Shown here piece by piece: positions 1 through 64,000 of a stretch of 64,000 nucleotides of DNA. The notes beneath the pieces were generated by a model that was not told the DNA's origin, did no database searches, and worked only from the letters and a program-made list of their open reading frames with translations. Where the stretch lies: NCBI RefSeq assembly GCF_000328705.1, contig NC_019673.1, positions 8,939,501 to 9,003,500 on the forward strand, in the 5' to 3' direction. The stretch is from Saccharothrix espanaensis DSM 44229 (GTDB taxonomy: Bacteria; Actinomycetota; Actinomycetes; Mycobacteriales; Pseudonocardiaceae). The position numbers and the translations under genes were made by a program. Within the stretch, counting starts at the first letter, position 1. Every line of letters begins with the position of its first letter.

Positions 1-202
1 CTACGCCTCGGTCGGCCCGGCCGCGCCGATGGTGTTCCTGGGCAAGGACTTCTGGGTCACCGAGGTGCCCGCCGCGCCGCTGGTGCAGCGGTTGGCGCGC
101 GGCCGGGAGGCCGAGCGCTGGATCCTGGTCACCGACGACGTGGCGGAGGCCGTGGAGTTCCTCGGCGAGTACGCCGCCCAGCTCCAGCCCGCCCAGCTCT
201 AG
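1..202 (+). CDS. 3' end of a LOG-family (Rossmann) protein, partial
   Basis: Only the last 66 codons are in the window, read from base 2 to the TAG at 200-202. The fragment contains a VFLGKDFW-like segment and, about 30 residues later, ILVTDD followed by EAVEFL. This pattern resembles the C-terminus of LOG/'lysine decarboxylase-like' Rossmann proteins, where a G-x-x-[FY]W strand precedes a TDD helix. Known family members release free cytokinin bases from nucleotides or are uncharacterised, so no substrate can be assigned. The remainder lies off the left edge. Confidence 0.5.
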   Translation, partial: YASVGPAAPMVFLGKDFWVTEVPAAPLVQRLARGREAERWILVTDDVAEAVEFLGEYAAQLQPAQL

Positions 203-205
203 CCG

Positions 206-250
206 GCTCGGCTCCGGCCCGCTCGGCTCCGGCCCGCTCAGGTCCGGCCA
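206..250. repeat. 15-bp tandem repeat, about 3 copies
   Basis: A unit of the form GCTCGGCTCCGGCCC occurs at 206-220 and 221-235 exactly, with a diverged third copy at 236-250. It fills the gap between the stop codons of two convergent genes (202 and 252). GC-rich units like this can form overlapping hairpins and may act as a terminator; that is inference. Confidence 0.7.
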
Positions 251-251
251 C

Positions 252-806
252 TCAGGCCGGGCGGGCCAGCCCCTCGACCACCTCGGCGCCGGGCAGCTTG
301 GCCAGCACCTCGCCGGGCACCAGCAGCTTGCTGCCCCGGATGCCGCTGCCGATCACCAGTTCCGGCGCGGCGGCGACCTCGGGAGAGAGCAGCACCGGCC
401 AGTCGGCGGGCAGCCCGACCGGCGTGATGCCGCCGTACTCCATGCCGGTCAGCGCCACGGCGTCGTCCATCGGCGCGAACGACGCGCGCCGGGCGTCCAG
501 CCGGCGGCGCACGACGCCGTTGACGTCGGCGCGGGTGGTCGCGAGCACGACGCACGCGGCGTACCGGATCGTGTCACCGCGCTTGCCGGCCACGATCACG
601 CAGTTCGCGGACGCGTCGAGCGGCGAGCCGTAATGGGCGCAGAACTCGGCGGTGTCCGCCAGGGTCGCGTCGATCTCGGAGACCGCGAGGCGGTTCCCGT
701 CGGGCAGCGCGCGCAGCGCGGCGGCCACCGGCCCGGCCACCAGGTCGAGGTGGTCGAGCACGGGCGCGGGGGTCAGCTTTCCGGCGATGGTCCACACACC
801 GACCAT
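252..806 (-). CDS. YbaK/EbsC-type aminoacyl-tRNA deacylase
   Basis: The 184-residue product is close to the usual length of single-domain YbaK/ProX editing proteins. It carries the expected central block ANCVIVAGKRG, then a strand-rich AACVVLATT, and the loop LTGMEYGGITPVGLP that shapes the editing pocket. Family members hydrolyse misacylated tRNA in trans, for example Cys- or Ala-tRNA(Pro). Substrate specificity cannot be read from the sequence. It is divergent from the MerR gene at 878, and their 71-bp gap holds a MerR-type operator, so it could share that control. The start is the first in-frame ATG. Confidence 0.8.
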   Translation of the reverse strand: MVGVWTIAGKLTPAPVLDHLDLVAGPVAAALRALPDGNRLAVSEIDATLADTAEFCAHYGSPLDASANCVIVAGKRGDTIRYAACVVLATTRADVNGVVRRRLDARRASFAPMDDAVALTGMEYGGITPVGLPADWPVLLSPEVAAAPELVIGSGIRGSKLLVPGEVLAKLPGAEVVEGLARPA

Positions 807-820
807 CCTGCCGGCTCGCC

Positions 821-851
821 TTGACGTTGACGCAGCGTCAACCTCTACCGT
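821..851 (+). promoter_or_regulatory. MerR-type promoter/operator with 19-bp spacer
   Basis: A TTGACG -35 (821-826) and TACCGT -10 (846-851) are separated by 19 bp, the overlong spacing typical of MerR-activated promoters. The spacer holds a perfect dyad GTTGACG-CAG-CGTCAAC (826-842). The site lies 27 bp upstream of the TipA-like regulator start, so autoregulation is the likely role (inference). Confidence 0.7.
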
Positions 852-877
852 GGTGGACGCAGGGGAGGTGACGGGTC

Positions 878-1639
878 ATGGCCTGGTCGATCGCGCAGGT
901 CGCGCGGATGTCGAAGGTGACGTCCAGGACGTTGCGGCACTACGACTCGATCGGCCTGCTGCCGCCGGCCTGGATCGGCGGCAACGGCTACCGCTACTAC
1001 GAGCGGGAGCAGTTGGTGCGGCTCCAGCAGATCCTGCTGCTGCGGGACCTCGGGCTGAACCTGGACACGGTGTCCGAGGTGCTCGACGGCCGGCACCGCA
1101 CGGTGGACGTGCTGCGCAACCACCAGCGGTGGCTGCGGACCGAGCAGGACCGGCTGTCCCGGCTGGCCGACACCGTCGCCAAGACGATCACCGAACTGGA
1201 AGGGGGTGAGCACAACATGAAGATGGAAGAGCTGTTCGACGGCTTCGACGCCGACCGCCAGGCCCGCTACGAGGCGGAGCTGGTGCAGCGCTACGGCGAC
1301 GGCATGCGGGAGCACGTCGACGCGAGCAAGAGCCGGATGCGCGGCTGGAGCAAGGCCGACGCCGACGGGTTCAAGGCGGAGTGGGCCGCCGTCGCGAAGG
1401 CGTACGGCGAGCTGTTCGACGCGGGCGTCGCGCCCGACGCGCCGCAGGCGCTGGAGGTGACCGACCGGCACTACCGGTGGATCTGCCTGAGCTGGACCCC
1501 GAACCGGGAGTCCTACACCGGGCTGGGCCGGCTGTACGTCGACGCGCCGGACTTCAAGGTGCAGTTCGACGCCCACGCCGAGGGTTTCGCCGAGTGGGTG
1601 CGTGAGGCGATCACGGCCTACGCGGACACCCGGCTCTAG
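878..1639 (+). CDS. MerR-family regulator with TipAS effector domain (TipA-like)
   Basis: 253 residues. Residues 1-70 form the MerR winged helix (SIAQVARMSKVTSRTLRHYD, then GYRYY). A dimerisation helix follows to about 110, and residues 114-253 form a TipAS-type ligand domain (QARYEAELVQRYG, HYRWICLSW). TipA proteins of Streptomyces bind thiopeptide antibiotics and activate their own promoter. RBS GGGGAGG precedes the ATG at 878. A second strong RBS (AGGGGG, 1201-1206) sits 10 nt before an in-frame ATG at 1217, which would give a free TipAS domain of 140 residues, as in the Streptomyces lividans gene. Ligand identity is unknown. The upstream 19-bp-spacer promoter supports autoregulation. Confidence 0.88.
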   Translation: MAWSIAQVARMSKVTSRTLRHYDSIGLLPPAWIGGNGYRYYEREQLVRLQQILLLRDLGLNLDTVSEVLDGRHRTVDVLRNHQRWLRTEQDRLSRLADTVAKTITELEGGEHNMKMEELFDGFDADRQARYEAELVQRYGDGMREHVDASKSRMRGWSKADADGFKAEWAAVAKAYGELFDAGVAPDAPQALEVTDRHYRWICLSWTPNRESYTGLGRLYVDAPDFKVQFDAHAEGFAEWVREAITAYADTRL

Positions 1640-1643
1640 CGGA

Positions 1644-1669
1644 CCGCGGGGAGGTGCACATCCCCGCGG
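1644..1669. terminator. Bidirectional hairpin terminator
   Basis: A perfect 9-bp stem (CCGCGGGGA / TCCCCGCGG) with an 8-nt loop fills the gap between the convergent stops at 1639 and 1671. There is no T-tract, which is common in actinomycetes. Confidence 0.7.
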
Positions 1670-1670
1670 G

Positions 1671-2216
1671 CTACAACCCGAACGCCTTGATCAGCTCGCG
1701 GTCGAACGCGGGCAGGTCGTCGGGGTTGCGGCTGGTCACGAGCGTCCAGCCGTTCATGGTGCAGACCTGCACCTCCAGGTCGTCCCACTGCCCGCCGGCG
1801 TTGCGGATGTCGGTGGCCAGGCTCGGGAACGAGGTGAGCATCTTGCCGCGCACCACGTCGGCCTCGACCAGCAGCCACGGCCCGTGGCAGATCGACGCGA
1901 TCGGCTTGCCGGCGGCGACGTGCGCCTTGACGAACGCCACGGCGTGCCGGTCCATCCGCAGGAAGTCGGCGTTGGCGACCCCGCCCGGGATGACGACGCC
2001 GTCGTAGTCCATCGGGTCGGCGTGCGCGAACGGCACGTCGACCTGGAAGGTGTCGGCCGGCGTGAGGTGGTTGAACCCCTGGACCTCGCCCAGCTTCGGC
2101 GCGAGCAGCCTTGGCACCGCGCCCGTCTTCTCGACGTGCTGCCACGGGTCGGTGAGCTCGACCTGCTCGATCCCCTCTTCGGCGACCAGGAATGCGATCT
2201 TCTTCGGTTCGGCCAT
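1671..2216 (-). CDS. PfpI/DJ-1 family glutamine-amidotransferase-like protein
   Basis: 181 residues, the normal length for PfpI/YhbO proteins. The nucleophile elbow SICHGPW places the reactive Cys at about residue 110 followed by His111, and the family glutamate is in VAEEG near residue 14. The GGVAN motif precedes the elbow. Members are described as stress proteins or deglycases (the latter is debated) and some are proteases. It is transcribed toward the MerR gene. The hydrolase gene ends 10 bp beyond its start (2226), so the two are probably in one transcript with the genes upstream. Confidence 0.85.
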   Translation of the reverse strand: MAEPKKIAFLVAEEGIEQVELTDPWQHVEKTGAVPRLLAPKLGEVQGFNHLTPADTFQVDVPFAHADPMDYDGVVIPGGVANADFLRMDRHAVAFVKAHVAAGKPIASICHGPWLLVEADVVRGKMLTSFPSLATDIRNAGGQWDDLEVQVCTMNGWTLVTSRNPDDLPAFDRELIKAFGL

Positions 2217-2225
2217 GCCCTTCGG

Positions 2226-2885
2226 CTACCCGCCGAGGAAATCGCCCAACCACCCGCGCACGTCACTCCGATGGGTCAACCAGGAGGGCACGAGTTCGAG
2301 CCGGCCGGCGGGGAACGCGCCGGCGGTGGCCTTCGCGATCTCCTCCGGGTGCAGCGGGTCCCGGGTCGCGCCGACGACCAGCACCGGGACCTGCACCGCG
2401 GCCAGCAGCGCGCGGTCCGGGACGGCGACCTGGCCGGGCAGTTCGGCCAGCGCCCCGTCCAGCCGGGCGAACGCCCGCCGGCGCTCCGCCAGGTACTCCG
2501 GCGGCCCGCCGACGACGGTGATCGCGTACTCGCGGGCCAACAGCCGGCGCGGCTCGTCCAGCACGGCGGGCAGCAGCAGCGCGACCCGTTCGAACGCGTC
2601 CGGGTCGTCGGCCAGCAGCGCCATCAGCGCGCCGGCGGTGAGCGAGACGCCGATCGCCCGGGTCGCGCCCACCTCGCGGGCGACCAGGCGCAGGTCGGCG
2701 GCGATCCGCCGGTAGTTCCAGTACCCGGCGGGCGCGTCCGGGGCGTCGCCGTGCGACGGGAGGGTGACCACGACCTTCGTGCCGGGCAGCCCGGACGTGG
2801 GCAGCCGGGCCTCGCCGGGCGTCGCGCCCAGGCCGTGGCCGACCAGGGTGACCGGCGTCCCGGAGCCGAAGCTCCGGTAGGTCAC
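2226..2885 (-). CDS. Alpha/beta-fold hydrolase
   Basis: About 219 residues from a GTG at 2885 that overlaps the DUF2516 stop (GTGA); a GTG at 2888 is equally possible. The fold is supported by VGHGLG (oxyanion region), the nucleophile elbow GVSLTAG (Ser near 81), and a late PSWLTHR that could supply the catalytic His. The frame is open far upstream, but that part antisenses or overlaps DUF2516 and hbhA and has no protein-like pattern, so it was excluded. Substrate unknown. Translational coupling to DUF2516 places it at the end of the HTH-hbhA operon. Confidence 0.78.
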   Translation of the reverse strand: MTYRSFGSGTPVTLVGHGLGATPGEARLPTSGLPGTKVVVTLPSHGDAPDAPAGYWNYRRIAADLRLVAREVGATRAIGVSLTAGALMALLADDPDAFERVALLLPAVLDEPRRLLAREYAITVVGGPPEYLAERRRAFARLDGALAELPGQVAVPDRALLAAVQVPVLVVGATRDPLHPEEIAKATAGAFPAGRLELVPSWLTHRSDVRGWLGDFLGG

Positions 2886-3202
2886 CACCTCGGGCCGCGC
2901 TGCACCTCGATCAGCCGGGGGCGCACGTCCACCAGGTAGACCAGCACGGCGACCAGGCCGGCCAGCCAGAACATCGCGCCGGGGCTGTTGAGGCTGAACA
3001 GCAGCAGCGCGAACGTGCCGCCGCCGGTGATGCCCAGCCACGCGGGCTTGGTCAGCCGCTCGGCGGCGGTGTAGGCCTCGGCCTTCTGGGACAGCGCGTG
3101 CACGAACGCGAACACGCCGATGACGAGCCCGGCGTAGTACGCCAGGATCATGATCCACTGGTCGAGGTAGATCAGGTCCAAAGGCGGAAACGGGGAGAGC
3201 AC
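2882..3202 (-). CDS. DUF2516 family membrane protein
   Basis: 106 residues with three predicted hydrophobic segments: about 18-36 (ILAYYAGLVIGVFAFVHAL), 54-70 and 75-93. This matches the DUF2516 family of actinobacteria. In M. tuberculosis the homologue (Rv0476) directly follows hbhA, exactly as here. Function is unknown. A hairpin lies between hbhA and this gene, which might attenuate transcription. Confidence 0.85.
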   Translation of the reverse strand: MLSPFPPLDLIYLDQWIMILAYYAGLVIGVFAFVHALSQKAEAYTAAERLTKPAWLGITGGGTFALLLFSLNSPGAMFWLAGLVAVLVYLVDVRPRLIEVQRGPRW

Positions 3203-3244
3203 ACCCCCAGACTACGTGCGCGGCGCGTCCGGGGTACAGCCGAA

Positions 3245-3272
3245 ACGGGACGTCCCGGACAGGACGCCCCGT
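3245..3272 (-). terminator. Intra-operon hairpin (attenuator-like)
   Basis: An 11-bp stem with one mismatch (ACGGGACGTCC / GGACGCCCCGT) and a 6-nt loop lies between hbhA (stop 3283) and DUF2516 (start 3202). It could terminate part of the hbhA transcript. Confidence 0.5.
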
Positions 3273-3282
3273 GACGGTGGGC

Positions 3283-3975
3283 TCACCCGGCGGTGTCGCC
3301 GGCCTTCTTCGGGGTGGTCGGACGGGCCGCGGCGGGCTTGCGCGCGGCGGTCGTCTTGGGCGCGGCGGCGGTGCTGCGGGCGGACGCGGTCCGGTTGGCC
3401 GCCTTGCGGGCGGTGCTGCGCACGTCGTGCGCCACGTCGTCACCGGCCTCGGTCACCGCGGACGCGAGCTTCTCGCTGGTCTCGTCGACCTCGCGGGCGA
3501 CCTTCTCGCCGACCGAGCGGGTCCGGCGGGTCACCTTGCCGAGCACGTCGTCGGCCAGGTCGCGGGCGTCGGAGGCGGCGGCGCCGGTGCGCTTCTGCGC
3601 GGTCTCGACGGCGGCCTCGACCTCGCTGAGCGCCTTCTGCACCTGCGGCTGGCTCTTGAGCCGGTCCAGCGCCTCCTGGCCGTGCTCGGCGAGGTACTGG
3701 TAGAGGTTGAGCGCGGACTGGGTGTAGGCGTCCACGATCTTGCGCAGCTCGGCCGGCTCGAACTTGTCGCGCAGGTCCTGGAGGTCGGCGGACTCGGCGG
3801 CGGTCTTGGCGGCCTCGGCGCGCTCCTTGGTCTTGTTCAGCGCGTCGATCACGGCCTTCGCGGCCAGGTCGCCGGCGCCCAGGGCGGCCAGCAGCGGCGT
3901 GCGGGCGGCGGCGACGACCTGCTCGCCCGCCTTGCGCAGCTCCTCGGTGGTGGGCAGGTTCGACATGGAGTTCAC
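3283..3975 (-). CDS. hbhA: Heparin-binding hemagglutinin-like protein (HbhA family)
   Basis: 230 residues. Residues 1-170 are Ala/Glu/Lys-rich heptad-like helix, which suggests a long coiled coil. The last 50 residues are a Lys/Arg/Ala/Thr/Pro tail (AARKPAAARPTTPKKAG), the hallmark of the mycobacterial heparin-binding adhesin. Position between an XRE-type regulator and DUF2516 matches the M. tuberculosis hbhA locus. The tail could bind polyanions at the envelope or lipid inclusions; adhesion to host cells should not be assumed in a soil actinomycete. The ATG at 3975 overlaps the upstream stop (ATGA); ATG 3966 is an alternative. Confidence 0.82.
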   Translation of the reverse strand: MNSMSNLPTTEELRKAGEQVVAAARTPLLAALGAGDLAAKAVIDALNKTKERAEAAKTAAESADLQDLRDKFEPAELRKIVDAYTQSALNLYQYLAEHGQEALDRLKSQPQVQKALSEVEAAVETAQKRTGAAASDARDLADDVLGKVTRRTRSVGEKVAREVDETSEKLASAVTEAGDDVAHDVRSTARKAANRTASARSTAAAPKTTAARKPAAARPTTPKKAGDTAG

Positions 3976-4415
3976 TCCTCGGGCTTCGGTTGGGACTCGG
4001 GCTTCGGGTGGGGCTCAGGCTTCGGTTGGTGCTGGGGCTGCCGGCCGGCGGTGTTCTCCCGCCGGAAGGACTCGTAGACGTCGAGCAGCACCTGCTTCTG
4101 CCGCTCGGTCAGGTCGGGGGCGGTGACGATGGCGTCGGCCAGCGCGCCGCCTTCGCGCTGCTCCAGGAACCCGGCCTCGACGTAGAGCGCCTCCGCCGAG
4201 ATCCGCAGCCCCTTGGCGATCTGCTGGAGGATCTCCGCGCTGGGCTTGCGCAGCCCCCGCTCGATCTGGCTCAGGTAAGGGTTGGACACCCCGGCCAGCT
4301 TCGCCAGTTGGCGCAGCGAGATCTTGGCCGTGTTGCGCTGTTCGCGGATGTACTCGCCGAGGTCGGCGACGGCCCGGTCGATGGACTTCTTGTCCGGCAC
4401 GTCCACTTCCGGCAC
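3972..4415 (-). CDS. XRE-family transcriptional regulator (Rv0474-like)
   Basis: 147 residues. A Cro/C1 helix-turn-helix occupies about 22-75 (SLRQLAKLAGVSNPYLSQIE, then GLRKPSAEILQQIAKGL). A linker helix follows, and a C-terminal Pro/Lys/Glu tail carries repeated KPEPHPKPESQPKPE. Order and overlap with hbhA match M. tuberculosis Rv0474-Rv0475. The duplicated TGCTAGC element directly upstream suggests it represses its own operon. Confidence 0.85.
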   Translation of the reverse strand: MPEVDVPDKKSIDRAVADLGEYIREQRNTAKISLRQLAKLAGVSNPYLSQIERGLRKPSAEILQQIAKGLRISAEALYVEAGFLEQREGGALADAIVTAPDLTERQKQVLLDVYESFRRENTAGRQPQHQPKPEPHPKPESQPKPEE

Positions 4416-4447
4416 CTCCTCGATCCGTTTTCGACGGTACGCCGAGG

Positions 4448-4476
4448 TGCTAGCTCCTGCAAGCGCCCTGCTAGCA
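4448..4476. promoter_or_regulatory. Duplicated TGCTAGC operator
   Basis: TGCTAGC at 4448-4454 and TGCTAGCA at 4469-4476 each hold the palindrome GCTAGC. Their centres are 21 bp apart, two helical turns. They sit in the gap between the divergent XRE regulator and the methyltransferase gene and are the best candidate binding sites for the regulator. Confidence 0.55.
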
Positions 4477-4507
4477 ATTCGGACGTGGGCTCGCCCACAG
4501 CGCTAAC

Positions 4508-5626
4508 GTGGGGTGGGTGGACCTGGCCGCCAACCTGCGCGAAGAGCTGGTCGACTCGCTGGTCGCCGCCGGCGTGCTCGGCGACGACCGGTGGGCGACG
4601 GCGTTCCGCGAGGTGCCCCGGCACCTGTTCGTCCAGCGGTTCTTCGTGGCGACCACCGACGGCTGGACCCCGGTGACCGCCGAGCACCCGGACTTCCTGT
4701 CGCTGGTCTACCGCAACCAGGTCTGCGTCACCCAGCTCGACAACTCCGACGCCGCCTGGGAGCGGGCGGTCGCCGAAGGGGCCGTGGACGGGGTGCCGAC
4801 CAGTTCCTCCAGCATGCCGACGATCATGGCGATCATGCTGGAGGCGCTCGACGCCGAGGGCACGGTGCTGGAGATCGGCACCGGCACCGGCTACAACGCC
4901 GCGCTGCTCGCGCACGTGCTCGGCGACGACGCGGTCACCTCGATCGACGTCGACCCCGACGTGCACGCCCGCGCGGCGGCGCGGCTCGCGGAAGCCGGCC
5001 TGCGGCCGTTCTGCGTGGTCGGCGACGGCGAGCGGGGCTACCCGGCGCGGGCCCCGTACTCGCGGATCCTCGGCACGTGCGCGGTGTCCCGCATCCCACC
5101 GGCGTGGCTGGGGCAGGTCGAGGACGGCGGCTTGATCGTCACCACGTTCAACCGGGCGCTGGGCGCGGGCCTGGTGCGGCTGGAGGTGCACGACGGTGTC
5201 GCGGCCGGGCGGGTGATGCTGGAGGACGGGCGGTTCATGCCGTTGCGCGCGCACCGGCAGGCGTGGGCGGACGAGGCGCTGCACCACGCGCTGCACGCCA
5301 AGGGCACGAGCCGCACCACCACGCTGGCCGCGCGGACCGTGGTCGACCCGGCGTCGGGCTTCGAGTTCTTCGCCGGCCTGGCGCTGCCCGACGTCGCGGT
5401 GGGCCTCGACCCGGTGCGCCTGGTGCACCCGGACGGTTCGTGGGCACGGCACCGGGGCGCGCTGGTGGACGAAGGCGGACCGCGCGCCCTGTGGCGCGAA
5501 GCCGAAGCCGCCCACCGCGAGTGGCACTCACTGGGCCGTCCCCGCCGCCACCGCTTCACGTTCACCGCGACCGCCGACGACCAGCACTTCGCCCTCGACG
5601 ACACCGACCTCACCTGGCCGCTGTAA
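4508..5626 (+). CDS. Protein-L-isoaspartate methyltransferase-like protein
   Basis: 372 residues, longer than classical PCMT (about 210). An N-terminal region with VPRHLFVQRFF and the motif-I strand-loop VLEIGTGTGYNAALLA (about 120-135) place it with PCMT-type SAM methyltransferases. The C-terminal 150 residues are additional. Similar long PCMT-like enzymes occur in actinobacterial peptide-modification loci, but no precursor peptide or ATP-grasp partner is adjacent, so repair of damaged aspartyl residues or modification of an unknown protein are both possible. GTG 4508 is used; GTG 4517 is an alternative. Confidence 0.72.
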   Translation: MGWVDLAANLREELVDSLVAAGVLGDDRWATAFREVPRHLFVQRFFVATTDGWTPVTAEHPDFLSLVYRNQVCVTQLDNSDAAWERAVAEGAVDGVPTSSSSMPTIMAIMLEALDAEGTVLEIGTGTGYNAALLAHVLGDDAVTSIDVDPDVHARAAARLAEAGLRPFCVVGDGERGYPARAPYSRILGTCAVSRIPPAWLGQVEDGGLIVTTFNRALGAGLVRLEVHDGVAAGRVMLEDGRFMPLRAHRQAWADEALHHALHAKGTSRTTTLAARTVVDPASGFEFFAGLALPDVAVGLDPVRLVHPDGSWARHRGALVDEGGPRALWREAEAAHREWHSLGRPRRHRFTFTATADDQHFALDDTDLTWPL

Positions 5627-5735
5627 CCCGCCGCCGCCACGACCCCGCACTCCGGTTAAGCGGCGCGGTCGGACGCTCCGATCGGAATACGCGGTCCGGC
5701 GGCGCGGTCCGGCAGCAAGATCCAGCGGCGCGGGC

Positions 5736-6233
5736 TCAGTCGAGCAGTTCCTCCAGGAAGCTGCGCCGGCGGTGGTGGCCGTGCGGGGCCTGGCCGTAGT
5801 AGCCGGGCGGGTACTGCTGCGGGTAGCCGGGCGCGGGCGTGCCGGGCGGCGGGGTGCCGGGCGGCGGTTGGTACGGCGGCGGCGACCCGGCCGCGGGCTG
5901 CGACGTGCCCGGGTAGGGCGGCGGCGCACCCTCCGACGTGCCGGGATAGGCCGGCGGAGCCCCCTCGGACGTGCCGGGGTACGGCGGCGGCGCACCCTCC
6001 GACGTGCCCGGGTAGGGCGGCGGAGCGCCGTCCGCCGCGGGCTGCGGGGTGCCGGCGTACGGCGGGGCCTGGGCGTAGTGGTCGCGCTCGGCCGCCAGGA
6101 TCTGTTCCAGTTCGCCGCCGTCCAGGAAGACGCCCTTGCAGTTGTCGCACTGCTCGATGTGGACGGCTCCGCGCGTGATGGTCCGCATGAGGTCCTGGCA
6201 CTTGGGGCAGATCACGTACCCGAGAGTACGCAC
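5736..6233 (-). CDS. TFIIB-type zinc-ribbon protein with Pro-rich repeats
   Basis: 165 residues. Residues 9-42 contain two CxxC pairs (CPKCQ and CDNCKG), the zf-TFIIB domain of bacterial zinc ribbons, ending in FLDGGELEQIL. The rest is low complexity, with about four copies of an 11-residue unit GAPPPYPGTSE, and ends in a basic HHRRRSFLEELLD. Such proteins are small and cytoplasmic with unknown role. Homologues usually begin at the residue before ICPKC, so the GTG at 6215 may be the true start. Confidence 0.75.
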   Translation of the reverse strand: MRTLGYVICPKCQDLMRTITRGAVHIEQCDNCKGVFLDGGELEQILAAERDHYAQAPPYAGTPQPAADGAPPPYPGTSEGAPPPYPGTSEGAPPAYPGTSEGAPPPYPGTSQPAAGSPPPYQPPPGTPPPGTPAPGYPQQYPPGYYGQAPHGHHRRRSFLEELLD

Positions 6234-6270
6234 GACACAGGGGTGACCGTGTCACCACCTGGCGTGACCG

Positions 6271-8214
6271 GTGGGCCATTATGCCCAGGTGTCCCGTTTT
6301 CGTCAGCGCGCCGTGCTCGTCGGTTGTGTCCTGGCCGCCCTGCTCGCGGCGGCCGGGTTGTTCGTCACCGACTACGGCATCGAGCCCGACCTGTGGCTGT
6401 CCGGCCTGGCAGTCGGCTTCCTGGCGTTCCTCGCCGCCGTCGACCCGTGGTTGCACCGCAGGCGCGCCGCCGGGCTCGCCACGGACGCCAACCTCGACGC
6501 GGCCGTGACGGCGCTCGCCACGTCGCTGCACTCGCAGTGGACGGAGGAGTGCCGTGCGCGCGGGCTCGCCGACGACCTCCTCGACCTGCACTGGAGTTCC
6601 GACGCCGGACGCCCCGGCCGCGGCGACGCCGTGGTGGGCGCGTTCGAACGCCACCCCCGCCTGGTGTTCCTCGGCGAGGCGGGGGCGGGCAAGAGCACCA
6701 TCGCCATGCTGCTCACCATCGGCCTGCTCGACCGGCACGACGGCGGCCCGGTGCCGGTGCTGCTGTCGCTGTCGAGCTGGGACCCGGACACCGAGGACGT
6801 CCGCACGTGGATGACCCGGCGGCTCTACGAGGAGCACCCGGCGCTGCGCAACACCGAGCTGTACGGCAGCTACGCGGGCGACCTGCTGATCGAGCAGCGC
6901 CGGGTGTTCCCGGTGCTCGACGGCCTGGAGCGGATCGCCGAGCACAAGCGCGCGGACGCGCTGGACCGCATCAACCGCGCGTTCCCGGGCTCGTCGCCGC
7001 TGGTGCTCACCAGCCGCTCGGACGAGTTCGCGCGGGCGGGCGTGCCGGTCGCGGGCGCGGACGTGGCGCACCTGCACCCGTTGGACCACGAGGAGATCGC
7101 GGGCTACCTGCGGGCGCACGCCGACCCGGTGACCGCCGCCCGCTGGGAGCCGATCTTCCTGCACCTGCGCGACGAGCCGGACGGCCGGCTGGCGGACGCG
7201 CTGTCCACCCCGCTCGCGGTGTGGCTGGCGGGCCTGGTCTACGGCTACGGCGAGCCCAGCGAACTGCTGGACCGCACCCGGTTCCCGGACCGCCGGGCGA
7301 TCGAGGACCACCTGGTGGACGAGCTGGTCGACGGCGCGTTCGGCGACCGGGGGGTGGCCAGCCAGGCGCGCGCCAGCCAGGTGTGGCCGCGTGACCGGGC
7401 CCGGCGCTGGCTGGCGTTCCTGGCGAGCGGGATGCACGCCCGGGGCATCACCGACCTGGCCTGGTGGGAGCTGCGCCGCTCGGTCGGCAGGCGCTGGCTG
7501 GCGGTGCTCGGCGCGCTCGTCCTGGGCACGATCGGCGGTCTGGGCGTGGGCTGGCTGATGGCGTACGCGAGCACGCCGAAACTGGCCCCGGCCACCGGGT
7601 TGGCCGCCGGGCTGGCCGTGGCGGTGGCCGCGCTGTTCGCCTCCCGGGACCGCGCGCCGAAGCCGAGGCTGGGCGTCTGGCGGAGCCTGGTGCTGGTCAG
7701 CGGGGTGCTCGGGATGGCGGTCGGCCTGGTGTTCGGCGCGCTCTACGGGCTGTCGGCCGGCCTGGTGGTCGGGCTCGGCCTGGCCGTGGCGGTGGCGCTG
7801 CGGTTCGCGCTGGGCAGCAGCGCCGAGCTGAGCCACCCGACCAGCCCGAAGTGGACGATGGCCCGCGACCGGATCGCAGTGTGGACCGGGTCGCTGGTGC
7901 TCGCGGTGGTGTTCGGCGCGGCGGCGGGGCTGGTGTTCGGTCCCCACCAGACCGGCATGGTCGGGCTGGGCCTGGCGTGCGGGCTGATGCTCGGGTTCAC
8001 GCTGTCCGTGCTGCACCTGCGCTGGTGGTGGTTCACCGTGGCGCGGATCTGGCTGGCGGCGCGCGGCAAGCTGCCGTGGGAGCTGATGGTGTTCCTGGAG
8101 GACGCCCGCAAGCTCGGCGTGCTGCGCCTGTCGGGCGCGTCCTACCAGTTCCGGCACACCCTGGTGCAGGAGCGGCTGGCGGGCGCGCCCGTCCCGGTGC
8201 GCTCAGGCGCCTAG
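6271..8214 (+). CDS. Membrane-anchored NACHT-type STAND NTPase
   Basis: 647 residues. Two hydrophobic segments (about 14-32 and 40-57) precede a P-loop NTPase with Walker A GEAGAGKST (135-143) and Walker B VFPVLDGLE (about 212-220). A sensor-like LVLTSRSDEF follows, then a helical winged region. From about 405 to 600 there are six or so Ala/Gly/Val-rich membrane segments. This is the NACHT arrangement found in actinobacterial STAND proteins; some bacterial NACHT proteins defend against phage, others are uncharacterised. No TPR, WD40 or LRR sensor is present. GTG 6289 is an alternative start. Confidence 0.82.
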   Translation: MGHYAQVSRFRQRAVLVGCVLAALLAAAGLFVTDYGIEPDLWLSGLAVGFLAFLAAVDPWLHRRRAAGLATDANLDAAVTALATSLHSQWTEECRARGLADDLLDLHWSSDAGRPGRGDAVVGAFERHPRLVFLGEAGAGKSTIAMLLTIGLLDRHDGGPVPVLLSLSSWDPDTEDVRTWMTRRLYEEHPALRNTELYGSYAGDLLIEQRRVFPVLDGLERIAEHKRADALDRINRAFPGSSPLVLTSRSDEFARAGVPVAGADVAHLHPLDHEEIAGYLRAHADPVTAARWEPIFLHLRDEPDGRLADALSTPLAVWLAGLVYGYGEPSELLDRTRFPDRRAIEDHLVDELVDGAFGDRGVASQARASQVWPRDRARRWLAFLASGMHARGITDLAWWELRRSVGRRWLAVLGALVLGTIGGLGVGWLMAYASTPKLAPATGLAAGLAVAVAALFASRDRAPKPRLGVWRSLVLVSGVLGMAVGLVFGALYGLSAGLVVGLGLAVAVALRFALGSSAELSHPTSPKWTMARDRIAVWTGSLVLAVVFGAAAGLVFGPHQTGMVGLGLACGLMLGFTLSVLHLRWWWFTVARIWLAARGKLPWELMVFLEDARKLGVLRLSGASYQFRHTLVQERLAGAPVPVRSGA

Positions 8215-9375
8215 CTTCCGCAGCCGCACGATCGCCTCGTCCAGCACCTCGTCCTTCTTGCAGAACGCGAAGCGCACGAGGTGCTGCCACTGCTCGGGGT
8301 GGTCGGTGAACACCTGCACCGGCACGCCCGCGACGCCGATCCGCTCCGGCAGCTCGCGGCACAGCTGCGCGCCGTCGGTGAAGCCGAGCGGGCGGACGTC
8401 GGCGGTGATGAAGTAGGTGCCCTCGCTGGGCCGCACCGCGAACCCGGCGTCGGTCAGGCCCTCGGCCAGCCGCGAGCGCTTGTCCTGCAACGACGTGCGC
8501 AGCTCGGCCACCCAGTCCAGCTCGTGCCGCAGCGCGTGCGCCACGGCCGGCTGGAACGGCGCGCCGCCGACGAAGGTGAGGAACTGCTTGGCCGCGCGCA
8601 CGGCGGCGACCAGCTCGGCGGGCCCGCACGCCCAGCCGATCTTCCAGCCGGTGCAGTTGAACGTCTTGCCCGCGCCGGAGATCGTCACGGTCCGCTCGGC
8701 CATGCCGGGCAGCGTGGCCAGCGGGACGTGGTCGCGGTCGTCGAACACCAGGTGCTCGTAGACCTCGTCGGTGATCGCGATCAGGTCGTGCTCGACGCAC
8801 AGCCGGGCGACCTCGGTCAGCTCGGCCCGGTCGAGCACGGTCCCGGTCGGGTTGTGCGGCGAGTTCAGCAGCAGCGCCCGGGTCTTCGGCCCGATCGCGG
8901 CGCGCAGCGCGGCGACGTCCAGGCCGAGCCGCCCGGTGCCGGGTTCCTCGACCAGCCCCACGGCCTTGCGGGTCGCGCCCGCGAGCGCGACCGAGGCGGC
9001 GTACGAGTCGTAGTAGGGCTCGATCAGCACGACCTCGTCACCCGGTTCGACCAGCCCGAGCAGGCTCGCCGCGATGGCCTCGGTGGCGCCGACCGTGACC
9101 AGGATCTCGGTGTCCGGGTCGTAGTGCGTGCCGTACCGGGCGCGGTGCTCGGCGATCGCCTGCCGCAGCACCGGCATCCCGGGGCCGGGCGGGTACTGGT
9201 TGAGCCCGCCGTCGATGGACTGCTTGGCGACCGCGAGCATCCCGGCGGGCCCGTCGGTGTCCGGGAAGCCCTGCCCGAGGTTCACCGCCCCGGTGCGCGT
9301 CGCCAACGCGGTCATCTCCGCGAAGATCGTCGAGGTGAACGGCCGCATCCTGGTGACTAGCGCTGGTACCCGCAC
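8203..9375 (-). CDS. dapC: PLP aminotransferase class I, DapC-like
   Basis: 390 residues of fold-type I aminotransferase: LGQGFPDTDGP near the N-terminus, LNSPHNPTG, DEVYEHLVFDD, and the PLP-lysine motif SGAGKTFNCTGWKIGW. The pattern is closest to the group containing N-succinyldiaminopimelate aminotransferase (DapC, Rv0858c) and methionine/kynurenine aminotransferases. DapC works in lysine and peptidoglycan DAP synthesis. The gene symbol is tentative because these subgroups overlap. The 3' end overlaps the NACHT gene by 12 bp on the opposite strand. The start may be a few codons downstream, at the Met before RPFTST. Confidence 0.8.
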   Translation of the reverse strand: MRVPALVTRMRPFTSTIFAEMTALATRTGAVNLGQGFPDTDGPAGMLAVAKQSIDGGLNQYPPGPGMPVLRQAIAEHRARYGTHYDPDTEILVTVGATEAIAASLLGLVEPGDEVVLIEPYYDSYAASVALAGATRKAVGLVEEPGTGRLGLDVAALRAAIGPKTRALLLNSPHNPTGTVLDRAELTEVARLCVEHDLIAITDEVYEHLVFDDRDHVPLATLPGMAERTVTISGAGKTFNCTGWKIGWACGPAELVAAVRAAKQFLTFVGGAPFQPAVAHALRHELDWVAELRTSLQDKRSRLAEGLTDAGFAVRPSEGTYFITADVRPLGFTDGAQLCRELPERIGVAGVPVQVFTDHPEQWQHLVRFAFCKKDEVLDEAIVRLRKLGA

Positions 9376-9404
9376 AACGCCGAATCTTCACGGACAATGG
9401 CGTC

Positions 9405-10661
9405 GTGGAGCAACTGACCGCCGCTGACCAGCTCAAGCGCCGAGACCTGCGCCGGATGAAGCTGGTCGCCACCGGCTTCTTCCTGGCCGCGACCGTGATC
9501 TTCCTGGTGGCGCTGCTGTTCGAGGCGGGCGGCCCCGCCTGGATCGGGTACCTGCGCGCCGCCGCCGAGGCCGGCATGGTCGGCGCGCTGGCCGACTGGT
9601 TCGCGGTGACCGCGCTGTTCCGCCGGCCGCTGGGCCTGCCGATCCCGCACACCGCGATCATCCCGACCAGGAAGAACACCTTCGGCGACGCGCTCGGCTC
9701 GTTCGTCGGGACGAACTTCCTGTCCGAGGACGTGGTGCGGGACAAGCTGCGCCGGGTCGGCGTGGCGCACCGGGTCGGCGCGTGGCTGAAGCAGCCGGAC
9801 AACGCCGAACGGGTGACCGGGGAGCTGTCGAACGTCGTCAAGGGCGCGATCAGGGTGCTGCGGGACGAGGACGTGCAGGCGATCGTGGAGCAGGCCGTGG
9901 TGCGCCGGCTGACCGACCAGCCGTGGGGGCCGCCGCTGGGCAGGCTGCTGTCCCAGGTGCTCACCGACGGCGCGCACCACAAGCTGGTCGACCTGCTGTG
10001 CGACCGCGCCTACGACTGGGTGCGCGACAACTACGACAAGATCACCGGCCTGGTCACCGAGCGCTCGCCGGTGTGGTCGCCGAAGTTCATGGACTCGATG
10101 CTCGGCGACAAGGTCTACACCGAGCTGCTCAACTTCGCGTGGGCGGTGAAGACCGACGACAACCACCCGATGCGGCAGGCGCTGGACCAGTTCCTGATCG
10201 AGTTCGCCAAGGACCTCCAGACCGACCCGGACACCATGCAGCGGGCCGAGGCGGTCAAGCAGCAGGTCGTGGAGCACCCGGACGTGCAGCGGCTGATCGG
10301 GTCGGCCTGGGGCACGGCGAAGGGCATGCTGCTCTCCGCCGCCGAGGACCCGTCGTCCGAGCTGCGCAAGCGCATCCGCGCCGGGCTGGCCTCGTTCGGC
10401 GCCCGGCTGGTCTCCGACGACGCGATGCGCGCCAAGGTCGACGGGTGGCTCGAAGACGCGGCGGGGCACGTCGTGGGCAACTACCGCGCCGAGATCACCA
10501 CGCTGATCACCGACACCGTCGAGCGGTGGGACGCCGAGGAGACCTCCCGCAAGATCGAGCTCCAGGTGGGGCGCGATCTCCAGTTCATCCGGATCAACGG
10601 CACGGTGGTGGGGGCCCTGGCGGGCCTGGTGATCTACACGATCGGGCAGCTCGTGGTGTGA
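9405..10661 (+). CDS. DUF445 family membrane protein
   Basis: 418 residues. A hydrophobic segment at about 20-40 is followed by the DUF445 signature GMVGALADWFAVTALFRRP (about 57-75) and PIPHTAIIP. A long helical middle and a C-terminal membrane helix (VVGALAGLVIYTIGQLVV) complete the family architecture. DUF445 proteins are widespread inner-membrane proteins of unknown function. It is divergent from the aminotransferase with a 30-bp gap. GTG start. Confidence 0.85.
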   Translation: MEQLTAADQLKRRDLRRMKLVATGFFLAATVIFLVALLFEAGGPAWIGYLRAAAEAGMVGALADWFAVTALFRRPLGLPIPHTAIIPTRKNTFGDALGSFVGTNFLSEDVVRDKLRRVGVAHRVGAWLKQPDNAERVTGELSNVVKGAIRVLRDEDVQAIVEQAVVRRLTDQPWGPPLGRLLSQVLTDGAHHKLVDLLCDRAYDWVRDNYDKITGLVTERSPVWSPKFMDSMLGDKVYTELLNFAWAVKTDDNHPMRQALDQFLIEFAKDLQTDPDTMQRAEAVKQQVVEHPDVQRLIGSAWGTAKGMLLSAAEDPSSELRKRIRAGLASFGARLVSDDAMRAKVDGWLEDAAGHVVGNYRAEITTLITDTVERWDAEETSRKIELQVGRDLQFIRINGTVVGALAGLVIYTIGQLVV

Positions 10662-10689
10662 CCGCCCCGGTGCGCTCGCGCCGGGGCGG
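10662..10689. terminator. Bidirectional hairpin terminator
   Basis: A perfect 9-bp stem (CCGCCCCGG / CCGGGGCGG) with a 10-nt loop lies between the convergent stops at 10661 and 10713. Confidence 0.7.
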
Positions 10690-10712
10690 CCACCCGCCGG
10701 GCACCCGACCCG

Positions 10713-11249
10713 CTACGACACGCTGAGCGCGCGCCGCTCCCGGAAGTTGCGCGCCTTCTCGCGGTTCCCGCAGACCTGCATCGAGCACCACATCCGCGAT
10801 CGGTTGCGGGAGCGGTCGAAGAACGCCCACAGGCAGCCGTCCGCCTGGCAGATCTTGAACCGCTCCCACGACCCCAGCACGGCCAGCCGGGCGGCCGCGC
10901 CCAGCACCGCGCCCAGCGCGTCCTCGCTGGACATGGTGGGCACGCCGTGGCTGAGGTCGACCCGGATCAGGCCCGCGGCGGGGGTGGGGTCGGGACCGTC
11001 GTGGCGTTCGCCCAGCGATGCCCGCAACGAGGTGCGGACGGCGCGGGCCTCGCCCAGGTCGCCGACATCACCCAGACCGCGCTCGGTGACCCACGCCCGC
11101 CACGCGGCGGTGTGGTCCAGCACGTCGGTGCCGAGTTCGAGATCTCGGGTGTTGAGGAAAGCGAGCAGCAGCTCCACATCGTGTTCCGCATCGCCGGCTC
11201 GACCCTGCGCGAGAGTCGCGTGGTCCCAGCCGGCCGCCAGACCAGTCAC
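10713..11249 (-). CDS. CGNR zinc-finger (ABATE) regulator
   Basis: 178 residues. The N-terminal ABATE region starts near LLLAFLNTRD. The C-terminal CGNR zinc finger reads KICQADGCLWAFFDRSRNRSRMWCSMQVCGNREKA in spirit: C-x4-C, then W-C-S-x3-CGNR. The zinc-binding cysteines and the CGNR tetrad are intact. Family members are presumed stress-related transcription regulators. It is divergent from the PadR-ABC operon (142-bp gap), so it may influence that operon (inference). Confidence 0.85.
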   Translation of the reverse strand: MTGLAAGWDHATLAQGRAGDAEHDVELLLAFLNTRDLELGTDVLDHTAAWRAWVTERGLGDVGDLGEARAVRTSLRASLGERHDGPDPTPAAGLIRVDLSHGVPTMSSEDALGAVLGAAARLAVLGSWERFKICQADGCLWAFFDRSRNRSRMWCSMQVCGNREKARNFRERRALSVS

Positions 11250-11351
11250 CCCACCACTGTAGGCGTCGGAGGGTGACGATGTGACGAAGTAACCGTCAAA
11301 CCACGGTCACCGGTTAGCCCCGTTGCCCGTTCGGCTGACCGCCGATCGGGC

Positions 11352-11368
11352 TATGCACCTGGTGTATA
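11352..11368 (+). promoter_or_regulatory. PadR-type operator
   Basis: TATGCACC-T-GGTGTATA forms a 17-bp dyad with one imperfect pair, 22 bp upstream of the padR start. A further GTGTATA half-site follows at 11374-11380. PadR dimers commonly bind such dyads over their own promoter. Confidence 0.6.
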
Positions 11369-11390
11369 CCTCGTGTGTATAGTCGGACCC

Positions 11391-11924
11391 ATGTCGATCG
11401 GACACACCCTGCTCGGCCTCTTGGAAAAGGGGCCACGGCACGGCTACGACCTCAAGAAGGCCTACGACGAGCGCTTCGGCCAGGACCGGCCGCTGCACTA
11501 CGGGCAGGTCTACACAACGCTGTCCCGGCTCCTGCGCAACGGCCTGGTGGCCGAAGCCGGCGTCGAGTCCGGTGACGGCCCGGAGCGCAAGCGGTACGCG
11601 ATCACCGACGCGGGCGTGACGGACGTGGAGCAGTGGCTGGGCACGGCCGAGAAGCCCGAGCCCTACCTGCAGAACACGCTCTACACCAAGGTCGTGCTGG
11701 CGCTGCTGTCCGGCCGCAGCGCGGACGACGTGCTCGACGTGCAGCGCGCCGCCCACCTGGCGACGATGCGCGAGCTGACCAGGCGCAAGGCGTCCGGCGA
11801 ATTGGCCGACCAGCTGATCTGCGACCACGCCCTGTTCCACCTGGAAGCCGACCTGCGCTGGCTGGAGCTCACCGCCGCCCGGCTCGGCCAGCTGTCCGCG
11901 CAGCTCGCGGGGGTGCGCTCGTGA
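11391..11924 (+). CDS. PadR-family transcriptional regulator
   Basis: 177 residues from the ATG at 11391 (an upstream in-frame start would add six residues inside the promoter). The winged helix at 5-85 includes GHTLLGLLEKGPRHGYDLKKAY and YGQVYTTLSRLLRNGLV, and the C-terminal helices resemble the Vir_act_alpha_C dimer domain. PadR proteins repress adjacent transporter genes until a substrate binds. Its stop overlaps the ABC ATPase start (GTGA), so they are translationally coupled. There is little Shine-Dalgarno sequence, so a leaderless transcript is possible. Confidence 0.88.
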   Translation: MSIGHTLLGLLEKGPRHGYDLKKAYDERFGQDRPLHYGQVYTTLSRLLRNGLVAEAGVESGDGPERKRYAITDAGVTDVEQWLGTAEKPEPYLQNTLYTKVVLALLSGRSADDVLDVQRAAHLATMRELTRRKASGELADQLICDHALFHLEADLRWLELTAARLGQLSAQLAGVRS

Positions 11925-12598
11925 ACGCCCTGCTGGAAGCGATCGACCTGCACAAGTCGTTCGGGCCGACCCCGGCGCTGGACGGTGCCGGCCTGCGCGT
12001 GCGTGCGGGCGAGGTGGTGGCCGTGATGGGGCCGTCGGGTTCGGGCAAGTCGACCCTGCTGCACTGCCTGGCGGGCATCCTCACCCCGGACTCGGGCGTG
12101 GTCCGCTACCGCGACGTCGAGCTGAGCGCGATGGGCGACGGCGAGCGCAGCGAACTGCGCCGCACGGAGTTCGGCTTCGTGTTCCAGTTCGGGCAGCTGG
12201 TGCCGGAGCTGAGCTGCCTGGAGAACGTGGCGCTGCCGCTGCGGCTGGGCGGCCTGAAGCGGCGCGAGGCGGAGTCTCGCGCCCTGGAGTGGCTGGAGCG
12301 GCTGGAGGTCGCCGACGTGGGCGACAAGCGCCCCGGCGAGACCTCCGGCGGCCAGGGCCAACGGGTCGCCGTGGCCCGCGCCCTGGTGACGAACCCGCGC
12401 GTGGTGTTCGCCGACGAGCCGACCGGTGCGCTCGACTCCCTCAACGGCGAGCGCGTGATGCAACTGCTCACCACCGCCGCCAGGGAGACCGACGCCGCCG
12501 TCGTCCTGGTGACCCACGAGGCCCGGGTGGCGGCCTACTCCGACCGCGAGGTCGTCGTCCGCGACGGCCGTTCCCGCGAGGTGGAACCGGTCCGATGA
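11921..12598 (+). CDS. ABC transporter ATP-binding protein (MacB/LolD type)
   Basis: 225 residues from the overlapping GTG. Walker A GPSGSGKST (about 37-45), Q-loop VFQFGQL, signature SGGQGQRVAVARAL, Walker B VVFADEPTGALD and the H-loop VTHE are all intact. The sequence belongs to the MacB/LolD-like class that pairs with FtsX-like permeases. With the two large permeases downstream it would form an exporter or mechanotransmission pump for a lipophilic compound or lipid. Confidence 0.92.
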   Translation: MNALLEAIDLHKSFGPTPALDGAGLRVRAGEVVAVMGPSGSGKSTLLHCLAGILTPDSGVVRYRDVELSAMGDGERSELRRTEFGFVFQFGQLVPELSCLENVALPLRLGGLKRREAESRALEWLERLEVADVGDKRPGETSGGQGQRVAVARALVTNPRVVFADEPTGALDSLNGERVMQLLTTAARETDAAVVLVTHEARVAAYSDREVVVRDGRSREVEPVR

Positions 12599-13002
12599 AG
12601 CCCCTGCTCGCCAGCGTGACGCGCTGGGTCCGCCACACCGTGGCCGACCACGCCGTCCGCCTACCCGCACCGCGCCCCCTTCTCGGTCCCCACGCCTCGG
12701 TCGACCCCGCCGCCGGCCAGGTGCCCGCCCAGGCTTCGGGCCGGTCCGCCGACCGAGCGCCTGACCTGGCGTTCGGCCCAACGCCCGCACCCCCGCCCCG
12801 AACCTTCGGCACCGCGCAGTCCGCCACCCCACCCCACCGCGCGCCCCGGACCCGTGCCACCGACAGCCGTCCTGTCGAAGGCCGTACCGCCGACAGCCAT
12901 GCCGGCGACAGCGGCGCCGGCGATAGCCACGCCACCGACCGCCGTGCCGGCGAGGGCCATGCCATTGCCGGCCGCGCCCGCCGGGCGGAGCGGGTCCGAT
13001 GA
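12595..13002 (+). CDS. Low-complexity ORF bridging ABC ATPase and permease
   Basis: 135 codons that exactly join the ATPase and the permease: its ATG overlaps the ATPase stop (ATGA at 12595) and its TGA overlaps the permease ATG (12999). Only the first 30 residues (MKPLLASVTRWVRHTVADHA) look protein-like. The rest is Pro/Ala/Arg-rich with a degenerate repeat of the kind GDSHATDRRAGEG. Both ends share GTCCGATGAAG, which suggests the spacer arose by duplication or insertion at the gene junction and stays open to keep translational coupling. No function can be assigned. Confidence 0.45.
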   Translation: MKPLLASVTRWVRHTVADHAVRLPAPRPLLGPHASVDPAAGQVPAQASGRSADRAPDLAFGPTPAPPPRTFGTAQSATPPHRAPRTRATDSRPVEGRTADSHAGDSGAGDSHATDRRAGEGHAIAGRARRAERVR

Positions 13003-15320
13003 AGCGCTGGCTGAGCGACCTCGCCCTGGGCGTCCGGCTGGCCCTGGGCGGCGGCCGCACCTCGTGGGTCCGGCTCGCCCTGACCGGCCTGGGCATCGGC
13101 TTCGGCGTGGCCGTCCTGCTGGCCGCGTCGTCCGTGCCGAGCATGCTGTCCGGCCGCGCGGAGCGCGCCGCCGCGAGCAAGGGCGTGGTCGCCGGCGACA
13201 CCAAGCCGACCTCGGACGTGCTCTACGTCGCCGAGTGGATGTCCAGCTATCGCGGCGAGTCGATCGTCGGCGACTTCGTCCTGCCGAGCGGCCCGGCCGC
13301 GCCGGTCCCGCCGGGCCTGACCGAGCTGCCCGGCGACGGCGAGATCGCGGTGTCGCCCGCCCTGGCGCGGCTGCTCGACTCCCCGGAGGGCGAGCTGCTC
13401 CGCGAGCGCTTCCCGCAGCACCGGGTCGGGCTGATCACCCAGCAGGGCCTCAACTCGCCGGAAGACCTGATGTTCGTGGCCGGCGACGCGACGGTGAAGC
13501 GCGACGACAAGGCGGCCGTCGTCTCCTACGGCGGCGAGCGGGAGGAGCGCACCCTCGATCCGGTGCTGTCGCTGCTGATCATGGTCGGCGTGGTGGCCCT
13601 GCTGTTCCCGGTCCTGGTGTTCGTCGGGATCAGCACCCGCCTCGCCGGCTCCGAGCGCGACCGGCGGCTGGCCGCGCTCCGGCTGGTCGGCGCGGGCGCG
13701 CGCCGGGTGCGCCGGATCGCCGCCGGCGAAGCGCTGCTCGGCGCGGTGACCGGACTGGTGGTCGGCGGGGTCCTGTTCCTGACCGCCCGTCAGTTCGTGG
13801 AGCACATCAGCCTGCTGGGCATCACCGTGTTCGTCTCCGACCTGACACCGACACCCTTGCTGACGGTGCTGATCCTGGTGCTGGTGCCGGTGCTGGCCGT
13901 GGTGACGTCGCTGATCTCCATGCGCCGCACGGTGATCGAGCCGCTGGGCGTGGTGCGCCGGAGCAAGCCGGTGCACCGGGTCATGTGGTGGCGGACGCTG
14001 CCGGTCTTCATCGGCACGGCGGCGCTGTGGAGCCAGTCCGGTCTGCTGGGCGGCTCGGAGAGCCAGGCGTCCGAGCCGATCGTGGTCGGCGGCATCCTGG
14101 TGCTGCTGCTCAGCATCCCGCTGCTGCTGCCGTGGGTGGTCGAACGCGCGGTGCGCAAGGTGCGCGGCGGCGCGCCGTCGTGGCAGCTCGCGATCCGCCG
14201 GCTGCAGATGGACAGCGGCACGGCGGCCCGGGTGGTCGGCGGCGTGTCGGTCGTGCTGGCCGGTGCCATCGCCGTCCAGTCGGTGCTGGCCAGCGCGGAG
14301 GCCAAGATCGTGGACCGCCCGGTCGACACCGCCGATCGCAGCCGCGTGGTGGTGAGCCTGATCGACTGGTCGGAGGAGAACGTCGAGCAGACCGTCGGCC
14401 TGCTGCGCCGGGCCGTCGACCCGAGCCGGGTCAACACGCTGCTCGGGTTCCAGTTCGAGTTCGACCCGACGAACCAGTACGGGGCGACGGTCGGCTCCTG
14501 CCAGGCGCTCAAGACCCAGGCGGACCTGGGCGACTGCCAGGACGGCGACGTCTTCTACGTCACCGGTCCCGCGGAGCTCGGCGCGGACGAGGCGGCGGAG
14601 CAGGCGAAGCTCCGGCCGGGCACGACCGTGACCGTGACCAAGGGGTACGACGACACCAAGGTCGTCGGTCCACAGTGGACCATCCCGCAGTACGAGGTGG
14701 TGAAGCAGCCCGAACGGCCCGGTGCCTACACCAACCGGGGCCTGCTGCTGACCCCGGCGGCGATGCGCGGGCTCGACATCGGGTTCAGCTACGGCACGAT
14801 CATGGTCGACGTCGACCGGGGTGATCCGGACCTGGTCGACCGGGTGGGCAACGCGATCAGCCCGATGACCTGGCGCGCGTACTTCTTCTACTTCGGCCAG
14901 ACCGACCCGGGCAAGCAGATCGAGCAGTTCCAGAGCATCCGGCAGGGCCTGCTGGCGGGCTCGCTGATCACCCTCCTGCTGGCCGGGGCCAGCCTGCTGA
15001 TCCTGGCGCTGGAGCAGGTGCGGGAACGCCGCCGCCCGCTGGCGGTGCTGGCCGCGAGCGGCGTCCCGCGCGGAGCGCTGAGCCGGTCGTTGCTGTGGCA
15101 GAACGCGGTACCCCTGGTGCTGGCCCTGCTGGTGGCGGTGGCCATCGGCAGCGGTCTGGCGGTGTTGCTGCTGCGGATCATCGAGCAACCGATCGTCATC
15201 GACTGGTCGGGCGTCGCGATCCTGAGCACCACCTCCGCCCTCCTGGTGGTCGTCGTGACCGCCCTGACCCTGCCCTCGATGAGACGCGCGACCGGCGCCC
15301 TGGGCCTGCGCTCGGAGTGA
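12999..15320 (+). CDS. FtsX-like ABC transporter permease (first)
   Basis: 773 residues. An N-terminal membrane helix (about 25-45) precedes a roughly 130-residue extracytoplasmic domain. A four-helix FtsX core follows (about 190-330, including GSERDRRLAALRLVGA, the usual coupling-helix motif). A second external domain and C-terminal helices contain the matching QVRERRRPLAVLAASGVPR. This ten-helix, two-FtsX-domain layout is typical of actinobacterial lipid or peptide exporters partnered with MacB-like ATPases. It is paralogous to the permease at 15734. Confidence 0.88.
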   Translation: MKRWLSDLALGVRLALGGGRTSWVRLALTGLGIGFGVAVLLAASSVPSMLSGRAERAAASKGVVAGDTKPTSDVLYVAEWMSSYRGESIVGDFVLPSGPAAPVPPGLTELPGDGEIAVSPALARLLDSPEGELLRERFPQHRVGLITQQGLNSPEDLMFVAGDATVKRDDKAAVVSYGGEREERTLDPVLSLLIMVGVVALLFPVLVFVGISTRLAGSERDRRLAALRLVGAGARRVRRIAAGEALLGAVTGLVVGGVLFLTARQFVEHISLLGITVFVSDLTPTPLLTVLILVLVPVLAVVTSLISMRRTVIEPLGVVRRSKPVHRVMWWRTLPVFIGTAALWSQSGLLGGSESQASEPIVVGGILVLLLSIPLLLPWVVERAVRKVRGGAPSWQLAIRRLQMDSGTAARVVGGVSVVLAGAIAVQSVLASAEAKIVDRPVDTADRSRVVVSLIDWSEENVEQTVGLLRRAVDPSRVNTLLGFQFEFDPTNQYGATVGSCQALKTQADLGDCQDGDVFYVTGPAELGADEAAEQAKLRPGTTVTVTKGYDDTKVVGPQWTIPQYEVVKQPERPGAYTNRGLLLTPAAMRGLDIGFSYGTIMVDVDRGDPDLVDRVGNAISPMTWRAYFFYFGQTDPGKQIEQFQSIRQGLLAGSLITLLLAGASLLILALEQVRERRRPLAVLAASGVPRGALSRSLLWQNAVPLVLALLVAVAIGSGLAVLLLRIIEQPIVIDWSGVAILSTTSALLVVVVTALTLPSMRRATGALGLRSE

Positions 15321-15398
15321 CCACCCCGCCCAGCGCCGCCGCCCCCTCCCCTTGGGCGGCGGCGCACCCTGCTCCACGCGCCGCCCGGTCCCACGCAC

Positions 15399-15459
15399 GA
15401 CTGCCCAGCCCGACTGCCCAGCCCGACTGCCCAGCCCGACTGCCCAGCCCGACTGCCCA
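15399..15459. repeat. 13-bp tandem repeat, 4.7 copies
   Basis: Unit GACTGCCCAGCCC repeats exactly at 15399, 15412, 15425 and 15438, with a partial fifth copy at 15451. The last copy supplies the 5' arm of the adjacent hairpin. Confidence 0.95.
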
Positions 15460-15469
15460 CCGTGGGCAG
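15453..15469. terminator. Hairpin at the end of the 13-bp repeat
   Basis: CTGCCCA-CCG-TGGGCAG is a perfect 7-bp stem with a 3-nt loop. The same 5' arm occurs in every upstream repeat copy, so several alternative stems are possible. It may reduce read-through from the first permease. Confidence 0.5.
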
Positions 15470-15733
15470 CACGGGGGCAATCGTGCCTGGGCCGCGGGCA
15501 GCGCTTCCCGATGCGGGCACCACCCCTGGGCGCGGGGTGGCGGCACACCCGTCGACGCCCGCACCCGGACCGCGCCCGAACCGTCCCCGGTGCGCTTTCC
15601 GCAGCCGATTCGGAAGACATGGCCGCCGATTCGGGAGTCGTAGCCACCGAACCGCCACCTGATCCGTCTTCATCAACGTGACCCCTGCATTCCGCTCTCC
15701 CCCACCCCGCACCCAGGACCGGGAGGTGCTCCG

Positions 15734-17968
15734 GTGAGCACCCGGTGGGTGGCGGACCTGGTCCTCGGGGTCCGGCTGGCCGTCGGGGGCAGCCGGACCT
15801 CGTGGGCCAGGTTGGCGCTGACCGCGGCCGGCGTCGGCCTGGGTGTCCTGGTGCTGCTGCTGGCCGCGTCGATCGGCCCGGCCCGGGAAGCCAAGTCCGA
15901 ACGGGTCCAGGCCGCCGCGCTGGACCGGGCGGACACCCGACCGCCGCACGTCGGTCAGGCCACCGCGCCGCTGCGCGCCCGTGACGTGACAGTCTCCTGG
16001 CAGGGCCGCCGGATCCTCGGCGTGGAGCTGGCCGCGACCGGTGCCGACCGGCCGACGCCGCCCGGCGTCGGCCGGCTGCCCGCGCCGGGCGAGGTCGTGG
16101 TGTCGCCGGAGCTGCTCTACCTGATCCAGACCGACGACTCGGTGCGCGCCCGCTTCCCGGAGCGCGTGATCGGCGTCATCGCCGACGCGGGCCTGCCGAG
16201 ACCGAAGTCGCTGCTCTTCTACTCGGGCCTGCCCGAGGCGCTCGTCGCGGACGCGACCCCGGCCGCGGGCTTCGGCGTCACCGGCGAGCAGCCCACGCTG
16301 CTGCCGGTCCACCGGCTGCTGATGGTCTCCGCGATCGGTGCGCTGCTGGTGCCGCTCGGCATCTTCGTCCTGGTCGCCACCCGGCTCGGCGCGACCGGCC
16401 GGGACCGCCGGCTCGCCACGATCCGGCTGGTCGGGGCGAGCCGCGAGCGGATCCGCTGGATCGCCAGCGGCGAGATCCTGACCGGCGCGGTGCTCGGGCT
16501 GTTCGTCGGCGTCGCGCTGTTCTTCGCGGCCCGCCCGCTGGCCCGGTTCATCGAGGTCGAGGGGGTCGGGTTCTTCCCCACCGACCTGCTGCCCGACCCG
16601 CTGCTCGGGGCGCTGATCGGGGTCGGTGTGCCGGTGGTGGCCGTGGTGGCGGCGCTGGTCGCGCTGCGCACCGTCGAGGTCGGCCCGTTGGGCCTGGTCA
16701 AGACGCTCGCCACGGCCGGTGACGTGCCGGTCCGCCGGGCGTGGTGGCGGTTCGCGCTGCTGGGGGCGGGCGCGGTGCTGCTGGTGGTGATCTCGGTCGC
16801 GGACAGCTTCCGCGAGGTGGTGGCGGACTCGACGGCGACGATCCTGCTGGGCGTGGGGATCGGCCTGGTGCTGGCCGGCACCGGTGCGGTGCTGCCGTGG
16901 CTGGTGGGCCGGGTCACGGCGGTGGTGCGGCCGGAGGGGGTCGCGCCGATGCTCGCGGTGCGCGGGCTGCGATCCGACGCGGGGATGCCGCGCGTGCTGG
17001 CCGGGGTGGTCGTGGTGCTGACCGGGTCGCTGGCGTTGCAGGTCCTGCTCGGTGTCGCGGCCCGGGGCACCGCCGAGTCCGCGCCGGCGACCGAGGCGGG
17101 CCGCTGGGTGCTGACCGTGTCCGCGCACACCCCGACCCGTTCACTGGAGGAGGCCATCGCGCTGATCGGCGGGGTGCGGCGGGTGAGCGAGGTGCGCACG
17201 TACGAGCAGCCCTCCCCGGTGCCGGCGCTAGTCGTGAGCACGGACTGCGCCGAACTGGCGGACCGCTTCGAGGTGACGGACTGCGCGCCGGGTATGGCCT
17301 ACCGGACCGACGGCGGCCGCGAAGCGCCCGCACCCGGTTCCTCGTTCACCATCGACGGGCGCCCGTGGACGGTGCCGCAGGCGAAGGTGGTGCCCGGCCA
17401 GGCGAGCGGGCTGTTCGTCGCGGGCGGCTCGGACCCGGTGCTGACGTCCGCGCCGCCGTCCGAACTGGTCGTGGTCGGCAGCCCGGACCAGGCGTTCGCC
17501 GACCGCCTGCTGGCCGCGACCGGCCGTGTCGACCGGGGCGTGGCGCTGTCCACGGCGTACCACGACCTCCAGGTGGAGCTGTTCACGTCGCTGCGCGGCG
17601 GCGTGATCGGCGGGTCGGTGCTGCTGGTCCTGCTGGCCGTGGTCGGCCTGGCGGCGGCGGCCGTGGACCAGGTCTGGGAACGCCGTCGGCACACCGCCGT
17701 GCTGACCGCGAACGGCGTGCCGCGCCGGGTGCTCGCGGCGGCGGCGCTGTGGCAGTCGGCCATCCCCACCGCGCTGGGCATCTGCCTGGCCGTCCCGGTC
17801 GGGCTGGGCACGGCGTGGCTGGTGGTGCCGGCCGATCGCTTCCAGGTCGACTGGGTGGAACTGGCCACCACGGTCGGGCTGGCGGCGTTCGTGGTGCCGG
17901 CCGTGTCGCTGTGCACCCTGCCCGCCCTGCGCCACGCGATCCGACCGGAGAACCTGCGCACCGAATAA
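15734..17968 (+). CDS. FtsX-like ABC transporter permease (second)
   Basis: 744 residues from a GTG with GGAGG 8 nt upstream. Its N-terminus (RWVADLVLGVRLAVGGSRTS) is nearly the same as that of the first permease, and the order of helices and external domains is shared, including TGRDRRLATIRLVGA and QVWERRRHTAVLTANGVPRR. The two permeases share one ATPase, so a heterodimer is likely. The external domains have diverged more than the membrane parts. Confidence 0.88.
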   Translation: MSTRWVADLVLGVRLAVGGSRTSWARLALTAAGVGLGVLVLLLAASIGPAREAKSERVQAAALDRADTRPPHVGQATAPLRARDVTVSWQGRRILGVELAATGADRPTPPGVGRLPAPGEVVVSPELLYLIQTDDSVRARFPERVIGVIADAGLPRPKSLLFYSGLPEALVADATPAAGFGVTGEQPTLLPVHRLLMVSAIGALLVPLGIFVLVATRLGATGRDRRLATIRLVGASRERIRWIASGEILTGAVLGLFVGVALFFAARPLARFIEVEGVGFFPTDLLPDPLLGALIGVGVPVVAVVAALVALRTVEVGPLGLVKTLATAGDVPVRRAWWRFALLGAGAVLLVVISVADSFREVVADSTATILLGVGIGLVLAGTGAVLPWLVGRVTAVVRPEGVAPMLAVRGLRSDAGMPRVLAGVVVVLTGSLALQVLLGVAARGTAESAPATEAGRWVLTVSAHTPTRSLEEAIALIGGVRRVSEVRTYEQPSPVPALVVSTDCAELADRFEVTDCAPGMAYRTDGGREAPAPGSSFTIDGRPWTVPQAKVVPGQASGLFVAGGSDPVLTSAPPSELVVVGSPDQAFADRLLAATGRVDRGVALSTAYHDLQVELFTSLRGGVIGGSVLLVLLAVVGLAAAAVDQVWERRRHTAVLTANGVPRRVLAAAALWQSAIPTALGICLAVPVGLGTAWLVVPADRFQVDWVELATTVGLAAFVVPAVSLCTLPALRHAIRPENLRTE

Positions 17969-18000
17969 CGCCATGTCGACAAAGCTCCCCCAGAACTCCA

Positions 18001-18044
18001 CACCCCTGCGAAACCCACACACCCCTGCGAAACTCACACACCCC
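18001..18044. repeat. 19-bp direct repeat upstream of the sigma factor
   Basis: CACCCCTGCGAAAC starts at 18001 and 18020, with a truncated third copy at 18039, giving a 19-bp period. The repeat lies about 100 bp before the ECF start and could be a promoter-region element or a simple tandem duplication. Confidence 0.7.
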
Positions 18045-18145
18045 GGCAGAACGCCCATAGACGCACCGTCCACTGAGGACGTTCCGCGAACCACACCTTC
18101 GGGCGGCACCGGGATCCGGCCGGGCCGAGGAACCCTCACACCACC

Positions 18146-18694
18146 ATGCAAGATCAACCAAACGCCGAGCTGCTGGCCCTCGCCCACGCCGGCGACCAGC
18201 ACGCGTGGCAGGAGATCATCGACCGGCACATCCGGCTGGTGTGGGCGGTGGCCCGCTCGCACCGGCTGAGCCCGGAGGACGCGGCGGACGTCAACCAGGC
18301 GGTGTGGCTGATCCTGGCCGAGAACCTGACCACGATCCGGAACCCGGAGCGGCTCAGCGCGTGGCTCGCCACGACCGCCCGCCGCGAGTCGCTGGCGGTG
18401 CTCCGCCTGCGCGGCCGGGAACAACCGGTGGACCTGTGGGACTCGGTCGACGAGGACCCGACCCCGGAGGACCTGGTGGTCGACCTCGACACCGACTCCC
18501 ACCTGTGGCGCGCCTACACCGGGCTCACCGACCGCTGCCGGCAGATCCTGCACCTGTTCGCCTTCGCGCCGGAGATGCCGTTCCAGCAGGTGGCGGCGGC
18601 CGTCGGCATCCCGTCGAACAGCCTGGGGCCGACCCGCGGCCGCTGCCTGGACGTCCTGCGCCGCCGGCTGGCGCGGATGGAGGTCGTCCGATGA
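18146..18694 (+). CDS. ECF-type RNA polymerase sigma factor
   Basis: 182 residues. Region 2 covers about 10-85 (AWQEIIDRHIRLVWAVAR, AWLATTARRESLAVLR). Region 4 covers about 115-175 (LTDRCRQILHLF and PFQQVAAAVGIPSNSLGPTRGRCLDVLRRRL). No anti-sigma gene with a zinc-binding or membrane domain follows. Instead its stop overlaps the start of a small beta-sandwich protein and then a CHAT protease gene. The sigma factor probably governs this cluster or a stress regulon released by it (inference). Confidence 0.88.
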   Translation: MQDQPNAELLALAHAGDQHAWQEIIDRHIRLVWAVARSHRLSPEDAADVNQAVWLILAENLTTIRNPERLSAWLATTARRESLAVLRLRGREQPVDLWDSVDEDPTPEDLVVDLDTDSHLWRAYTGLTDRCRQILHLFAFAPEMPFQQVAAAVGIPSNSLGPTRGRCLDVLRRRLARMEVVR

Positions 18695-19113
18695 CCGACC
18701 GGCCCCTGCTGGACGCGCTCGCCGACCTGCTCGACCGCCTCGACCCGCCGCCGCACTCGCTGGCCGCGCTCGCCAGTGCCGCCCTCGCCGAACGCGCCGG
18801 AGCGGCCCTGACCCGGCTGATCACCGACTCCGCGCACACCGCCGACACCGGGATGCGCGGCACGTGCCGGGTCCGCACCCTGCGCTTCGCCGACCTCGAC
18901 CTGCGGCTGGAACCCACCGGGACGGGCCTGCGCGCCACCGGCCTGGCCCGCACCGGCACGCACGCGGTGACCGCGTGGCCGGGCGGCTCGCGCACGACAC
19001 CGGTCGACCCGACCGGCTGGTTCCACGTCGACCACGTCCCGCCGGGCCCGGTCCGGTTCGTGCTCCGCGACGAGGGCCGGCCCGACCTCTCGACCCGCTG
19101 GTTCGTCGCATGA
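18691..19113 (+). CDS. Small protein with carboxypeptidase-regulatory-like fold
   Basis: 140 residues, coupled by 4-bp overlaps to the sigma factor upstream and the CHAT gene downstream. Residues 1-55 are predicted helical and Ala/Leu-rich. Residues 60-140 are strand-rich and end in a TGWFHVDHVPPGPVRFVLRD pattern, the 'G-x-F-x-F-x-x-[VL]PPG' of transthyretin-like/carboxypeptidase-regulatory domains. It could be the sigma-factor partner or a protease substrate; neither is shown. Confidence 0.7.
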   Translation: MTDRPLLDALADLLDRLDPPPHSLAALASAALAERAGAALTRLITDSAHTADTGMRGTCRVRTLRFADLDLRLEPTGTGLRATGLARTGTHAVTAWPGGSRTTPVDPTGWFHVDHVPPGPVRFVLRDEGRPDLSTRWFVA

Positions 19114-21236
19114 CCCCCGCGCCGCACCACGAACGCGCCCTGGCCCTGGTCGAGCAGGGCCGGCTGCGCGCCGCCCACCACCTCACCACCCGGACCCTGG
19201 CCGGCGGCGACGACCCGGAGGTCCACCTGACCGCCGCGTGGATCGCCCTCGACCGGGGCGACGCGGAGACCTGCGCCCGGCACCTCGACGCGACCGCGTT
19301 CACCGGGTTGGCCCGCGCGAGGGCGCAGTGCCTGCGCGGACTCCTGCTGTGCCAGCAGGAAGCCCCGCGCCGGGCCGCCGCTGGCCTCACCCTGGCGGTG
19401 CGCTCCCTGCGCCGCCACGGCGACCGCCGCTGGCTGGCCAACGCCCTGACCGGACGCGGCATCGCCCGAGCCCACGCCGGCGACCCGGTCGGGGCGGACG
19501 CCGACTTCACCGCCGCGCACGCCCTGCTGACCGCGCTGGACGAACCGGTGCGGGCCGCGATGTGCCTGCACAACAGGGGTTTCGCCGCGATGCTCGCCGG
19601 CCGCACCCCCACCGCGCTGCGGCACTACGAGCAGGCCGCCCGCGAGGGCCTGCGCACGTCGAGCCGCCCGGAGGCGTTGGTGGACCGCGCCCAGGCCCTC
19701 CTCGACATCGGCCTGGTCCGCGAGGCCAGGGACGTCCTGCATCCCGCGATCACCCTGCTCACCGGCTGCGACCGGGGCTCCCGACTGCCCGAGGCCCTGC
19801 TCTTGGCGGCCCGCTGTGCGGTGCGGGACAACGATTCCCGCGCCGCGCGCGGCTACGCCGACCACGCCGAGGCGCTGTTCACCGCCCAGGGCCGCACCCG
19901 GTGGATCCCCGCCGCCCAGGCCGCGGCGCTCCAGGCCGGACGGCCGGGCACGCCCGCCAGGACCGCCCGGACCTGCGCGGAGCAGGGCCACCACGACGAA
20001 GCCGCCGAACTGCACCTCACCACCGCACCGGACCGGATCCCCCGGCACCGCGGCACGCCGAGGTCACGCGCGATCGGCTGGCTGGCCCGCGCCCGCACCG
20101 CGACGACCAGGCGCGCGGCCGCGGCGGCGTGCCACGCGGGACTGCGCCTGCACACCGCCGACACGTGGCCCGGCACGGAACTCGCCGACACCGCCCTGGA
20201 CCACGCCCTGAGCTGCCAGGACGCCCGCGCGGTCGTCCGCTGGGCAGAACGCCGGCACACCCAAACCCCCGCCCCGACCACCGACACCGCACGTCCGTTG
20301 ACCGAGCTGAGATCGGCCAGGACCCGGGGCGACCACGCCCGGATCGTCGCGCTGGAACGGGAGGTCCGCCGGCTCTCCCTGGCCGCGGGCACCACCCAGC
20401 GGCCACCCGTTCGGCTCGACGAACTCGCGGACGCGTTGGACGAGAACGCGATGCTCGTGTTCGTCCACCACCGAAGCCGGCTCGTCGCGGTGTCGATCAC
20501 CGCCGGCCGGTTCCGCCTGCACGACCTCGGCGACGCCCGGACCACCGCCGCCCACGCGACATCGTTGGAGCTGAAGGAGAACCGCCCCGCCGTCGACCAC
20601 CTGAACGCGCTGCTGACCCCGGCCGGCGAGCGCCCGTTGGTTATCGTGCCCAGCCAGGAGGTGGCCCGGGTGCCGTGGGCCGCGCTGCCCGCCGCGCGCG
20701 GCCGCCCGGTCTCGGTCGCCCCGTCGGCGACCGACTGGCTGGCCGCGTCCCGGACACCGCTCGCCGTCGACCGCCGGCTCTGGGTGGCCGGCCCGAACCT
20801 CGGCTTCGCCGAACAGGAAATCGACGCGCTCCAGCGCGCACACGGCGGAGAACGGGCCGGGACCGCCGCTTCGGCATTGTCGGAAATGGCCCGCGCGGAC
20901 GTCGTGCACATTGCCGCGCACGGCGTCCGGCGAACAGATCTGCCGTTGTTCTCGCACCTCGAACTCGAAGGCGGGCCACTGCACGGGTACGACTTCGACC
21001 ACCTCCGGAACGCGCCTTCGGTGGTCGTGCTGTCGGCGTGCGATTCGGGCCTGGCGAACGCGTTGGTGCGGCGCGGCGTGCGGGCGGTGGTCGCGAGCGT
21101 GCGGCCGGTGCCCGACGATCGCGTCGTCGGGCTCATGCTCGACCTCCACGCCCACCTGGACACCCCGGCGCAAACGCTTGCCCAAGCCCAGGAGAAGCAC
21201 GGCGACCTGGGCTTCACCTGCGTGGGCGCGGGCTAG
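19110..21236 (+). CDS. TPR-CHAT domain caspase-like protease
   Basis: 708 residues from the ATG at 19110, which overlaps the upstream stop. Residues 1-430 are helical repeats of TPR type (many AL-x-x-G-R and A-x-x-Y-x-x-A segments). Residues 440-708 form a CHAT domain: LVIVPSQEVARVPWAAL, then the catalytic dyad His604 in HIAAHG and Cys644 in VVLSACDSG. CHAT enzymes are clan CD cysteine proteases; TPR-CHAT proteins act in bacterial immune and signalling systems. With the coupled sigma factor and a convergent subtilase 19 bp away it looks like part of a proteolytic relay. No signal peptide, so it is cytoplasmic. Confidence 0.88.
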   Translation: MTPAPHHERALALVEQGRLRAAHHLTTRTLAGGDDPEVHLTAAWIALDRGDAETCARHLDATAFTGLARARAQCLRGLLLCQQEAPRRAAAGLTLAVRSLRRHGDRRWLANALTGRGIARAHAGDPVGADADFTAAHALLTALDEPVRAAMCLHNRGFAAMLAGRTPTALRHYEQAAREGLRTSSRPEALVDRAQALLDIGLVREARDVLHPAITLLTGCDRGSRLPEALLLAARCAVRDNDSRAARGYADHAEALFTAQGRTRWIPAAQAAALQAGRPGTPARTARTCAEQGHHDEAAELHLTTAPDRIPRHRGTPRSRAIGWLARARTATTRRAAAAACHAGLRLHTADTWPGTELADTALDHALSCQDARAVVRWAERRHTQTPAPTTDTARPLTELRSARTRGDHARIVALEREVRRLSLAAGTTQRPPVRLDELADALDENAMLVFVHHRSRLVAVSITAGRFRLHDLGDARTTAAHATSLELKENRPAVDHLNALLTPAGERPLVIVPSQEVARVPWAALPAARGRPVSVAPSATDWLAASRTPLAVDRRLWVAGPNLGFAEQEIDALQRAHGGERAGTAASALSEMARADVVHIAAHGVRRTDLPLFSHLELEGGPLHGYDFDHLRNAPSVVVLSACDSGLANALVRRGVRAVVASVRPVPDDRVVGLMLDLHAHLDTPAQTLAQAQEKHGDLGFTCVGAG

Positions 21237-21254
21237 CCGACCGCCCAGGCCGTT

Positions 21255-22427
21255 TCACCCAGTCACGGCCTGGGCGCTCACCGCCCGCTCGATGCCGGCC
21301 CGGCGGACAGCGTCAACGGCGTCGGCCTGGGAGACCCCTTCGTGCAACAGCCGCGCGAGGTCAGCCGCCACGCGCGGAGCGGCGAACGACGTCCCACTCC
21401 ACCGCGCACAGCCATACTCCCGCCCCTCCGCACCCCGTCCCTCCGCACCCCGCCGCCTTCCCCCTGCCGTCAACCAGACAAAACTGCTGGTCACATCCAC
21501 CCCCGGCGCGATCGCGTCGACCCACGGCCCGTGGTTGGAGAACGCCGCGTCCGCACCGACCGCCACCACCTCCGGCAGCGCCGCCGGCCACACCGGGCGC
21601 GAGGTGCCGCCGTTGCCCGCAGCGGCCACGACCACCCCGTCCAGCCTCCCGACCTCGTGCCGCAGCACGGGAGGGCAGCGGTCGTCGGCCGTGTGGCAGC
21701 CCGCCGTGAGCAGCACGACATCCGCCCCGCGCACCGCGCGCAGGCCGCGCGCGACGGTCAGATCGTCGGTCAGGCCGAGCGACGACAACACCCGCCGGGG
21801 CCGCACTTGGACGCCGGGCGCGTGACGCACCAGGACACCGGTCACGAACGTGCCGTGCCCCGCCTGCCGGTCCTGCCCCGGACGACCGTCCGCGTCGAGC
21901 ACCTCGGGCACGGCGGCGAACCAGCTCCGGTCGGCGAACCACGGGTGCGGGTCCAACCCGGTGTCGAGCACGGCGACGGTGACGGGCCAGGTCTCGTCGG
22001 GCGGCGGGGGCGGCGCGTCGGCCGGTGCGGGCAGCGGGCGGGCGGTGCCGATCATGATGGGGCTGCCGACGTGCACGTGGTTGGGCGCGACGTCGAGCCC
22101 GCTGTCCGCGGCGATCCGCACCGGGTGCTCGCCGGCCCGCAACCGGATCCGGACGAAGCCCGGCTCCGCAGTTGCGTCCACCCGGTCCACCCAACGGCGC
22201 AACCGGTCCACGGCCACCGGAACGCCGTCCGATCGGATCAGCAGTTCACCTGAACGGACCAGGCACTCACCGGGCCCGCCGGGATCGTGCACCGCCAGGT
22301 CGGGGTGCTCGGCGCGCCAGGACTCGGCGAGTTCCGGCAGCGAGATGACGTCGGAGCTGTCCACACCGGACAACCTGCCCGCTGTCCACACCGGACGCTC
22401 GTTGTGGTCACCCGATGCGCTGAACAC
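21255..22427 (-). CDS. Cytoplasmic S8 family serine peptidase (subtilase)
   Basis: 390 residues. The catalytic triad is complete: Asp155 (VAVLDTGLD), His191 (GHGTFVTGV) and Ser347 (WSGTSFAAP), with oxyanion Asn272 (AAAGNGG). There is no signal peptide. The N-terminal 140 residues hold an extra domain and a Pro linker. A repeated RRRGAEGRGAEGRE insert lies just before the Ser motif. The gene is convergent with the CHAT gene. Such subtilase/CHAT/sigma neighbourhoods suggest a shared regulatory cascade. GTG 22364 is an alternative start. Confidence 0.87.
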   Translation of the reverse strand: MFSASGDHNERPVWTAGRLSGVDSSDVISLPELAESWRAEHPDLAVHDPGGPGECLVRSGELLIRSDGVPVAVDRLRRWVDRVDATAEPGFVRIRLRAGEHPVRIAADSGLDVAPNHVHVGSPIMIGTARPLPAPADAPPPPPDETWPVTVAVLDTGLDPHPWFADRSWFAAVPEVLDADGRPGQDRQAGHGTFVTGVLVRHAPGVQVRPRRVLSSLGLTDDLTVARGLRAVRGADVVLLTAGCHTADDRCPPVLRHEVGRLDGVVVAAAGNGGTSRPVWPAALPEVVAVGADAAFSNHGPWVDAIAPGVDVTSSFVWLTAGGRRRGAEGRGAEGREYGCARWSGTSFAAPRVAADLARLLHEGVSQADAVDAVRRAGIERAVSAQAVTG

Positions 22428-22602
22428 GACGGACGGTGTTCACGGACGGGCGCGGTTACCCGGACAGCCGCACGACACCGCCCTTACGGGTGGGTTCCGT
22501 GCCAGAACGTTCGAAAACGCGGTGACCAGTGCTAGACATGGCAGAACGTCGACCTCGAACGGTCCGTCCCGTTCGCCGTACCCGGAACGGTGGTGATCCC
22601 CA

Positions 22603-23484
22603 GTGGCAGTCCCCGACGCGGTGCGCCGCAGCGGATCTCTGCTGCTCCGGGCGCTGGCGGTGGGCGGATTGGCCACGACGGCCTGGCTGCTCGGCACGGG
22701 TGCCGCAGCGGCCGAGGATCAGAACCACCCGGACGAGGTGTCGACGACGCTCGACGTGGTGAACATCGCGATCGACCCACCGCGCACCGCGACCGCGGAG
22801 CTGCTGGACGTGATCTTCACCGAACACCTGGCGCAGCCCGTCGTCCTGGAGCCGTCGATGCTCGCGCCCGTCCCGGTGACGCCGACCGTGGACGCCGGCC
22901 AGGCGGTCCACATGGCATCCCCGGTGACGGTGGCGGCGGCGGTTCCCGACGACGAGCCGACCAGTTTCAGCGGCGGCACCGAAGCCCGCGCCGACACGAG
23001 GACGGGCACGGTGACCAACACCCTGCCCGCGCCGGTGTACGAGGCGAAGGTCGCCGCGAAGGTCGCGGCCCGCCAAGCCGCGCAACAACCCCAGGACGTC
23101 CCGCCCGCACCGGAACCGGCGCCGGCCCCCGTCCAGCCCGTCACCGTCCCGCAGTCCCCGGTGACCGCGATCCCCCAGTACGCACCGCCCCCGGCCCAGG
23201 CGACGTCGGACGACGAGCCCGCCGCCGAGCCGCTGGTGACGTGGGAGAACCCGGAACCCGCACCCACCGCCCCGGCACCGCAACAGGCCCCGGCACCGAC
23301 CGCGCCGACCACGGCGTCGTCCTGTGGGCACGACAGCTCGAACGGCGGCCACCGCGGTGGCGTGATCGCGTCGGCGACCAGCCAGTCCGGCCTGATCCCG
23401 CCGTCGGTGTGGTCGGTCGAGCAGCGCGAGGACGGCCGTTCCCCGGGCAGCGTCCAAGGCCTGCCCAGCACGTCACCCGACTGA
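22603..23484 (+). CDS. Secreted Pro/Ala-rich protein
   Basis: 293 residues from a GTG with weak SD. A signal peptide is evident: basic RRSG, hydrophobic LLLRALAVGGLATTAWLLG, then AAAAE as a cleavage site near residue 36. The mature part has a short ordered region (40-90), then disordered Pro/Ala repeats, and a C-terminal segment with a lone Cys. It is probably a wall-spanning or surface protein. No family recognised. Confidence 0.65.
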   Translation: MAVPDAVRRSGSLLLRALAVGGLATTAWLLGTGAAAAEDQNHPDEVSTTLDVVNIAIDPPRTATAELLDVIFTEHLAQPVVLEPSMLAPVPVTPTVDAGQAVHMASPVTVAAAVPDDEPTSFSGGTEARADTRTGTVTNTLPAPVYEAKVAAKVAARQAAQQPQDVPPAPEPAPAPVQPVTVPQSPVTAIPQYAPPPAQATSDDEPAAEPLVTWENPEPAPTAPAPQQAPAPTAPTTASSCGHDSSNGGHRGGVIASATSQSGLIPPSVWSVEQREDGRSPGSVQGLPSTSPD

Positions 23485-24310
23485 GCAGAACGGCACAGTC
23501 CTGCCCAGAAGCAGGACGAACACCGCCCGCTCCGTCACCTCTCCTCTCCTCGCACCACCCGCGTGACGCACCTTCCACGCACCCCCCGAAAAAGCTTCCC
23601 GTTCCTGCCGACCGCGCCCCAGCAGGAACGGGCACGATCCCGTCGCCACACTGCCCCTGTGCCGACGGGGTCCCACGGGAACCTGCGGTCGGGGATGTCC
23701 TCCCTGGAACGTCCCCGCCGCAGGTCCACGGACACCATCGGGCTCCGGCCCAACGAGGGGCTGCGCCGGAGCCCGATGGAGTTAATCCCCCTTCACCCGA
23801 TCGAGCCTCGCGTAGTCAAAATCCACCCGATAGAGCGAACATCAAAGAAATCCCCGTACTCCGGGAACTTTCGAGATAACACATTTCGTTGCCGGACAGA
23901 AGGAAGGAGGCACCCACGGCCAAAGGCACACACCACAACCCACCCAGCCCCCGCTCACACCCTCAACGCACACAAGCCCGCGCCGCCGCCCCACCCGCCC
24001 AGCGCGCCGCCGCCCCACCCGCGTCACGCACCCGCGCCGCCCGCGCGGCCCGCGCCGGAGCTAGCCGCCCCCAGCCCACCTGCGGCCGCCCTCGGCACTC
24101 GCGCCCGCGCCCCGCGCCATCGCGCAACGGCCGCGCACCCACCGCCGCGCACCCACCGCCGCGCACCCACCGCCGCCCCCCGAGCGCCGCGCCGCGCCAG
24201 CGGCCCATCCCCTCCGAATCACCGCGCCCACGCGCTGGCCTGCCGGATCAGGTCGAATCGGGCCGGGCCGGGCCGGGTCGGATCCGGTCGGGTTGTGCGT
24301 ACGGGGGCGG
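23485..24310. other. 826-bp gap with hairpin and low-complexity DNA
   Basis: No credible gene. It contains a 15-bp perfect hairpin (23735-23779) and an unusually AT-rich stretch (about 23780-23900) with a direct repeat CACCCGAT[C/A]GAG. A strong RBS-like GGAAGGAGG (23902-23910) precedes an ACG, not ATG. It then turns into Pro/Ala/Arg low-complexity DNA with GCGCACCCACCGCC repeats near 24132-24175. The long open frames here have no protein-like composition. Confidence 0.55.
23735..23779. terminator. 15-bp perfect inverted repeat
   Basis: CCATCGGGCTCCGGC (23735-23749) pairs exactly with 23765-23779 across a 15-nt loop. It is 250 bp past the secreted-protein gene, so it could be a distal terminator or a structured RNA. 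Confidence 0.6.
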
Positions 24311-25771
24311 TCAGGCGACGGGCATGGTGGCGTCGGCTTCGCCGGTCAGGGTGGTGCCGTTGACGGACGCGGCTACCAGGCCCAGGCGGCGGACGGCTTC
24401 GCGCAGGACGTCGGCCGGCAGGACGTACGGGAGGCGCAGCCAGCGTTCGAAGCCGCCGTGTGCTCCGAAGCGGGCCCCCGGAGCCAGGCGGATCCCGTGG
24501 TTCTGGGCCACGACCGCGACTCGCGTGCTGATCGGCGCGTCGAGTTCGCACCACACGCTCAGCCCTCCCGCCGGTCGCCGGAACCGCCACTGTGGACAGT
24601 GCTCCCGCAACCCGGCCATCAGCACGTCCCGCTGCGTCGCCAGCAGCGCCCGCCGGCCCGCGAGTGCCGCGTTCGGGTCGGCCATCAGGTCCGCCAGCAC
24701 CATCTGCTCGACCACCGCCGACCCCAGGTCCAGCGCGGTCCGGGTGGACACCAGGCGGTGCACGACCTCGGGTGTCGCCCGGATCCAGCCGATCCGCAGG
24801 CCGCCCCAGTACGCCTTGCTCGCCGAGCCCAGGGTGACCACCAGGTCTTCCGCGTACGACGCCATCGGCGGCGGCCCGTCGAGCGGGTCGCCGTCCAGGT
24901 CCAGTTCCACCACGGTCTCGTCGATCACCAGCGGGGTGCGCGCCCGCCGCGCGATGTCGGCCAGTTCCGCGCGGCCTTCCGCGTCGAGCCGGTGCGCGGT
25001 GGGGTTGTGGAAGTCGAGCACCAGGTACGCCATCCTCGGCGCGGCCTGGCGGAACGCCGCCGCGATGCCGGCCAGGTCCCACCCGGTCCGGGTCATGGCG
25101 ACCGGCACCGGGATGGCGGACACGGCCTTGATCGCGTCCAGCGCGTTCGGGTAGCTGGGCTGCTCGACCAGCACCCGGTCGCCGGGTCCGGTGAGCAGCC
25201 GCAGCGCGAGGGCGAGGGCGTGCTGCGCCCCGCTGGTGATCACGATCTGGTCCGGTGACGTCGGCAGCCCGCGCGCCTCGTACCGGGCGGCGATCCGGCG
25301 GCGCAGTTCGGGCAGGCCGTGTTCGTAGTACCCGTGGTCCACGAGCTGCTCGGGCAGCCGCAGCCGGACCGAGTCGAACGCGGCGAGCATGCCGGGGATG
25401 GCGGGCGGCGCGGCGCGGGCGAAGTCGACCATGCTCTGCCCGACCAGCGGGGTGTCCGGCACGATGCCGAGCGACCCGGTGGGCAGGCTGATCCACGACC
25501 CGGCGCCGCGCCTGCTGGCGACGAGCCCCTCGGAGCGCAGCTGGTCCAGCGCCGCGGTGATCATGGTCCGGCTGACGGGCAGCGCGTCGGCCATCTCGCG
25601 CTCGGCGGGCAGGCGGGTGCCGGCGGGCAGCCGGCCGTCCAGGACGAGCATCCGGATCGCGGCGGCCAGGTCCGCGGAGCCCTGGCGGGCGCCGCGGCGT
25701 CGCCACTCGCCGAGCAGGCGGGCGAGCCGGAATCCGGATATACGTCCACCTGGTGGGACGTCGTGGTTCAT
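24311..25771 (-). CDS. MocR-type (GntR-HTH/aminotransferase) regulator
   Basis: 486 residues. A GntR winged helix (about 30-100, LPAEREMADALPVSRTMITAALDQL) is fused to a fold-type I aminotransferase domain (about 120-475). PLP Lys is in SASKAYWGG (about 316), with NPTAHR and DETVVELDL also present. MocR proteins use PLP to sense metabolites; PdxR is the best known. It is divergent from a YczE membrane protein, a pairing seen repeatedly, so it likely regulates that gene and itself. Confidence 0.9.
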   Translation of the reverse strand: MNHDVPPGGRISGFRLARLLGEWRRRGARQGSADLAAAIRMLVLDGRLPAGTRLPAEREMADALPVSRTMITAALDQLRSEGLVASRRGAGSWISLPTGSLGIVPDTPLVGQSMVDFARAAPPAIPGMLAAFDSVRLRLPEQLVDHGYYEHGLPELRRRIAARYEARGLPTSPDQIVITSGAQHALALALRLLTGPGDRVLVEQPSYPNALDAIKAVSAIPVPVAMTRTGWDLAGIAAAFRQAAPRMAYLVLDFHNPTAHRLDAEGRAELADIARRARTPLVIDETVVELDLDGDPLDGPPPMASYAEDLVVTLGSASKAYWGGLRIGWIRATPEVVHRLVSTRTALDLGSAVVEQMVLADLMADPNAALAGRRALLATQRDVLMAGLREHCPQWRFRRPAGGLSVWCELDAPISTRVAVVAQNHGIRLAPGARFGAHGGFERWLRLPYVLPADVLREAVRRLGLVAASVNGTTLTGEADATMPVA

Positions 25772-25774
25772 AAG

Positions 25775-25813
25775 GCCAATTATTCAACTTTGGCTCTGGA
25801 AAACAAAGCCAAT
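25775..25813. promoter_or_regulatory. Candidate MocR operator (GCCAA repeats)
   Basis: GCCAAT (25775-25780), inverted TTGGC (25790-25794) and GCCAAT (25808-25813) fill the 53-bp divergent gap. MocR regulators typically need direct plus inverted half-sites. This short stretch is also markedly AT-rich for the region. Confidence 0.55.
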
Positions 25814-25824
25814 CCGGGCGGACG

Positions 25825-26463
25825 ATGGGCCACATGCTCGCAGCGCTCACCCAGGTCCCCGTCTCCGTGTCACCCGTCCGCCGCGTCCCGCAGCTCGTGG
25901 CGGGGCTCTGGCTCTACGGCACGAGCATGGCGCTGCAAATCCGCGCGACGCTCGGCCTGGACCCCTGGGACGTGCTGCACGAGGGCCTGACCAAGCGCAC
26001 CGGCTTGAGCTTCGGCACGATCACGATCCTCGTCGGCGCACTGGTCCTGCTCTGCTGGATCCCGCTCAGACAACGGCCCGGTGTGGGCACGATCGCGAAC
26101 GTCTTCCTGATCGGCGTCGCCGTGGACGTGACGCTCGCGTTCCTGCCCACCCCGTCGGACCTGGTGGTCCGCATCGTGTTCCTGGTCTCGGGCATCGTGC
26201 TCAACGGCCTGGCCGCCGCCGTCTACATCGGCGCGCGCCTCGGTCCCGGCCCGCGCGACGGCCTGACCACGGGTTTCTGCGCGCGGACCGGCACCTCGCT
26301 GCGCCTGGTGCGGACGGTGGTGGAACTCACCGTGCTGGCGGGCGGCTGGCTGCTGGGCGGCACGATCGGCGTCGGCACGGTCCTGTACGCGTTGTCGATC
26401 GGGCCGCTGACCCAGGCGTTCCTGCCGCTGGTCACCTGGGCGGGTTCGCGACCCGCTTCCTGA
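25825..26463 (+). CDS. YczE-family integral membrane protein
   Basis: 212 residues with five or six hydrophobic helices. The conserved LGLDPWDVLHEGL (about 43-55) and GPRDGL (about 139) motifs mark the YczE/YitT group. Its role is unknown; it is often regulated by a divergent MocR. The 3' end overlaps the Clp-N gene on the other strand by 32 bp. Confidence 0.85.
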   Translation: MGHMLAALTQVPVSVSPVRRVPQLVAGLWLYGTSMALQIRATLGLDPWDVLHEGLTKRTGLSFGTITILVGALVLLCWIPLRQRPGVGTIANVFLIGVAVDVTLAFLPTPSDLVVRIVFLVSGIVLNGLAAAVYIGARLGPGPRDGLTTGFCARTGTSLRLVRTVVELTVLAGGWLLGGTIGVGTVLYALSIGPLTQAFLPLVTWAGSRPAS

Positions 26464-26965
26464 CCTCCGGGTACCGCACGCCCCGGGCCGCCAGCACCTC
26501 GGCCGGCAGCCCGTTCGCCGACAGCAGCGCCAGCACCAGGTGTTCCTTGCCGAGGGTCCCGTGGCCGAGGTCACGGGCTTCGGCGAGGCCGCGCACCAAC
26601 GTCTGCTTGGCCGCCGCGTTGAACGGCAGGTGCCCCCCGAACGGCCACCGCTTGCGCTTGGCGCCGCCGGCCAGCGCGCCTTCGCCGAACGACCGCTCGA
26701 CCGACGCGACGATCTCGTCCACGTCGATCCCCAGCCCGCGCAACGCCTCCGCGTCGGCGGAGCTGAGCCCGCCCTTGCGCCGGGCGTCGCGCAACGCGGT
26801 CTCGACCGCGTCGCGGGGCACGTCGAACGAGGCGAGAACCGGCGTGTCGAGCAGGGCGAGCAGCAGGTGCTCGGGCCCGATCTCGCCGGCGGACGCGTTC
26901 TGCGCCTCCTTGACCGCGTCGTGCACGGCCTGCCGGGCGTCCTTGGTAAACCGTTCGGCGATCAT
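26432..26965 (-). CDS. Stand-alone double Clp-N domain protein (ClpC2-like)
   Basis: 177 residues. Two Clp-N repeats are visible: about 1-65 (ERFTKDARQAVHDAVKEAQ, GPEHLLLALL) and about 112-170 (NAAAKQTLVRGLAEARDLGH, KEHLVLALL). There is no ATPase domain. In mycobacteria, ClpC2 (Rv2667) has an N-terminal DNA-binding part and a Clp-N domain that sequesters ClpC1-targeting antibiotics. Here the Clp-N part is a separate gene whose ATG overlaps the stop of a 70-residue HTH gene. A role as ClpC1 decoy or adaptor is inferred. Confidence 0.85.
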   Translation of the reverse strand: MIAERFTKDARQAVHDAVKEAQNASAGEIGPEHLLLALLDTPVLASFDVPRDAVETALRDARRKGGLSSADAEALRGLGIDVDEIVASVERSFGEGALAGGAKRKRWPFGGHLPFNAAAKQTLVRGLAEARDLGHGTLGKEHLVLALLSANGLPAEVLAARGVRYPEVRKRVANPPR

Positions 26966-27174
26966 CGGCTTCCCCCGTGCTTCTTGTGGACGGCCTGTCG
27001 GCTCACGCCGAGTTCCGCCGCGATCTCCTGCCAGGACCAGCCCCGGACGCGGGCGTTGCGCACCTGGACCGCTTCGAGCTGTTCGAGCAGCCTGCGCAAC
27101 GCGCTGACCGCCCGCAGCCCGACCCGGGGGTCCTGGTCGCCCGCCGCCGAGGCGAGTTCGGTTGCCTCCGTCAT
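26962..27174 (-). CDS. Small HTH DNA-binding protein coupled to Clp-N gene
   Basis: 70 residues from the ATG at 27174; a TTG at 27210 would extend it into the operator. The C-terminal half is a clear helix-turn-helix (RGWSWQEIAAELGVSRQAVHKK). Together with the Clp-N protein it adds up to about 247 residues, the length of ClpC2, so the two look like a split ClpC2. The duplicated palindromes directly upstream are its likely operators. Confidence 0.8.
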   Translation of the reverse strand: MTEATELASAAGDQDPRVGLRAVSALRRLLEQLEAVQVRNARVRGWSWQEIAAELGVSRQAVHKKHGGSR

Positions 27175-27177
27175 GGC

Positions 27178-27221
27178 GTCAACTCTGGTTGACAAACCCG
27201 AAGTTGTCAACCCACGTTGAC
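27178..27221. promoter_or_regulatory. Tandem operators GTCAAC-N4-GTTGAC
   Basis: Two copies of the same palindrome, at 27178-27193 and 27206-27221, have centres 28 bp apart. Their inner half-sites also form a perfect GTTGACAA/TTGTCAAC dyad (27188-27211). They fill the gap between the HTH start (27174) and the PP2C-like gene (27238), so both genes may be under one repressor. Confidence 0.75.
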
Positions 27222-27237
27222 GCTAGGCTCGAAGTCG

Positions 27238-27978
27238 ATGCCCGAGATCACCACCGCCGAGCGCGCCGGGGTCGGCTTGGACGGCGCGCCGAGGCCCACC
27301 GAAGACCGGATCGTCGTGCTGGAGCACGCGGTCGTCCTCCTCGACGGCGCGACCTCGCCCACCCCGAGGGAGCGCGACGGCGGCTGGCACTCCGCGCACC
27401 TCGCCGCGCTGCTGCTCGACGGCGGGCTGCGCGGCGACCTGGCCGACGACCTGGCCGACGCCATCGCCCGGCTCGCCGCCGCGCACGACCTGACCCCCGG
27501 CGACGCGCCGTCGTCCACGGTCGCCATCGTGCGCTGGACCGACGACACCGTCGACGCGCTGGTGCTCGCGGACAGTCCAGTGGTCGTGTTCGGGGCGAAG
27601 ACCGAAGTCGTGTCGGACGACCGGCTGCGGAACCTGCGCGGAAAAGTCACCGAGATCACCCGCTGGCGCAACCGCGAGGGCGGGTTCTGGGTCGCCGAGG
27701 CCGACCCGGCCGCCGCGCACCGGGCGGTCCGCCGGTCCTGGCCGCGTGACGAGGTGCACACCGTCCTGATGGCGACCGACGGCGTTTCGTGCGGGGTGGA
27801 CGACTACGGACTCTTCCCGGATTGGCAGTCAGTGGTGGACATCACGTTCGCAAAAGGACCCGAGGCGGTGCTCGACGCGGTCCGGGAAGCCGAGGCGAAT
27901 GACCCGGAACGGGTCCGGTGGCGGCGGTCGAAAGTGCACGACGACCAGGCGCTGGCGGTGCTGCGATTCGACCGGTGA
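27238..27978 (+). CDS. PP2C-like protein phosphatase domain protein
   Basis: 246 residues. The metal-binding framework of PP2C is recognisable: NEDR-type PTEDRIVVLEHAVVLLDGAT near residue 20-40, the SSTVAIVRW strand, LMATDGVSCG (about 180-190) and the final HDDQALAVLRF. It is shorter than typical SpoIIE/PP2C enzymes. Such proteins dephosphorylate Ser/Thr; the substrate is unknown. The divergent Clp-N pair and shared operators suggest joint regulation. Confidence 0.75.
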   Translation: MPEITTAERAGVGLDGAPRPTEDRIVVLEHAVVLLDGATSPTPRERDGGWHSAHLAALLLDGGLRGDLADDLADAIARLAAAHDLTPGDAPSSTVAIVRWTDDTVDALVLADSPVVVFGAKTEVVSDDRLRNLRGKVTEITRWRNREGGFWVAEADPAAAHRAVRRSWPRDEVHTVLMATDGVSCGVDDYGLFPDWQSVVDITFAKGPEAVLDAVREAEANDPERVRWRRSKVHDDQALAVLRFDR

Positions 27979-27985
27979 AAAGCAG

Positions 27986-28017
27986 AAAAGCCACACAAGG
28001 TTCCTTGTGCGGCTTTT
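27986..28017. terminator. Bidirectional intrinsic terminator
   Basis: AAAAGCC-A-CACAAGG / CCTTGTG-C-GGCTTTT forms a 15-pair stem with a single mismatch and a 2-nt loop, with A/T tracts at both ends. It serves the PP2C-like gene on the + strand and the tRNA operon on the - strand. Confidence 0.85.
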
Positions 28018-28025
28018 CCGTGAGC

Positions 28026-28102
28026 TGGTGGCCAGGGGCGGGGTCGAACCGCCGACCTACCGCTTTTCAGGCGGTCGCTCGTACCAACTGAGCTACCTGG
28101 CC
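28026..28102 (-). tRNA. tRNA-Phe (GAA)
   Basis: Read on the - strand: acceptor GGCCAGG pairs with CCTGGCC, anticodon stem ACCGC/GCGGT, loop CTGAAAA gives anticodon GAA. TTCGACC is in the T-loop. Discriminator A is followed by an encoded CCA (28026-28028). Last of the Glu-Asp-Phe transcript. Confidence 0.95.
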
Positions 28103-28137
28103 AGGTAGCGGCCCGGCCGTGCAGCCGAACAGCCTTG

Positions 28138-28211
28138 CGACCCAGACGGGACTCGAACCCGCGACCTTCGCCGTGACAGGGCGACGCGCTAACCAACTGC
28201 GCCACTGGGCC
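28138..28211 (-). tRNA. tRNA-Asp (GTC)
   Basis: Acceptor GGCCCAG pairs with CTGGGTC; anticodon loop CTGTCAC gives GTC; T-loop GTTCGAGTC; discriminator G as expected for Asp. CCA is not encoded. Confidence 0.95.
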
Positions 28212-28239
28212 TTGCTTACTGCGGTATTACCGTACTACG

Positions 28240-28312
28240 TGCCCCCAACGGGATTCGAACCCGCGCTACCGCCTTGAAAGGGCGGGGTCCTAGGCCGCTA
28301 GACGATGGGGAC
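28240..28312 (-). tRNA. tRNA-Glu (TTC)
   Basis: Acceptor GTCCCCA pairs with TGGGGGC (one T-G); anticodon loop CTTTCAA gives TTC; T-loop GTTCGAATC; discriminator A. CCA is not encoded. First tRNA of the operon. Confidence 0.95.
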
Positions 28313-28826
28313 CCAGTTCCTCCAGCAGCCTCTCGGGCCACCTTCTTCCCAGGCCCTCCACGCTGTCCGGTGGAAGCATCGTAAGCATAGGGCACGGGTG
28401 CCATCTACTCCAAAACGGGGGGTGCCCGACGTTGTTGACCTGCGATTCCTTCCCCGTTCAGGCCGGCCCGCAGCCGCCGGACCGGCCGCGAACGCGCCCC
28501 GCGCGGCCTCCGGACCGGCCGTGAACCCGGCCCGCGCGGCCTCCGGCAAGCATGTCGAGCGCCTCAGCGGACCACTCGTCGGACCACTCGTCGGCCGAGG
28601 CTTGTCCCGCTGCGCCAGATCGTCCCGCCGCACAGAGCACAGGACGTACCCGAGGCGCGCGGGCCCGGAAGACGCAAATCCTCCGGTCAAACCCGGAGCG
28701 GCCGATCAGGGACGCGACGGCGGCGTGCTCACGGGCGGTGAGTTCGGCCGAGACCCGAATCGCCCCACCCGACCGGACCAGGGGTTCTGTTGACGTCGCA
28801 GCGGCGGAAACCGTCCCATAACACCG
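28313..28826. other. 514-bp gap upstream of the tRNA operon
   Basis: Apart from the tRNA promoter no gene is supported. It holds an imperfect 33-bp duplication around CCCGCGCGGCCTCCGG (28495-28555) and a 12-bp repeat GGACCACTCGTC (28568-28593). Frames open across these repeats have repeat-driven composition. Confidence 0.6.
28384..28413 (-). promoter_or_regulatory. Promoter of the tRNA Glu-Asp-Phe operon
   Basis: On the - strand, TTGGAG (28413-28408) and TATGCT (28389-28384) are 18 bp apart, about 70 bp upstream of the tRNA-Glu 5' end. This is the only sigma-70-like pair seen in the leader. Confidence 0.6.
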
Positions 28827-29462
28827 TCATAAAACGTCTGGGGCAGCGAACATCCGCTCTGCGGCGGCGCACCACTCCTCCGTGGTGAGCCCCGGCAGCA
28901 AGAACCGCCAGATCTCGCGCATCCGCTCCGGGTAATCCGCGCACCGGGAGGTCGCGGTCGAGATCAACCGGGCTCCCAGGGCCGCGGCGGTCACCGCGCG
29001 GGCCGCCGACTCCGGGTCGACGCCGGGCCGCAACTGGCCCTCGTCGCGGGCCGCGAACAGCAGGTCGGCGAGGACCTTCTCCCAGCGCAGGTGCGCGCTC
29101 GCCAGGCCCGGGTAGCCCAGTTCGCGGTCGGCGGCCAGCCGCACGCCGGCCCGCAGCACGACGTCGCGGGACAGCAGCACCACGGCCTCGTCGAACATCC
29201 CGACCATGGTCCGCAGCGGGTCCAGCCCCCGGCCCAGCCAGGCGCGCGCCAGCACCGGCCACGCGTCGTCCTGCACCTGGACGATGGTGGAGGCCAGCGC
29301 CTGCTTGGACGTGAAGTGGAAGTAGAACGCGCCCTTGGTCACGCCGCTGCGGTCCAGGATCACGCTCAGCGGCGCGCCCTCGTACCCCAGTCGGTCGAAC
29401 TCCTCGGCCGCGGCCCGGAGGATCGCCTCACGGGTGGCCTGCGCGCGGTGCTGCTGCGGCAT
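28827..29462 (-). CDS. TetR-family gamma-butyrolactone-receptor-like regulator (ScbR/ArpA type)
   Basis: 211 residues from the ATG at 29462; the upstream extension crosses operator sequences. The HTH reads REAILRAAAEEFDRLGYEGA, then SVILDRSGVTKGAFYFHFTSK, the characteristic pattern of ArpA/ScbR autoregulator receptors. The ligand domain has the expected length and Trp residues. These proteins repress antibiotic and differentiation genes until a butyrolactone-type signal binds. An ARE-like element sits upstream. No butyrolactone synthase (AfsA type) is in the window. Confidence 0.82.
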   Translation of the reverse strand: MPQQHRAQATREAILRAAAEEFDRLGYEGAPLSVILDRSGVTKGAFYFHFTSKQALASTIVQVQDDAWPVLARAWLGRGLDPLRTMVGMFDEAVVLLSRDVVLRAGVRLAADRELGYPGLASAHLRWEKVLADLLFAARDEGQLRPGVDPESAARAVTAAALGARLISTATSRCADYPERMREIWRFLLPGLTTEEWCAAAERMFAAPDVL

Positions 29463-29535
29463 CACGGCTCCGGGCTGGTGTGCGGTCGATGCGCCGCCCA
29501 GCCTTCGCGCCCGCGCGTCGCCGCGCAAGGACCCG

Positions 29536-29562
29536 GACCGGACGGAAATGTGCCGTCCGGTC
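29536..29562. promoter_or_regulatory. 10-bp perfect inverted repeat upstream of the TetR gene
   Basis: GACCGGACGG (29536-29545) and CCGTCCGGTC (29553-29562) flank a 7-nt spacer, 74 bp upstream of the regulator ATG. It may be a second operator or a leader hairpin. Confidence 0.5.
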
Positions 29563-29572
29563 ATTGCCCCGA

Positions 29573-29592
29573 AACAGACCGCTCGGTAGGTT
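29573..29592. promoter_or_regulatory. ARE-like autoregulator element
   Basis: AAC-N2-ACCG-N2-CGGT-N2-GTT is a symmetrical 20-bp site that agrees with the ACCG/CGGT core of autoregulatory elements bound by butyrolactone receptors. It lies 111 bp upstream of the receptor gene. Confidence 0.6.
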
Positions 29593-29599
29593 CCGAAGT

Positions 29600-29646
29600 G
29601 GCCCACCCGAGACGCGCCTCCGGGGGGTGCGCGTCTCGGATGGGCC
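29600..29646 (-). terminator. 18-bp hairpin terminator
   Basis: The arms 29600-29617 and 29629-29646 pair over 18 bp with one mismatch around an 11-nt loop. It follows the small gene at 29662-29904 and separates it from the TetR promoter. Confidence 0.75.
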
Positions 29647-29661
29647 GCTCACCTGGCGCTC

Positions 29662-29904
29662 CTACCGTTGAACGGGTGGTGTGCCCCCGTCCTCACCCGG
29701 TGACAGCCCGAGCATGTCGAGCAGCAGCCGGCAGTCCTCGGCGCTGGTCGCGCCGCGGGCCACGGACAGCCGCGCGCGGTGGACCTGGTCGTCCGAGATC
29801 CGCGATGGTTCACCGGTCCGCTGCACGGGCACCCCACCGCCCGGCCTGGACATGACGTCGTCCTGGTTCCACAGGAACTGACGTACTTCAAGAGACCCGC
29901 TCAT
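29662..29904 (-). CDS. Small conserved-looking hypothetical protein
   Basis: 80 residues from the ATG at 29904, with GGGGAGG 5 nt upstream. The sequence starts MSGSLEVRQFLWNQDDV and ends with a helix SAEDCRLLLDMLGL. It is hydrophilic, with one Cys and no membrane helix. The good RBS, dedicated terminator and codon pattern support a real gene. I do not recognise the family. Its position directly upstream of the butyrolactone-receptor gene suggests it may be a target. Confidence 0.6.
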   Translation of the reverse strand: MSGSLEVRQFLWNQDDVMSRPGGGVPVQRTGEPSRISDDQVHRARLSVARGATSAEDCRLLLDMLGLSPGEDGGTPPVQR

Positions 29905-30069
29905 GACGCCTCCCCGACTTGAGGTTGGCGCGAGGCTAAGCGAGCCCGTCGAACCACCGCAGCCCCCCGCAGAGTGATTCCAAGGCAACGCAGTGTCACT
30001 TTCCGTGTAGACGACCTGGTGTCAAGCAGCCCGTGATGTGCTTGGCGCGAACAACGAGAGGGTGGACCC

Positions 30070-30561
30070 ATGACCGACCCGGACTCCCGTCCGCAGCCCG
30101 CCGAGTCCCCCCGGGACGCATCCGCCGACCGCGCCGAGGCGGCACCGGCCGCCGACCCGCGGCCCGGAACCCCGGCCGACGCCACCACCGGCCCGACGGC
30201 CGTCCCGCACCCGGACCCCGCGCCCGAACCCGCGCCCGGCGACACCACCGAGCCCGCCGCCGACGCCACCGCCGACGCCACTGCGAGCACGACCGAGGGC
30301 ACGACCGAGGGCACTGCGGCCGACACGCCGACCGACGCCGCCGACGCTCCCGGGCGGCCCGGCGCGGTCCCCCCGGTCGACCCGCAGCTGCTGTTCGGCA
30401 ACCTGTCGCTGGCGTCGATCGAGGCGGACATCGACGCGATGATGAACGACAAGATGACCGAGCTGGACGGCATGCTGGCGGGCCTGGAGGAGCTGGTCGT
30501 GCGGCTGGAGGGCGAGATCACCTCGCTGGAGGTCCCGCCGGACGATAGCCCTACCCCCTAG
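30070..30561 (+). CDS. Acidic disordered protein with C-terminal coiled coil
   Basis: 163 residues. Residues 1-100 are Pro/Ala/Thr/Asp/Glu low complexity (TTEGTTEGTAAD repeats). Residues 105-155 form an amphipathic helix (LASIEADIDAMMNDKMTELDGM then GLEELVVRLEGEI), probably a coiled coil. RBS GAGGGTGG is 6 nt upstream. Its TAG stop lies inside the CsoR-type operator of the copper operon. No known family. Confidence 0.65.
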   Translation: MTDPDSRPQPAESPRDASADRAEAAPAADPRPGTPADATTGPTAVPHPDPAPEPAPGDTTEPAADATADATASTTEGTTEGTAADTPTDAADAPGRPGAVPPVDPQLLFGNLSLASIEADIDAMMNDKMTELDGMLAGLEELVVRLEGEITSLEVPPDDSPTP

Positions 30562-30567
30562 GGGTAT
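30553..30567 (+). promoter_or_regulatory. CsoR-type copper operator
   Basis: A CCCCTAGGGG palindrome (30555-30564) flanked by TA and TA(T) matches the G/C-tract dyads bound by CsoR repressors upstream of copper genes. It is 38 bp before copZ. No csoR gene is in the window. Confidence 0.65.
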
Positions 30568-30604
30568 CATCGGTGGCGGCCGCACCTAGAGGAACGAGGG
30601 GCTC

Positions 30605-30814
30605 ATGTCCGTCACCACCACCTACACCGTCAACGGCATGACCTGCGGGCACTGCGCGAGTTCGGTCACCGAGGAGCTGACCGCGGTGGCCGGCGTGACC
30701 GGGGTCGACGTGCAGCTCGCGACCGGCGCGGTCACCGTGACCAGCACCCGCGAGCTGACCGCCGACGAGGTCGGCGCGGCGGTCACCGAGGCGGGCTACG
30801 AGCTGGTCGGCTGA
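30605..30814 (+). CDS. copZ: Copper chaperone (CopZ-like HMA domain)
   Basis: 69 residues, a single heavy-metal-associated domain with the metal site GMTCGHCASSV at about 10-20. The fold is beta-alpha-beta-beta-alpha-beta as usual. It carries Cu(I) to CopA. The stop overlaps the copA ATG (TGATG), so the two are coupled. Confidence 0.92.
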   Translation: MSVTTTYTVNGMTCGHCASSVTEELTAVAGVTGVDVQLATGAVTVTSTRELTADEVGAAVTEAGYELVG

Positions 30815-33006
30815 TGCCCGCGGAGACCGCCCGCCGCGTCGAGCTGGCGATCACCGGCATGACGTGCGCGTCGTGCGCGAACCGGGTCGAGCGCAAGCTC
30901 AACAAGCTCGACGGCGTGACCGCCTCGGTCAACTACGCGACCGAGCGGGCCAGTGTCGAGTTCCCGGCCGGCACGGCGGTGGCCGACCTGGTCTCGGCGG
31001 TGGAGACGGCCGGCTACGGGGCGAGTCCGCAGCGGCCCGAGGAGGACCGCGCGGGCGAACTCGGGGAGCGGGTCGCGATCGCGGCCGCCCTGGGCGCCCC
31101 GGTGGTCGTGCTCAGCATGGTCCCGGCGTGGCAGTTCCCCGGCTGGCAGTGGTTCGCGCTGGCGCTGGCGTCCACGGTGGTGTGGGTGTGCGGCTGGCCG
31201 TTCCACCGGGCGGCCGCCGTGAACGCCCGGCACGGCGCGAGCACGATGGACACCCTGGTGTCGATGGGCGTGATCGTCTCCTACCTGTGGTCGCTCTACG
31301 CGTTGGTGTTCGGCGAGGCCGGCGCGCTGGGCATGCGGCACGAGTTCAGCCTGGTCCCGCGCCCGTCCACGACCGGTGACATCTACCTGGAGGTCGCCGT
31401 CGGCGTGACGGTGTTCCTGCTGCTGGGGCGCTGGTTGGAGGCCCGGTCGAAGCGCCGGGCGGGTGCCGCGCTGCGGGCGATGCTGGAGCTGGGCGCGAAG
31501 GACGTCGCGGTGGTCGAGGACGGCGTGGAGACGCGCGTCCCGATCAGCCGGCTCAGGTCGGGTCAGCGGTTCGTCATACGTCCGGGTGAGCGGATCGCCA
31601 CGGACGGCCTAGTGGTCGACGGGTCGTCGGCGGTGGACCGGTCGCTGGTGACCGGTGAGTCGGTGCCGGTCGAGGTCGAACCGGGCGACCAGGTCGTCGG
31701 CGGCACGGTCAACGCGGGCGGCCGGCTGGTGGTCGAGGCGACCCGGGTCGGCCGGGACACCCAGCTGGCCCGGATGGCGCGGCTGGTCGAGCGGGCCCAG
31801 TCCGGCAAGGCCGAGGTGCAGCGGCTGGCGGACCGGATCTCGGCGGTGTTCGTGCCGGTGGTCCTGGGCGTCGCGGTGCTCACGCTGGCCGGCTGGCTGC
31901 TCGCCGGCCGGCCGCTGGAGTTCGCGGTCACCGCGGCGGTGGCGGTGCTGGTGATCGCGTGCCCGTGCGCGCTGGGCCTGGCGACGCCGACCGCGCTGCT
32001 GGTCGGCACGGGCCGGGGCGCGCAGCTGGGCATCCTGGTCAAGGGCCCCGAGGTGCTGGAGTCGACCCGGCGGGTGGACACGGTCGTGCTGGACAAGACC
32101 GGGACGGTCACCACGGGCCGGCTGGACCTGGTGGAGGTGCTGCCGGCGGCGGGCGTGACCCGCGCGGAGCTGCTGACCGTCGCGGGTGCGGTGGAGCTGG
32201 GGTCGGAGCACCCGATCGCTGCGGCCGTGGTGCGCGGCGCGCGGGCCGAGGTGCCGGTGCTGCCCGAGGTGACCGGGTTCGTCAACCGGGAGGGCCTGGG
32301 TGTCACCGCGGTCCTGGACGGCCGTCGCGTGACGGCCGGGCGGCCGAGCCTGGTGGCGTTGCCCGAGTCGTTGGACGAGCTGGCGGCGCAGGAGCGGCGC
32401 AAGGGCCGCACGGTGGTCGCGGTGGCCGTGGACGACGAGCCGCTGGGTCTGCTGTCGGTGACCGACGCGGTGAAGCCGACCAGCGCGCAGGCGGTCCGCG
32501 AGCTGCGCGCGCTCGGGTTGCGCCCGGTGCTGCTGACCGGCGACCACCAGGTGGTGGCCGAGGCGGTGGCGGCCGAGGTCGGCATCGACGAGGTGATCGC
32601 GGGCGTGCTGCCGGCGGAGAAGGTGGACGTGGTGCGGCGGCTTCAGGCCGAGGGCCGGGTGGTGGCGATGGTGGGCGACGGGGTGAACGACGCCCCCGCC
32701 CTGGCGACCGCCGATCTCGGGCTGGCGATGGGCACCGGGGCGGACGTGGCGATCGAGGCGGGCGACCTGACCCTGGTCCGCGGCGACCTGCGGGTGGCGG
32801 CGGACGCCATCCGGCTGGCCCGGCGGACCCTGCGCACCATCAAGGGAAATCTTTTCTGGGCGTTCGCCTACAACGTTATGGGTTTGCCACTGGCCGCCCT
32901 CGGATTGCTGAATCCCATGCTGGCGGGTGCCGCGATGGCCTTCTCCAGTGTCTTCGTGGTGACCAACAGCCTGCGCCTGCGCGGGTTCCACCCGTCGACT
33001 ACCTGA
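30814..33006 (+). CDS. copA: Copper-exporting P1B-type ATPase
   Basis: 730 residues. One N-terminal HMA domain (GMTCASC, 15-21), then the P1B membrane core with CPC (383-385), phosphorylation motif DKTGT (427-431), actuator TGES, SEHPIA (the family's HP motif) and GDGVNDAP (about 621). Eight membrane segments are expected. It pumps Cu(I) out of the cytoplasm. The CsoR-type operator upstream fits copper induction. Confidence 0.95.
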   Translation: MPAETARRVELAITGMTCASCANRVERKLNKLDGVTASVNYATERASVEFPAGTAVADLVSAVETAGYGASPQRPEEDRAGELGERVAIAAALGAPVVVLSMVPAWQFPGWQWFALALASTVVWVCGWPFHRAAAVNARHGASTMDTLVSMGVIVSYLWSLYALVFGEAGALGMRHEFSLVPRPSTTGDIYLEVAVGVTVFLLLGRWLEARSKRRAGAALRAMLELGAKDVAVVEDGVETRVPISRLRSGQRFVIRPGERIATDGLVVDGSSAVDRSLVTGESVPVEVEPGDQVVGGTVNAGGRLVVEATRVGRDTQLARMARLVERAQSGKAEVQRLADRISAVFVPVVLGVAVLTLAGWLLAGRPLEFAVTAAVAVLVIACPCALGLATPTALLVGTGRGAQLGILVKGPEVLESTRRVDTVVLDKTGTVTTGRLDLVEVLPAAGVTRAELLTVAGAVELGSEHPIAAAVVRGARAEVPVLPEVTGFVNREGLGVTAVLDGRRVTAGRPSLVALPESLDELAAQERRKGRTVVAVAVDDEPLGLLSVTDAVKPTSAQAVRELRALGLRPVLLTGDHQVVAEAVAAEVGIDEVIAGVLPAEKVDVVRRLQAEGRVVAMVGDGVNDAPALATADLGLAMGTGADVAIEAGDLTLVRGDLRVAADAIRLARRTLRTIKGNLFWAFAYNVMGLPLAALGLLNPMLAGAAMAFSSVFVVTNSLRLRGFHPSTT

Positions 33007-33060
33007 AGATTTCGCGCCAACCCACTCCCCAGGCCCACGTGCACGTGCAACAATCCGAAT

Positions 33061-33134
33061 TGCTGACACACCCCCGGTCAGCACCTGTGGAGATCCCCTC
33101 CGGCCCCCGCGTTCCTCCCCCTGGCGCGGGGGCC
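33061..33134 (+). ncRNA. Candidate 6C-like small RNA (two C-rich-loop hairpins)
   Basis: Two perfect hairpins follow each other. TGCTGAC/GTCAGCA (33061-33083) has loop ACACCCCCG. GGCCCCCGCG/CGCGGGGGCC (33102-33134) has a 13-nt loop containing CCCCC. The actinobacterial 6C RNA has two hairpins with C-runs in both loops, usually six or more; here the runs are five. It could instead be simply the copA terminator. Confidence 0.45.
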
Positions 33135-33150
33135 TCTCCATGCACACAGC

Positions 33151-33199
33151 TGTGACCCAAGCCACAGTTTGATGCGTTCCGCAACGCAACCGTTATCGT
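33151..33199 (+). promoter_or_regulatory. CRP-like site and promoter of a leaderless gene
   Basis: TGTGACCCAAGCCACA (33151-33166) is close to the actinobacterial CRP motif TGTGA-N6-TCACA. TTGATG (33169-33174) and TATCGT (33194-33199) follow. The -10 ends 6 bp before the GTG at 33206, so the mRNA would start at the start codon. A CACAGCTGTG palindrome (33145-33154) overlaps. Confidence 0.5.
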
Positions 33200-33205
33200 G
33201 GCGCG

Positions 33206-33514
33206 GTGCCTCTTGGATCGCTAGGTCGCAACAAGTCCGGCCGCCACCGCCCGTCCGGCAAGGAGCAGGAAGAATCCCTGCCCGACGAGGAGCTGACCTC
33301 GTACCTGGCGGCGCTCGCGCCCGAGACGGTGGACGCCGAGACCACGGCCGGCAACAGCTTCGGCAACGCGCAGGTCTACCAGCTCCGCCTCCAGCTCATG
33401 GCCAACGAACAGCTCAAGGAGCTGGCCGCCGAACGGCAGACCTCGCCGCAGGCACTCGCCACGGAGTGGGTCATGCAGCGCTTGGAGTGGGAAGCCCGCC
33501 AGCGCGGCTTCTAG
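33206..33514 (+). CDS. Small ribbon-helix-helix-like protein
   Basis: 102 residues, GTG start. Residues 1-55 are polar and probably flexible. Residues 58-95 (VYQLRLQLMANEQLKELAAERQ then SPQALATEWVMQRL) resemble a CopG/Arc ribbon-helix-helix: a strand, a helix, a turn and a second helix. No toxin partner is adjacent. It may be a DNA-binding regulator under CRP-type control. No SD is present, in line with a leaderless transcript. Confidence 0.65.
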   Translation: MPLGSLGRNKSGRHRPSGKEQEESLPDEELTSYLAALAPETVDAETTAGNSFGNAQVYQLRLQLMANEQLKELAAERQTSPQALATEWVMQRLEWEARQRGF

Positions 33515-33680
33515 ACCCACGCCCGCCCGACACCGCCGGGCACGCCACGAGCAGTGCTCGACCGGGGCAGACCGCACTTCCCGCCCCGGGCGGGGCCGCC
33601 CTTTCCCACCGATGGGAACGCGCCGGGTCCGCCCGTCGCGCACCGGCCCGGAAACCCCGTGGCACCACTGGTCCCACCCG

Positions 33681-33718
33681 CGGCAGGCCCCCGACCGCAC
33701 GCGGTCGGGGGCCTGCCG
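33681..33718. terminator. 17-bp perfect hairpin terminator
   Basis: Arms 33681-33697 and 33702-33718 pair perfectly around loop CACG. It stands just after the cold-shock gene (- strand) and after the RHH gene (+ strand), so it works for both. Confidence 0.9.
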
Positions 33719-33732
33719 TCACGAAGGGAAGA

Positions 33733-33936
33733 TCAGACCTTGCGCACGTTCTGGGCCTGCGGACCCTTGGTGCCCTGGCCGATCTCGAACTCGACCCGCT
33801 GGTTCTCCTCCAGGGTGCGGAAGCCCTGACCCTGGATCTCCGAGTAGTGGACGAACACGTCCGGCCCGCCGTTCTCCTGGGCGATGAAGCCGAAGCCCTT
33901 CTCGGAGTTGAACCACTTGACAGTGCCCAGTGCCAT
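33733..33936 (-). CDS. cspA: Cold-shock protein
   Basis: 67 residues from the ATG at 33936, with GGAGG 7 nt upstream. RNP1 KGFGFI and RNP2 VFVHY are intact, with [14 protein letters not shown] at the N-terminus. It is an RNA chaperone with a single OB fold. The frame upstream of the ATG is the untranslated leader of a cold-shock gene, not coding. Confidence 0.95.
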
Positions 33937-34154
33937 GTACCTGCCTCCATCGCAGGAAAGCTTGGGGCTACACCGTGCAACCCCGGCCGTCCCGCCGGCG
34001 TTTCCCCCGCCGCCACCGGCAGGGAACGCACGCCCGCGTGTCGTTCCGCGAGCGTGAGACACGAACACAGAAACCACGGCCTGCGCAGGCGAGCGTATCG
34101 GTTGACCACGCCCAGCACTACCACTGAACTACACCCGGGTGAACAACCGGGGCC

Positions 34155-34982
34155 TCACTTCTCGGTGACCTGCGGCGGGTCCGGCAGCTCGACCCCCGAC
34201 TGGCCGATGTTGCGCTCCAGCGCCCGCCGCCACTCGCCCGAGGAGACCATCTTCTCGATCGCCGCGCTGACCGCGGACCGCCCCTCGGCGTCGGACTTGG
34301 CCAGCCCCACCCCGTACTTCTCGGTGGTGAACGGCTTGCCGACCAGCTTGAGCAGCTCCGGGTTCTCCGCGACGTAGCCCGCCAGGATCGCCTGGTCGGT
34401 GGTGACCGCGTCGACCTTGCCCGCGAGCAGCGCGATCACGCAGTCCGAGTACTGGCCGTACTCCACGAGCTGCGCGGCCTGCGCGAACTCGGACTTGACC
34501 TTCTGCGCGGAGGTCGAGGCGGTCACCGAGCAGAGCTTCTTGCCGTTCAACGCCTCCGGGCCGCTGATGTCGCCGTCGGTGTAGCGCACCAGCAGCCCCT
34601 GGCCGGTCTGGAAGTACGGCCCGGCGAAGGCCACCTGCTCCTTGCGCTTGTCGGTGATGGAGTAGGTGGCGACGACGAAGTCCACCTGGCCGTCGGCGAT
34701 CAGCCTCTCCCGGTCGGCGGACCTGGCTTCCTTCCAGGTGATGCCGGACTCCGGCACCCCGAACTGCTGGGCCACGTACTTCGCCACGTCCACGTCGAAA
34801 CCGACGTACTTGCCGTCGAGCCTGCGCTGCGCCATCCCGGGCTGGTCGAACCGGATGCCGATGGTGAGGCGGCCGTCCCCGGCCTTGCCCTCGATGGTGT
34901 CGTCGGAAGCGCCACCGCACGCGGCGGCGAAGGTCAGGGCGGCCACCGCCGCGGTCGCGGGCAGCAGTCGTCGGAACAGCAT
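34155..34982 (-). CDS. gluB: Glutamate/polar amino-acid ABC transporter binding lipoprotein
   Basis: 275 residues from the ATG at 34982. The lipoprotein signal ends with FAAAC (Cys22) and GG. The SBP_bac_3 fold follows: GKYVGFDVDVAKYVA, DGQVDFVVATYSIT, RKEQVAFAGPYFQTGQGLLV, and AVTTDQAILAGYV. The closest family is GluB of glutamate uptake systems. The permease and ATPase genes are not adjacent, so it is an orphan binding protein here. Confidence 0.85.
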   Translation of the reverse strand: MLFRRLLPATAAVAALTFAAACGGASDDTIEGKAGDGRLTIGIRFDQPGMAQRRLDGKYVGFDVDVAKYVAQQFGVPESGITWKEARSADRERLIADGQVDFVVATYSITDKRKEQVAFAGPYFQTGQGLLVRYTDGDISGPEALNGKKLCSVTASTSAQKVKSEFAQAAQLVEYGQYSDCVIALLAGKVDAVTTDQAILAGYVAENPELLKLVGKPFTTEKYGVGLAKSDAEGRSAVSAAIEKMVSSGEWRRALERNIGQSGVELPDPPQVTEK

Positions 34983-35373
34983 GGCTGCGAACCTCTCGGT
35001 GCTTCGGGGAAGCGGTGCGGATCGGCGCACCGGACGTTGCTCATGCTAGGCACCGGCCCGGGGTCCACCGGTGCGACGAACGTCTCATCGGCCCAATACG
35101 CTGAGCCGAACAGCCCAGGGGGAGCTGTGATGTCGAACAATCCCCGACCACCCCGCTCGGCCCGACGCTGCCACCCGCGTGGGCGGCGTCCGGCGCGCTG
35201 ACCGGGCCGTCGTCACGCCGGGACGGCCTTGTCGGCGGTGCCGCGACCGATCGGCCGGCGAGCCCGCGCCCGCACCGGTTGAGATGGTGGAAACCGCGCC
35301 GCGTAACGCCTTCAGCGAGCCGAACGATTCCACGTGACCAACTGGGAGTGCCGTCTGGAGCGGGTGCAACGGG
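34983..35373. other. 391-bp gap without a gene
   Basis: It carries the divergent regulatory region of the glutamate-binding gene (a TAGCAT -10-like element on the - strand near 35044-35049) and featureless GC-rich sequence. The open frame across it is poor in protein-like pattern. Confidence 0.5.
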
Positions 35374-35877
35374 ATGAGCAGGGTCGGCCGGATCGCGTTC
35401 GCCGGGATCACGGGTGTGCTGGCGACGGCGGCCGTCGTCACACTGGCGATCACGGTGAACGAGCCGCGCCCGGTCGACGTGCGCCGGGTCGACCTGAGCC
35501 CGGCGCAGCCGGGTGTGCTCAGCGCTACCTACACGACGAACGTGCCGGTCCTCACGTCACCGCCGCCCGTCCTGGTCGCCCCGCCGCCGCAACAGCCCGT
35601 GCCGCCGCCGCGCACCACGACCACCGAGGTGCCCGCCGCGCCGCCGCACACCGCGCCGCCCGAGCAGACCACGACGACGCGGCCGTCGCGCGGCCGTCCC
35701 GACTTCGAGGACTGCGACTTCGACCGCCTGCCCGACGGCAGCTGCCTGCCGTGGCGGTTCCCCACCTCGACGCGCGAGATGTGCGCGTGGCTGCGCGCGC
35801 ACGGCATGCCCCGCATCGAGTTCCGGGACGTGCACGGGCGGCAGGTCGACTTCGACCACCGCATCTGCGACGACTAG
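35374..35877 (+). CDS. Membrane-anchored or secreted Pro-rich hypothetical protein
   Basis: 167 residues. An N-terminal hydrophobic helix (about 7-27) is followed by a Pro/Thr linker (about 60-105). A C-terminal domain of 60 residues with four Cys (DCDFDRLPDGSCLPWRF, MCAWLRAHG, RICDD) may form disulfides outside the cell. No known family. The CTAG at 35874-35877 gives the stop codons of this gene and the convergent AAA+ gene. Confidence 0.65.
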   Translation: MSRVGRIAFAGITGVLATAAVVTLAITVNEPRPVDVRRVDLSPAQPGVLSATYTTNVPVLTSPPPVLVAPPPQQPVPPPRTTTTEVPAAPPHTAPPEQTTTTRPSRGRPDFEDCDFDRLPDGSCLPWRFPTSTREMCAWLRAHGMPRIEFRDVHGRQVDFDHRICDD

Positions 35878-38800
35878 CGCTCGGCCAGCCGGTCGATCGC
35901 GCCGCCCACGCGGTCCGCGAGCAGCCCGACCGCGCCGACGGCCCGGGTCACCGGGTCGTCGTCCGAGCCGCCGAGCGCGCGGGCCCGCAGGAACCCGGCT
36001 TTCACCTCGTCCCACCGCCGGCCCTGCTCGGGGGTGAGCGTGCCGCGCAGTTCGGCCAGCTTCAACAGGTTCGCCTCCGCGCCGGAGGTCAACGTCTGCG
36101 CCTCGCCCAGGTAGTGGTCGTCGATGACCGCCATCAGCTCGGCGTCGTTCATCACCGGCACGACCTTCTCCGCGAGCTTGTTCATGTTCCGGTAGGAGCC
36201 CTGGAGCTGGAACGGCGGCTCGGTGCGCGAGGCGTCGGACTGCGCGGCCGAGGCGATGTAGGTCTGGTTGTTGGCGAGCACGACTTCCTGCACCCGCACC
36301 AGTTTGCGCAGCACGCCGAGCACCTGCTCCAGCTCGACCGGCGTGTACGGGTGGACGAGCCGGTCGGCCCGCACCTGTTCGCCGCGGGCCATCCGGACCA
36401 GCAGGTCGATGTCGCCGCGGTCACGGGTGGACAGCGGGGCCAGCACGGCGTTGGAGGTCAGCGCGTTCTCGATGTAGCTCAACGCGAACAGGTCCTCGCG
36501 GCCGGACAGCACGTCGCCGAGGTTCCACACGTCGGCCCGGTTGGCGAGCATGTCGGGGATCCGGAACCGCTGCCCGGACTCGGTGTACGGGTTGCCCGCC
36601 ATGCACACCGCGAACCGCTTGCCGCGCAGGTCGTAGGTGCGGGTCCGACCGTCCCACACGCCTTCCATCCGGCGCTGGGCGTCGCACAGCGAGATGAACT
36701 TCTGGAGCAGCTCGGGTGAGGTGTGCTGGATGTCGTCCAGGTACAGCAGCACGTTGTTGCCGCTCTCCAGCGCGAACGAGATCTTCTCCACCTCCTGGCG
36801 GGCGGTGGCGTTGGGCGCGTCCGCCGGGTCGACGCTGATGACGTCGTGGCCCAGCGACGGGCCGTTGACCTTCACGAACACCAGGCCCAGGCGGTTGGCG
36901 ACGTACTCCACCAGGGTCGTCTTGCCGTAGCCGGGCGGGGAGATGAGCAGCAGCAGGCCCATCTGGTCGGTGCGCTTCGCGTCGCCGGCCGCACCGAGCT
37001 GCTTGGCCAGGTTGTCGCCGATCAGCGGCAGGTAGACCTCGTCCAGCAGCCGGTTGCGGACGAACGCGCTCATCACCTTGGGCTGGTACTCGTCCAGCCG
37101 CAGCCTGCGCTTCTCGGCGGCCACCAGCTCGTTGCGCAGCCGCTGGTAGTCGCGGTACGCGGGCACCCGCTCGGTCCGGAACCGCCGGGTGCGGGTCAGC
37201 ACCTCGTCCAGCCGCAGCAGCAGCGACCGCCCGGTGATCCGGGGGTGGGCGCCCAGCAGTCCGTCTACAGTGGACTCCAGCTGCGCGGAGGACTCGTAGC
37301 GCGGCAGGTCGCGGCACAGCTCCAGGGCGATCGCCTCGGGCAGGTCGGGCTCCGCCCGGCCGCCCAGGAACGCCTCGTACCAGCCCTCGACCAGCGCCTT
37401 GCGGTCGTCGAGGTCCGGGAACGCGCGCAGGTCGTCCTCGAAGTCCTTGCGGTTGCCCAGCCCGCGGTGAAACTCGTCGGCCAGCGCCCGTGCGGCGGCG
37501 CTGGTGACGAACCCGGGCGGTGTGGCGCACAGCTCCTCGAACAGGTACTCCCCGGCCAGCGGATCCCCGGCCCGCTCGGCCAGTTCGGCGCACAGCTCGT
37601 CGATCGCCCCGGTGTGGCCGAAGATCGTGCGGGCCCGGCCCAGCGACACGGCCCTCCGCGTCCACCGGGTGCGGTCGTCCTCGTCGGCGCGCGCCCACAA
37701 CACCTGCGCGGCGGCCCGCGCGGACGGCGGGAAGCGCAGCAGTCCCGCGCCGGCGTGCAGGCGCAGCAACGCGTCCAGGATCTTGGCGGCGTCGTGGTCG
37801 TGCACGCCGCGTTCGTAGCCCTCGTCCAGCCGGGTTTCCGCGACCCCGCGGACCACGTCGAGCAGCCGGCCGTCGGTGGCGGCGGCGTGCAGGCCGTCCA
37901 CCGGCTGCTCGGCCAGCACCGCCGCGGCCAGGTGCTCGGCCCGGTACACCTCGGCGGTCTCGGACACCACGAGCTGGTCCCAGAACGGCCGGGTGGCGGC
38001 GAACCGCTCGTCGCGGACCGGCGCGCGGAAGTCGGTGCCGGTGACGGCGAAGGACAGGCCGCCGTCCTTGGGCACCAGGGTGAGGTCCAGCGGCTGGCTG
38101 TTGACCGCGAACCGGTGCCGGCCCAGCCGGATCGTGTCGCCGTCGAACAGGTCCAGCCGGTCGCGCAGCGCGCGGCCCGCCTCCTGCCGCGCGGCCAGCA
38201 CCCGCCCGGCCAGCTCCTCGGCCCGCACCTGGTCGCCGAGCTCGCGCAGCTCGTCGGCGACCGCCCGGATCCGGGTCACCATCGGGTCGGTGGCGAAGTA
38301 GGTGTTGACCTCGTCCAGCGAGGCCAGTGACGCGACCCGGCGCACGACGCTGCCCAGGATCCGGTCGGCGGACGCGGCCAGTCGGTCCGCGCGCCGCGCC
38401 CGGTCGTCCAGCAGCGCCTGCTTGCGCGAGGAGAACGCCTCGTAGACGTCGGTGCGCTTGGTGCCCAGGCGGGTCAGGAAGTCGTCGAACTCGCCGAACC
38501 GGGATTCGAGGTTCTCCAGTTGCAGCAGCAGCTTGCCGAGCTGCTCGTCGCAGCGCTGCGGGGTGTCGGCGACGGCGAGCGCGCCGGTGACGGCCTGGCC
38601 GAGCAGCGCGAACTCGGCGGCGAACTCGGCACGTCCCTCCGTGGCCGCGAGGTCGCGCCGCCGACCGTCCACAGTGGCCCGTGCCCGGTTCAGGCCGCCG
38701 AGCACCTCGCCGATGCGCTCCAGGATCGACGTGCGCACGGTGGCGTCCGCGATGTCCAGCGAGCCGACGACCTCGGTCAGCACCTCCAGGCCCTGCCGGC

Positions 38801-40787
38801 GGTCGGCCAGCTCCTCGGTGACCGGGGCCGCCTCGGCGACCGTGCGGATCGCCTCCGCCTTGCCCATCAGGGCCTCGACCTGCTCGTGGAAACCGGCGAA
38901 CGCGTCGTCGCGGCGCAGGTGCTCCACCGCGCGCTGCGCCGACGAGCCCAGCTCCTCCGACAACGTCGCCACCAGCGCGTCGATCCGGTCCAGGTCGACG
39001 TACCGCATCTCCCGCAAGGTGACCAGGTGCCCCTGCGCGGCCCGCAGGTCCGCCAACTGGCGCACCCACGCCTGCGCGCCGCCGGGCACCTCGCCGCGGG
39101 CGTGCCGGATCAGCGCCGCGACGTCGGCGTCCGCCTCGGCCAGCGCGGCGGCCGCCTGGTCGGTCAGCGCCTGCACCGTCTCGAACTCGTCGAGCACCTG
39201 CTCGGCGGTCGCCCGCACCTCGGTCAACGGGGTGCGCAGGTCGCCCAGGTCCGCCTCGCCCAGCCAGTGGTAGGCGTCGAACACCCTGGTGCAGGAGGCG
39301 ATCAGGTCCTCGAACACCGGCGCGGACGCAGTCATCTCGCCGACCACCCGGGACACCGACAGGCAGTCGGAGATGCCGCGCACCAGGTCGGCGTTGCCGA
39401 TCCGTTCCAGCGGACCGGTGCCCACCGGCTGGGCGGCGGCGTAGGTGTCGGACAGGTACGGCGTCTGCCAGACCTGCATCGGGTGCACGCGGGTCGGCTC
39501 GTCGTCCTCGGCGCGGAACACGACCATCGTGCCGTCGTCGAACAGCGAGTACCCGTGGCAGGACAGCGGGGTGGAGACTTCCTTGCGGATCACGTTGTAG
39601 GGCAGCAGGAGTGAACGGCCCTCGCGACGGGCGTGGAAGACGTAGAGCACGTCCTCGCCGTTGGTCGACCGGATGACCCGCTCGAACTCCAGCTCGTCCA
39701 CGGCCGTGTCGAACGTCTTGCTGACGCCCGTGGCCAGGTAGTAGCCGCCCGGGAAGATCAGGCCCTGGTCCTCGGGGAGCCGCTGGCACGCCTGGCCGAT
39801 GCCGTCCAGCCGCACGATGGTCTTGGTGCGGGTGTTGAACACCAGGTGCCGCCACGCGGTCTCGTTGTACGGGCGGATCCGCAGCAGTACCTGCGTGCCC
39901 ACCCGCGCGTACTCGACGTCCGCGTCGGCCAGCGACTGCAACGGCTCGTCCACCGGTTCGCGGTAGATGCCCTCGCCGGTCTCGGTGTTGTTCTCCACCT
40001 TGATGGTGAGGTCGCCGCCGACCGTCTCCACGAAGACCTCGTCCTCGATGGAGATGTGCGGGTGGCGGCCCAGCACGTGGTGCTCGCGCGCGGTCGGCGT
40101 CCACTCGAAGTCGTGCGAGGGCGGGAAGACGTGGTCCCGCTCGCCCCGGTTGTCCAGGTACTTGACCGTGCCGTCGAGGCCGATCTGCCAGCGCAGCACC
40201 TTCGTGTCGCCGATCCGCGCGCCCGTCTGGAACACCGCGAGCAGCCTGCCCTCGACCCGGCGCAGCTGCACCAGCCTGGTGTCCCGGTAGTACCGGTACA
40301 GCTCGGCGAAGTCGCGCTGGAACTGCGGGTCGCGCAGCAGACCGGGCAGCTCGTCGTGGGCGTCCTCGAACCGGAACGCGTCACCGTCGCGGGTGAAGCG
40401 GTGCAGCGAGAACACGTCGTCGACCGTGGTCTCCGGCTTGAGGCCGATGAACACGTTGTAGCCGAACAACATCAGCCCGGACACCGCCGTGCCGTGCTCG
40501 TCCGCGGCGGACACCGACACGCAGTCGCGCGGCACGCAGTTGTTCCCGGTGCGGATCCGTTCGGTGCCCAGCAGCGTCAGCTCGGCGCTGCCGAACACCT
40601 CCAGCCGGCGCGCGTTCAACGCCTCCGCCCGGCGGGCGAGCCCGGCCGCCTGCTCGGCGAGCCGGGCCTTCAGCACCTCGTAGGTGCCCGCGTCCAGCGA
40701 CGCGGACCCTGGAGCAGACCCTGGAGCAGACCCTGAAGCAGGCACTGTCGCGGACACCTCCGAAGCCGCCGCCACGGGAGGCGTCAC
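35874..40787 (-). CDS. Giant AAA+ ATPase of the flotillin locus ('DNA repair ATPase' family)
   Basis: 1637 residues from a GTG that overlaps the flotillin stop. Residues 1-35 are low complexity (GSAPGSAPGS). Residues 40-460 form a beta-rich domain with LMLFGYNVFIGLK and GGYYLATGVSKTFD. Residues 470-880 are long helices, probably coiled coil. The C-terminal AAA+ module has Walker A SPPGYGKTT (about 1283), Walker B LLYLDDIQ (about 1345) and a MAGNPYTESG sensor. Homologues are annotated 'DNA repair ATPase' without experimental support. The constant link to flotillin and a YqiJ-like protein suggests membrane-associated remodelling. Confidence 0.8.
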   Translation of the reverse strand: MTPPVAAASEVSATVPASGSAPGSAPGSASLDAGTYEVLKARLAEQAAGLARRAEALNARRLEVFGSAELTLLGTERIRTGNNCVPRDCVSVSAADEHGTAVSGLMLFGYNVFIGLKPETTVDDVFSLHRFTRDGDAFRFEDAHDELPGLLRDPQFQRDFAELYRYYRDTRLVQLRRVEGRLLAVFQTGARIGDTKVLRWQIGLDGTVKYLDNRGERDHVFPPSHDFEWTPTAREHHVLGRHPHISIEDEVFVETVGGDLTIKVENNTETGEGIYREPVDEPLQSLADADVEYARVGTQVLLRIRPYNETAWRHLVFNTRTKTIVRLDGIGQACQRLPEDQGLIFPGGYYLATGVSKTFDTAVDELEFERVIRSTNGEDVLYVFHARREGRSLLLPYNVIRKEVSTPLSCHGYSLFDDGTMVVFRAEDDEPTRVHPMQVWQTPYLSDTYAAAQPVGTGPLERIGNADLVRGISDCLSVSRVVGEMTASAPVFEDLIASCTRVFDAYHWLGEADLGDLRTPLTEVRATAEQVLDEFETVQALTDQAAAALAEADADVAALIRHARGEVPGGAQAWVRQLADLRAAQGHLVTLREMRYVDLDRIDALVATLSEELGSSAQRAVEHLRRDDAFAGFHEQVEALMGKAEAIRTVAEAAPVTEELADRRQGLEVLTEVVGSLDIADATVRTSILERIGEVLGGLNRARATVDGRRRDLAATEGRAEFAAEFALLGQAVTGALAVADTPQRCDEQLGKLLLQLENLESRFGEFDDFLTRLGTKRTDVYEAFSSRKQALLDDRARRADRLAASADRILGSVVRRVASLASLDEVNTYFATDPMVTRIRAVADELRELGDQVRAEELAGRVLAARQEAGRALRDRLDLFDGDTIRLGRHRFAVNSQPLDLTLVPKDGGLSFAVTGTDFRAPVRDERFAATRPFWDQLVVSETAEVYRAEHLAAAVLAEQPVDGLHAAATDGRLLDVVRGVAETRLDEGYERGVHDHDAAKILDALLRLHAGAGLLRFPPSARAAAQVLWARADEDDRTRWTRRAVSLGRARTIFGHTGAIDELCAELAERAGDPLAGEYLFEELCATPPGFVTSAAARALADEFHRGLGNRKDFEDDLRAFPDLDDRKALVEGWYEAFLGGRAEPDLPEAIALELCRDLPRYESSAQLESTVDGLLGAHPRITGRSLLLRLDEVLTRTRRFRTERVPAYRDYQRLRNELVAAEKRRLRLDEYQPKVMSAFVRNRLLDEVYLPLIGDNLAKQLGAAGDAKRTDQMGLLLLISPPGYGKTTLVEYVANRLGLVFVKVNGPSLGHDVISVDPADAPNATARQEVEKISFALESGNNVLLYLDDIQHTSPELLQKFISLCDAQRRMEGVWDGRTRTYDLRGKRFAVCMAGNPYTESGQRFRIPDMLANRADVWNLGDVLSGREDLFALSYIENALTSNAVLAPLSTRDRGDIDLLVRMARGEQVRADRLVHPYTPVELEQVLGVLRKLVRVQEVVLANNQTYIASAAQSDASRTEPPFQLQGSYRNMNKLAEKVVPVMNDAELMAVIDDHYLGEAQTLTSGAEANLLKLAELRGTLTPEQGRRWDEVKAGFLRARALGGSDDDPVTRAVGAVGLLADRVGGAIDRLAER

Positions 40788-42790
40788 GACTGGGCGGCCA
40801 GCGCGGCCACCGGCCGTTCGGCGACACCGAGCCGCTGCGCGGCGGCCAGCAGTTCACGCAGCTTGCCCTCGTCCGGGCCGCCCGCGTTGATCAGCTTGAG
40901 CAGCACCGCGGACACCGTGAGGTTCTTCAGGTCACCGGTGCCGAACGACCCGAGGATCTTGCCGATGTCCTGGGTGAAGTCCGAGGTTCCGTTGAGCCAC
41001 GAGCCGCCCAGGGTCTTGGCGACCTCGGAGTGGTCCACGAACCCGTCGAGGCTCTTGCCGACCGAGATCGCGCCCACCACCCGGTCGAAGAACATGCTGT
41101 CCCCGCCCACGATGTCGATGTCGGCCTTCTCCAGACCCGCCGCGAGCACCTTGGCCTGCGACTCCGCGACCTGGCGCTGCACGTCGATGTCGGCCAGCCG
41201 GATCTCCTTCTCGGCCTCCAGCCGCAGCCGGTACTCCTCGTGCTCGCGGGTCGCGCCGTCCAGCGCGGCCATCGCGTTCGCCTTGTCGGCGAGACCTTCC
41301 GCCTCGCCCTTGAGCTTCTCGCGGATCGCCTCGGCGACCACCAGCGCCTTCTCCCGCTCCACCACGGCCTCGGCGCGGCCGATCTTCTCGATCGCCTCCG
41401 CGTCGCGCTCGCGCACCTGCACGTCGGCCAGGCCCGACGCGGCGGCCTCGGCCTGCTTGCCCTCGGCCAGCCGGATCATGGCGCGGGTGTCGAGCTCGGC
41501 GGCCTGCTGCCGGGCCTCGGCGAGCAGGAGCTCCTCGCGGGCCTTGAACTTCGCCGCCGCCTCGGCCGCCTCGGCCGCCTTGATGTCCTTGACCAGGTGC
41601 TCCTGCGCCTCGGCCTCGGCCTGGATGACCAGGGTCTGGCGCAGCCGCTCGGCCTCCTCGACCGCGCGCAGCCGCTTGATGTTCTCCTCCTGCTCGGCCA
41701 CGGTCCTGTCCACCGCGATCCGCTCCCGGATCACCTCGGCGATGGCCCGCTTCTCGCCCTCGACCTCCTTGTCCTTGGAGATCCGGGACAGCTCGGTCTC
41801 CCGCTCGCGGCCGATGACCTCCAGCTGGCGGTCCTTCTCGATGCGCTCGGTCTCGATCGCGATCACCCGCTCGCGGTTCTTCTCCGCCACGGCGATCTCG
41901 CGCGTCTTGTTCTCGTGCTGGATGCCGACCTGCTCGTCGGTGCGGATGTTCGCGGCGGTGGCCTTGAGCCGCTCCTCGGCCTGCACCTTGGAGATCTCGG
42001 CCTCCTCGCGGGCCCGCATGGTCTCCACCTCGCGCTTCTGCTTGATCTCCGCGTCCGCCTGGCGGCGCTCGAGTTCGAGGATGGTTTCCCGCGCCTCCAC
42101 GTTCTGGCGGGTGATCTCCTTCTCCTCGCCGCGCTGGAACTCGTTGGTGCGCACGTGCTCGATGGCGGTCAGCTCGGTGATCTTGCGGATGCCCTGCGCG
42201 TCCAGGATGTTCGACGGGTTGAGCTGCGCCATCGGCGTCTGCTCCAGGAAGTCGATGGCCGCGTCTTCCAGGCTGTAGCCGTTCAGGTCGGTGCCGATGA
42301 CGGCGATGATCTGGTCGCGGAACTCGTTGCGCTTGGTGTAGAGGTCGACGAAGTCGAGCTGCTTGCCCACCGTCTTGAGCGCCTCGGAGAACTTGGCGTT
42401 GAACAGCTCCTGGAGGGTCGCCTCGTCGGAGGCGCGCGCGGTGCCGATCGCCTGCGCGACCTTGATGACGTCCTCGACGGTCTTGTTCACCCGCACGAAG
42501 AACGTGATCCGGATGTCGGCCCGGATGTTGTCCCGGCAGATCAGGCCCTCGGTGCCGGCCCGGCGGATCTCGATCGTCTTCACCGAGATGTCCATGATCT
42601 CGGCCCGGTGCAGCACCGGCAGCACGATCGCGCCGGTGAACGTCACGTCCACCTTGCGCACCTTGGAGATGATCAGCGCCTTGCCCTGCTCGATCTTGCG
42701 GAACAGCCGGCTGATCATGAACAGCAGCGCGACGACCACGACGAGGGCGACGGCGACCAGAATGCCGAACCCGGTGGTGATGACGTCCAT
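40784..42790 (-). CDS. Flotillin family protein (YqiK-like)
   Basis: 668 residues from the ATG at 42790. One membrane helix (about 10-30) is followed by an SPFH/band-7 domain (about 40-230: VTFTGAIVLPVLHRAEIMD, GYSLEDAAIDFLEQTPM). A 330-residue Glu/Ala/Arg coiled coil (about 235-560) and a flotillin C-terminal oligomerisation part follow (FFDRVVGAISVGKSLDG). Flotillins scaffold membrane microdomains. It overlaps its upstream partner by TGATG and is coupled to the AAA+ ATPase by GTGA. Confidence 0.93.
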   Translation of the reverse strand: MDVITTGFGILVAVALVVVVALLFMISRLFRKIEQGKALIISKVRKVDVTFTGAIVLPVLHRAEIMDISVKTIEIRRAGTEGLICRDNIRADIRITFFVRVNKTVEDVIKVAQAIGTARASDEATLQELFNAKFSEALKTVGKQLDFVDLYTKRNEFRDQIIAVIGTDLNGYSLEDAAIDFLEQTPMAQLNPSNILDAQGIRKITELTAIEHVRTNEFQRGEEKEITRQNVEARETILELERRQADAEIKQKREVETMRAREEAEISKVQAEERLKATAANIRTDEQVGIQHENKTREIAVAEKNRERVIAIETERIEKDRQLEVIGRERETELSRISKDKEVEGEKRAIAEVIRERIAVDRTVAEQEENIKRLRAVEEAERLRQTLVIQAEAEAQEHLVKDIKAAEAAEAAAKFKAREELLLAEARQQAAELDTRAMIRLAEGKQAEAAASGLADVQVRERDAEAIEKIGRAEAVVEREKALVVAEAIREKLKGEAEGLADKANAMAALDGATREHEEYRLRLEAEKEIRLADIDVQRQVAESQAKVLAAGLEKADIDIVGGDSMFFDRVVGAISVGKSLDGFVDHSEVAKTLGGSWLNGTSDFTQDIGKILGSFGTGDLKNLTVSAVLLKLINAGGPDEGKLRELLAAAQRLGVAERPVAALAAQS

Positions 42791-43350
42791 CAGTGCTCCC
42801 CCAACGGATAGGTGGGTATCGGGGCGACCCAGAAGAACTCGCCGTCCTGGTCGTAGTCGAAGATCAGCGCGGTGACGCCCGCGGTCAGCGGGTCCTGCCC
42901 GGCCTGGCGGACCTGCACGATCGCCGACGAACCGTCGTCGGCGGTCACCTCGGCCTGGCCGAAGCTCGCGGTCACCGTGCCGGTGCGGATCACGCACACC
43001 TTGCCGACGAAGTCGTTGCGCGACGCGGATTCGACCGTGGGGTAGAGGTGCCGCAACGGGATCACGGCCAGCCGCGCGACGAGGTAGCCCACCGCGAGCG
43101 ACCCGGCGAGGATCGCGATGTCGAAGCCGTCGACCAGGGTCGTGCCCGCCAGGCACGCGAACCACGCCACCGGCACCAGCAGGGAGACCACCACGCTGGT
43201 CGGCACGCCGCCCAGCCCGTAGGCGAGTTCGACCCCGCCGTCCAGGTCGACCCCGAACGCGGCCAAGAGCCAGAACAGCACCACGACGACGAGCGGGATC
43301 GAAAGGACGACGGTCGGGAAGGCGAGCGCGGCCGCGAAGAAGTCCCCCAT
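42790..43350 (-). CDS. YqiJ/NfeD-like membrane OB-fold protein
   Basis: 186 residues from the ATG at 43350, with AGGGGGG upstream. Three or four hydrophobic segments (about 8-28, 45-68, 75-92) come before a C-terminal OB-type beta barrel (about 110-185: SRNDFVGKVCVIRTGTVTASFGQAEV). This matches the YqiJ partner of the flotillin YqiK in E. coli. It probably assembles with flotillin in the membrane. Confidence 0.85.
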   Translation of the reverse strand: MGDFFAAALAFPTVVLSIPLVVVVLFWLLAAFGVDLDGGVELAYGLGGVPTSVVVSLLVPVAWFACLAGTTLVDGFDIAILAGSLAVGYLVARLAVIPLRHLYPTVESASRNDFVGKVCVIRTGTVTASFGQAEVTADDGSSAIVQVRQAGQDPLTAGVTALIFDYDQDGEFFWVAPIPTYPLGEH

Positions 43351-43376
43351 GCACCCCCCTCTTGTCGCCGGGGACA

Positions 43377-43388
43377 TTAACCCGTTAA
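43377..43388 (-). promoter_or_regulatory. TTAAC-CC-GTTAA dyad upstream of the flotillin operon
   Basis: A 12-bp AT-containing dyad in an otherwise GC-rich 90-bp gap lies 27 bp upstream of the YqiJ-like start. On the - strand it reads GTTAACGGGTTAATG, which could include a -10. Probably the operon promoter or operator. Confidence 0.45.
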
Positions 43389-43440
43389 CTGCGGCTCCGA
43401 CCGCGGAATGACGGAACGCGGTGGGTCGACTACGCAACCG

Positions 43441-44673
43441 TCATGAGGGGGTGTTTCCGTGCAGGAGCAGTCCCGACACCCTGGTGTCCGGGTTCCCGGC
43501 GAAGCTGACGACCGCGCCCGACTCGTGCGGCATGGACCGGATGCTCAGTCCGGCGAAGCCCTCCTCGGTGACGAACCACCCCCAGTTCGTGAGCCACGGG
43601 CGTTCGTCGCCGGGCACGACGTCCAGCGTCGGCCGCACCCGTTCCTGCACCACGTACGGCGCGCCGCGGGTGTCGTCGAGCAGCGCCCGCCACTGCCCGT
43701 CGTCGAGCAGCCAGCCGGCGTGCACGCCGGTGCCGGCGAACTCGTCAGACGCCTTGAGGATCAGGGTTTCGCGGTGTTCGCGCAGGTGGTCGAGCGGCAC
43801 GTCGGCGGCGTAGCGGGTCCACGGCAGCAGCCGGTCGACCAACGCCAGTTCGTCCGGCTCGAACCGGTCGCGGTGCAGCGACAGCAGGGCGAGCGTGGCC
43901 TTGTTGCCGTACAGGTAGTTCTCCAGCGGCGTGCACACCTCGGTCTTGGTGGCTTTGAGGAACTCGTCCGCCTTTCCGACCGCTTGACGCGGTGAGAAGA
44001 ACCGGACCACGGCGTCGAGCCGGGTGCCGTCCAAGTAGAGGTGGCCGTTGCGCTCGCTGATGTTCTCCAATTCGCCCAGGAGGACGTCCACGCCGAGCCG
44101 CGCGCACGATTCCTGGAGCGAGGCGAACCCCTTCTCGAACTTCCGCAGCATTCCGCCGGCTTCGAGGAACGCGACCGTACCGGAACCGGTGAGGCGCAAC
44201 AGTTCCCGCACCGGGTGCACGTACGACAGGTCGTGCTCGCGGGCGAACCCCTGGAACAGCGGCACTTCGAGGGTCGCGCGGGAGATGTCGCCGAAGTCCC
44301 GGTTGCCGAGCTGGCTGCCGGAGTTGAGCTCCAGCAACCGGAACTCGTCGCCGACCCGGTAGAGGTCGGCCCGGCCGTGCAGCGCGGGCCGCTGCGCGGA
44401 CATCAGCGCCACCTGCTCCGGCGGCACGCCCAGAGCGTCGGCGAACCGCGCGAGGCTGCCGTCGAAAAGCCTGTCCGGCAACGAGGTCAGCAGGTCGTAG
44501 AACGCCCGGATGTCGGCGGCGACCGTGTCGGCGGTGGTCCGGTCCAGGAAGAACGGGCGCGGCACCAGCCGGTGGCCGTAGTAGGCGTGCAGCGCCGGCG
44601 GCAGGTCCAGCCGCGCCATCACCCCGTGCAGGCTCTCGTCGGAGAGGAACGCCTGCGTCACGTGATCGATCAC
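43441..44673 (-). CDS. ATP-grasp-like protein of unknown substrate
   Basis: 410 residues from a GTG at 44673 with AGGGAG 6 nt upstream. LLELNSGSQLGNRDFGDISRA (about 113-133), a later LILKASDEFAGTGVHAG and APYVVQERVRPT resemble the nucleotide-binding strands of circularly permuted ATP-grasp (glutathionylspermidine-synthase-like) enzymes. It is on the same strand as and 90 bp before the YqiJ-flotillin-AAA operon. A carboxylate-amine ligase role is suggested but not shown. Confidence 0.5.
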   Translation of the reverse strand: MIDHVTQAFLSDESLHGVMARLDLPPALHAYYGHRLVPRPFFLDRTTADTVAADIRAFYDLLTSLPDRLFDGSLARFADALGVPPEQVALMSAQRPALHGRADLYRVGDEFRLLELNSGSQLGNRDFGDISRATLEVPLFQGFAREHDLSYVHPVRELLRLTGSGTVAFLEAGGMLRKFEKGFASLQESCARLGVDVLLGELENISERNGHLYLDGTRLDAVVRFFSPRQAVGKADEFLKATKTEVCTPLENYLYGNKATLALLSLHRDRFEPDELALVDRLLPWTRYAADVPLDHLREHRETLILKASDEFAGTGVHAGWLLDDGQWRALLDDTRGAPYVVQERVRPTLDVVPGDERPWLTNWGWFVTEEGFAGLSIRSMPHESGAVVSFAGNPDTRVSGLLLHGNTPS

Positions 44674-44745
44674 GACAGCTCCCTAGGACTGGTCGCCGCA
44701 CATGATGTCGAAACCGCCGGCCGGGCACGCTGCGGAACCCCGCTG

Positions 44746-45300
44746 TCAGCCGTTCGGCGGCGGGAAGACCCCGCGCAGCACGGTCCGCACGGCGTCGGCG
44801 GGCGCGAAGTCGGGTTGCGGGTTGGCGAGCTGGTTGGTCAGCAGCCCGTCGATCACGGCGAGGAGCAGCCGCAGGTCCCGGACCGGGTCGTCGGAGCCGA
44901 GCGCGGCGAACAGCGGTGCCGCCCACTCCGCGATCCGCCCGTGCGCCTCGGCGATCCGGGCGCGGAGTTCCGGCCGCACGCTCGCCTCCACGAACACGGC
45001 GTGCCGCGCCAGCGTGATCAGCCGTTCCCGGGCCAGCTCGTCCACCAGCCGGCCCACGGCGACGGCCAGCGCCTCCGGCGTCGACACGTCGTCGGCGAGC
45101 CGGCCCCACAGCCGCGCCTCCAGCTCCAGCAACCGGCCCACCACGCCGTCGACCAGCGCGTCCCGCGTGCGGAAGTGGTTGGAGGTCGAGCCCTGCGGCA
45201 GTCCGGCGGCGGCGTCCACGGCCCGGTGGGTGAGGCCGCGCGGCCCGGCCGTGCCCAGCACCCGGATGGCCGCGTCGAGCACCTGCTCCCGCCTCGTCAC
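44746..45300 (-). CDS. TetR-family regulator
   Basis: 184 residues. The HTH covers residues 5-50 (RREQVLDAAIRVLGTAG, GLTHRAVDAAAGLPQGSTSNHFRTR). The C-terminal domain resembles TetR_C_6-type ligand binding. It is divergent from a FAD monooxygenase gene, and the 54-bp gap holds two matching palindromes, so it is the likely repressor. Confidence 0.9.
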   Translation of the reverse strand: MTRREQVLDAAIRVLGTAGPRGLTHRAVDAAAGLPQGSTSNHFRTRDALVDGVVGRLLELEARLWGRLADDVSTPEALAVAVGRLVDELARERLITLARHAVFVEASVRPELRARIAEAHGRIAEWAAPLFAALGSDDPVRDLRLLLAVIDGLLTNQLANPQPDFAPADAVRTVLRGVFPPPNG

Positions 45301-45307
45301 GTCGTGA

Positions 45308-45344
45308 CACTACACCCGTAGTGCCGGGCACTACATCTGTAGTA
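45308..45344. promoter_or_regulatory. Two TetR operators ACTAC-N4-GTAGT
   Basis: CACTAC-ACCC-GTAGTG (45308-45323) and CACTAC-ATCT-GTAGTA (45329-45344) are 21 bp apart centre to centre, the same helical face. They lie over both divergent promoters. Confidence 0.85.
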
Positions 45345-45354
45345 CGGTCGGGGC

Positions 45355-46368
45355 ATGAGAGCAGCAGTGATCGGCGGTGGGATCGGCGGCCTGACCGCCG
45401 CCATCGGCCTGCGCCGGATCGGCTGGGAGGTCACCGTCTTCGAGCGCGCGGACGGCCTCCCGACCACCGGCACCGGCCTCGGGATCTGGCGCGACGCCCT
45501 GGCCGCGCTGGACCGGATCGGCCTGGGCGACACCGTCCGCCGCGCCGGCCGCCCGCAACCGGACGGCTACCTGCGCAAACCGGACGGCACGCGGATCGGT
45601 GCCCTGCGCGCGGACGTCCACCTCGTGACCCGCCCCGCGCTGCTGGCCGCGCTGGCCGCCGCCCTGCCCGCCGGGACGGTCCGGTACGGCGCGCAGGCCC
45701 CGCCGGACCTCGACCACGACCTGGTCATCGGCGCGGACGGCATCAACAGCGCCACGCGGCGGGCGTTGTTCGGGGTGGACGTCCGGCGGTCCGGCGCGAT
45801 CGGCTGGCGCGGCACCGTCGACCTGCCGGTCGAGGTCGGCGGCGAGACGTGGGGCCGAGGCGTGAAGTTCGGCCTCACCCCGCAGGCCGACGGCCGGACC
45901 AACTGGTACGCCATGACCGGCCCGGACGCCGACCTGGAGAGCACCTTCGGCACGTGGCACGACCCGATCCCGCAGGTCCTCGCGGCGTCGACCGACGTCC
46001 TGCGGCACTCGCTGGACTACCTGCCCCCGCTGCCGGCGTACTTCCGCGGCAACACCGTCCTGATCGGCGACGCCGCCCACGCGATGACACCCGACCTGGG
46101 CCAGGGCGCGTGCCAGGCGATGATCGACGCGGTGACCCTCGCCGACTGCCTGGCCACGACGCCCGACGACGCCCTCCGTGCCTACGACACGGCACGGCGC
46201 AAGCGGACCCAGCGCATGGCCAAGCAGTCCCTGACCCTCAACCGCCTGGCCCGTACCCGCCGCCTCACCGGCGTCCGCGACACCCTTCTGAAGACCGCCC
46301 TGGCCCTCGCGCCCAAACCCCGTGACAACTGGAGCGCCGACCTGGAACGCGACGAACTGGCCGGCTAA
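45355..46368 (+). CDS. FAD-dependent monooxygenase
   Basis: 337 residues. The dinucleotide-binding GGGIGGLTAAIGL (about 7-19) is followed by FERA. The second FAD motif GDAAHAMTPDLGQGACQAMIDA lies at about 236-257. It resembles PHBH-type group A flavoprotein hydroxylases but lacks a thioredoxin-like C-terminus. It may inactivate an aromatic compound sensed by the divergent TetR. Confidence 0.88.
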   Translation: MRAAVIGGGIGGLTAAIGLRRIGWEVTVFERADGLPTTGTGLGIWRDALAALDRIGLGDTVRRAGRPQPDGYLRKPDGTRIGALRADVHLVTRPALLAALAAALPAGTVRYGAQAPPDLDHDLVIGADGINSATRRALFGVDVRRSGAIGWRGTVDLPVEVGGETWGRGVKFGLTPQADGRTNWYAMTGPDADLESTFGTWHDPIPQVLAASTDVLRHSLDYLPPLPAYFRGNTVLIGDAAHAMTPDLGQGACQAMIDAVTLADCLATTPDDALRAYDTARRKRTQRMAKQSLTLNRLARTRRLTGVRDTLLKTALALAPKPRDNWSADLERDELAG

Positions 46369-46438
46369 CTCTGGGTCGGCCGGCTCTGGATCGGCTGGCT
46401 CTGGGTCGGCTAGCTCTGGGTCCGCTAGCTCTGGGGCA
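46366..46438. repeat. 15-bp tandem repeat across two stop codons
   Basis: CTCTGG recurs at 46369, 46384, 46399, 46414 and 46429; the full unit is like CTCTGGGTCGGCTAG. The array begins with the TAA of the monooxygenase gene and contains the stop of xthA (46425-46427) on the other strand. Confidence 0.9.
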
Positions 46439-47273
46439 GCTTCACCGTCCGACGCGTCCGTGGTGCCGACGGCGGCGGCACCACGGGCCCGATGTCCCCG
46501 TCCGGCGCGGTGTCGAGATCCACGATCACCGGCGCGTGATCACTGGGCCCGGTCCCCTTGCGCGCCTTCCGATCCACCCACGCCGCCGCCACCCGCCCGG
46601 CCACCGCGTCCGAGGCCAGCACCAGGTCGATCCGCATCCCGAGATCCTGGTGGAACATCCCCGCGCGGTAGTCCCAGTACGTGAAGACCCGCTCCTCCGG
46701 CCACCGCTCGCGGACGACGTCGCGAAGCCCCAACGCTTCCACGGCAGCCCTTTCAGGCGCGGTGACGTGCGTGTGCCCCACGTAAGCGGCCGGGTCGAAC
46801 ACATCGGCGTCAGCGGGCGCGACGTTCACGTCCCCGCACACCAACACATTGTCCCCGTCCCCCTTCACCACCTCGCGCAACGCCTCCAGCCAAGCGAGCT
46901 TGTACCGGTAGTGGTCCGAATCCGGCTCACGCCCATTGGGCACGTACACGGAGTAGACCCGAACCCCGCCACACGTGGCCGCCACAGCCCGCGCCTCCGG
47001 GTGCGGAAACCCAGGCGCCCCAGCCACCCCGGTCACCACGTCCGCCAACCCGACCCGGGAGAGCAACGCGACCCCGTTCCACCGCGACTCGCCACAAGCC
47101 GCAACCTGGTACCCGCGTTCGGCGAGGGGCGCGGCCAACAGGGCGTCGAACGCGTCGTCGGTCAACTTCGTCTCCTGAAGGCAGACGACATCAGGAGCCC
47201 GCTCATCCAGCCAAGGCAACAACCGAGGCAACCGCTGCTTGACCGAGTTGACGTTCCAAGTAGCCACCCTCAT
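46425..47273 (-). CDS. xthA: Exodeoxyribonuclease III
   Basis: 282 residues from the ATG at 47273. The EEP-family motifs are intact: MRVATWNVNSVKQRLPRLL, QETKLTD, YVPNGR, CGDVNVAP and GPSDHAPVIVDL. It is an AP endonuclease/3'-exonuclease in base-excision repair. The upstream open extension overlaps the next gene and has no homology pattern. The C-terminal 25 residues reach into the tandem repeat. Confidence 0.93.
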   Translation of the reverse strand: MRVATWNVNSVKQRLPRLLPWLDERAPDVVCLQETKLTDDAFDALLAAPLAERGYQVAACGESRWNGVALLSRVGLADVVTGVAGAPGFPHPEARAVAATCGGVRVYSVYVPNGREPDSDHYRYKLAWLEALREVVKGDGDNVLVCGDVNVAPADADVFDPAAYVGHTHVTAPERAAVEALGLRDVVRERWPEERVFTYWDYRAGMFHQDLGMRIDLVLASDAVAGRVAAAWVDRKARKGTGPSDHAPVIVDLDTAPDGDIGPVVPPPSAPRTRRTVKLPQS

Positions 47274-47427
47274 CGCTCCACGGTAGCCCCGGACGACCCA
47301 CCCCCGCCCGGCCGGCATACCGTGTGCACCAGTACCGCGACCGATGCGGGTACTGATTGCCGCGCTCGTAGGTTCGCTCCGCAACGCCGTCGCGTCCGCG
47401 GCGGATCCCGAGAGGAGTGGCTGCGAG

Positions 47428-47877
47428 ATGAGCGAGAACACGAACCCGGTCCCGGACGCCGAACTGGCCGCGTTGGACCGCATGGTCGGCACGTGGAAGG
47501 TCACCGGCGGCGCGGAGGGCACCGTCACCTACCGCTGGCTGGAAGGCGGCCACTTCCTGGTCCAGGACATCGACCTGGAGCAGTACGGCGAGCGGATCCT
47601 GGGCATGGAGGTCATCGGCCGGGAGCGACCGTTCGGCGCCGAGCAGGCCAGTGTGGACATCAAGAGCCGGTACTACGGCCACAAGGGCGACACGCTGGAC
47701 TACGTGTACGAGCTGGAGGGCGACGTCCTCACCATCTGGGGCGGGGAGAAGGGATCGCCCGCGTACATGCGGTCGACGTTCAACGAGACCGGCGACGTCC
47801 TGTCCGGTGCCTGGGTCTACCCGGGCGGAGGCGGCTACGAGACCACGAGCACGCGCATCACGCCCGCGGACCGCTGA
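47428..47877 (+). CDS. DUF1579-like beta-barrel protein
   Basis: 149 residues from the ATG at 47428, which follows a GAGGAG RBS by 9 nt. The early MVGTWKVTGGAEGTVTYRWLEGGHFLVQD matches DUF1579/FABP-like barrels, which are small lipocalin-like proteins. Ligand unknown. The upstream open frame (from 47344) lacks an RBS and is likely not translated. Confidence 0.75.
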   Translation: MSENTNPVPDAELAALDRMVGTWKVTGGAEGTVTYRWLEGGHFLVQDIDLEQYGERILGMEVIGRERPFGAEQASVDIKSRYYGHKGDTLDYVYELEGDVLTIWGGEKGSPAYMRSTFNETGDVLSGAWVYPGGGGYETTSTRITPADR

Positions 47878-47882
47878 CCCCA

Positions 47883-47963
47883 CCGCACAGTGTCGGACCT
47901 GCGTGACCACTGATCGGGTGGACCGCCCCGCCCGATCGAACACACAGGTCCGACACCGTGCGG
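47883..47963. terminator. Nested inverted repeats (cruciform-like terminator)
   Basis: The outer arms (47883-47901 and 47945-47963) pair over 19 positions with one mismatch. Inside, GATCGGGTGG (47912-47921) pairs with 47928-47937 with one wobble. The element fills most of the gap between the DUF1579-like gene and the LuxR regulator. Confidence 0.75.
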
Positions 47964-47980
47964 GTTGTTACTCTGCACGG

Positions 47981-50740
47981 GTGATTTTCGGGCGGTCGGC
48001 CGAACGAGCCCGGATCGACGGCCTGCTGGCCGACGCCCGCCGAGGGGCCGGCGGGGCGCTGGTGATCCGGGGCGAGGCGGGGATCGGCAAGACCGCGCTG
48101 CTCGACCACGCCGCCGACGCCGGACTCCGGGTGCTGCGCGGCGTGGGGATCGAGTCCGAGGTCGAGGTGCCGTTCGCCGGCCTGCACCTGCTGCTGCACC
48201 CGTACCTGGACCACCTCGACGCGCTCCCGGGCCCGCAGGGCAACGCGCTGCGAGCCGCGTTCGGGCTGGTCGACAGCGAGACCGTCGAACGGTTCCTGAT
48301 CGGTGCCGCCACCCTGTCGCTGCTGTCCGAACTGGCCGGCGACGGCCCGGTGTTGTGCCTGGTCGACGACGCCCAGTGGTTCGACCAGGCGTCCGCCGAC
48401 GCGCTGCTGTTCGCCGCCCGGCGGCTGCGGCAGGAGCCGGTGGCCGTGCTGTTCGCCGTGCGTGACGGGTCCGCGCACTTCCCCGCGGAGGGCATCGACA
48501 CGGTCGTGCTGCCGGCGTTGGACCGTGACAGCGCGATCGCCATGCTCAACGAGCGCGCGGGCGGCCTCGCCGACCCGACCAGGGCCCGCGTGCTGGCCGA
48601 GGCGAGGGGCAACCCGCTGGCCATCATCGAGTTCACCGCCGCGCTCACCGACCGTCAGCACGGCGGGTGGTCACTGCCCGTCGAACCGCTCCCCGTCGCC
48701 AAGCAGGTCCAGGACGCCTTCCGGGCCCGCATCGACGAACTGCCCCCGCCGACCAGGCACCTGCTGCTGCTGGCCGCGGCCGACGACACCGCCGACCTCG
48801 CGGTGCTCCTGCGCGCCGCCGAACGGCTCGGTCTGACGGCGGCCGACCTGGAACCGGCGGAGAACGCCCACCTGCTCGAACTGTCCGCGCACACCGTCAC
48901 GTTCCGGCACCCGCTGATCCGGGCCGCCGCCCACCAAGGCGCGCCGCGCGCCCTGCGCCTGGCCGCGCACCAGGCGCTCGCCGACACCCTGACCGGCGAC
49001 CAGTACGCCGACCGCCGTGCCTGGCACCTGGCCGCCGCGACCACGGCCCCGGACGAGGAGGTCGCGAACGCACTCGAACAAGCGGCCCGACGTGCGGGCC
49101 AACGAGGCGGGCAGGCCGCCGTGGCGAACGCGCTGGACCGTGCCGCCCAACTCAGCACCGACCCCGTCCTGCGCGCGCGCCGTCAGGTGGGTGCGGCGAG
49201 AGCCGCGTACGACGTGAGCCGCCTCGACCGTGCCGCCGAACTCGCCGCCGCGGCGGCGGACGTCACCACCGACGAGTCGCTGCTGGCGGAGGCAGCGTGG
49301 ATCCAGGCGCAGGTCGCGTACGAACGTGACACCCCGGCCACCGCCGCCGCCCTGATGCTGGCCGGCACGGCCCCCATCGTCGGTTCCCACCCAGAACAGG
49401 CCGTGTCGATCCTGACCGACGCCATCGGCTGCGCCAAGGACGCCGGCGCCCACGACCTGATCCACCAAGCCGCCCACCTGCTAGCAACCGTGTCACTACC
49501 CCAGAACTCCCCCCTGCACCCAGTAGTAACCGGCATGATCGGCCTGAACACCCACCTAACCCCCACCTCTTCGTCCTCCCCCACCCTGTCGCCCTCCTCC
49601 TCCGGAATCACCCCCTCCTCCGGAATCTCCGACATGCGACGCCTGATCAGCGCCACCCAACAGGGCCAGATCACCGGCTTGGTGGAACGAGTGCTGGCCG
49701 GCTACCTGGCCCTGATCACGGCCGACGACGAGACAGCGCTGGGAATCCTGACCGCCCTGGCCGCCGACGCACGCCGGCAAGGCGCACTGGCCTGGCTCCC
49801 GTACGCACAGGAACCCCTCGCCATCGCCCAACTGCTCCAAGGCCGATTCCGCGACGCGGGCACCACCGCGGCCGAAGCGCAGGCCGTGTCCATTGACCTG
49901 GGCCAGGAAACGCAGGCGCTGATCATGAACGCCATCCCGGCCTGGCTGGCAGCGGTAGCCGACGACGAGGCCACCTGCCGTGCCCACGCCGAACCCATCC
50001 TCCGCAACGAGGCCAAACACCCCACCAACGCCGCACTGGCCACGTGGGCCCTGGGCCTACTGGTACTAGGCCAAGGCCACTTCGAGGTGGCGACCGAAAT
50101 CCTCGACACGGTGTGCACAGGCCCCGCCCGCCAAGACTTCCTGATCCGAGCCATCCCAGACCACGTAGAAGCAGCAGTACGCAGCGGCAACCTTCCGCAT
50201 GCCGCCCACCACCTACCCGCCCTGGACACCTGGGCAGACCAAACAGGCCAACCACACGCAGCCGCCCTGTCCCACCGCTGCCACGCCCTACTGGCGACCG
50301 GCCCCACCGCCCGTCACCACTACGAAACAGCGCTACGCCTGCACCACAACACAAACCACCCGTACGACCAGGCTCGGACGGCACTCCTATTCGGCTCATG
50401 GCTACGCCGCCAACGCCACCGAACCGAAGCGCACACCCACCTGGCGAACGCACTAGCCGATTTCGAACACCTGGAAGCCCACGCCTGGGCCGCAAGATCA
50501 AGGGCGGAACTGGCCACCCTGGGCACCCGCCCAACAGCCCGAATCCAAGCGCAAGACCCCGCAGCCCGCCTTACCCCCCAGGAACTCCAAGTAGCCCGCC
50601 TGGCAGCCGACGGCCTGAGCAACAGGGACATAGCAGCCCAACTCTTCCTGAGCCCCCGAACCGTAGGCCACCACCTCTACCGCACCTACCCGAAACTCGG
50701 CATAACCAAGCGAACCGAACTGACCCAGTTCACCCTCTGA
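47981..50740 (+). CDS. Large LuxR-family (LAL-type) transcriptional regulator
   Basis: 919 residues from a GTG; the open frame upstream overlaps DUF1579. An AAA_16-type ATPase leads (Walker A GEAGIGKT at 31-38, Walker B LCLVDDAQ near 125). Helical repeats, a Ser/Thr/Pro linker (about 525-550) and a C-terminal LuxR HTH follow (LTPQELQVARLAADGLSNRDIAAQLFLSPRTVGHHL, about 862-897). LAL regulators activate catabolic or antibiotic genes. There is no SD, so it may be leaderless. Codon choice turns A-richer after about 49,480. Confidence 0.9.
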   Translation: MIFGRSAERARIDGLLADARRGAGGALVIRGEAGIGKTALLDHAADAGLRVLRGVGIESEVEVPFAGLHLLLHPYLDHLDALPGPQGNALRAAFGLVDSETVERFLIGAATLSLLSELAGDGPVLCLVDDAQWFDQASADALLFAARRLRQEPVAVLFAVRDGSAHFPAEGIDTVVLPALDRDSAIAMLNERAGGLADPTRARVLAEARGNPLAIIEFTAALTDRQHGGWSLPVEPLPVAKQVQDAFRARIDELPPPTRHLLLLAAADDTADLAVLLRAAERLGLTAADLEPAENAHLLELSAHTVTFRHPLIRAAAHQGAPRALRLAAHQALADTLTGDQYADRRAWHLAAATTAPDEEVANALEQAARRAGQRGGQAAVANALDRAAQLSTDPVLRARRQVGAARAAYDVSRLDRAAELAAAAADVTTDESLLAEAAWIQAQVAYERDTPATAAALMLAGTAPIVGSHPEQAVSILTDAIGCAKDAGAHDLIHQAAHLLATVSLPQNSPLHPVVTGMIGLNTHLTPTSSSSPTLSPSSSGITPSSGISDMRRLISATQQGQITGLVERVLAGYLALITADDETALGILTALAADARRQGALAWLPYAQEPLAIAQLLQGRFRDAGTTAAEAQAVSIDLGQETQALIMNAIPAWLAAVADDEATCRAHAEPILRNEAKHPTNAALATWALGLLVLGQGHFEVATEILDTVCTGPARQDFLIRAIPDHVEAAVRSGNLPHAAHHLPALDTWADQTGQPHAAALSHRCHALLATGPTARHHYETALRLHHNTNHPYDQARTALLFGSWLRRQRHRTEAHTHLANALADFEHLEAHAWAARSRAELATLGTRPTARIQAQDPAARLTPQELQVARLAADGLSNRDIAAQLFLSPRTVGHHLYRTYPKLGITKRTELTQFTL

Positions 50741-50823
50741 CCAACCCCACCCAGCACCCAAGCCAAAGCCACACCCCACCAGCGTCACCAGAAACAACAA
50801 CTAGCGGCAACGAGGTACCCAGA

Positions 50824-51210
50824 GTAACTGAGGACGACTTCGACCAAGCGGACGTCGACCGATTCTGGCGCACCGTCGACGCCGCCGGACGGGACCGGAA
50901 GCGCCTGCACGCTGCTCTGATGTCGATGCCCAAGGAAGAAGTCCACCAGTTCCAGGACATCTTCATCGAGATGGCGGTGGAACTACGCGGCGAGCCGTAC
51001 ACGTCCCACGTCGCGCCCGACGAGTCCGAAGACGACATCGAAGACTCCTCCAACTGGGTGGTAAGCCAGGGCCGCGAGCAGTACGAGACGGTGCTCGCCG
51101 ACCCCAGCCTGATGCCCGCCCAAGTCGAGGTGGACGATCCGACGATCCTCTTCCCGGTCGCCTTCGACGTCTACTGGCAGCGCTTCGGCGAGCAACTCGA
51201 CGTGATGTGA
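50824..51210 (+). CDS. DUF4240-like gene without a visible start codon
   Basis: The frame encodes DRFWRTVDAAGRDRKRLHAAL, a DUF4240 N-terminus, and ends FDVYWQRFGEQLDVM at 51210. Between the LuxR stop and this domain there is no in-frame ATG, GTG, TTG or CTG. The first ATG (50920) would delete the conserved FW helix. The start is placed at the GTA of VTEDDFDQ only to show the domain. It may use a start inside the LuxR gene or be decaying. Confidence 0.55.
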   Translation, partial: VTEDDFDQADVDRFWRTVDAAGRDRKRLHAALMSMPKEEVHQFQDIFIEMAVELRGEPYTSHVAPDESEDDIEDSSNWVVSQGREQYETVLADPSLMPAQVEVDDPTILFPVAFDVYWQRFGEQLDVM

Positions 51211-51222
51211 CCCAGCGGGTGA

Positions 51223-51363
51223 TGCCGCGACCGGCTCAGCGAGCCGTCGATGACCCAGGACGTCTACATGGGGCGGCGCTCGCCTAGCCGCGCTGGTGCG
51301 GACGCGCTGGACACCGTGATCAGCAGAGACGCTGCGAAAAACGGGGACAACCCGGGGATGTGA
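51223..51363 (+). pseudogene. 3' relic of a tyrosine recombinase (integrase)
   Basis: The frame from 51223 to the TGA at 51361-51363 reads EPSMTQDVYMGRR followed by RAGADALDTVI. The first segment resembles the tail of actinobacterial pSAM2-type integrases around and after the catalytic Tyr (DVYMG). An in-frame stop at 51220 and missing upstream domains mean only the last 46 codons remain. It is 40 bp from the 3' end of tRNA-Lys, the usual integrase/attachment arrangement. Confidence 0.6.
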
Positions 51364-51376
51364 TCTTGAGACGCGG

Positions 51377-51403
51377 AAGCCCCAGGCCGGTGACCTGGGG
51401 CTT
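51377..51403 (-). terminator. Terminator of tRNA-Lys
   Basis: A perfect 10-bp stem AAGCCCCAGG/CCTGGGGCTT with a 7-nt loop follows the tRNA 3' end directly on the - strand. Confidence 0.85.
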
Positions 51404-51479
51404 TGGTGGGCCGCCAGGGGCTCGAACCCTGAACCCGCGGATTAAAAGTCCGCTGCTCTGCCAGTTGAGCTAGCGGCCC
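51404..51479 (-). tRNA. tRNA-Lys (TTT)
   Basis: On the - strand: acceptor GGGCCGC pairs with GCGGCCC, anticodon loop CTTTTAA gives TTT, T-loop GTTCGAGCC, discriminator A and encoded CCA (51404-51406). The 3' half may be an attachment site because an integrase relic lies next to it. Confidence 0.95.
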
Positions 51480-51640
51480 GCTGTCCAGGTTAGTGGAAGA
51501 CGGGCGGGTGGTTCGACGGTGGTGACATACGTGGTGTGCGCCACAGGGGTGTCAGGGGCGCGACAAGATGTCGGGGTTGGGTGTCAGGAGGGTGTCCGGG
51601 GGTGGGGCGCGGGTGGTTTGAGCAGGGGTGTTGTGGGGGC

Positions 51641-52891
51641 ATGACGTTGACGGAGTTGTTGCCCTCGTTGGGGTGTTCGGTGTCCGCCCAGGCCGATCCC
51701 CGGTTGTGGCCCGGTGTGTCGGATCGGCGGTTGGGGTGGATCGCCGCCACGTTCGGGACGCCCACGTACGTGCTCGACGAGAACGTCGTGCGGGAGCAGT
51801 GCCGGCGCTTCCGGGACGCGTTGCCGGGTGCCCGGGTCGCCTTCGCGAGCAAGGCGCTCAGTTGCAAGGCCGTGGTGCGATGGGTGCTTGAGGAGGGGCT
51901 GTCCTTGGACGTGTGCTCCGCCGGGGAGCTCGCGGTGGCTCGGGCGGTCGGGTTTCCGGCGGAGCGGGTTCTGTTGCACGGCAACGCCAAGACGCCCGAG
52001 GACCTCAAGGCCGCCCAGGCCTACGGGGTGGGGCGGATCGTGGTCGACTCGCTGCACGAGATCGACCTGCTGACCGACCAGCGCGTGCTGCTCCGGGTGA
52101 TGCCCGGGATCGCCGCCGACACCCACCCGTCGCTGGCCACCGGTGTCGACGGGCAGAAGTTCGGGCTCTCCGCGAGCGAGGTCGAGGAGGCCGTCCGGCG
52201 GATCGACGCACGTCCGGACCTCACCCTGGAGGGTCTGCACTGCCACGTCGGGTCGCAGATCCGGCACGTCGCCACGTTCGAGCAGGCCGCTCGGCGGATG
52301 GTGGCGCTGATCGCCCGGTTGGGGCGGTCGATCCGGGAGTTGGACCTCGGGGGTGGGTTCGCTGTCCCGTACACGAGCGCCGAACCCGATTTCGACCTGA
52401 CGGGGTACGCCGATCGGGTCACGCGGGCGATTCGGTACGAGTGCGCGCGACACCGCGTGCCTGTTCCGGAGCTGATCATCGAGCCCGGTCGGGCGATTGT
52501 GGCGCGCGCTGGTGTGACCCTCTACCGGGTTACCAGCGTCAAGCACCCGTTCGTCGCGGTCGACGGCGGGATGAGCGACAACGCACGTCCCGCGCTCTAC
52601 CAGGCCCGCTACCAGCCACGACTGCTGCGGATCGGGCCCACTGCGCCGATGACTTTGGTCGGGCGGCACTGCGAGGCCGGTGACGTGTTGGCGGCAGACG
52701 TCCCGCTTCCGAGGGACGTTCACCCTGGCGACGTGGTCGCGGTCCCGGTGACGGGTGCCTACCACCACTCGCTCGCGTCGAACTACAACCAGGTGGGCCG
52801 TCCCGCGCTCGTCGGAGTACGGGACGGCCTTACGCGTGTTCTGGTTCGAGCGGAGACAGAGGAAGATCTGCTTCGCCGGGACGTGGGGTAA
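51641..52891 (+). CDS. Diaminopimelate decarboxylase-like enzyme
   Basis: 416 residues from the ATG at 51641. Fold-type III PLP motifs are complete: ASKALSCKA (PLP Lys71), HCHVGSQI, DLGGGFAVPYT, EPGRAIVA and the active-site Cys in HCEAGD. It resembles LysA, which makes lysine from meso-DAP, but actinomycetes often carry a second lysA paralogue elsewhere, so no symbol is given. GGGGG just before the ATG is the only SD-like tract. It converges on the broken phosphatase gene with 9 bp between. Confidence 0.85.
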   Translation: MTLTELLPSLGCSVSAQADPRLWPGVSDRRLGWIAATFGTPTYVLDENVVREQCRRFRDALPGARVAFASKALSCKAVVRWVLEEGLSLDVCSAGELAVARAVGFPAERVLLHGNAKTPEDLKAAQAYGVGRIVVDSLHEIDLLTDQRVLLRVMPGIAADTHPSLATGVDGQKFGLSASEVEEAVRRIDARPDLTLEGLHCHVGSQIRHVATFEQAARRMVALIARLGRSIRELDLGGGFAVPYTSAEPDFDLTGYADRVTRAIRYECARHRVPVPELIIEPGRAIVARAGVTLYRVTSVKHPFVAVDGGMSDNARPALYQARYQPRLLRIGPTAPMTLVGRHCEAGDVLAADVPLPRDVHPGDVVAVPVTGAYHHSLASNYNQVGRPALVGVRDGLTRVLVRAETEEDLLRRDVG

Positions 52892-52900
52892 CGGGTGGGG

Positions 52901-54382
52901 CTAGCGGGTTACGGTGGGGGCGTCCACGGCCCAGTACCAGTTGTTTCCGGCGTCGTACAGGCGCCAGGACACGACCATGTTCCGTGCGCCGTTGGGCACT
53001 GAGACGTTCAATGACACGGTGCCCGCGAGCACATCGGCCGTCCCGGAGCCGTAAGACAACACAGTGCGTTCCGCGCCGCCGTCGAACGCCACGGTCACCG
53101 CAGCGCGCTGCGGGTTCTCGTGGCGGTAGTGGGAGCCGAACTTCAGCGTCACCGCTGACGCGCCGTCGACGTCGTAACCGGGCGACACGAGAGTCGAGTC
53201 GAACTTGCCGGACGACGACGGCGAGCCCTTGTCGTCCCACTCGTCGGGGTCTGCGACCGCGAACACGCCGCGCGCCCGCACGTTCGCCTCGCGCTGCTGG
53301 CCGGGCGCGGCCCTGGTCCAGAAGTCGTCCGTGGTGAACGACCAACCCTGCCATTCGGCCACGCCCTGCGGCGCGGTGGTCCGCACGCTCCACCCCGCCG
53401 GGCCCTGGTGGGTCCAGCCGAGCACGGACGCGGGCACGCCCGTCTCGTCCTGGCGCGGCTTCAACGTCACCGAGTCGAACGGGTCGGCCGGTGCGGACCT
53501 GAGCGCGTAGCCGTCCAACGACGCCGCGACACCGAGGTGCCGCAGCGCGGTCGCTGCGATGTCCACGATCTTCGGCTGTGCGTTAGGCGTCCCCGTGGGC
53601 ACACCGCCGCCCGCGGCGATCACGTACGTCATGCGCTCTTCCGGCGTGTCCCCGCCGTGCCCACCGGACGCCGTGTGGCCGTGGTCGGTGGTGAGCATGA
53701 TGAGCCAGTCTTCGTTGCTGTAAGACGGGCGCGACTCGATCGCGCGCAGCAGACGTCCGATCAGCGCGTCGTCGGTGCGCAGCGTCGCCTGGTACTGCGC
53801 GGAGTCCGCGCCGTGGTTGTGGCCCGCGATGTCCGTCTGGCCGAAGTAGACGAACGACGCGTCCGCCGGGTCGTTCGCGAGGTGCTTCTCGGCGTCCACG
53901 GCGACCTTCTCGTCCGAACCCTCGTAACCGGCGCTGTCGCCGTCGAGCACGAACTTGCGGTCTTGGCCGTCGCGGAGGATCCGGTCACCGATGGGCTTCC
54001 AGTCGACGGCCGCGTACGTGTCGAGTGCGGGCTTCGCGGTCTGGGCGCGCGCCAGCTAGCTCGGGAAGTTCGTGAGGACGTTGCCGGAGAAGGAGTTGTC
54101 CTTCACCTTGTGCTTGTCGGGCCACACGCCGGTCAGGATGCTTGACCAGCCGGGGCCGCTGAGCGTGGACGCCATGCCGGAGCCGTAGAGCGCGCTGCGG
54201 GACGAGAAACCCCGTTGTGCCAACGCGTGCACGTTAGGCGTGTCAGCGGCGAGCAGTTTGTCGTAACGCGCCCCGTCGAGGCCGATGAGGAGCACCTTCG
54301 GCACTATCGGTGCTGCGTTCGCGGCCGGCACGGCCACTACCGCCGCAGCTAGTGCCAGCACCAACGCGAGTTTGCCTCGCAC
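52901..54382 (-). pseudogene. Secreted phosphodiesterase/alkaline phosphatase split by one TAG
   Basis: The 494-codon frame from GTG 54382 (RBS AAAGGAGG) starts with a signal peptide (ALAAAVVAVPAANA). It carries the metal-site VLLIGLDGARYD and nucleophile region SGPGWSSILTG. A TAG at 54056-54058 interrupts it after LTNFPS. The same frame continues with LARAQTAKPALDTYAAVDWK and the metal motifs TDIAGHNHG and TTDHGHTASGG, then a beta-sandwich C-terminus. Homologues have an aromatic residue here, so a single TAC/TAT to TAG change explains it. A sequencing error or read-through is the alternative. Confidence 0.85.
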
Positions 54383-54406
54383 CCTGCCTCCTTTTGGTAA
54401 CAGGTA

Positions 54407-54418
54407 TAGACCGGTCTA
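54407..54418. promoter_or_regulatory. 12-bp palindrome TAGACCGGTCTA
   Basis: A perfect palindrome lies 25 bp upstream of the phosphatase start, overlapping a TATACC -10-like element on the - strand. The sequence resembles TetR-type operators; no adjacent TetR gene is present. Confidence 0.5.
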
Positions 54419-54576
54419 CGGTCACATCGAAGGTAGGGGCGGGCGGTGAACTCCACCGGAACGCCCGACGAAGCGAGGTCGGCGATCATCCGGCGAGCTG
54501 TCGGCCAATCTCGATGAAATGCGCCCTGAGCTGGGGAAACAGTGCGAATGTCGTACCCCGCCGGCACAGTGCTCCC

Positions 54577-55119
54577 ATGACCGCGAACATCCGCATCGAA
54601 CCCTGGTCCGACGAGGGCCTGGAGCTGCTGCACCGGCTCAACACGCCGGAGATGACGACCCACCTCGGCGGACCGGAGTCCGAGGAAAAGGTCGCTTCCC
54701 GGCACCAGCGCTACCTCACGCTGGGCAACGGGCGGATGTACCGGGTCATGGTGACCGGCGAGGTGGACGGCACGACGGACGGCGGAGACGACGTGGCGGT
54801 GGGCTTGGCGGCCGGCGCTGTGGCGGGCAGCGTGGGGTTCTGGGAGAAGGAGTGGCAGGGCGCGACGGTGCACGAGGTCGGCTGGAGCGTGCTGCCGGAG
54901 TTCCAGGGCCGAGGGGTGGCCGTTGCGGCGGCTACGGCAGCTGTGGACCAGGCCCGGCGGGCCGCGCCGGACCGGTGGGTACGCGCGTTCCCGTCCGTCG
55001 ACCACGGGGCGTCCAACGCGGTGTGCCGTCGGATCGGGCTCGTTCTCCAGGGCGAGGTCGAGTTCGAGTACCCGCCCGGCCGCTTCATGCGGTGCAACGA
55101 CTGGGGGCTGGCGCCGTGA
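54577..55119 (+). CDS. GNAT family acetyltransferase
   Basis: 180 residues from the ATG at 54577; the upstream open region crosses the phosphatase promoter. The acetyl-CoA motif WSVLPEFQGRGVAVAAATAAVDQAR (V-x-x-x-x-[QR]-G-x-G core) sits at about 107-131. The end, FEYPPGRFMRCNDWGL, is typical of RimJ/RimL-like members. Substrate unknown. Confidence 0.85.
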   Translation: MTANIRIEPWSDEGLELLHRLNTPEMTTHLGGPESEEKVASRHQRYLTLGNGRMYRVMVTGEVDGTTDGGDDVAVGLAAGAVAGSVGFWEKEWQGATVHEVGWSVLPEFQGRGVAVAAATAAVDQARRAAPDRWVRAFPSVDHGASNAVCRRIGLVLQGEVEFEYPPGRFMRCNDWGLAP

Positions 55120-55478
55120 CGGCGACGGAGAGGGGGCTGGGAGGACATTAACCGCGTCCAGGGCGAGCGTGAGTACCTACCGGTGCCGGCCCGCGTACCG
55201 GTGCCGGCCGGGTAACGGTGCCGGCCGCGTACCGGTGCCAGCCGGCACTACAGCCAGCACAGGCACGCACGCGGCGAGGGGCGGCGTGAGTGGACGGCGG
55301 TGGCGGTAGTGCACGGCGTGGCGTCGGTGGGTGTGCGTTCCGTGGGCGTGAGCCGCGGTCGACGTGGATGCCGCAGGTGTGGGTGCCGCAAGTCTGACGC
55401 GCCGTGGTTCTGACGCGCCTGGGTGTTGCCTGCGGTAGTCCCTGAGGGCGTGCCGACCGGGTTATCTCGGGTGGGGGG
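55120..55478. other. 359-bp gap with a 17-18-bp tandem repeat
   Basis: Four units of the type TACCGGTGCCGGCC plus 3-4 G/C bases lie at 55178-55247. The remainder has no supported gene. The 3' end of the next gene also carries reiterated GTGCGGCGGGTGGC. Confidence 0.6.
55178..55247. repeat. 17-18-bp tandem repeat, 4 copies
   Basis: Copies begin at 55178, 55196, 55213 and 55230, with GGTGCCGGCC conserved in the first three and one change (GGTGCCAGCC) in the last. Confidence 0.9.
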
Positions 55479-55739
55479 TCAGCGGGTGCTTGCCGCCTGG
55501 GTGCGGCGGGACGCTGTCGCGCGGGTGCGGCGGGTGGCCGTCGTGAAGGTGCGGCGGGTGGCTGTCGCGCGCAGCAACCGGAGGACGGTCAGCGCACGTT
55601 CTCCGCGCGGGCCGGGTACCAGCACGGCCGCGACACCGGCGACGAGGAACACCACGGCCGAAGGGCCGTACCGCAGCACGACGGCTGCGGTCGCGATCGG
55701 CACTGGTGCGTTGAGGAGCAGTTGGACGGCTGTGTGCAT
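55479..55739 (-). CDS. Small membrane protein with reiterated basic tail
   Basis: 86 residues with AAGGAG 8 nt before the ATG. Two hydrophobic stretches (about 5-24 and 28-45: AVVFLVAGVAAVLVPG) come before a basic C-tail of repeated ATRRTFTTATRRTRATASRRT. The tail is made of the GTGCGGCGGGTGGC repeat and may have grown by slippage. Function unknown. Confidence 0.6.
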   Translation of the reverse strand: MHTAVQLLLNAPVPIATAAVVLRYGPSAVVFLVAGVAAVLVPGPRGERALTVLRLLRATATRRTFTTATRRTRATASRRTQAASTR

Positions 55740-56071
55740 GGAGCGCTCTCCTTCGGAGGGCGTGGGAGGGCACGTCCGGCGCTGGGCCGGGCACGTCCTC
55801 CTCCGCCGTGCGGAAGAAAGAACGCCTGCGCCTCCACGGCCGGCCGGTCTCCTGGATCGGCCACCGAGTCAGGAGCAGACGAACTCGGACCTCTCCAGCC
55901 TGGCACCGGACCGCGGGCCGGCACGAGAGGCCGCTCGGGGGTTGTCCGCTCCCGGCCATCGTGGGCCTGGTCACACCGGCCTGTGACGTGCGCGGCTCGG
56001 CGGGTGGCGCCGCCGACGCGGCTGCGGCTTGATCGGAATAACGGCCACCTGGGCGGGCTACCCTGGAGGGC
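55740..56071. other. 332-bp gap before dusB
   Basis: GC-rich leader of dusB with no supported gene. GGAGGG lies 5 nt before the dusB GTG. Confidence 0.5.
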
Positions 56072-57208
56072 GTGCTCTCGGCAGCCCCCACGTTGAAGAT
56101 CGGCCCGTACGCGGTCGATCCCGCCGTCGTGCTCGCGCCCATGGCGGGCATCACCAACGTGGCGTTCAGGCAGCTCTGCCGCGAGTTCGGCAGCCCCACC
56201 TCGCTCTACGTCTGCGAGATGATCACCGCCCGCGCCATCGTCGAGCGCGACTCCAAGACCATGGAGATGATCACGTTCGGCGAGCACGAGCACCCGCGCT
56301 CGTTGCAGCTCTACGGCGTCGAGCCCACCTCGATGAGCGAGGCGACCAAGCTGATCGTCGGCGAGGACCGCGCCGACCACATCGACATGAACTTCGGCTG
56401 CCCCGTCCCCAAGGTCACCCGCAAGGGTGGCGGGGCGGCGCTGCCGTACAAGCGGCAGTTGTTCCGGCAGATCGTGCGCGCCGCCGTCCGGGCCGCCGAG
56501 CCAGCCGGGGTGCCGGTCACCGTCAAGTTCCGGATCGGGATCGACGACGAGCACCTCACCTACCTGGACGCGGGGCGGATCGCCGAGGACGAGGGCGCGC
56601 GGGCCGTCGCGCTGCACGCCCGCACGGCCGCCCAGCGGTACTCGGGGCAGGCCGACTGGACCGCGATCGCCCGGCTCAAGGAGGCCGTGACGAGCGTCCC
56701 GGTGCTCGGCAACGGCGACATCTTCAGCGCCCAGGACGCCCTCGACATGGTCGCCCGGACGGGGTGCGACGGCGTCGTCGTCGGGCGCGGGTGCCTGGGT
56801 CGGCCCTGGCTGTTCGGGGAGCTCCAGGCGGCGTTCCGGGGCGAACCGGTCCCGGTCGGGCCGTCGCTCGGGCGGGTCGCGGAGATCCTCGGGCGGCACG
56901 GGCGGTTGCTCGCGGCGCACCTCGGTGAGGAGAAGGGGCTGCGGGACCTGCGCAAGCACATGGCCTGGTACCTGAAGGGGTTCCCGGTGGGCGCCGAGCT
57001 GCGGCGCAGCCTCGCCATGGTCTCGACGCTCACCGAGCTGGACGACCTGCTCGGCGGGCTCGACCCGGAGGCGGCGTTCCCGCCGGACGCCGAGGGGCCG
57101 CGCGGCCGGCAGGGGTCGCCCGCGAAGGTCGTGCTGCCGGAGGGCTGGCTGGACGACCCCGAGGACGCGATGACGCCGTCCGCCGAAGACATGCACTCGG
57201 GCGGCTGA
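56072..57208 (+). CDS. dusB: tRNA-dihydrouridine synthase
   Basis: 378 residues. The FMN barrel motifs VLAPMAGITNVAFRQLC, NFGCPVPKVTRKGGGAAL (catalytic Cys110), HARTAAQRYSG and GNGDIFS are intact, with the C-terminal helical RNA-binding domain HMAWYLKGFP. It reduces uridines in the tRNA D-loop. GTG start. The order dusB-LCP-phoU resembles the M. tuberculosis Rv0823c-Rv0821c region. Confidence 0.93.
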   Translation: MLSAAPTLKIGPYAVDPAVVLAPMAGITNVAFRQLCREFGSPTSLYVCEMITARAIVERDSKTMEMITFGEHEHPRSLQLYGVEPTSMSEATKLIVGEDRADHIDMNFGCPVPKVTRKGGGAALPYKRQLFRQIVRAAVRAAEPAGVPVTVKFRIGIDDEHLTYLDAGRIAEDEGARAVALHARTAAQRYSGQADWTAIARLKEAVTSVPVLGNGDIFSAQDALDMVARTGCDGVVVGRGCLGRPWLFGELQAAFRGEPVPVGPSLGRVAEILGRHGRLLAAHLGEEKGLRDLRKHMAWYLKGFPVGAELRRSLAMVSTLTELDDLLGGLDPEAAFPPDAEGPRGRQGSPAKVVLPEGWLDDPEDAMTPSAEDMHSGG

Positions 57209-57212
57209 GCCG

Positions 57213-57659
57213 GTGACGCGTGTGGTGACGGCGGTGCTCTGTGTCCTCGCGCTGGCCGGGTGCGGCTCGCGGGTGACCGGGACGGCCAAGGCGCTGCAGA
57301 TCACCGACGTCGAGCACACCCTCGTGACCAGCTACTTCACCGCGCTCAACGAGGCTGGCACGCAGGGCGTGACCCAGCAGCGCGAGCTGCTCGCCGACAC
57401 CCAGCACCCGGACTTCCGCGAGGGCGACTGCGAGCTGCCCGACGGCACGATCAGGGTGCAGCCGACGATGTCCACGCTCCGGCTGGACCCGGACTGGACG
57501 CCGCCCGGCCAGGACGAGCACCCGCGCGGTGTGGTGGTGGTCGTCGCGGTGACGCTGACCGTCGTGCAGGACGGCATCGAGATCGGCAGCCAGATCGGCT
57601 CCCAGCACCTCGTCCTGCTCAACGGCAAGACCTACGGCTTCGCGCCGTGCGCGACCTGA
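57213..57659 (+). CDS. Small secreted lipoprotein
   Basis: 148 residues, GTG start 5 bp after dusB, so probably cotranscribed. The signal ends in the lipobox LALAGC (Cys about 17). The rest is beta-rich with two Cys (DCELPDG and FAPCAT) that may pair. Resembles uncharacterised actinobacterial lipoproteins; no function assigned. Confidence 0.75.
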   Translation: MTRVVTAVLCVLALAGCGSRVTGTAKALQITDVEHTLVTSYFTALNEAGTQGVTQQRELLADTQHPDFREGDCELPDGTIRVQPTMSTLRLDPDWTPPGQDEHPRGVVVVVAVTLTVVQDGIEIGSQIGSQHLVLLNGKTYGFAPCAT

Positions 57660-57883
57660 CGGTCGGGCGCAGACTGGTCGTTCGACGCGGACCGCGGGCC
57701 GCCGCGCACTGCCGGCCCGACGACCACGCACGGCGCACGCTCCGGCTTGTTGATCACTGAACGTCACCAGTTCGGAGCAGTGCACGGTCAACCAGACGAG
57801 GGAAATCCCCCTCAGACGCGTCCCGCCGGCTCAAGCGCCGCCTCCTACGAGACGACACCTTGGCAAGTAGGGAGGTGAGCGCG

Positions 57884-58741
57884 ATGACCGCACTGCGACC
57901 CGAAGTCGCCGATGTCGACAGCGATGGCGGCGCCGAACGGCCCCGGCCCGCGTCGGAGGGCAGCGGCTTGGTGCAGCTGCACGAGTCGATCGCCGCGCTG
58001 CTCGCCTCCCGGGGCCAGTGGCGGCAGGCGTACCAGCACCTGCGCTCGGCGTTCGACCTCGTCTACGCGGACCAGGACGAGCAGCCCCAGGTGCCCGAGC
58101 AGCTGCGCCGCGAGGTGGACCGGCTGCGCCGCGAGCACGCGGAGGCCCGCGAGCAGAGCCTGCGGGACAGCCTGACCGACAGCTACAACCGCCGCTACCT
58201 GGACCAGCGGCTGCTCGGCATGGTCACCGACCACGGCGCGACCGCGGCCGGCCTGGCGATCGCGCTGATCGACCTGGACTGGTTCAAGCAGGTCAACGAC
58301 ACGTTCGGGCACCTGCTCGGCGACCGGGTGTTGCAGCGCGTGGTGGAGCTGTTGCAGGAGGAGCTGCCGGAGGCCGGGTTCTGCGCCCGTTATGGCGGCG
58401 AGGAGTTCGTGCTGGTGCTGCCGGGCGTGGACGCGGCGGCGGGCGTGGACATCGCCGAGTCGGCGCGAACGCGTGTCGAGCGTCACGCCTGGGCTTCCCT
58501 GGCCCCCGGTTTGCGAGTGACCGTCAGTATCGGGTTGGCTTATGAGCCTCCGGCGGGGGACTCGCCGACGCGCCCTCCGGTCGCACCCGAACAGCAACTG
58601 CTCCGCGCGGACAGCCTGCTCTACACCGCCAAGCAGTCAGGACGGAACGCCGTCGCCTATCGGGAGAACGGCCGGGTGCGTCTCGCGGGTGCTGCCGCCG
58701 GACGACGTGGAATCGCCGAATCGCGGGTTGCCGGTTACTGA
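57884..58741 (+). CDS. Diguanylate cyclase (GGDEF domain)
   Basis: 285 residues from the ATG at 57884 (GGGAGG 8 nt upstream); the TTG at 57860 is rejected. A helical TPR-like/coiled region (about 25-95) leads to the GGDEF domain with the signature GGEEF (171-175), DLDWFKQVNDTFGH and the expected ALYTAK-like end. No RxxD inhibitory site is visible. The product would make c-di-GMP in the cytoplasm. Confidence 0.88.
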   Translation: MTALRPEVADVDSDGGAERPRPASEGSGLVQLHESIAALLASRGQWRQAYQHLRSAFDLVYADQDEQPQVPEQLRREVDRLRREHAEAREQSLRDSLTDSYNRRYLDQRLLGMVTDHGATAAGLAIALIDLDWFKQVNDTFGHLLGDRVLQRVVELLQEELPEAGFCARYGGEEFVLVLPGVDAAAGVDIAESARTRVERHAWASLAPGLRVTVSIGLAYEPPAGDSPTRPPVAPEQQLLRADSLLYTAKQSGRNAVAYRENGRVRLAGAAAGRRGIAESRVAGY

Positions 58742-58951
58742 GGCGTAACGGTTGCTCATCCGTTCGGGCGTAGCATGCTGCGCACAATCGAGTATGCGCA
58801 ACCCCTGTATCACCGGGAGTGGTCGTCAGGACTGGCACTCATCCGTAGTATCGCCAAGGCAAGTGACACGCCGTTGGTGCAACCAATGTGTCCTTGATGT
58901 CGTCAACTCGTGATGACGACCCGCTATTGACCAAGGTTGAAGGGAGACCGG

Positions 58952-61900
58952 GTGCCCGACGAGCCCCGCCGTGGCGGCCCCGGACCCCGAGGTGAGCAGC
59001 CCCCCCAGGACGACCAGCCGACCGGGCGTCGGCGCAGGTCCCTGGAGGGCGGCGGCGGACTGAGTGTTTCCGAGCTCCTCGAACAGCACAGCCGCACGAA
59101 CCTCCCGCGCCCCGTGCCGCCGGACGGCCGCGGCTCCGAGCCGACGGGCCCGCAGCAGCCGACCGGACGCCGGGCCGCGCCACCCGAGGACACCAGCGCA
59201 CCGTCCCCCGAGGACGGCCACCGGGGACCGGACTACTTCGCACCGTCCACCGACGTTCCGCAGAAGACCGGCCGCCGCGCGCGCCAGGAGTCCCCGGAGG
59301 ACCCCGGGCGTCGCGCGAGGTCCGCACCCGAGGGCACCGGTCGCCGCGCGCGACCGTCCGCGCCGCCGCAGCCCCCGGTGACGCCGCCCACGGCAGCCCG
59401 GCCTCCGGCCACTCCGCCGCCGGTCGCGCCGCACGAGGACACCGGACGTCGAGCCAGGGCCACCCCTGAGGACACCGGACGTCGAGCACGGCCGGCTCCC
59501 GAGGAGACCGGACGCCGGGCACGGCCCGCCCCTGAGGACACCGGCCGCCGCGCCAGGTCCGAGGGCTTCGCCCCGGCCGCCGACGACGCCCGACGCGCTC
59601 CCGCCCGTGAGGACACCGGGCGGCGCGCGCTGCCCGACGCGTTCGCGCCGTCGTCGGAGAACACCGGCCGCCGCGCCGCGCCGTCCCCCGAGGACGCCGC
59701 GCGCCGGGGTGCGCCCGGGACTCCCGACACCCGCCGGCCCGGACCGGATGACCTGGCCCGGCCGGAAGGCACCGGCCGCCGTCCCAGGCCGGAGGCTCCC
59801 GGCCGGCGGTACGCGCCCGACGACCCGCGCCGCCCGGAGGCCACCGGCCGCCGCCCGATGCCGACCCCGCCGGTTCCCGGCGCGCCCGGCCCCACTGCTC
59901 CCGGCCCACACGGTCCAGGCCCGCACGCCCCCGGCCCACACGCTCCGGGGCCCCATGCTCCGGGCCCCCATGCTCCGGGCCCGAACGGCTCGGCCAACGG
60001 TCCGATGCCCGGCGGTCCCGCTCAGGACGTCCGACCGGCCGGTGGTCCCGACGGCAGCGGGCCGCGACGGCTCGCAGGGCCCGAAGGCGGTCGCCGGCCC
60101 GCTGACAGCACCGGACCGCGACGGCTGGCCGAAGGTCCACCCGACGGCGCCGCACCTCGACGGCCGGCCGAAGGCGGACCGGACAGTCCCGGGCCCCGCC
60201 GGCTCGCGGAAGGTGCTCCGGACGGCTCCGGGCCCCGTCGACTCGCCGAGGGCGGGCCGCGCAGGCTTGCCGATGGGCCCCCCAACGCTCCCCGACGTCC
60301 CGAGGGCGGGCCGGACGGTTCCGGGCCTCGCCGCTTGGCCGAAGGTGCGCCCAACGCGCCCCGACGTCCTGAAGGGGCGCCGGAAGGCACTGGTCCGCGC
60401 CGACTCGCCGCTGACGGTGGCCCCGGCATCCCGCGTCGCCCCGAGGGCGGTCCGGACGGCAGCGGGCCCCGCCGCTTGGCCGAGGGCGGGCCGGACGGCA
60501 CCGGGTCGCGACGGCTTCCCGAGGGTGGGCCGGATGGTTCCGGGCCGCGACGGCTCGCTGAAGGTTCGCCTGGTGCCGCGCCCGGTGGTGCGGACATCTC
60601 CGGGCGGCTGGGTGTGCCCGGCGGACCCAGCGCGCCCGGCGGGTCCGGTGGGCCCGAGCACCGGGACCAGATCGACCCGGCCAGTCTCACCACCGAGATG
60701 GAGGCCATCAGCGACGACGTCAAGAAACGTCGCGAGGTCGACCACACGCTGGCCCGGTTCTCCGCCGTGCACGACGAGCTCGCCGAGCAGGAGCGCCAGC
60801 GCAAGGAGCGCCGGCAGAAGCTCATGCCGTGGAAGGTCGAGCACGACGAGGAAGCGACCGTCTACACGTCCTCTGTGGACGGTGACGAGGACTCCGACGC
60901 GCCGAGCCGACGGGTCCGCACCGTCAAGCACAGCAAGATCGTCCGCGTCGTCAAGGTGCTGTCGCTGACCGCCGCCGTGCTGGTGTTCGTCGCGACCGGC
61001 CTCGGCTGGGGCGCGATGCTCTACGTGGACAGCAAGATGACCGAGATCGACGCCCTCAACACCAACTCGGCCGCGGTGCACGAGGCCGAGAAGCAGTTGG
61101 GGGACGAGAACTTCCTCATCGTCGGGTCGGACACCCGGGCCGGCGCGAAGGCCGAGGACGGGGTCGGCGACGCCGACGCCGAGCCCGGCGCGCGCTCGGA
61201 CGTGCTGATGCTGGCGCACATCCCGGCCGACCGGAAGCGGGTCGTCGTGGTGTCCGTGCCGCGCGACCTGGAGGTCACCCGGCCCGAGTGCGAGGGCTGG
61301 AACCCGGAGACCGCCGAGTACTCCGGCCAGAAGCTGGCCCCGGAGAAGGGCGTGAAGGCCAACCAGGTCTACTCCGACGGCGGGCCGCGGTGCGTGTCGA
61401 CCTTCATGACCGAGCTGACCGGGTTGACCATCAACCACTTCATCTCCGTGGACTTCAACGGGTTCAAGGGGATGGTGGACGCGGTCGGCAAGATCAAGGT
61501 CTGCGTGCCGAAGGTGATGGACGACGGTGAGCTGGGCATGATCTTCGACAAGCCCGGCCAGTACGAAGTGGACGGTCAGAAGGCGCTCGACTACGTGCGC
61601 GCCCGCAAGGTGAAGAACGAGGACTTCGGCGACTACGACCGGATCACCCGGCAGCAGAAGTTCCTGTCCTCGTTGCTGCGCACGGCCTTGTCCACCGAGA
61701 TGCTGCTGAACCCGGGCAAGCTCAACGGCTTCCTGAACGCGTTCGCGTCGTCCACCGTGGGCCAGAACGTCGGCGTCAAGGACATGCTGACGCTCGCCCA
61801 GTCGTTGCAGGGCATCGAAGCCGGCCGGGTCACGTTCGTGACGGTGCCGCACTACACCGACGAGGGCCCGACGCCGTCGCCCAACGACAACGTCGAGATG

Positions 61901-62425
61901 CTGAAGATGGACGCCACCAAGGCGTTGTTCCAGGCGATCATCGACGGCACCCCGCTGCCCGACGAGAAGCCGGCCGCCAACCCCGCCGACCAGGCCCAGC
62001 AGACCACCACGCCCGCGAAGCCCGCCGGCCCCAAGCAGGGCGCGGTCGTCGACCCCAAGGGCCTCAAGGTCCAGGTGTTCAACGGCGACGAGGACAACGA
62101 CGGTGCCGCCGCCCGGACCAAGAACGCGTTGATCGAGCTGGGGTTCGACGTGGTCAACAGTGGCAACGGGACCGCGGCCGGCAAGACGGTCATCAAGTAC
62201 GGCGTGGGCGGCGAGGACACGGCGTTCACGCTCGCGGCCGCGATCCCCGGTGCGACGCTGGAGGTCGACGAGTCCCAGGGCGGCGCGGTGACCCTGGTCA
62301 TCGGACCCGGCTGGGACGAGAAGGTCGTCGCCCCGCAGGGGGGCGGGACCGCCGAGCCCGGCAAGACCGCTCCGCCGCCTGACCTGGCCGTGGTCAACGC
62401 GGGCAAGGACCCGTGCGCGCCGTAG
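58952..62425 (+). CDS. LCP-family (LytR-CpsA-Psr) glycan ligase with long disordered tail
   Basis: 1157 residues from the GTG at 58952 with AGGGAG upstream. Residues 1-660 are cytoplasmic and disordered: first EDTGRRARPAP-type repeats, then APGPHAPGP, then RRLAEGGPDGSGP. One membrane helix (about 672-692) is followed by the LCP domain (about 720-950: DTRAG, VVSVPRDLEVTRP, RITRQQKFL) and a LytR_C domain (about 1030-1130, VQVFNGD). LCP enzymes attach arabinogalactan or teichoic-type polymers to peptidoglycan. The repetitive tail is far longer than usual and may be phosphorylated or bind partners. Confidence 0.88.
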   Translation: MPDEPRRGGPGPRGEQPPQDDQPTGRRRRSLEGGGGLSVSELLEQHSRTNLPRPVPPDGRGSEPTGPQQPTGRRAAPPEDTSAPSPEDGHRGPDYFAPSTDVPQKTGRRARQESPEDPGRRARSAPEGTGRRARPSAPPQPPVTPPTAARPPATPPPVAPHEDTGRRARATPEDTGRRARPAPEETGRRARPAPEDTGRRARSEGFAPAADDARRAPAREDTGRRALPDAFAPSSENTGRRAAPSPEDAARRGAPGTPDTRRPGPDDLARPEGTGRRPRPEAPGRRYAPDDPRRPEATGRRPMPTPPVPGAPGPTAPGPHGPGPHAPGPHAPGPHAPGPHAPGPNGSANGPMPGGPAQDVRPAGGPDGSGPRRLAGPEGGRRPADSTGPRRLAEGPPDGAAPRRPAEGGPDSPGPRRLAEGAPDGSGPRRLAEGGPRRLADGPPNAPRRPEGGPDGSGPRRLAEGAPNAPRRPEGAPEGTGPRRLAADGGPGIPRRPEGGPDGSGPRRLAEGGPDGTGSRRLPEGGPDGSGPRRLAEGSPGAAPGGADISGRLGVPGGPSAPGGSGGPEHRDQIDPASLTTEMEAISDDVKKRREVDHTLARFSAVHDELAEQERQRKERRQKLMPWKVEHDEEATVYTSSVDGDEDSDAPSRRVRTVKHSKIVRVVKVLSLTAAVLVFVATGLGWGAMLYVDSKMTEIDALNTNSAAVHEAEKQLGDENFLIVGSDTRAGAKAEDGVGDADAEPGARSDVLMLAHIPADRKRVVVVSVPRDLEVTRPECEGWNPETAEYSGQKLAPEKGVKANQVYSDGGPRCVSTFMTELTGLTINHFISVDFNGFKGMVDAVGKIKVCVPKVMDDGELGMIFDKPGQYEVDGQKALDYVRARKVKNEDFGDYDRITRQQKFLSSLLRTALSTEMLLNPGKLNGFLNAFASSTVGQNVGVKDMLTLAQSLQGIEAGRVTFVTVPHYTDEGPTPSPNDNVEMLKMDATKALFQAIIDGTPLPDEKPAANPADQAQQTTTPAKPAGPKQGAVVDPKGLKVQVFNGDEDNDGAAARTKNALIELGFDVVNSGNGTAAGKTVIKYGVGGEDTAFTLAAAIPGATLEVDESQGGAVTLVIGPGWDEKVVAPQGGGTAEPGKTAPPPDLAVVNAGKDPCAP

Positions 62426-62447
62426 GGTGACCATCTGGACGTCTTGG

Positions 62448-62469
62448 GTTCACCGCTGGTTCACCGGGG
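62448..62469 (+). promoter_or_regulatory. PHO box (PhoP operator)
   Basis: GTTCACCGCTG and GTTCACCGGGG are two adjacent 11-bp direct repeats, the layout of the actinomycete PHO box with the GTTCACC core. It lies 40 bp upstream of phoU, so phoU should respond to phosphate starvation through PhoP. Confidence 0.85.
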
Positions 62470-62509
62470 TAGGTCGCTACTGCGACAACCTGCACGTAGG
62501 CTGACGGCC

Positions 62510-63175
62510 ATGCGTGAGGCCTACCACGACCAGCTCGGACAACTCGCCGACCAGCTCGCCGACATGTGCGGGATGGCCGGTGACGCCATGGAGCGCGCGA
62601 CTTCGGCGCTGCTCCAGGCAGACCTCGGCTTGGCCGAGCAGGTGATCGGCGACGACGTCAAGATCGACGACGTGCGCGCCAGCATCGAGGAGCAGGCGTA
62701 CGCACTGCTCGCACTCCAAGCGCCGGTCGCGACCGACCTGCGGATCGTGCTCGCGGTGATCCACGCCGCGGAGAGCGTCGAGCGCATGGGCGACTTGGCG
62801 CTGCACGTGGCGAAGGCCGCGCGCCGCCGGCACCCCAACCACGTGCTGTCGGACACCGTCGAGCCGTACTTCGCCGAGATGGGCCGCATCGCGGTCGAGC
62901 TCGCCCGGGAGGCGACCGACATCATCCGCACGCAGGACGTGGAGCGCGCGCGTTCGCTGGAAGACGCGGACGACGCGATGGACGACCTGCACCGGCACCT
63001 GTTCACGGTGATCATGGACAAGGACTGGCCGCACGGCGTGCCGTCCGCCGTGGACACCACGCTGCTGGGCCGGTTCTACGAGCGCTTCGCCGACCACGCG
63101 GTGTCGGTGGCCAAGCGGACCGTCTTCGTCGTCACCGGCCGGATGCCCGGCTACGGCGACGACATCGACGACTGA
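62510..63175 (+). CDS. phoU: Phosphate-signalling regulator PhoU
   Basis: 221 residues from the ATG at 62510; earlier in-frame starts overlap the PHO box. Two PhoU helical repeats (about 8-95 and 110-205) carry the metal-site patterns [17 protein letters not shown] and [14 protein letters not shown]. PhoU/PhoY dampens the phosphate sensor kinase under phosphate sufficiency. Preceded by the LCP gene, as phoY2 is by Rv0822c. Confidence 0.93.
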
Positions 63176-63190
63176 CCGCTCCGGACGAAG

Positions 63191-63231
63191 TCGACCCCGG
63201 CCGGGTTCTCCTGGCCGGGGTCGATTCTTTT
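63191..63231 (+). terminator. Intrinsic terminator of phoU
   Basis: A perfect 12-bp stem TCGACCCCGGCC/GGCCGGGGTCGA with a 10-nt loop is followed by TTCTTTTC, a classic rho-independent terminator. Confidence 0.9.
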
Positions 63232-63278
63232 CGTCGGGTGCCGTCGCCGTGCGCTGGGGTTCGGGTTGTGGGTCGGCG

Positions 63279-64000
63279 TCAGTTGAGCAGGCCGTTCAGC
63301 TCCTGGGCGAGCTGGGCGGCGATGCGCGCGTTGTCGGCGGGCGCGTGGGTGAGCCACTTCTGGCCGTCCTGGCCCTGGCGCGTCTGCGACATGTAGCGGC
63401 CCTGGTCGTTGTCGAACCAGGCCACCTGCGGTGCGCGCTGTTCACGGCCGTGCCGTCCACGCACCGTGACGCCGAACTGCCCGGCGCGCAGCCGCGGCCG
63501 TTCGAACGTCGCCTCCAGCGCGCGGATCTGCGAGGTCGCGGCGGACCTCGGTGCCATGGCGCTGGTGAACATCGAGCCGCCGAAGTCGTCGTCGCGGCGC
63601 GGCGCGGGCGGCGGCGCGGCCGACGGCATCGGGACCGTGAGCGACTGGCCCGGACCGGGGCGCGACTGCGGGATCAGGTCCACCACCGCGCGCAGCAGCG
63701 CCGACGAGCGCATCGTGTCGATCTTCAGCTGCCGGTCGTCCAGCACCGCGAGGACCGCCAGCTCGCCCTTGGCCCCGGCGCGGGCCAGGAGCTGGCGCTC
63801 CACGTTCTTCGGGTCCAGCGACGCGATCGCGTTGAGCGAGTAGTCGAAGCGCACCAACAGGTTCAGCGCCTCCTCGACCTCGGCCGCGACCCGGCCACGC
63901 CGGGCCAGGCCACGCGACTCCAGGTCGTTGTAGACGGCGTTGCGGATGCCGCGCCGCTCGTCGAACGTCTGGCCGAGGTACGGGAAGTCGAACGGGTAGG
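63279..64000 (-). CDS. espG: ESX secretion-associated protein EspG, 5'-truncated by window edge
   Basis: The 240 visible codons continue past the right edge (start not seen). The upstream end reads YPFDFPYLGQTFDERRGIRN and EEALNLLVRFDYSLN. A Pro linker near the middle and the C-terminal ARIAAQLAQELNGLL follow. This is the EspG pattern found in ESX loci of Mycobacteriales and Pseudonocardiales, where EspG chaperones secreted PE/PPE-type substrates in the cytoplasm. More ESX genes are expected to the right. Confidence 0.8.
   Translation of the reverse strand, partial: YPFDFPYLGQTFDERRGIRNAVYNDLESRGLARRGRVAAEVEEALNLLVRFDYSLNAIASLDPKNVERQLLARAGAKGELAVLAVLDDRQLKIDTMRSSALLRAVVDLIPQSRPGPGQSLTVPMPSAAPPPAPRRDDDFGGSMFTSAMAPRSAATSQIRALEATFERPRLRAGQFGVTVRGRHGREQRAPQVAWFDNDQGRYMSQTRQGQDGQKWLTHAPADNARIAAQLAQELNGLLN

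What the first reader, a model, noticed from the sequence alone, without database searches (positions are those of the whole stretch)
18146..22427. Sigma factor / beta-sandwich protein / TPR-CHAT protease / cytoplasmic subtilase module
Three genes are welded by 4-bp overlaps: an ECF sigma factor without a recognisable anti-sigma, a 140-residue transthyretin-like protein, and a TPR-CHAT protease with His604/Cys644 intact. A subtilase with a full triad and no signal peptide is convergent 19 bp away. This combines a transcriptional output with two different proteases in one cytoplasm. A sensible model is that the TPR-CHAT enzyme, on sensing a trigger, cleaves the small protein (a sigma inhibitor) or activates the subtilase, in the manner of caspase-like immune relays. 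The small protein and the lack of an anti-sigma are the novel parts.
Basis: partly seen in the sequence, partly recalled or inferred. Interest (0 to 1): 0.8.

Follow-up and report, generated by a model that had tools for sequence, protein, structure and literature searches.

The report
Protease-gated sigma factor module
A conserved four-gene set in actinobacteria joins a gene-switching sigma factor and a small protein encoded with it to two proteases, one caspase-like; the caspase-like protease is predicted to cut the small protein at a near-invariant arginine, which would switch genes on without a CRISPR system.

Summary
In detail: sigma, a 140-aa protein and TPR-CHAT overlap by ATGA, a subtilase converges 18 nt away, catalytic residues are intact. 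In 26 of 26 other family genomes with a strong TPR-CHAT match, sigma, small protein and TPR-CHAT stand in this order, with a related subtilase nearby in 21. Across 198 Actinomycetota genomes, 18 of 22 small-protein relatives follow a related sigma and 14 lie within 8 kb of CHAT (0.28 expected). The window's genome has three full sets. The context is not new: a review reports carboxypeptidase, subtilase and CHAT proteins around group ECF54 and proposes proteolytic control without an anti-sigma. New here: the small protein as sigma partner, fused to sigma in Kibdelosporangium, with a helix/DPxP piece, a flexible hinge with a near-invariant arginine (142 of 148 rows) and a beta-sandwich. Best model: it restrains sigma, TPR-CHAT cuts the hinge, the subtilase amplifies or finishes. 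Binding, sign of regulation, cleavage and trigger are untested; AlphaFold of the fusion predicts no docking (pTM 0.32). Downstream synteny in three genera speaks against a mobile immune island.

The parts
18146..18694 (+). ECF-type sigma factor (sigma2 + sigma4), 182 aa
18691..19113 (+). small sigma-partner protein, 140 aa; start overlaps the sigma stop by ATGA
   Evidence: conserved family; fused to sigma in genus g27 = Kibdelosporangium by protein identity
18700..18801 (+). N-terminal helices (residues 4-17 and 22-37) with the D18-P-x-P21 motif
   Evidence: AlphaFold model, mean pLDDT 86; Pro21 148 of 148 and Asp18 141 of 148 rows
18856..18858 (+). codon of Arg56, the near-invariant arginine in the predicted hinge (V-R-G in most relatives); proposed cut site
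   Evidence: Arg in 142 of 148 rows, 145 of which have a residue there; residues 50-61 are coil, mean pLDDT 58 over 51-60
18874..19110 (+). C-terminal beta-sandwich of the small protein
19110..21236 (+). TPR-CHAT caspase-like protease, 708 aa; start overlaps the small gene's stop by ATGA
   Evidence: PF12770 80 bits over 24, TPR matches just below cut-off; profile of 16 relatives hits TPR folds and, in the CHAT part, chains named Csx29 or CHAT domain protein, E 0.009-0.019
20919..20921 (+). catalytic His604 codon
   Evidence: invariant in 16 rows and 53 non-gap rows
21039..21041 (+). catalytic Cys644 codon
   Evidence: invariant in 16 rows and 53 non-gap rows
21255..22427 (-). subtilase (S8) without a visible signal peptide, 390 aa, convergent, 18 nt from the CHAT gene
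   Evidence: PF00082 63 bits over 21.8; Asp155/His191/Ser347/Asn272 invariant in 14 rows
22462..22487 (-). promoter-like element upstream of the subtilase (GTAAGG-N16-GTCC here; GGAAGG-N16-GTCC in relatives)
   Evidence: exact GGAAGG-N16-GTCC on the subtilase strand in 21 of 22 genome-contig loci, the 22nd being cut; not seen upstream of sigma there; function not tested

Best explanation
This is a conserved gene module, likely a cytoplasmic signalling relay, in which the small protein is predicted to hold its ECF sigma factor in check until the TPR-CHAT protease would cut it at a near-invariant hinge arginine, and the subtilase likely amplifies or finishes that proteolysis. Shown here: the genes travel together; sigma and small protein are translationally coupled in the window and most relatives checked and, in one genus, are one polypeptide encoded directly before TPR-CHAT; both proteases keep their catalytic residues; the hinge arginine is near-invariant. 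Inferred: the N-terminal helix/DPxP piece contacts sigma near sigma4 (in the fusion the sigma C-terminal helix takes the place of helix 1); cleavage at Arg56 separates that piece from the beta-sandwich and frees or activates sigma; the TPR region senses the trigger. Trigger and regulon are unknown.
For: Linkage: all four genes in 20 of 22 genome-contig loci, the other two cut by contig ends. In the family, 26 of 99 other genomes have a TPR-CHAT match at E 1e-40 or better; in 26 of 26 sigma and small protein stand before it on the same strand, and 21 of 26 have a related subtilase within the stretch seen (20 loci, six). Chosen by the small protein alone: 22 loci in 16 of 198 Actinomycetota genomes, sigma directly upstream in 18, CHAT within 8 kb in 14 (0.28 expected from CHAT density), related S8 within 8 kb in 13. 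All 16 small-positive genomes have CHAT against 26 of 182 others, Fisher p 1e-12, not corrected for phylogeny or genome size. Own genome: 5 of 5 small proteins follow a sigma, 3 of 5 are full sets. Coupling: 4-bp overlap in 16 of 21 genome-contig loci. Fusion: 3 of 3 genomes of genus g27 plus eight database proteins, three of them named Kibdelosporangium. Hinge: Arg56 in 142 of 148 rows, in a 12-residue coil; in the fusion Arg195 is 11 of 11, in a stretch of pLDDT under 50. Precedent: Csx29 cuts Csx30, which binds and blocks an ECF-like sigma (PMC10028731, passages).
Against: AlphaFold of the natural fusion gives pTM 0.32 and disordered linkers: no docking of the sandwich on sigma is predicted. 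No complex prediction was possible. The small protein's sandwich matches only generic folds and its profile no solved protein meaningfully; similarity to anti-sigma families was not tested beyond Pfam and NCBIfam. 8 of 22 small-protein loci have no CHAT within 8 kb (one of them, L099, with only 3.2 kb of DNA on one side) and 4 of 22 no related sigma; some of these keep the arginine, so it does not need a neighbouring CHAT. Three other genomes of the same genus have no TPR-CHAT match at E 1e-40. Five of 26 family loci show no related subtilase nearby. Arg56 could be structural. The published ECF54 proposal is proteolysis of sigma itself.
Confidence: 0.4

Rival explanations
1. Proteases act directly on sigma (the published ECF54 idea): TPR-CHAT and subtilase keep sigma low by degrading it, and the small protein is an adaptor that presents sigma to them.
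For: Proposed for ECF54 from gene context (PMC8999054 section 3.3); an adaptor would also be coupled to or fused with sigma.
Against: The conserved flexible arginine is in the small protein (no such scan was made of sigma); sigma-small pairs without a nearby CHAT exist.
Confidence: 0.25
2. The small protein is a positive cofactor or conformational switch of sigma (like C-terminal extensions of other ECF groups) that binds a ligand through its beta-sandwich; the proteases are co-regulated outputs or act elsewhere.
Against: Leaves the strong linkage with CHAT (14 of 22 against 0.28 expected; 26 of 26 in the family) and the hinge arginine unexplained; the fold match is generic.
Confidence: 0.2
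3. An abortive-infection or immune relay: a phage trigger activates TPR-CHAT, which activates the subtilase as a suicide protease, with sigma as alarm.
For: A TPR-CHAT protease acts in CRISPR type III-E; CHAT-S8 pairs recur, also apart from sigma; PADLOC's subtilase model matches the S8 protein at 33.3 bits.
Against: Downstream synteny in 21 of 22 loci of three genera, no CRISPR-like array in the window, no small-protein hit in plasmids, no PADLOC hit for sigma or small protein.
Confidence: 0.1

Closest known systems
ECF54 sigma-factor group (as reported in PMC8999054, which cites Casas-Pastor 2021 and Huang 2015)
   Same: ECF sigma without a recognised anti-sigma, with carboxypeptidase, subtilase and CHAT proteins in its context; proteolytic control proposed
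   Different: [quoted passage not shown] here the small protein is put forward as sigma partner and protease substrate. The two original papers were not held and may say more.
CASP/Craspase circuit of CRISPR type III-E: Csx29 (TPR-CHAT), Csx30 (sigma inhibitor), CASP-sigma
   Same: TPR-CHAT protease, an ECF-like sigma, and a protein that (there shown, here inferred) inhibits the sigma and is cut
   Different: No CRISPR array in the window; the 140-aa protein is far smaller than the 565-residue Csx30; an added subtilase; similarity to Csx29 only at E 0.009 and through a profile. Passages of PMC10028731 seen.
Calp system of type III CRISPR (CalpL protease, CalpT, CalpS sigma; roles of CalpT and CalpS recalled)
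   Same: a protease starts a transcriptional response through a sigma-holding protein
   Different: SAVED-Lon protease triggered by cyclic tetra-adenylate; only search-listing abstract seen
EACC2-caspase systems with ECF sigma and a TPR protein (PMC8195603)
   Same: caspase-like peptidase linked to an ECF sigma, activation by proteolysis proposed
   Different: built on EACC2 and TRADD-N domains, not on TPR-CHAT, a small sandwich protein and a subtilase (passages)

Membership tests
ECF sigma factor | sigma2 and sigma4 regions in a short protein | tested here: met
   TIGR02937 and Sigma70_r2 over cut-off; no Pfam sigma4 hit, but sigma2 and sigma4 of the fused homologue match solved sigma factors
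ECF54 | group-specific sigma profile of the ECF classification | not testable with these tools
   classification models and papers not held
ECF54 | carboxypeptidase-type, subtilase and CHAT proteins in the context, no recognised anti-sigma | tested here: met
   definition from PMC8999054; the carboxypeptidase-regulatory match is below cut-off for the window's protein and reaches E 0.01 or better in 2 of 19 relatives
CHAT protease (PF12770) | profile match and His/Cys dyad | tested here: met
   80 bits over 24; His604/Cys644 invariant
Subtilase S8 | profile match and Asp/His/Ser triad | tested here: met
   63 bits over 21.8; 14 of 14 rows
Carboxypeptidase regulatory-like domain (PF13620) | score over curated cut-off | tested here: not met
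   14.2 bits against 32.3 for the window's protein
Anti-sigma factor | binds and inhibits its sigma | not testable with these tools
   no complex prediction available; fusion model shows no docking, pTM 0.32
Craspase / type III-E | CRISPR array beside the TPR-CHAT gene | tested here: not met
   four direct-repeat families in the window, all abutting tandem repeats of 13- or 33-nt spacing, none CRISPR-like
Craspase / type III-E | Cas7-11 gene beside the TPR-CHAT gene | tested here: inconclusive
   no candidate seen by eye among ORFs of 14-27 kb (the longest, 1059 aa, is antisense to a permease gene); no Cas profile was run
Craspase / type III-E | TPR-CHAT protease homologous to Csx29 | tested here: inconclusive
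   profile of 16 relatives hits Csx29 and other CHAT chains at E 0.009-0.019; the single sequence does not

The most novel reading that the evidence does not exclude
A CRISPR-free counterpart of the Craspase circuit, spread through actinobacteria and run in several parallel copies per genome: a new family of soluble anti-sigma factors made of a helix/DPxP clamp and a beta-sandwich, joined by a V-R-G hinge that an arginine-specific, separase-like TPR-CHAT protease cuts to launch a transcription programme, with a subtilase as second protease of the relay.
Probability: 0.28. Interest if true: 0.82.

Novelty: new variant of a known kind. Interest (0 to 1): 0.6.

Why it matters
If true, caspase-like proteases gate transcription in ordinary actinobacterial physiology, and the type III-E CRISPR circuit would have a CRISPR-free parallel. 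It gives sigma factors described as lacking an anti-sigma a concrete candidate regulator and a single-residue test (R56A).

Tried and rejected
Mobile or defence island: not favoured, since four downstream genes keep order and strand in 21 of 22 loci, PADLOC gives no hit for sigma or small protein and only BovA (14.4 bits), subtilase (33.3 bits) and IetS (17 bits or less) models for the proteases, the window has no CRISPR-like repeats, and the small protein has no tblastn hit in plasmids (CHAT was not searched there). The CHAT protein hits one unannotated phage record over 19% of its length.

Autoregulation through a shared promoter: the element conserved upstream of the subtilase was not seen upstream of sigma. 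A cut site in the subtilase linker was considered and dropped because a proline follows the candidate arginine.

Literature: searches were read as listings (the lists of 9, 19 and 76 are cut at 20, 20 and 8 papers of 101, 207 and 16); among the listed papers opened, only PMC8999054 names ECF54's context. The two original papers are not held, so the small protein's role may already be in print.

Choices and dropped rows: A1 uses 19 of the small proteins; A6 14 subtilases; A7 16 TPR-CHAT proteins; A5 uses 13 fused or partly fused rows and 18 sigma-only rows out of the 140 proteins and the loci. One search picks the start codon nearest to a 4-bp overlap, so it can favour that answer. In one search L051 got a wrong frame and L063 none; one search has both. 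L042's small frame is doubtful but the profile finds the protein (L129). The 148 rows are distinct sequences, not independent ones. score at most 11 to 20 candidates per genome, so absences there are weak.

Full report
The observation. Both operon junctions are ATGA. Sigma passes TIGR02937 and Sigma70_r2, the third protein passes CHAT, the fourth Peptidase_S8; the small protein passes nothing. The CHAT dyad (His604, Cys644) and the subtilase triad are invariant in the relatives aligned.

Linkage close by. A scan of genome contigs with the TPR-CHAT protein gave 22 loci: Saccharothrix algeriensis, two Umezawaea, 18 Lentzea and one record titled Nocardia. A related sigma lies upstream in 21 of 22 (the exception starts at a contig end) and a related subtilase convergent downstream in 21 of 22 (the exception is a contig that ends inside CHAT), so 20 of 22 show the whole set. 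An open frame for the small protein lies between sigma and CHAT in all 21 that hold sigma. In 16 of these 21 the sigma stop and small start overlap by 4 bp; in L051, L053, L055, L063 and L064 there is a gap of about 50 to 135 nt. All 20 unfused rows from the window's genome and the genome-search loci also show the overlap, but these include the window itself, L013, two loci seen twice, L042 with a doubtful frame, and species repeated from genome contigs; they are not independent.

The family. In 100 genomes of the family (own included) 27 have a TPR-CHAT match at E 1e-40 or better, the window's among them; the three other genomes drawn from the same genus have none at that threshold. For 20 of the 26 others I fetched about 17-18 kb and searched with profiles built here: sigma, small protein and TPR-CHAT stand in this order on one strand in 20 of 20, with a related subtilase in 15 of 20. 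In 13 of those 15 the subtilase is upstream of sigma on the same strand, in two (L122, L130) convergent. In L122, L126 and L127 the sigma and small hits are about 360-420 nt apart, so tight coupling is not universal. The remaining six genomes (L017, L019, L031/L043 split over two contigs, L032, L033, L034) show sigma, small protein and subtilase around CHAT. In sum 26 of 26 have sigma and small protein, 21 of 26 a related subtilase. The set was chosen by CHAT, so it says nothing on CHAT-free sigma-small pairs.

Synteny. Downstream of the module in the genome-contig loci, homologues of the genes at 22603, 24311, 25825 and 26432 keep order and strand in 21 of 22 (L065 ends too early). Upstream, only S. 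algeriensis has the two permease genes as in the window; in 20 others both permease queries hit one and the same frame on the opposite strand, and L062 ends too early. So the place is resident and inherited vertically in these genera, with a rearranged upstream side.

Linkage far away. To avoid choosing loci by CHAT, I searched 198 Actinomycetota genomes with the profile of 19 small proteins (20 candidates scored per genome): 22 places in 16 genomes. In the surrounding DNA (L099 has only 3.2 kb on one side), 18 of 22 have a sigma directly upstream on the same strand, 14 of 22 a CHAT gene within 8 kb and 13 of 22 a related subtilase. From the CHAT density of the same genomes, 0.28 would be expected within 8 kb. 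Gene order varies, so the link is not one frozen operon. All 16 genomes hold CHAT, against 26 of the other 182 (phylogeny and genome size not corrected). In four places (L094, L099, L107 and one of two in L101) no related sigma is next door. CHAT-subtilase neighbours also occur apart from the small protein, for example at G141:C308, G141:C248, G185:C44, G288:C170 and G261:C3. It looks as if two tight pairs, sigma with small protein and CHAT with subtilase, are often combined.

The same genome. The window's genome (9,360,653 bases) has five small-protein relatives, each behind one of the six best sigma relatives; the sixth sigma has none within the 14 kb fetched, and the next sigma drops from E 1e-26 to 2e-9. 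Three of the five (window, L011, L013) are full sets; L090 and L091 are sigma and small protein alone. There are 16 CHAT and 37 S8 matches in all.

The small protein. The 19-row alignment has invariant M1, P19, P21, R56, F66, G84, G109, F111, P117, G119. In 148 distinct rows (database proteins plus loci, not independent), P21 is 148, D18 141, R56 142 (145 have a residue there), F66 146, G109 147. AlphaFold (mean pLDDT 86) gives helices 4-17 and 22-37, coil at 50-61 with mean pLDDT 58 in 51-60, and a sandwich from 62 on. R56 therefore sits in the hinge, with V before it in 112 and G after it in 114 of 148 rows. Databases call these proteins hypothetical or carboxypeptidase-regulatory-like.

The fusion. 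In three of three genomes drawn from one genus (g27), sigma and small protein are one open frame of 269-272 residues directly before CHAT. A protein search finds the same architecture in eight further proteins, three of them named Kibdelosporangium (P0113, P0116, P0118) and five unnamed; two partial rows also carry that name. In the fusion, helix 1 of the small protein is replaced by the end of sigma4; DPxP, a hinge with an invariant arginine (Arg195, 11 of 11; Arg185 is invariant too) and the sandwich remain. That ties the small protein physically to sigma in this genus. AlphaFold of the fusion (pLDDT 72.8, pTM 0.32) shows sigma2 and sigma4 that match solved sigma factors and a sandwich on linkers with stretches 166-188 and 191-198 under pLDDT 50. 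It predicts no docking, which does not support intramolecular inhibition and does not rule it out.

Mechanism. I commit to this: the small protein clamps sigma through its N-terminal piece and anchors it through the sandwich; TPR-CHAT, activated through its TPR part, cuts after Arg56; the subtilase amplifies or finishes. Shown: gene linkage, coupling, fusion, intact catalytic residues, hinge arginine. Inferred: binding, inhibition, cleavage, order of the proteases, trigger. That some clan CD proteases (separase, metacaspases) prefer arginine before the cut is recalled, from no call. The closest worked-out precedent is Csx29-Csx30-CASP-sigma: Csx30 binds the sigma, blocks its DNA binding and is cut by the TPR-CHAT protease, between residues 427 and 429 (PMC10028731, passages). 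By sequence the CHAT part of this family is nearest, in the PDB, to chains named Csx29 or CHAT domain protein, but weakly (E 0.009-0.019).

What is known. A review (PMC8999054; [quoted passage not shown] The window's module fits that description, so the context is known; ECF54 membership by its own profile could not be tested. What I add is the small protein as a sigma partner, the fusion, the hinge arginine, several sets in one genome and the linkage counts.

Verdict. I rate it a new variant of a known kind.

Noticed in passing
22462-22487 (minus strand) and the same place in L046-L064, L066, L067: A conserved promoter-like element GGAAGG-N16-GTCC upstream of the subtilase (exact in 21 of 22 loci, GTAAGG in the window), beside a TTCGnA-N17-TAGACAT-like promoter for the divergent gene at 22603 (the latter by eye). 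Not found upstream of sigma.
   Followed up: partly
22603-23484 (+): Conserved divergent neighbour encoding a proline/alanine-rich protein with a signal-like N-terminus (by eye) and no Pfam match.
   Followed up: no
L094, L099, L107: Small-protein relatives without a related sigma next door; in L094 a frame resembling an AMP-forming ligase (by eye) follows.
   Followed up: partly
L108 (G000 7649847-7650377): A sixth close sigma relative in the same genome, in a longer open frame, with no small protein, CHAT or module-type subtilase in the 14 kb fetched.
   Followed up: no
L049-L067 except L062, upstream of sigma: In Lentzea a long palindrome TTGTCCACAGG...CCTGTGGACAA, terminator-like or DnaA-box-like, between the upstream gene and sigma (by eye).
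   Followed up: no
12999-15320 and 15734-17968 (+): Two large FtsX-like permease genes (family by eye) upstream of the module, with a 13-nt tandem repeat at 15395-15459 between them.
   Followed up: no
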